Assembly: GCA_021413625.1 (NCBI GenBank)
Contig: JAIOPY010000027.1
Location: 1 to 15,564 of the forward strand
DNA length: 15,564 bases
Direction: 5' to 3'
Source of the DNA: Candidatus Nomurabacteria bacterium
GTDB taxonomy: Bacteria; Patescibacteriota; Minisyncoccia; Phycocordibacterales; UBA9973
A program made the position numbers and the translations under genes. Position 1 is the first letter of the stretch. Every line of letters starts with the position of its first letter. The notes beneath the pieces were generated by a model. The model had not been told where the DNA came from and did not search any database. It was given only the letters and a program-made list of their open reading frames with translations. Shown piece by piece: positions 1 to 15,564 of the stretch.

Positions 1-698
1 TAAGATTCTTCTTTAGTTTTTGCTCCATCCTTAAGTAAGGAATTCTTAATAGCTTCACTTGCCACAGCATCTTTAGAAAAAGCTTTAAGGATAGCTTCGT
101 TGCTCTCATAACCCATAGCTTTAAGAAGCGCAGTGGCTGGAAATTTTCTTTTCTTGTCTATTCTTACGTAAATTCCCCCATCAGCTTCGGATTCAATTTC
201 AATCCAAACTCCACGAGCAGGGATAAGTTTTGCGCCAAAAAATTTTTTGCCTTTTATGTCAGACTCTGTAAAGAACACTCCGAAACTTCTAGCAAGTTGA
301 GGCACAATCACACGTTCTACACCGTTGATTATAAAAGTTCCGTGGTTAGTCATCAAAGGCAGCTCGGTCATGAAAATCTCCTGCTCTTTAACAGTGCCTA
401 AAATTTTATTTGTCAGTTTTACTCGCGCTTTCAAAAAGCCTTGGTAAGAAAGCTTGTTTACTTTGCAATAATTTTCATCATTCTTTGCCTCTCCGATAGA
501 GAATGATGTGAACTCTAGTTGAAACTTTTTTGCAGAATAGTCCGAGATTGGAGAAAATTCTTTAAACACTTCCCCTACCCCTTCTTTTACCAACCAAGCA
601 AAAGATTTTACTTGAGCTTCAATTAAATTTGGAAATTTAATCAAAGGCTTTTGATACCGAGAGAAATATTTCTTCGGACGCTTTGTTTGTGTTTGCAT
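1..698 (-). CDS. rpoB: RNA polymerase beta subunit, N-terminal part (runs off the window)
   Basis: This is the first 232 codons of the RNA polymerase beta subunit, the core of transcription; the rest lies beyond the left edge. Read on the minus strand from the ATG at 698, it gives MQTQTKRPKKYFSRYQKPL, then an N-terminal protrusion/lobe segment with RpoB hallmarks: KEQEIFMTELPLMTNHGTF, INGVERVIVPQLARSFGVFF, ARGVWIEIE and VRIDKKRKFPATALLKAMGY. These match the family in order (EQEVYMGEIPLMTDNGTF, GTERVIVSQL, VRIDRRRKLPAT in E. coli). The usual rplJ-rplL neighbours are not upstream; trmD is, 209 bases away on the same strand. No Shine-Dalgarno precedes the ATG. A TTGACA-containing promoter lies about 160-190 bases upstream, so the leader would be long, unlike most genes here. 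Identification is very secure; only partial length is visible. Confidence 0.97.
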   Translation of the reverse strand, partial: MQTQTKRPKKYFSRYQKPLIKFPNLIEAQVKSFAWLVKEGVGEVFKEFSPISDYSAKKFQLEFTSFSIGEAKNDENYCKVNKLSYQGFLKARVKLTNKILGTVKEQEIFMTELPLMTNHGTFIINGVERVIVPQLARSFGVFFTESDIKGKKFFGAKLIPARGVWIEIESEADGGIYVRIDKKRKFPATALLKAMGYESNEAILKAFSKDAVASEAIKNSLLKDGAKTKEES

Positions 699-857
699 AT
701 TTATTTAAAATAAAGCAAAAAGCAAAAGAAAAACAGACAAAAAATGCTTTTCTTTAGCTTCTTAAAATATTTAGTATTATGATTAAGTTAAAACCCTATT
801 AATAAAACTTTAATACAAACAGGATTGCATCCGATACTCAATCAATGAATCTCAAAT

Positions 858-886
858 ACCTTACTCTTTTTTACCTTTTTTGTCAA
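858..886 (-). promoter_or_regulatory. Possible rpoB promoter
   Basis: On the minus strand a perfect -35 TTGACA (886-881) is followed after 17 bases by TAAGGT (863-858), which keeps the conserved first, second and last bases of the -10 box. Transcription would begin near 850 and leave a leader of about 150 bases before rpoB. The -10 is weak, and an alternative CATAAT at 781-776 has no good -35. The rest of 699-907 holds nothing else I can name. Confidence 0.4.
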
Positions 887-907
887 ATACGGCTCTGGGG
901 ATTTCGG

Positions 908-1555
908 TTATTTACCTCCCTTTCTCCATTCATCTATCTTTTTGTGGTTGCCTGATAAAAGAACTTTAGGCACTTTATAATTTTTACCTTTATATTTTAA
1001 AACCTCAGGGCGGGTGTAAACTTCACTGGAAGACACCCTCTCTTCTTCTAGAGATTCATATTTACCCAACACTCCTGGAATCTGGCGAGCAATGGAATCT
1101 ATTAAAATCATAGCTGGCAATTCTCCGCCAGTTAATACGTAATCCCCTATTGATAAATCTTGCGCTTTAAGAATTTTCTGCACCCTAGCATCAATGCCTT
1201 CATAACGACCAGAGATTAAAACAATGTCTGTATATTTTTTGGCAGAATTTTTTGCGTAAACTGTGTCAAACTTTTTACCAGATGGAGAAAAAATTATAAT
1301 TTTTGATTTTTTATTTTTTATTTTGATACTTTCTACTGCTTTAAGTATGGGCTCAGCGCGCATAACCATGCCAGGACCACCACCATATGGTTTGTCATCT
1401 ACTGGCTTGTAATTATTTTTGGGTGCCTTTATGAAATCTCTTGGGTTGTAAAACTTGATGGAAATTTTTTTATTTTTTATCGCCCGCCCAATAATAGACT
1501 CTTTTAAATAAGAATCAAACATTTCGGGAAAAATTGTGATTATATGAAAATTCAT
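908..1555 (-). CDS. trmD: tRNA (guanine-N1)-methyltransferase TrmD, C-terminally short
   Basis: TrmD uses S-adenosylmethionine to methylate N1 of G37 beside the anticodon, preventing frameshifts. The 215-residue product carries the trefoil-knot SPOUT motifs: GGGPGMVMRAEP (58-69), SPSG (90-93), SGRYEGIDARV (115-125) and SIGDYVLTGGELPAM (135-149), then the linker and YTRPEVL (180-186) with LLSGNHKKIDEWR (199-211). E. coli TrmD continues about 45 residues past this WR; here it stops after four more, so the end of the C-terminal domain is missing. Where most TrmDs have a D/E four residues before the Tyr of YTRP (the proposed catalytic acid), this one has Ser; the nearest acid is E178. The start ATG at 1555 has no Shine-Dalgarno. 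It is followed by rpoB, with no clear terminator between. Family assignment is very secure; the short end may be a lineage trait. Confidence 0.96.
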   Translation of the reverse strand: MNFHIITIFPEMFDSYLKESIIGRAIKNKKISIKFYNPRDFIKAPKNNYKPVDDKPYGGGPGMVMRAEPILKAVESIKIKNKKSKIIIFSPSGKKFDTVYAKNSAKKYTDIVLISGRYEGIDARVQKILKAQDLSIGDYVLTGGELPAMILIDSIARQIPGVLGKYESLEEERVSSSEVYTRPEVLKYKGKNYKVPKVLLSGNHKKIDEWRKGGK

Positions 1556-1579
1556 TGTATTTTAGTTATCCACATACCC

Positions 1580-1608
1580 TTGCCTTTTTATTTGTAACAA
1601 TATATAAT
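1580..1608 (+). promoter_or_regulatory. Consensus-like plus-strand promoter aimed at a terminator hairpin
   Basis: TTGCCT (1580-1585), a 17-base spacer and a perfect TATAAT (1603-1608) are read on the plus strand, opposite to the flanking genes. Transcription would start near 1615 and run at once into the hairpin at 1622-1651, giving a very short RNA, or, by readthrough, an antisense of the NYN gene. In AT-rich DNA this could be chance. Confidence 0.4.
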
Positions 1609-1621
1609 GACCATATCATTC

Positions 1622-1651
1622 GAAAAGACCACGCCTCGGCGGGGTCTTTTC
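1622..1651 (-). terminator. Bidirectional rho-independent terminator after the NYN gene
   Basis: GAAAAGACC (1622-1630) pairs with GGTCTTTTC (1643-1651). The loop region folds further as CGC/GCG around CTCG, after one A/G mismatch. The T-rich stem arm gives a U-run on both strands. It lies 3 bases past the stop of the NYN gene and separates it from trmD. Its core CGCCTCGGCGGG recurs at 3194-3205. Confidence 0.75.
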
Positions 1652-1653
1652 AT

Positions 1654-2271
1654 TTATAGGGAAACAATCTCTTTTTTAATGTTAGATTTTATATCTTTTA
1701 ATGACATATAAAAAACCTTGTCTTTTTTTTCTGCTATTAAGTCTCGTAACTTTGTAGAGAAAATAGCAACAGTTAGACCAGCTTTTATATCTTTACCTGC
1801 ATAAGAGACAACAGTAACCTTTGCCACTCCTTTATCTAAAGCTTTCCTTATTAAATACTCAAAATCACCATCTCCTGTAAAAATAAATAGCTCAACATCT
1901 GGAGAAGATTTTTCTATAACATCAACAGATAACTCCACGTCACAATTTGATTTTTTACGATATCCCATATTTATAGTCTGAACATTGTCTTCTTTACAAT
2001 TTAAGCACTTAAAAGCAAAAGTTTTATCTTTATTTTTATAAGCGAAAACTGATTTACTTTTTACAATACAGCAACTAATTTTAGACAATGCATCAAACTC
2101 TTTTGCAGTCTCAGTATCACCATTTTCAATCCCAGTATAGAAGAAAACTTCTGAGCATGACTTTTTATTTTTTAGGAAGTCACATAATTTTACCCAATCA
2201 ACAACAAACCCTAGCATTGTTTGTGTAGTGCTTGCGGTATTCTGAACATCTATGAATGCATACCTTTTCAT
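1654..2271 (-). CDS. NYN-domain (PIN-like) putative ribonuclease
   Basis: This 205-residue protein has the acidic layout of NYN/LabA-type PIN-fold nucleases: FIDVQN with D8, then KKSNCDVELSVDVI (106-119) with D111 and D117, and FTGDGDFEYL (131-140) with D134 and D136. These would hold the metal ions for RNA cleavage. A CxxC (C89, C92) in the middle may bind zinc together with other cysteines, which is inference. It sits between khpA and trmD, exactly where rimM is found in many bacteria, among genes for ribosome and tRNA work, so a role in RNA processing or decay fits; the target is unknown. Base composition is AT-rich like its neighbours. It has its own extended -10 promoter only 7 bases before the ATG and terminators on both sides, so it is a stand-alone, probably leaderless unit. 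Confidence 0.85.
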   Translation of the reverse strand: MKRYAFIDVQNTASTTQTMLGFVVDWVKLCDFLKNKKSCSEVFFYTGIENGDTETAKEFDALSKISCCIVKSKSVFAYKNKDKTFAFKCLNCKEDNVQTINMGYRKKSNCDVELSVDVIEKSSPDVELFIFTGDGDFEYLIRKALDKGVAKVTVVSYAGKDIKAGLTVAIFSTKLRDLIAEKKDKVFYMSLKDIKSNIKKEIVSL

Positions 2272-2278
2272 AAGGAAA

Positions 2279-2287
2279 ATTATAGCA
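2279..2287 (-). promoter_or_regulatory. Extended -10 promoter of the NYN gene, leaderless
   Basis: TGC then TATAAT (2287-2279) on the minus strand is a textbook extended -10. Seven bases (TTTCCTT) separate it from the ATG at 2271, so the start site falls on or beside the start codon. There is no -35 match, because that region is the stem of the khpA terminator, which ends directly against the TG. Terminator and promoter are thus fused in about 37 bases. Confidence 0.65.
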
Positions 2288-2315
2288 CAAAAGCACCCCT
2301 TAACGGGTGCTTTTG
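2288..2315 (-). terminator. Rho-independent terminator after khpA
   Basis: CAAAAGCACCC (2288-2298) pairs with GGGTGCTTTTG (2305-2315) around a 6-base loop. It is a perfect 11-bp stem with T-runs on both strands, 21 bases past the khpA stop. Confidence 0.85.
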
Positions 2316-2336
2316 ATTATTTTTATTTAATTAAGA

Positions 2337-2663
2337 TTAAATTCCTTTCAAGTCTTCCATTGCTTGGTCAACTGTTTTAAGAGTTGGAGATTCAGCACGT
2401 TCTGGTCTCATACCACCTTCTGGTTCGTTTATCTTCAAATTAACACGAGCGTTATTCTTCATTCCAATAATCCGCAACAGAGTTCTGATTGCTTTGGCAG
2501 TGTTGCCCATTCTTCCGATTATCTTACCCATGTCGGCAGGATTAACAGTTAATGTTATAAGCACACCCATCTCATCAACAGAACGGTCAATTTTGACATC
2601 GTTCGGATTATCAACTAGAGCTTTTACCACATACTCTAGAAATGTCTTATCAGCGTCTTGCAT
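2337..2663 (-). CDS. khpA: KH-domain RNA-binding protein KhpA
   Basis: KhpA is a small single-KH-domain RNA-binding protein; in Firmicutes it pairs with KhpB/Jag and affects cell size and division. The 108 residues contain the KH fold with the RNA-gripping loop GRMG (50-53) inside GKIIGRMGNTAKAIR, then a beta strand (ARVNLKI). It is longer than the usual ~75-80 residues, with a short N-terminal addition and a tail of about 25 residues (EPEGGMRPERAESPTLKTV). It follows rpsP, as in most bacteria, 76 bases downstream. It can also be made from its own promoter, which lies in the last codons of rpsP, and its leader begins with a hairpin. A second possible -10 (TATAAC, 2676-2671) sits 7 bases before the ATG. 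No Shine-Dalgarno is seen. Confidence 0.93.
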   Translation of the reverse strand: MQDADKTFLEYVVKALVDNPNDVKIDRSVDEMGVLITLTVNPADMGKIIGRMGNTAKAIRTLLRIIGMKNNARVNLKINEPEGGMRPERAESPTLKTVDQAMEDLKGI

Positions 2664-2699
2664 ATGTTCAGTTATAAATATTTATTTTTTAAAAGAGAG

Positions 2700-2720
2700 G
2701 CAGTTTTACGACATAACTGC
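2700..2720 (-). promoter_or_regulatory. Hairpin at the 5' end of the khpA leader, possible attenuator
   Basis: GCAGTT (2700-2705) pairs with AACTGC (2715-2720), 9-base loop, followed on the minus strand by CTCTCTTTT. It begins about 2 bases after the expected start of the khpA transcript. It could protect the 5' end, act as a weak terminator, or stop some rpsP readthrough. The stem is only 6 bp. Confidence 0.4.
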
Positions 2721-2728
2721 TTGCTATC

Positions 2729-2757
2729 ATTATACAAAACTATTTTTTAGCTTTCAA
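2729..2757 (-). promoter_or_regulatory. khpA promoter inside the end of rpsP
   Basis: TTGAAA (2757-2752), a 17-base spacer and TATAAT (2734-2729) on the minus strand give a near-consensus sigma-70 promoter. The -35 is in the last rpsP codons. The start site would be near 2722, leaving a leader of about 60 bases. Confidence 0.65.
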
Positions 2758-3048
2758 CTCTTTTCTCTTAACAGTTGGGGTTTTTTTAGGTAATACGTTG
2801 ATTTTCTTACCTGTTAGAACCTTTTCATGCACTAGAAAATTATGCATTGTATCTGAAAGCTTTGCGCCCTTACTAAGCCAGTGCTTAATTCTATCATCCG
2901 CAAAAACTTTAGCTCCAGCTTTAGGATTATAAGTTCCAAGAATTTCTAAAAATCTTCCACTTTTAGTGCTATTTTTTGAATCGGTCAAAACGGCACGGAA
3001 GGATGGGTCGTTCTTTCTACCTATTCTTTGTAATCTAATTTTTAACAT
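2740..3048 (-). CDS. rpsP: 30S ribosomal protein S16
   Basis: S16 is a component of the small ribosomal subunit that helps assemble the 16S rRNA 5' domain. The product is 102 residues. It begins MLKIRLQRIGRKNDPSFRAV, the typical MVKIRLxRxGxKxxPxYRxV signature, continues with FLEILGTYNPK (33-43) and IKHWLSKGAKLSDTMHNFL (54-72), and ends in a lysine-rich tail. Length and order are normal for the family. It heads the rpsP-khpA pair. No Shine-Dalgarno is present. A possible extended -10 lies 9 bases upstream of the ATG. Upstream is the terminator of the foreign lipoprotein unit, so transcription of rpsP is insulated from it. Confidence 0.97.
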   Translation of the reverse strand: MLKIRLQRIGRKNDPSFRAVLTDSKNSTKSGRFLEILGTYNPKAGAKVFADDRIKHWLSKGAKLSDTMHNFLVHEKVLTGKKINVLPKKTPTVKRKELKAKK

Positions 3049-3057
3049 CGTAGAAAG

Positions 3058-3085
3058 AGTTTAACATAAATTATAAAAAAGGCAA
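3058..3085 (-). promoter_or_regulatory. Probable rpsP promoter
   Basis: TTGCCT (3085-3080), a 16-base spacer ending in TGT, then TAAACT (3063-3058), 9 bases before the ATG at 3048, would give an almost leaderless mRNA. An alternative perfect TATAAT (3075-3070) has a poor -35 and would give a leader of about 15 bases. One of the two is likely; I cannot choose with certainty. Confidence 0.5.
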
Positions 3086-3117
3086 ACTGTATAAAAAATT
3101 ACTGACTAGAAATAGAA

Positions 3118-3155
3118 AAGGCGTCGGGCACCTTTTCAAAAGTGCTAGACGCCTT
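3118..3155 (-). terminator. Rho-independent terminator of the lipoprotein unit
   Basis: AAGGCGTC (3118-3125) pairs with GACGCCTT (3148-3155). After a 2x2 internal loop, GCAC (3128-3131) pairs with GTGC (3142-3145). On the minus strand it is followed by TTTTCTATTT. It closes the foreign unit just upstream of the rpsP promoter. Confidence 0.85.
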
Positions 3156-3168
3156 ACTGATTTATATT

Positions 3169-3187
3169 CCGAACCCCGACGGTTCGG
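3169..3187 (-). repeat. Perfect hairpin in the lipoprotein 3' UTR
   Basis: CCGAACC (3169-3175) and GGTTCGG (3181-3187) form a perfect 7-bp stem with a 5-base loop, between the stop codon and the terminator. It has no U-run and is not itself a terminator. Confidence 0.7.
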
Positions 3188-3191
3188 TGTT

Positions 3192-3209
3192 GTCCCGCCG
3201 AGGCGGAAC
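3192..3209 (-). repeat. GC-rich hairpin just after the lipoprotein stop codon
   Basis: CCGC (3195-3198) pairs with GCGG (3203-3206) around CGAG, extended outward past one mismatch by GT/AC. It holds the 12-base string CGCCTCGGCGGG (minus strand 3205-3194) that also forms the core of the terminator at 1622-1651. Confidence 0.5.
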
Positions 3210-3215
3210 GAAGAG

Positions 3216-3878
3216 CTAGTTGCCACCCGGACGGTTGGTGCCGCCAGGGGTGTTGATGACCGGAGCGTTGCCGCATCCGGGACACGAGGTGTTCGCACCA
3301 CCGGGGCTGGTAATGGTGGGTGCCGACCCGCCAGTTCCAAATCCGGTATTCGTGCCGCCAGGACCGGTCGTGATGGTCGTGGTCATCCCCGAGATGACGT
3401 TCGTGCCACCACGGCTCCCGATGGGATACTGCGGACCGCAGCCACCACCAGGACAGGAGGTGGGACCATAGCTGACGTTGTAGCCGCCACTTCCGCCGTA
3501 ACCGCCACCCGAGATGGTGACGCCGCCGCCGTAGACGGGACCCATGACGTAGCCTCCACCGAGGAGGCCACCGTGATGGTGAACCGTTGACGCCGCGGCT
3601 TCCGCGGTCTTGATGGAGCGATTCTCCTCCGACTTCACGCCGACGATGCAGGTGTCGCGCTTGGACTCGTCGTCCAAGTTCGCACACTCCATCGCGGACT
3701 TGACGAGGAGGTCATTCGGACGCGCGCCCTTGGCGAGCGTCTTGCCGGTGCTCGCACAACCGGTGCTGAGTACGGCGAGGATGATGACTGCGGCCACAAT
3801 GACCAACGTCCACACCCAACGCTTAACCGACGACTTCCGTTCCGGGGTCGCTTCTTCGCGACCCAAAATGCTGTTCAT
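3216..3878 (-). CDS. GC-rich, Gly-rich putative lipoprotein of foreign composition
   Basis: I do not recognise this protein. From the ATG at 3878 it is 220 residues: a charged N-terminus (EEATPERKSSVKR, 9-21), one hydrophobic segment (about 21-37, VWTLVIVAAVIILAVL), then STGC with Cys41, a weak lipobox (Ser at -3). Next is a short acidic region (about 55-95) with two cysteines, then a tail of over 100 residues that is very rich in Gly, Thr and Asn, with a HHHGG stretch, two SCPG motifs and repeated PGG(T/A)N units. It would sit outside the cell, anchored in the membrane. A TTG at 3896 extends the frame, but GGAG lies 8 bases before the ATG, making 3878 the better start. Codon use is foreign: 29 of 32 codons at residues 55-86 end in G or C, while neighbours are AT-rich. 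Promoter, Shine-Dalgarno and terminator are all intact. Function unknown. Confidence 0.85.
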   Translation of the reverse strand: MNSILGREEATPERKSSVKRWVWTLVIVAAVIILAVLSTGCASTGKTLAKGARPNDLLVKSAMECANLDDESKRDTCIVGVKSEENRSIKTAEAAASTVHHHGGLLGGGYVMGPVYGGGVTISGGGYGGSGGYNVSYGPTSCPGGGCGPQYPIGSRGGTNVISGMTTTITTGPGGTNTGFGTGGSAPTITSPGGANTSCPGCGNAPVINTPGGTNRPGGN

Positions 3879-3886
3879 GACTATTC

Positions 3887-3890
3887 TCCG
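3887..3890 (-). promoter_or_regulatory. Shine-Dalgarno of the lipoprotein gene
   Basis: GGAG on the minus strand, 8 bases before the ATG at 3878. It decides the start against the in-frame TTG at 3896. It is the clearest ribosome binding site in the window; nearly all neighbours have none. Confidence 0.7.
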
Positions 3891-3894
3891 TTTC

Positions 3895-3912
3895 AAGGGG
3901 GCGTCCCCCCTT
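3895..3912 (-). promoter_or_regulatory. Stable leader hairpin just upstream of the Shine-Dalgarno
   Basis: AAGGGGG (plus strand 3895-3901) pairs perfectly with CCCCCTT (3906-3912) around a 4-base loop. In the minus-strand transcript it ends 4 bases before GGAG. It could shape access to the ribosome binding site or stabilise the leader; no ligand or regulator is implied by the sequence. Confidence 0.55.
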
Positions 3913-3950
3913 AGGTTGACGAGGATTCCCCGAACATATCCAACAATACA

Positions 3951-3979
3951 AGTATAGCATATTTTGCCCCTATTGTCAA
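3951..3979 (-). promoter_or_regulatory. Promoter of the lipoprotein unit
   Basis: Minus strand: perfect TTGACA (3979-3974), 17-base spacer ending in TGC, TATACT (3956-3951). Start near 3944, leader about 65 bases. It shares 5 bases of its -35 with the opposed rnr promoter. Confidence 0.8.
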
Positions 3980-3987
3980 TATAGGGG
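3967..3987. promoter_or_regulatory. Palindrome between the divergent promoters, candidate operator
   Basis: CCCCTAT (3967-3973), 7 bases, ATAGGGG (3981-3987): a perfect 7-bp inverted repeat centred on the shared -35 boxes. A dimeric regulator bound here would cover both -35 elements. Flanking TATAGCAT (3953-3960) and ATGCTATA (3992-3999) make the whole region nearly mirror-symmetric. No candidate regulator gene is adjacent. Confidence 0.5.
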
Positions 3988-4001
3988 TTTCATGCTATAT
4001 T
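3973..4001 (+). promoter_or_regulatory. Promoter of rnr, leaderless
   Basis: Plus strand: TTGTCA (3973-3978), 17-base spacer ending in TGC, TATATT (3996-4001). Six bases later is the GTG at 4008, so the mRNA would begin at or beside the start codon. Confidence 0.75.
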
Positions 4002-4007
4002 TAAAGG

Positions 4008-5936
4008 GTGAAAAATAAACTAGAAGGCATAATTTCCATCTCCTCTAAAGGCACAGGTTATGTGGCATCAGGGGCTGAAAAGAATAAGGGTCAAGACCCT
4101 GAAATTGATTTCCGGCATTTAAACACTGCCCTGCATGGTGACGTGGTAGAAATAATCCTTCACCCAAAAGGCAAAGGGCGTCAAACAGCTGAAGTTTCAA
4201 AAATAATTACTAGAGCTAAAATGGCTTTTGTGGGAGTGCTGGAAAAAGAAAATGAAAGATTCTTTTTAAAGCCAGATGATACAAAAATGTATACCGATAT
4301 TTTAATATCGGAAAAATTATTGAATGGGGCTAAAGCTGGGCAAAAAGTTTTCGGTGAAATAACTTCTTGGAAAGATAGAAATAAAATGCCGGAAGGAAAA
4401 ATAATAAAAGTTTTAGGTATGCCTGGCGATAATAATACTGAAATGCATGCCATCGCCATGGAAAAAGGTTTTGAAGGAGAATTCTCAAAAGAAGTTGAGA
4501 ACGAAGCAAAAAAAATAAAACAAAATGGAATTACAAAAGAAGATTATAAGGACCGCAAAGATTTTAGAGAAATTTTAACTTTTACTATAGACCCTTATGA
4601 CGCCAAAGATTTTGACGACGCAATTTCATTTAGAGAAATAGATAAAAATACTTATGAAGTAGGCATACACATTGCAGATGTGTCCCATTATGTAAAAATT
4701 GGTAGCGAGCTTGACCGTGAAGCGAAGAAACGTGGCACTTCTGTTTATTTAGTTGACCGAACCATTCCTATGTTGCCCGAAACACTTTCTAATGATTTAT
4801 GCTCCTTAGTCCCCCATAAAGATAGATTAACAATGAGCGCAGTTTTAACTTTAGACAAAGAAGCGAGAGTTTTGAGTCAATGGTTTGGTAAAACAATAAT
4901 TCATTCTCAAAAAAGATTTACTTATGAGGAGGCGGAAGAATCAATTAAAAAATCTACCGCTCCTCTACACAAAGAACTTTTTATTTTAAATACTTTAGCT
5001 AAAAAGTTAACTAAAGAACGTTTTGCAAAGGGAGCAATATCTTTAGACCAAGAAGAAGTAAAATTTGTTTTAGACAAAGATGGTGTGCCAATAAAAGTTA
5101 TTAAAAAAGAACGTGGTGACTCCAATCGTTTGATAGAAGAATTCATGCTCTTGGCTAATAAAAAAGTAGCAGAAGTAATGTCACCAAAGAAAAAAGGCTC
5201 CTCTTCCCCGCTCTTAGACAACGTATTTATTTACCGCATCCATGACCTGCCAAATAAAGAAAAAATGGCTGATTTATCTTTCTTCCTGCGGAGCTTGGGA
5301 CATAAAGTATCTCTACAAGATGGACTCATACCTGCCCACCAAATAAACAAACTCCTAGAAAGCCTGTCTGGTAAAAATGAAAAAGACACAGTGCACCGCG
5401 CTGTTATTCGTTCAATGGCAAAAGCAATTTATTCAACTAAAAATATCGGACATTATGGCTTAGCTTTTGAATACTACACTCACTTCACTTCTCCGATACG
5501 AAGATATCCAGACGTAATAGTGCATAGACTTTTGTCACTACAGTTAGCAAACAAAACTATAAAGAAAGAAAACTTACACGAATATGAAAAAATTTCACTA
5601 ACAGCATCCGAACAAGAAAAAAGAGCATCCGATGCAGAGCGAGCTTCTATCAAATACAAACAAGTGGAATATATGAGTAAAAGAATTGGGCAAAGCTTTG
5701 AAGGCATAATTTCGGGAATTACCGAATGGGGTGTTTATGTAGAAGAAGTAGGCACAAAGTGCGAAGGTTTGGTGCGAGTTAGAGATATCAGTGATGATTT
5801 TTATATTTTTAACGAAAAGAAAATGGAACTGCTGGGAGAAAAGAAAAAGAAACGTTACCGTTTGGGCGACAAAGTTAAAATAAAAGTTAAAGGGGTTGAT
5901 TTGGAAAGAAAAACAATAGATTATGTATTAGTATGA
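4008..5936 (+). CDS. rnr: Ribonuclease R (RNase II/R family 3'-5' exoribonuclease)
   Basis: RNase R degrades RNA processively from the 3' end and can pass through structure, serving mRNA decay and rRNA quality control. The 642 residues hold cold-shock-type domains (about 5-70 and 72-140), the RNB catalytic domain with its metal-binding aspartates in DPYDAKDFDDA (D195, D201, D203, D204), HIADVSHYV (221-229), the long SVYLVDRTIPMLPETLSNDL signature, YTHFTSPIRRYPDVIVHR near residue 490, and a C-terminal S1 domain (about 560-642) starting GQSFEGIISGITEWGVYV. E. coli RNase R has 813 residues; the N-terminal helix-turn-helix and the basic C-terminal tail are absent here. The start is GTG, chosen because the cold-shock domain begins at once and a promoter lies 6 bases upstream. 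Its TGA overlaps the next ATG (ATGA), so the two genes are translationally coupled. Confidence 0.96.
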   Translation: MKNKLEGIISISSKGTGYVASGAEKNKGQDPEIDFRHLNTALHGDVVEIILHPKGKGRQTAEVSKIITRAKMAFVGVLEKENERFFLKPDDTKMYTDILISEKLLNGAKAGQKVFGEITSWKDRNKMPEGKIIKVLGMPGDNNTEMHAIAMEKGFEGEFSKEVENEAKKIKQNGITKEDYKDRKDFREILTFTIDPYDAKDFDDAISFREIDKNTYEVGIHIADVSHYVKIGSELDREAKKRGTSVYLVDRTIPMLPETLSNDLCSLVPHKDRLTMSAVLTLDKEARVLSQWFGKTIIHSQKRFTYEEAEESIKKSTAPLHKELFILNTLAKKLTKERFAKGAISLDQEEVKFVLDKDGVPIKVIKKERGDSNRLIEEFMLLANKKVAEVMSPKKKGSSSPLLDNVFIYRIHDLPNKEKMADLSFFLRSLGHKVSLQDGLIPAHQINKLLESLSGKNEKDTVHRAVIRSMAKAIYSTKNIGHYGLAFEYYTHFTSPIRRYPDVIVHRLLSLQLANKTIKKENLHEYEKISLTASEQEKRASDAERASIKYKQVEYMSKRIGQSFEGIISGITEWGVYVEEVGTKCEGLVRVRDISDDFYIFNEKKMELLGEKKKKRYRLGDKVKIKVKGVDLERKTIDYVLV

Positions 5937-7831
5937 GCCCTAGTTTAAAATCTAAAATTAAATCTGGTTTTTGGGGAGTTTTTTCTGTTGTGGTCGGAGT
6001 ATCTTTTACTTTTCTTATTTTTCAAAATCTAGATTCTAAAATACCCCAAACTCAAAATATATCCCTAGGAGCGACAGCGATAGAATCAAACATAACAAAA
6101 GAAACACCTAAATATTACTTCGCTAAAAACGGCAAAGAAAAGCCTAAAGTTTCAGCGCAAGCGTATGTAGTAGGTGATTTAAGCACAGGTAAAATTATTT
6201 TAGCAAAAAATCAAAACAAAAAATTTCCTATTGCTTCAGTATCCAAACTAATTACCGCAACTGTTTTAAGTGAAATAGCAGAACCAGAAGACTTAATCCA
6301 AGTATCTAAAAAAGCCCTTGAAACAGAAGGCGTAAATGGCAACCTTCATATAAATGAAAAAATTAAAGCAAGCGACATCTACTACCCTCTTTTACTGGAA
6401 TCCAGTAATGATGCCGCAGAAGTTATCGCAGAATATCCTGGAAGAGAAAATTTTATAGAAAAAATGAATGATAAGGTAAAAGACCTGGGTCTTGCCTCCA
6501 CTTTCTTTAAAGACCCAAGTGGCTTATCTCCGGGCAACCAATCAACACCTTTTGATTTATTTAAATTTACCCAATATCTAAAGAGAGAAAAGCCGGAACT
6601 GCTAAAAATTACCACTAATAGAAGTTATAATAATAAAAAACATACTTGGTTTAGTAATAATCAATTCTTACGTGAAGAGGGTTATGAAGGCGGTAAAAGT
6701 GGCTACACTGATGAAGCATTGCAAACAGGGATATCAGTTTTTTCTATACCGCTTGGTGAAGATGACCCCCACTCTATCGCCATCTTGCTGTTGCAGAGTA
6801 ATGACAGGCTTAAGGATGTAGAAAATATTTTGAAATATCTGAAAAAAAATATTTATTATGGAGAAGAAAAGAATGCAAACATAGCTTGGATTAAACAAGG
6901 CACCACGGAAGCAGAAGTAAAAGAAATAAGTTCAGTCACCCTGTCCTTTGCTGGTGATATAATGCTTGCGCGTGGAGTTAAAAGTTCTGTAATGAAAAAT
7001 TTTAATGGAGATTATTCAGCCCTCTTTGAGAAGCTTGATATATTACAGAAATCAGACATTGTATTTGCAAACCTAGAAGGCACCGCCTCCGACAAAGGAC
7101 ATGATTTAGGTAATTTGTACTCTTTTAGGATGGACCCTTCCGTAGTGCCAGCGCTTCGTGGCGCAGGTATTGATGTACTGTCTATGGCAAATAACCATGT
7201 TGGAGATTGGGGGCGTGAAGCTTATGTTGACACCTTAGCGCGCCTAAAAGAAAACGAAATTCTTTATACCGGTGGCGGCATGAATGAAAGTGAAGCCGAA
7301 CAACCTGTAATTATTGAAAAACAAGGAATCAGGATAGGTTTTCTAGCATTCTCGGATAAAGGCCCAGACTATCTAAAAGCAGATGCCGACCGTGCAGGAC
7401 TACTTTTGGCAAACAATCCGCGTTTTGATGAAATAATACAAAATGCATCAAGTTTAGTGGATTTTCTAGTTGTTTCCTTCCACTTCGGAGAAGAATATCA
7501 AACCAAGCATGATAAAAGACAAGAAGATTTAGCTCATAGGGCTATAGATAACGGCGCAAAAATAATTGTCGGACATCATCCTCACGTAATTCAAGATACC
7601 GAAGTTTATAAAAATGGATACATTATTTATTCACTTGGAAACTTCATTTTTGACCAAGCCTTCAGTAAAGAAACTATGGAGGGAATGTTGGTGGGAATAA
7701 AATTAAAAGAAAATGGTGAAATGTCTGTGAAAAAAGATATTGTAAAATTAAATAGAGTATTCCAGCCAGACTCTATAATAAAAGGTAAGGAAGAAAAAAT
7801 AAAATTCCCAGACCCAGAAACTACAGATTAA
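5933..7831 (+). CDS. Fused D-alanyl-D-alanine carboxypeptidase (S11) and CapA-type phosphoesterase
   Basis: Two enzymes in one 632-residue chain. A transmembrane anchor (about 12-31) precedes a penicillin-binding-protein-5-like domain (about 70-305) with all three active-site motifs: S102-V-S-K105 (SxxK), S157-S-N159 (SxN) and K255-S-G257 (KTG box). It would trim the terminal D-Ala of peptidoglycan stem peptides. After a linker, a CapA/PgsA metallophosphoesterase-like domain (about 335-595) follows with FAGDIML (D342), FANLEG (N380, E382), MANNH (418-422), SFHFGEEY (H517) and VGHHPHVIQ (547-554), then YSLGNFIFDQ. CapA proteins are tied to poly-gamma-glutamate capsule synthesis, but their reaction is poorly defined. 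Both halves look intact and would face outside. The usual C-terminal domain of PBP5 is replaced by CapA. The start overlaps the rnr stop by 4 bases. Confidence 0.92.
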   Translation: MSPSLKSKIKSGFWGVFSVVVGVSFTFLIFQNLDSKIPQTQNISLGATAIESNITKETPKYYFAKNGKEKPKVSAQAYVVGDLSTGKIILAKNQNKKFPIASVSKLITATVLSEIAEPEDLIQVSKKALETEGVNGNLHINEKIKASDIYYPLLLESSNDAAEVIAEYPGRENFIEKMNDKVKDLGLASTFFKDPSGLSPGNQSTPFDLFKFTQYLKREKPELLKITTNRSYNNKKHTWFSNNQFLREEGYEGGKSGYTDEALQTGISVFSIPLGEDDPHSIAILLLQSNDRLKDVENILKYLKKNIYYGEEKNANIAWIKQGTTEAEVKEISSVTLSFAGDIMLARGVKSSVMKNFNGDYSALFEKLDILQKSDIVFANLEGTASDKGHDLGNLYSFRMDPSVVPALRGAGIDVLSMANNHVGDWGREAYVDTLARLKENEILYTGGGMNESEAEQPVIIEKQGIRIGFLAFSDKGPDYLKADADRAGLLLANNPRFDEIIQNASSLVDFLVVSFHFGEEYQTKHDKRQEDLAHRAIDNGAKIIVGHHPHVIQDTEVYKNGYIIYSLGNFIFDQAFSKETMEGMLVGIKLKENGEMSVKKDIVKLNRVFQPDSIIKGKEEKIKFPDPETTD

Positions 7832-7842
7832 ATATAAACTAC

Positions 7843-7848
7843 TATAAC
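7843..7848 (+). promoter_or_regulatory. Possible -10 box of the DMT transporter gene
   Basis: TATAAC, 9 bases before the ATG at 7858, with no good -35. It may give a near-leaderless mRNA, but cotranscription from rnr across the 26-base gap is just as likely. Confidence 0.3.
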
Positions 7849-7857
7849 AAAACTAAA

Positions 7858-8751
7858 ATGGATAAAAACAGACAAGGAGAAATTTTTATTTTAGCAGGAG
7901 CTTTCTTTTGGGGCTTGTTTCCAGTTATCACAATATTGTCGCTAAATAATTTACCTCCATTAATGTCTTTAGCATGGAGTACTTTATTTGCTTCCATATT
8001 TTTTGCCATAATTATAACCATAAAGAAAAACTGGAAAGAATTAAAAAACAAGTCAGCATTAAAAGATATGGTATGGGTTACATTTATAACCAGTATTCTA
8101 TTTTATGTTTTATTTTTTTCTGGTTTATCACACACTAATGCTGGTAATGCTAGTATAATTGCTTTAACAGAAGTATTTTTTAGTTTTTTACTATTCCATA
8201 TTTGGTATAAAAATTATATATCTAGAGAACATATTGCGGGAGCATGCTTAATGCTACTAGGTGCTTTTATTGTTTTATATCCCAACTTCACGGAATTCAA
8301 AATTGGTGACATTTTAATTCTATCTGCAGCTTTTGTAGCGCCTCTTGGTAATTTCTTTCAACAAAGAGCTCGCACAAAAGTAAGCAGTGAAACTGTTTTG
8401 TTTGTCCGTAGCGCGTTAGCAACACCATTTTTATTCGCCATAGCTTATATTTTTCATCAATCATCTTCTATGATGGATTTAAAACAATCTCTTTTTTTAG
8501 TTTTAATAAATGGATTTATAATACTAGGTCTTTCAAAAATATTTTGGATTGAAGGCATTCATAGAATTAGTGTCACCAAAGCTAATGCTCTCTCTAGTGT
8601 CAATCCGCTTCTAACATTAATATTTGCTTGGATTTTATTAAATGATATTCCAACTGTCTGGCAGTTGTTTGCACTTATTCCCATGAGTTTAGGGGTAATT
8701 CTATTGGGAATAAATAAAAAATCTACCCCAGAAGAAATACAAGTGGTTTAA
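7858..8751 (+). CDS. EamA/DMT-family membrane transporter
   Basis: A 297-residue integral membrane protein with about ten hydrophobic helices in two similar halves, the layout of drug/metabolite transporters (EamA repeats). The first half opens with GEIFILAGAFFWGLFPVI (7-24), and each half closes with a glycine-rich helix: HIAGACLMLLGAFIVLY near 125 and QLFALIPMSLGVILLGIN near 270. The motif NASIIALTEVFFSFLL (103-118) and its counterpart ANALSSVNPLLTLIFAWILL are typical of the family. It exports or imports small metabolites across the cell membrane; the substrate cannot be told. It lies 26 bases after the carboxypeptidase-CapA gene on the same strand and ends directly against the convergent smc remnant, with no visible terminator between. 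Confidence 0.92.
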   Translation: MDKNRQGEIFILAGAFFWGLFPVITILSLNNLPPLMSLAWSTLFASIFFAIIITIKKNWKELKNKSALKDMVWVTFITSILFYVLFFSGLSHTNAGNASIIALTEVFFSFLLFHIWYKNYISREHIAGACLMLLGAFIVLYPNFTEFKIGDILILSAAFVAPLGNFFQQRARTKVSSETVLFVRSALATPFLFAIAYIFHQSSSMMDLKQSLFLVLINGFIILGLSKIFWIEGIHRISVTKANALSSVNPLLTLIFAWILLNDIPTVWQLFALIPMSLGVILLGINKKSTPEEIQVV

Positions 8752-8871
8752 CTATTTAGCTATTGCGGCAGCTTCTTCAAATTTTACAGAAAGGAGTTTA
8801 GAAGCCCCATCAGCGCCAATGGTTACACCATACAAAACTCCCGCCCGAGACATGGTCTCACGGTTATGAGT
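8752..8871 (-). pseudogene. smc: Detached C-terminal end of smc, out of frame
   Basis: Minus strand, reading from 8871: THNRETMSRAGVLYGVTIG, then ADGASKLLSVKFEEAAAIAK and stop. This is the final segment of the SMC ATPase head (family form: VITHNRxTMxxADxLYGVTM...SKLxSVKLEE). It is in a different frame from the main smc reading frame, which ends at 8864 inside it, and it is preceded in frame by TAG. It has no start of its own. Its stop abuts the stop of the DMT gene without a gap. Confidence 0.85.
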
Positions 8872-10672
8872 CTACAACTACAGATAAAGATGCATCACCC
8901 CCGTCAAACATGATTCGGAAAAATTCCTGAAATTCTTTATTTATCTTTTTTACTCCTTCCTTAAATTCTTTATCTATTTTTTCTTTCAACTCTGCCATTA
9001 ACTTTTGCAGAGAGTTGATGCTTTCAGTTAAATCAGTCATTTCTTTCGCCAAAAATTGGTCTCGTTCGGAGACTTCATTGTATTCTTTCATGATTTCTCC
9101 ACCCCCCGCTATACCAGCATCTTCTAATTTCATTTTAATACGTTCTATCTTTCTTCTTTCTTCTTCTTGAACATTGCGTGGCGGTATATTTTGAACTTCA
9201 AAATTTTTGAAAGATAAAATTTCAGCACCCACAAGCACTGTGCCCTCTTTAACTTCATTTAGAAAAGCCTCCTCTTCCCTTTTTAAATTATTCTCTTTAA
9301 CAGAAATTAAATCTAAGGTGGAGGAAAGCTCTTGTTGTTTCACTTTGAAAGAAAATTTTTCTCTTTCTTTATCTCTTAGAGCCTCCATTTCTTGATTTAT
9401 TTCTTGTTTAAGCGCCTCTATTTTTTGAGATAAATCATCATCTTTTTTACCCAAAGCTTCTATTTGAACTAATATGTCTTTTTGAGTATTTTTTAAATTT
9501 TCTATTTCAGAACTTGCTCCAGAGTTTTGTGAATTTTCTTTTTTATTAAATCTACCTAAAATATTTTTAATGTTGGTAAGTATAGACTTAATTTCACCAA
9601 TATCTTCTTTGCTTATTGCTTCGTCAATAGAGTTATTTATGTCTAAAACAATAGTTGCTACTTCTTCCGCAGAAACCATCACTGAATCAGGCATTTCATC
9701 TCGGCGACGTTCTTCCATTTCTATCATACCTTCAATTCTGCCTAATTTTCTATCCAACTCTCCTTTCAAAGCGCGCATTTCGCTAGATGCTTTTTCAAGT
9801 TTTTTTAATTCTTCTATGTTGCCATTTTCTTTTTCGCCGCTTTCTTCAACTTCTGCTATTTTAGCGTTGATGGTTGCCAGCTCTTGAGATATTTTATTTT
9901 TTTCGGAAGATAAGGTTGTCTTTTCTTGTTCCAGATATACACTTTCATTTTTTAAATACACTCTATAAAGCAAAGATAGCTCCATCTGCATTTCCTTTGC
10001 TTTTTCAAACTTTTCCACTTGTTTCCGTAAAAAATTAAGATGAGGTGCGTTCTCACGGCGCAACAGTGAAACCTCTTTCATGTTTTCATTAGTGCGCTCT
10101 AATTTCCTTTCAGTCTCTCTAATTTTATATTGATATATTTTTAAACCTAGAGCGTCTTCAATTATCTCCCGTAGGTCTTTTTGGTTAGCGTTTAAAACTC
10201 TATCCGCCTCACCTTGAGAAATTATGTGATGCCCCGAAGAGCCAATATTTACAGAAGCTAAAAGGTTGTTTATATCTTTAAGTCTAACTTCGGTGCCATT
10301 TAAAATATATTTATTTAACCCGTCAGTATAAACTTCCCGAGAAATTGAAATAACATCATAATTTAAATCAATTTCTTCCCCACCTTCATTAGAAAGTTTG
10401 AAAACTTTATCTTCATTATTAAAATAAATAGTAGCTGAAGCTTTGGTACCTTTGGGTAAATGTTTAGAACCTTTAAATATTAAATCCAGTCCAGCTTTTC
10501 CACGCATAGACTTCATAGATTGTTCTCCTAACACGAAACGAAAGGCTTCTACCACGTTAGATTTACCAGAACCATTTGGGCCCACAATACAAACCACAGG
10601 GTGTTGAAATTCCAAACTTGTTTTTTTGGAGAAAGATTTAAAACCCGTAATTTCTAGTGTTTGTAAACGCAT
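8864..10672 (-). CDS. smc: SMC-like chromosome ATPase, disrupted near its C-terminus
   Basis: SMC proteins fold and segregate chromosomes. From the ATG at 10672 (MRLQTLEITGFKSF, the family's usual opening) this is 602 residues: N-terminal head with Walker A GPNGSGKSN (31-39) and EQSMKSMRG, then ISQGEADRVL and a long coiled coil, then the start of the C-terminal head, INKEFQEFFRIMFDGGDASL. There the frame ends. About 95-100 residues normally follow, with the ABC signature (LSGGE) and Walker B (DEVDA); they are absent, and the last 39 codons remain downstream in another frame. The protein could not complete an ATPase site, so the gene is probably dead or the assembly has a deletion. The coiled coil is also short, and I see no typical hinge domain. 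A TTG at 10681 extends the frame by three codons into rnc; the ATG is preferred. Confidence 0.88.
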   Translation of the reverse strand: MRLQTLEITGFKSFSKKTSLEFQHPVVCIVGPNGSGKSNVVEAFRFVLGEQSMKSMRGKAGLDLIFKGSKHLPKGTKASATIYFNNEDKVFKLSNEGGEEIDLNYDVISISREVYTDGLNKYILNGTEVRLKDINNLLASVNIGSSGHHIISQGEADRVLNANQKDLREIIEDALGLKIYQYKIRETERKLERTNENMKEVSLLRRENAPHLNFLRKQVEKFEKAKEMQMELSLLYRVYLKNESVYLEQEKTTLSSEKNKISQELATINAKIAEVEESGEKENGNIEELKKLEKASSEMRALKGELDRKLGRIEGMIEMEERRRDEMPDSVMVSAEEVATIVLDINNSIDEAISKEDIGEIKSILTNIKNILGRFNKKENSQNSGASSEIENLKNTQKDILVQIEALGKKDDDLSQKIEALKQEINQEMEALRDKEREKFSFKVKQQELSSTLDLISVKENNLKREEEAFLNEVKEGTVLVGAEILSFKNFEVQNIPPRNVQEEERRKIERIKMKLEDAGIAGGGEIMKEYNEVSERDQFLAKEMTDLTESINSLQKLMAELKEKIDKEFKEGVKKINKEFQEFFRIMFDGGDASLSVVVDS

Positions 10673-10673
10673 A

Positions 10674-11369
10674 TTATTCAAGCCAATTTTTAGCTGTTAT
10701 AGCTGCTTCAGCTGCTTTTTGTTCTGCCTCTTGCTTACTTTTACCCTTACCTTCTGCAATCAGCTCCGCGCCAAAATATATTCCCACAGTGAAATGCTTG
10801 TCGTGGTCAGGACCAGATTCGTGTAAAACTTTATAAGCTGGGGTAACTCCCACAAATTCTTGGGCTTTTTCTTGCACATAACTCTTGGCATCACGCCAAA
10901 GTTTTTTAGAAACTATTTCTTCAGTATGAGGCAAAAGAGTAGAGGTTATAAATTCTTTAGATGCTTCATAGCCTTGGTCTAAATAAATTGCACCAACGTA
11001 GGCTTCATAAGTATTAGCTAAAATATACTGGCGAGCTTTACCCATATCTTTTGTTTCGCCGCGAGACAAAAGCAAGTAATCATTCATTCCGATTTTAAGT
11101 GCTACCTCTGAAATAATTACTGCATTTACTAACGCGCTACGAACAGCAGTTAGCTCGCCTTCATTGTAACTTGGATATTTTCTATAAAGAAAATCAGTTA
11201 CCACAAGTTCCAATACTGCATCACCTAAAAATTCTAAACGTTCATTGTGGGATAGCCCAGTATTAGGATTTTCATTTATATAAGAACGATGAATAAAAGC
11301 TTGCTTCAACAAGTTTTTATCTTTGAAAACCATCTTTGTTTTTTTCTCAAAATTTGAAAAATCTATCAT
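10674..11369 (-). CDS. rnc: Ribonuclease III
   Basis: RNase III cuts double-stranded RNA, chiefly rRNA precursors and structured mRNAs. The 231 residues hold the catalytic domain with the signature NERLEFLGDAVLEL (42-55; E46 and D50 bind metal) and LANTYEAYVGAIYLDQGY (117-134; E122 is the key glutamate), then a double-stranded-RNA-binding domain from about 160 to the end (SYVQEKAQEF ... GKGKSKQEAEQKAAEAA). The residue equal to E. coli D114, a metal ligand, is N119 here; I believe related CPR enzymes share this, so it need not mean loss of activity. Length is normal. It lies between nusB and smc, a frequent bacterial order, and its stop is 1 base before the smc ATG. No Shine-Dalgarno is present; a TATAAT lies 9 bases before the start. 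Confidence 0.96.
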   Translation of the reverse strand: MIDFSNFEKKTKMVFKDKNLLKQAFIHRSYINENPNTGLSHNERLEFLGDAVLELVVTDFLYRKYPSYNEGELTAVRSALVNAVIISEVALKIGMNDYLLLSRGETKDMGKARQYILANTYEAYVGAIYLDQGYEASKEFITSTLLPHTEEIVSKKLWRDAKSYVQEKAQEFVGVTPAYKVLHESGPDHDKHFTVGIYFGAELIAEGKGKSKQEAEQKAAEAAITAKNWLE

Positions 11370-11378
11370 TATTTTTTA

Positions 11379-11384
11379 ATTATA
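11379..11384 (-). promoter_or_regulatory. Possible -10 box of rnc
   Basis: TATAAT on the minus strand, 9 bases before the rnc ATG, in the 71-base gap after nusB. The -35 region is poor. It would make a near-leaderless rnc-smc message. Confidence 0.4.
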
Positions 11385-11440
11385 TCTATTGCTTTCCTGA
11401 TTAATGGAATGATGTCGTTATAAATATGAAGTTCAGGTAT

Positions 11441-12310
11441 TTATTTAAGAGCAAAACAACGCGCTGCATCTAGCCCCCAAGAAACCTCTAAATAAAGAGG
11501 TATATACTCACTTTTCTCTAAAAAGTATACCACTTTTTTTAAGGTCTTTCCTTTCTCTGGGTGAGTAGCTACATATTCATTCTCACCTAACCTTTCTTCT
11601 ATCACCACATCTAAGTTAATTTCTTTTTTGATTGCTTTGACAGTGCCTTCTTCTAGATTTTCACTTTTATCAACCTTGCCTTTGGAAAGAGTCCAGTAAC
11701 CAAAAACGTCGTGCACTAGAGCAAACATAATATCGTTTTGATGCTTGGCATATACTAAAGCTCCACCTAATGTTTCAACTGGTAATTTAGTAATATCTAC
11801 TGGTTCATCATTTTTTCTTTTTTTACTTTTTTCGTCTTTACCAGGCTCGCCAATTTCTTTATAAACAGCTCCTAAAACTCCATTCACAAATTTACCAGAG
11901 TTTTCACCTCCAAAAGTTTTTGCTAATTCTATGGCTTCGTTAATAGCCACTTTAGGTGGCACTTCTTTTCTATCACCAAAAAGTAGCTCGGTTAAACCGA
12001 TTCTTAGAATATTTCTATCAATAATAGAGATTTTATCAATCGGCCAGTCTGGCGCAGCCTTTACTATGATTTCATCAATCACCTGGCGTTTCTTTAAAAT
12101 TTGCTCAATAAGAGAAAATACAAAAACATCATCTTCAAGCCCTGGAGCAAATTCTTTTAAATTTCTTTTTAGAGTATTTTTTATATCAACCGAACCAGCG
12201 CTCTCCTCTTCTTTTTTATTTGCATCTACATGCAAAGGACTAGTAGGCAAGAAATCCCACTCAAAAAGAGTTTGAAGCACTATTGATCTGGAAAGGTGCC
12301 TGTTTGCCAT
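11441..12310 (-). CDS. nusB: NusB fused to a degenerate Nudix domain
   Basis: NusB is an RNA-binding antitermination factor that works with NusE on boxA of rRNA leaders. Residues 1-155 match it: ANRHLSRSIVLQTLFEWDF (2-20), IDRNILRIGLTELLF (97-111) and PPKVAINEAIELAKTFGG (118-135), with KFVNGVLGAVYKEI closing the domain. A charged linker (about 156-178) leads to a Nudix-like domain (180-289): GGALVYAK, YWTLSKGKVDKSE (205-217) and EEGTVKAIKKEINL (220-233). In the Nudix box the three metal-binding glutamates of REUxEE read A226, K229 and E230, so only one remains and hydrolysis is doubtful; a binding role is possible. NusB alone is normally about 130-150 residues. It follows rpmF by 25 bases and leads to rnc and smc; no separate promoter is evident. 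Confidence 0.9.
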   Translation of the reverse strand: MANRHLSRSIVLQTLFEWDFLPTSPLHVDANKKEEESAGSVDIKNTLKRNLKEFAPGLEDDVFVFSLIEQILKKRQVIDEIIVKAAPDWPIDKISIIDRNILRIGLTELLFGDRKEVPPKVAINEAIELAKTFGGENSGKFVNGVLGAVYKEIGEPGKDEKSKKRKNDEPVDITKLPVETLGGALVYAKHQNDIMFALVHDVFGYWTLSKGKVDKSENLEEGTVKAIKKEINLDVVIEERLGENEYVATHPEKGKTLKKVVYFLEKSEYIPLYLEVSWGLDAARCFALK

Positions 12311-12335
12311 AAAGTTAGATTTTAGCTTTCGGGAA

Positions 12336-12566
12336 CTAGTTCTTTGGTTCTGCTGCCTTCGCTTTTGCTTTCTTTTGCTTCTTTTCAGCTTTCTTAACCA
12401 AGTTTAGAACTTTCTTTCCACGATAAAAACCACAAGCAGTACACACAGTATGTCCCTTTTTTAATTCCTGACAGTTATCACACTTAAAAAAGTTTGCCTT
12501 CTTTAAAGCATGATGAGAACGCCTGTTGGCTGTATGCGATTTTGTATGTCTCATTCTTACTACCAT
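12336..12566 (-). CDS. rpmF: 50S ribosomal protein L32
   Basis: L32 is a small zinc-ribbon protein of the large ribosomal subunit. The 76 residues begin MVVRMRHTKSHTANRRSHHA, the family's basic opening, and carry the zinc cysteines as CDNC (29-32) and CTAC (42-45), followed by GFYRGKKVLNL. The tail (KKAEKKQKKAKAKAAEPKN) is lysine/alanine rich and longer than in many L32s. It is the first gene of the rpmF-nusB-rnc-smc cluster. A TATAGA box ends 7 bases before the ATG, and no Shine-Dalgarno is seen, so a leaderless start is plausible. Confidence 0.95.
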   Translation of the reverse strand: MVVRMRHTKSHTANRRSHHALKKANFFKCDNCQELKKGHTVCTACGFYRGKKVLNLVKKAEKKQKKAKAKAAEPKN

Positions 12567-12573
12567 AATGTTT

Positions 12574-12579
12574 TCTATA
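12574..12579 (-). promoter_or_regulatory. Possible -10 box of the rpmF cluster
   Basis: TATAGA on the minus strand, 7 bases (AAACATT) before the rpmF ATG, placing the start site at the start codon. No convincing -35 is present. Confidence 0.4.
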
Positions 12580-12611
12580 CTAACATATTAAACCCTAAAA
12601 GCAAATAACGC

Positions 12612-13643
12612 TTATTTTTTATAATCAGAATAGGCACTTCTATACTCATCCATGATACTAGTAGCTGTTTCGTTGTCGTATCCCATGGCGTCTTTTAGAA
12701 AAGCAGCAAGAGCACTACTAGCATCGGTATAATCATCTTCATAACCAAAATAATAAGCGTCAGCAGGACTCCCTCGTAACTTACCAACTGAATCAAAATC
12801 CACCAGACAGCCATCTAAAGTTATGTTATGTCCCATTGATAAATATTTATGCACATAACCATGCTGGTGCATTAAACCTAAATTTTTACCGACGGTCCTT
12901 ACCAACCATTTAGCATAATCATCTCTACTAAATTTTTCTATATCTAGACCCAACTCTTCTGCAACTAACAAACGAGCATCTTCAATCAAGATATTCCTTT
13001 TTTCGCTAGAGACACTCTGGTTTACAGCATCCATCAATCTGGCTTGGGTGCCAAAAGCACGAACCTCTACAACAGGCAAAGAGCCCTCTGATATCATTCC
13101 TAATTTTTTAGCATCTGCTATGGAAACTTTTTTGTCTTCCGAAACAATTTCTTCTAACTCAATAATGGCAATTACTCTATGAGTGCGAATGCCGTACTCG
13201 TGAAAAATTTCAGAAATTCCCATATCTTGAAGAGCAGCTCCTTTGTTTAATATGCCGCCTGCTTCTCCTTTTGCTCTTTTTTGAACTGGTCCTATCCACC
13301 CAGTCAAAACAACATGCCCGATTCCCTTCAGGTCTATGTCTCTATAAATTTGAGGATTATTAGTGTTTGTTGTTTTTTCTTTAAATACTACTCTACCCAA
13401 CATTGCGCTTCTGCCGTGATAATTTTTCACCTCCAAATTTAATTTGTCTCCTGGAATTTTTGCGCTCAAAAAAGTTCCGAGTCTTGTTGGTTCACCAACT
13501 TTTAAATTAAAAGGCGCATCCAAACTAGGATTGACCCAAATTACCTTATTTTTCACTTCCACTGAAGGTAAAGTCTCGCGAGTGGCTTTTAATTCCGCGC
13601 CTTTGCCAATGGGAGCCTTTGATACGCCTTTTTCAAATCTCAT
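12612..13643 (-). CDS. SelO-like kinase-fold protein, divergent
   Basis: A 343-residue protein that I place, with moderate confidence, near SelO/YdiU, the kinase-fold enzymes that transfer AMP to proteins. Similar blocks occur in the same order: RDIDLKGIGHV (101-111; SelO has QLKGAGRTPYSR), GISEIFHEYGIRTHRVIAI (142-160; SelO REYLxSEAMHxLGIPTTRAL), PVVEVRAFGTQARLMDA (190-206; SelO VAxSHIRFGTFE) and MHQHGYVH (258-265) with GHNITLDGCLVDFDS (271-285; SelO [20 protein letters not shown]). N273 and D282 would be the metal ligands. The Asp before that Asn in SelO is His272 here, and five residues are inserted after the HG. It is much shorter than SelO (about 480). A TATAAT lies 6 bases before the ATG; thrS is divergent, 61 bases away. 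Target and activity are unknown. Confidence 0.75.
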   Translation of the reverse strand: MRFEKGVSKAPIGKGAELKATRETLPSVEVKNKVIWVNPSLDAPFNLKVGEPTRLGTFLSAKIPGDKLNLEVKNYHGRSAMLGRVVFKEKTTNTNNPQIYRDIDLKGIGHVVLTGWIGPVQKRAKGEAGGILNKGAALQDMGISEIFHEYGIRTHRVIAIIELEEIVSEDKKVSIADAKKLGMISEGSLPVVEVRAFGTQARLMDAVNQSVSSEKRNILIEDARLLVAEELGLDIEKFSRDDYAKWLVRTVGKNLGLMHQHGYVHKYLSMGHNITLDGCLVDFDSVGKLRGSPADAYYFGYEDDYTDASSALAAFLKDAMGYDNETATSIMDEYRSAYSDYKK

Positions 13644-13649
13644 AGAAAC

Positions 13650-13655
13650 ATTATA
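13650..13655 (-). promoter_or_regulatory. -10 box of the SelO-like gene, leaderless
   Basis: A perfect TATAAT on the minus strand, followed by GTTTCT and the ATG at 13643, so transcription should start at the start codon. The -35 region (TTTTAA, 13678-13673) is weak and overlaps the -35 zone of the divergent thrS promoter. Confidence 0.55.
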
Positions 13656-13686
13656 TTACAGCAAGTGGTCTTTTAAAAATGAAATA

Positions 13687-13695
13687 TGTTATCAT
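13687..13695 (+). promoter_or_regulatory. Extended -10 promoter of thrS
   Basis: TGT then TATCAT on the plus strand, 9 bases before the ATG at 13705, would start near 13702. AGGA at 13698-13701 could be a Shine-Dalgarno only if transcription begins further upstream. No good -35 is present. Confidence 0.45.
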
Positions 13696-13704
13696 ATAGG
13701 AATT

Positions 13705-15432
13705 ATGGAAAAAGCTGAAAAACTACATAATTTAAGGCACTCTTTGGCTCATTTACTAGCGGCAGCGGTGATGGAGCTTTACCCTGATACAAAGCGCACT
13801 ATTGGTCCAGCTATAGATAACGGATTTTATTTTGATTTTGAATTCTCTCAACCAATATCTGATACAGACTTGCCAAAAATAGAAAAGACAATGAGGAAGA
13901 TACTCCCGACTTGGAGTAATTTTGAAAGGTCCGAGCTCACAGGTGATGAAGCAAAAAAAGAATACCCGGGCAATCCATATAAACATGAGTTGATTGATGA
14001 GTTCACCAAAGATGGACAAAAAGTAACTTTTTATAAATCTGGAAAATATTCCGATTTATGTAAAGGTGGACACGTAGAAGATATGAAGGAGGTTTCAGCT
14101 GATTGCTTTAAATTAGACCGTGTGGCTGGAGCATACTGGCGTGGAGATGAGAAAAATAAAATGCTTACCCGTATTTACGGACTAGCTTTTGAAACTAAAG
14201 AAGAGTTAGATGCATATCTAAAACAAAGAGAAGAAGCAGAAAAAAGAGACCATAAAAAACTTGGAAAGGAATTAGGATTGTTAATGTCCCATGAAACTGC
14301 TCCTGGCATGCCATATTGGTTGCCAAAAGGATTGATACTATATAAAGAACTTGAGAACTACTGGCGCAAAAGGCATGCAGAGTTAGGATACTTGGAAATA
14401 GCTAGTCCTTTAGTAAACAAATCAGAACTTTGGAAAATTTCTGGACATTGGGACCATTATAAAGATGACATGTTTATTGCAGACATGGGTGAAAATGAAG
14501 TATATGGAATCAAACCAATGAATTGTCCGAACGCAATGATTGTTTTTAAATCTATGCAAATAAGTTATAAAGATTTACCCCTTCGTCTATCAGATACAGA
14601 CAGATTACATAGATATGAAAGATCAGGGACTTTAAATGGGCTTCTTAGGTGTAGGTCATTTCAACAAGACGATTCACATAATTACATTAGCGAAGACATG
14701 ATAGAAAGTGAGTATAAAGAAATCATGGAAATATGTAAGGAATTTTATGGAATCTTTAATCTTGAGTATAAATTCAGACTAGGAACTAGGCCAAAAGAAT
14801 ATTTAGGAGATATAGAAACTTGGGATAAGGCAGAAAAAGCACTACATAATGTTCTTGAACAATCCAACAAGGAATATTCTGTAGCGGAAGGTGACGGTGC
14901 ATTTTATGGACCTAAAATTGACATAGTTATGAAAGACGCAATCGGTCGCGACTGGCAGATGGGAACAATACAACTAGACTTTCAGCAACCAAGACGTTTT
15001 GAGCTTGAATACATAGATAAAGACGGAAAAAGAAAAACACCAGTAGTTATACATCGTGTAATCTACGGCTCACTTGAAAGATTTATCGGGATATTGATTG
15101 AACACTATATTGGTGCCTTTCCTCTCTGGCTGGCGCCTGTGCAAGTAAAGATAATTCCAGTGCGCACAAATCATAATGACTATGCAAAAAAAGTTTTTGA
15201 AATGTTGAAAGAAAAAAATATCCGCGTAGAGTTGGATGACATGGATGCAAACTTGGGCTCAAAAGTTCGTGATGCTAAAACAAATAAAATTCCTTACTGG
15301 ATTGTCATCGGTGATAAAGAAATTGAAGCGGATAAAATTACCTTAGAATCTCGCGACCAAGGTCAACTCGGTCAAATAAGCACAGAAGAACTCGTAGAAA
15401 AACTGTCTGGAGAAATAAAGAATAAAAAATAA
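13705..15432 (+). CDS. thrS: Threonyl-tRNA synthetase lacking the TGS domain
   Basis: ThrRS attaches threonine to tRNA-Thr and removes mischarged serine. From the ATG at 13705 the product is 575 residues. The editing domain comes first, with HSLAH (H12, H16) and CKGGH (C119, H123). The class II core follows: YGIKPMNCPNAM with the zinc cysteine, RCRSFQQDDSHNYI with a zinc histidine, and PVVIHRVIYGSLERFIGIL with the third. The anticodon-binding domain (about 475-575) starts LWLAPVQVKIIPV. E. coli ThrS (642) has an extra N-terminal TGS domain, absent here. The open frame extends upstream to 13444, but that part is antisense to the SelO-like gene and unlike ThrRS; the ATG directly before the editing domain, behind an extended -10 box, is the start. 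It ends 1 base before the convergent next gene. Confidence 0.97.
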   Translation: MEKAEKLHNLRHSLAHLLAAAVMELYPDTKRTIGPAIDNGFYFDFEFSQPISDTDLPKIEKTMRKILPTWSNFERSELTGDEAKKEYPGNPYKHELIDEFTKDGQKVTFYKSGKYSDLCKGGHVEDMKEVSADCFKLDRVAGAYWRGDEKNKMLTRIYGLAFETKEELDAYLKQREEAEKRDHKKLGKELGLLMSHETAPGMPYWLPKGLILYKELENYWRKRHAELGYLEIASPLVNKSELWKISGHWDHYKDDMFIADMGENEVYGIKPMNCPNAMIVFKSMQISYKDLPLRLSDTDRLHRYERSGTLNGLLRCRSFQQDDSHNYISEDMIESEYKEIMEICKEFYGIFNLEYKFRLGTRPKEYLGDIETWDKAEKALHNVLEQSNKEYSVAEGDGAFYGPKIDIVMKDAIGRDWQMGTIQLDFQQPRRFELEYIDKDGKRKTPVVIHRVIYGSLERFIGILIEHYIGAFPLWLAPVQVKIIPVRTNHNDYAKKVFEMLKEKNIRVELDDMDANLGSKVRDAKTNKIPYWIVIGDKEIEADKITLESRDQGQLGQISTEELVEKLSGEIKNKK

Positions 15433-15433
15433 T

Positions 15434-15564
15434 TTATTTTTCTTTATGGAGAATTTCAATTAGATTTTTCATTGCTCGTCCACGATGAGAGAATTCTTCA
15501 TATTCAAGCGGGTCATACTCAATCATAACTTTATCCATACCATCTAGTCGGACGAATAATTCAA
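15434..15564 (-). CDS. C-terminal end of a probable RdgB/HAM1 purine NTP pyrophosphatase
   Basis: Minus strand, entering from the right edge: ELFVRLDGMDKVMIEYDP, then LEYEEFSHRGRAMKNLIEIL and HKEK, stop at 15434. The GMDKVMIEYDPxEYxxFSHRGRA pattern fits the last part of the HAM1/RdgB family (GxxKTFAEMxxEEKNxxSHRGRA), which clears deaminated purine nucleotides such as ITP and XTP. SHRGRA is the most telling part. Only 43 codons are visible, so the call rests on one motif block. It is convergent with thrS, 1 base apart. Confidence 0.6.
   Translation of the reverse strand, partial: ELFVRLDGMDKVMIEYDPLEYEEFSHRGRAMKNLIEILHKEK

Follow-up and report, generated by a model that had tools for sequence, protein, structure and literature searches.

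The window analysed here is a 15,564-bp stretch of DNA, contig 16 of an assembly of 527 kb (94% complete) from a Candidatus Nomurabacteria-type genome of the Patescibacteria with 36% GC; as judged by rpsP, the closest named relatives are Candidatus Nomurabacteria (Patescibacteria/Paceibacterota). A gene of 220 codons encoding a protein of exported type is located at 3219..3878 on the minus strand (ATG at 3878, stop codon TAG at 3216-3218). It is bordered downstream by rpsP (2740..3048, minus strand) and upstream by rnr (4008..5936, plus strand, GTG start), both of which, like other genes without a library match, were named by reading. The gene has a GC content of 0.64 and a GC3 of 0.75, compared with GC3 values of 0.21-0.34 in 14 neighbouring genes of the window. 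A GC content of 0.64 was reached by none of 2,895 windows of 660 bp drawn from the readable ones among the 60 other contigs of the same genome (mean 0.359, sd 0.038, z 7.4), and codon use was unlike that of resident genes. The counts that had led the initial annotation to describe a GC-rich gene of foreign codon use were reproduced exactly: G+C made up 40 of 60 positions at 3541-3600 and 16 of 60 at 8041-8100, and G or C was the last base of 29 of 32 codons across residues 55-86.

Expression signals around the cassette

The gene is placed between the divergent promoters of rnr and rpsP and is equipped with signals of its own. A promoter scan identified TTGACA-17-TATACT on the minus strand at 3951..3979, which matches the consensus at 11 of 12 positions and has an extended -10 element (TG before the hexamer); three promoter-like sites were found in the region versus 0.7 in shuffled sequences. 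The rnr promoter, TTGTCA-17-TATATT, lies on the plus strand at 3973..4001, and the -35 boxes of these two divergent promoters overlap back to back at 3973-3979, so that the two genes may compete for polymerase. The Shine-Dalgarno (SD) core GGAG at 3886..3889 (minus strand) gave a pairing energy of -8.9 kcal/mol, whereas the best of 15 other start sites in the window, representing 13 genes, gave -4.4 kcal/mol, which bears out its earlier description as the clearest SD in a window where neighbouring genes have none. An intrinsic terminator hairpin with a T-rich tail at 3115..3155 (minus strand) was identified by scanning and folding (-21.6 kcal/mol, z -4.6); since a simple terminator scan of the region returned two hits versus 1.4 in shuffles, the scan by itself is no proof. 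A hairpin is also present in the leader before the SD (3895..3912, minus strand), but does not rise above shuffles of the leader on folding (z -0.4). The promoter, SD and terminator previously credited to the gene are all present. A search of the window against Rfam gave no match of use.

A -10 hexamer right before the start codon is a mark of leaderless mRNA. The cassette does not look leaderless, since it has the SD described above, its promoter lies 73 nt before the start, and the -10-like element just before the start is a weak 4-of-6 match (GAGAAT). These data support the view of a self-contained expression unit in which a host-type promoter is joined to a coding region of foreign codon style.

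A variable slot between rpsP and rnr

Of the 80 genomes of the genus, 74 yielded rpsP, and 69 rpsP sites were analysed, the other five being cut or less than 200 bp from a contig end. The space between rpsP and rnr was empty at 34 of these sites and occupied at 25, while for 10 no state was assigned because no rnr was detected next to rpsP or the contig end was reached. In empty slots the rnr-rpsP gap is shorter than 200 bp and holds both divergent promoters; occupied slots measure 392-1,959 bp, with the additional sequence placed between the two promoters. Variability of the rpsP|rnr slot extends across the genus, a feature that the initial annotation missed; with 34 of 69 sites empty, it is not the case that every relative has the same gene here with matching codon use.

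As judged by hydropathy and reading, 24 of the 25 occupants are of exported or anchored type and lie on the rpsP strand, the exception (genome G025) resembling a toxin-antitoxin pair. Twelve occupants are GC-rich, with ORF GC of 0.53-0.68 and GC3 of 0.60-0.78 save for locus L042 (GC3 0.40). A further 11 are AT-rich, comprising six Tyr/Gly/Asn repeat proteins and five anchored proteins of KGFIGLG type, and the remaining two are of other types; the AT-rich class includes L009 and L069 (ORF GC 0.40 and 0.44), although their inserts are 0.06 above the flanks. A thirteenth GC-rich gene, in genome G082, is located upstream of rpsP, its contig ending before rnr is reached. The slot cassettes have promoter DNA in common with each other and with the AT-rich occupants, and 3' DNA is common to three of them.

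A tree of rnr plus rpsP from 59 genomes placed GC-rich occupancy in 12 rows with 12 changes, close to the shuffled mean of 11.0. Conversely, the KGFIGLG group was clustered, with three changes (2 of 500 shuffles as low). Resolution of the tree is weak, with 29 of 56 inner branches open and the starred branches forcing only two changes for the GC-rich group, and gains are therefore not separable from losses.

A family profile built from four slot proteins (the window protein and those of G001, G077 and G030) matched 6 of the 80 genomes, the additional two being G082, with its gene upstream of rpsP, and G020, in which the rpsP|rnr slot is empty and the family member lies on another contig beside a transposase-like gene. 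When the search was extended to the 297 genomes of the order, one further match was obtained, in a genome of another family, between pilB-like and tsaE-like genes and again in a GC-rich patch. Features common to the slot family are two cysteines, an Ala/Glu-rich stretch and a Gly/Tyr-rich end. Presence among relatives is thus patchy. DNA and protein searches of phages and plasmids gave no match, nor did searches of viral and genome contigs; neither a donor nor a close outside homologue was found in these collections, and no insertion edge or vehicle was found.

The predicted product

The protein has a hydrophobic segment at residues 22-41 (3756..3815, minus strand) that ends in a lipobox-like LSTGC (Cys41), the two cysteines conserved in the slot family at residues 65 and 77 (3648..3686, minus strand), and a Gly-rich C-terminal tail at residues 100-220 (3219..3581, minus strand; pLDDT below 50 in a low-confidence model). 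The SCPG and PGGTN repeats that had been noted are present in two copies each. An AlphaFold model of low confidence (mean pLDDT 48) predicts a helix at residues 16-37 and more helices to residue 101, with the rest disordered, and is too poor at this pLDDT for a fold search. The protein had been called unlike anything known, and indeed family libraries and solved structures supplied no relative: the best Pfam match (E 0.33) was below the cut-off, NCBIfam and PHROGs gave no match, and solved structures returned antibody light chains alone, at E values of 0.24 and above. The slot relative in G030 scored 28.5 bits (E 1.8e-6) against the GrrA/OscA1 family of Gly-rich RiPP precursors (TIGR04260). 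However, this is under the curated cut-off of 31 bits and the window protein has no NCBIfam match, and a reading of the product as a RiPP precursor was rejected.

The gene had been annotated as encoding a lipoprotein. In common with bacterial lipoproteins of the Lgt/LspA pathway, the protein carries a lipobox-like LSTGC after a hydrophobic segment, which was recognised in pattern tests, although position -3, usually Leu in lipoboxes, is Ser. By a stricter test a lipobox was present in only 2 of 451 ORFs of the same genome, namely the cassette gene and a membrane protein, and in 1 of 885 ORFs sampled from four other genomes; among slot occupants, one test detected it in 7 of 13 GC-rich genes versus none of 11 AT-rich ones. 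Unlike the situation in organisms that make lipoproteins by this pathway, neither Lgt nor LspA was found in the cassette's own genome (94% complete). Among 80 genomes of the genus, LspA was detected in none and Lgt in one. In control searches LspA was positive in 10 of 14 genomes and Lgt in 9 of 14; the Lgt search missed Bacillus subtilis, which has the enzyme, and so is imperfect. The single genome with an Lgt match was G014 (locus L298), in which LspA was not found. The lipobox is present, but the near-absence of LspA and Lgt from the genus makes the lipoprotein assignment doubtful. More likely is a surface protein that is anchored in the membrane and bears a disordered Gly-rich tail, probably held in its own cell by the hydrophobic segment, and the lipobox may be a trace of a lipoprotein-making donor.

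Cassettes and slots elsewhere

A survey of 366 kb of the same genome identified 27 stretches with a GC content of 51% or more, 14 of which, including that of the window, hold an accepted gene. Of those left out, six are intergenic without a trusted ORF (L078, L083, L085, L089, L096 and L111 2621-3000), and seven lie inside genes or RNAs or at contig ends. The 14 genes have GC3 values of 0.63-0.82 and mostly unrelated products, among them a glycosyltransferase, an HTH_17 protein, weak matches to M48 and DUF218, and several without an assigned family. The format is common to all, consisting of an untranslated leader, an SD, a GC-rich ORF and usually a terminator; most have an SD and a GC-rich hairpin by reading, and a coding-strand promoter matching at 10 or more of 12 positions was detected for only 7 of the 14. 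Two such cassettes stand in tandem beside lysS (L075 660-1760), and a 73-bp terminator-like repeat comes after each, its copies being 93% alike. Further GC-rich cassettes in the same genome, at L310 3133-4341 and L320 2475-3092, encode larger exported-looking proteins of about 403 and 205 aa. By reading, the number of such cassettes in 180-200 kb samples of four other genomes ranges between none (G003) and about six (G096).

A second variable slot lies at the rplB|rpsS junction, where a gap of 255-2,189 bp was measured in 24 of 27 junctions (27 of 28 measured junctions are included here, and 6 of 34 were not measurable). Its contents, named by reading, include small, often basic GC-rich ORFs, toxin-antitoxin-like pairs and a GIY-YIG-like gene. 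A third slot, beside an aspS-like gene, holds one family in 7 of 80 genomes, in place in all seven, with gene GC ranging from about 0.44 to 0.69; the proteins (L260-L266) are small and Cys-containing (pattern LTVP..LPCG), sometimes apparently in two copies.

Two styles of codon use and translation start

Mean GC3 was 0.72 for the 13 other cassettes of the genome, 0.70 for 10 GC-rich slot genes of other genomes and 0.26 for residents. Codon use of the two GC-rich groups was closely correlated (r 0.93), whereas against resident genes r was -0.08 for own cassettes and -0.03 for slot genes; the likeness between cassettes arises partly because their GC3 is equal, and the comparison left out the slot genes L042 (GC3 0.40) and L035 (51 aa).

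Translation starts were compared with a mechanical rule, in which the first ATG or GTG of each ORF was required to show anti-SD pairing of -8 kcal/mol or better. The resident set comprised 155 genes that were 150 codons or longer and had 45 nt of free DNA upstream, and the 12 GC-rich slot genes comprised 11 from the slot as counted above plus that of G082. The rule was passed by 12 of 14 own cassettes and 7 of 12 GC-rich slot genes, versus none of 11 AT-rich slot genes and 3 of 155 residents. Taking the best of the first four starts, the same energy was attained by 13 of 14, 11 of 12, 1 of 11 and 27 of 155, respectively. With starts chosen by eye, an SD motif preceded 14 of 14 own cassettes and 12 of 12 GC-rich slot genes, compared with means of 7.8 and 6.3 in shuffled upstream regions, and the corresponding energies were -10.2 and -10.3 kcal/mol versus -6.0 and -5.3; the starts of the own cassettes were picked by eye with the SD in view, and the mechanical rule is the more trustworthy. 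A -10 hexamer ending 4-11 nt before the start was present in 103 of 155 residents, as opposed to 45 of 155 at a control offset, and in 8 of 11 AT-rich versus 0 of 12 GC-rich slot genes; the one instance among the 14 own cassettes is the weak element of the window gene. Resident genes are AT-rich and devoid of SDs, and most of them look leaderless.

In a later sample of 129 kb the rule was passed by 3 of 89 resident ORFs. Of the three gene islands in this sample, L310 passes at the first start and L299 only at the second, while at L320 the rule took the wrong ORF and an SD-preceded ORF was seen by eye. The 3' end of 16S rRNA had no match in 298 loci, and Rfam detected no rRNA on 19 of 23 later contigs, so that the host anti-SD was not seen.

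Origin and possible role of the cassette

The cassette gene bears two marks of horizontal acquisition, namely odd composition with odd codon use and patchy presence, which stand beside its format, the variability of the slot and the near-absence of LspA and Lgt from the genus. We lean towards the interpretation that it belongs to a group of self-contained one-gene cassettes which this Nomurabacteria genome acquired, perhaps derived from a GC-rich, lipoprotein-making source. A single isolated import was rejected in view of the many similar cassettes in the same genome. The initial annotation, which proposed a recently acquired lipoprotein gene, is upheld in part: acquisition is favoured, but its recency is a weak point, given related GC-rich genes in the same slot of relatives and at two other sites, and the lipoprotein assignment is another.

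The main alternative is that the locus is native, vertically inherited and fast-evolving, encoding surface proteins whose GC-rich codons and SD are kept by selection, for instance for strong SD-driven expression, with absences representing losses. Conservation of slot and strand, the exported type of 24 of 25 occupants and the occurrence of GC-rich slot genes in hosts of differing GC are all in keeping with descent in place. So too are the promoter layout common to GC-rich and AT-rich occupants, the 3' DNA common to three genomes and the persistence of the aspS-side family at one site in 7 of 7 genomes, and these same observations weigh against acquisition, as do the failure to find a donor, vehicle or insertion edge, the weak resolution of the tree, the -10 match of at least 10 of 12 in only half of the own cassettes (7 of 14), and a codon likeness that stems partly from equal GC3 with two slot genes left out. 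Nevertheless, we consider a native locus unlikely, since the same style is seen in unrelated genes elsewhere while AT-rich occupants of the very slot lack it, GC-rich occupancy is scattered on the tree, the family also occupies two other sites, and a lipobox is present although LspA was undetected in the genus.

It is improbable that the gene arrived as cargo of a phage, plasmid or integron-like element that still moves it. The single-gene units, some in tandem with the 73-bp repeat after each, and the transposase-like neighbour in G020 would suit such an element, but phages, plasmids and viral contigs gave no match, no integrase was seen by eye among the window ORFs, and the cassettes have no end sequences in common beyond promoters and some 3' DNA. 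The sharp composition edges might suggest a chimeric join or contamination in the assembly, but this was rejected as highly improbable, since the junction also holds GC-rich genes in several further genomes of the genus, whose relatives were mostly assembled by other groups and come from other places, and since the unit has a host-type promoter and terminator and many counterparts in its own genome.

If the gene was indeed acquired, a unit comprising a host-type promoter, an SD leader, a GC-rich ORF and usually an intrinsic terminator would have come to occupy the space separating the divergent rnr and rpsP promoters, a slot left empty in many genomes of the genus and filled elsewhere by various exported-protein genes. 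Transcription from the extended -10 promoter would yield a short leadered mRNA ending at 3115-3155, from which SD-driven translation would produce a protein anchored in the membrane, its flexible Gly-rich tail lying outside the cell. Expression is probably steady; the product is probably inserted via its N-terminal hydrophobic segment and retained in the membrane, and its surface part would consist of a short two-cysteine helical portion and the disordered Gly-rich tail. Contact with other cells is perhaps its role, which would fit the generally held host dependence of the lineage; members of the Patescibacteria are tiny, for the most part uncultured, and thought to rely on other cells.

A broader proposal, which can be advanced only tentatively, is that portable one-gene cassettes of a single expression format, with host-type promoter, SD leader, GC-rich coding style and terminator, form a standing pool among Nomurabacteria and their kin, moving among them and inserting into fixed intergenic slots in genomes whose own genes start without an SD, such that these genomes use two translation-start dialects. 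The existence of GC-rich genes in a differing genetic style hints at such a pool of plug-in genes. If the acquired class is recognisable by GC3, SD leader and terminator, the imports of a genome could be listed directly, and several cassettes encode exported-looking proteins. That cassettes are SD-led while residents lack SDs and appear leaderless bears on translation start in an AT-rich reduced genome and on how newcomer genes stay expressed. The lipobox, in a genus in which LspA went undetected, may give a hint of the donor.

Patescibacteria have been reported to acquire single genes and islands, mostly exchanged among Patescibacteria (PMC12455944). Like the present cassettes, those genes were gained singly into small genomes; unlike them, in the part of that report available, they show no GC-rich SD-led format and no fixed slots between housekeeping promoters, and the same part makes no mention of hotspot, lipoprotein or intergenic. 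Recently acquired bacterial genes have been described as tending towards high AT content (PMC4450053, citing Daubin and Ochman 2004), and those treated in the accessible portion of that article resemble the cassettes in being short, lineage-restricted and of odd composition; the cassettes, being GC-rich in an AT-rich genome, depart in the opposite direction. A term search of PMC11665869 turned up nothing on leaderless genes or lipoproteins. The open-licence literature searched held no description of such cassettes, which are not claimed here to be unpublished.

Some minor observations were made in the course of reading these loci. In the rplB|rpsS junctions read (L093 2470-3030 in the own genome and L267-L296), rpsS keeps its own promoter and leader hairpin. 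Rfam identified a group I intron in the own genome at L302 6425-6737. Lastly, MITE-like stretches with ends resembling CCCGTTAGAGAT / ATCTCTAACGGG were seen by eye in the rpsP|rnr slots L010, L032, L038 and L070, and also in the rplB|rpsS slot L292.
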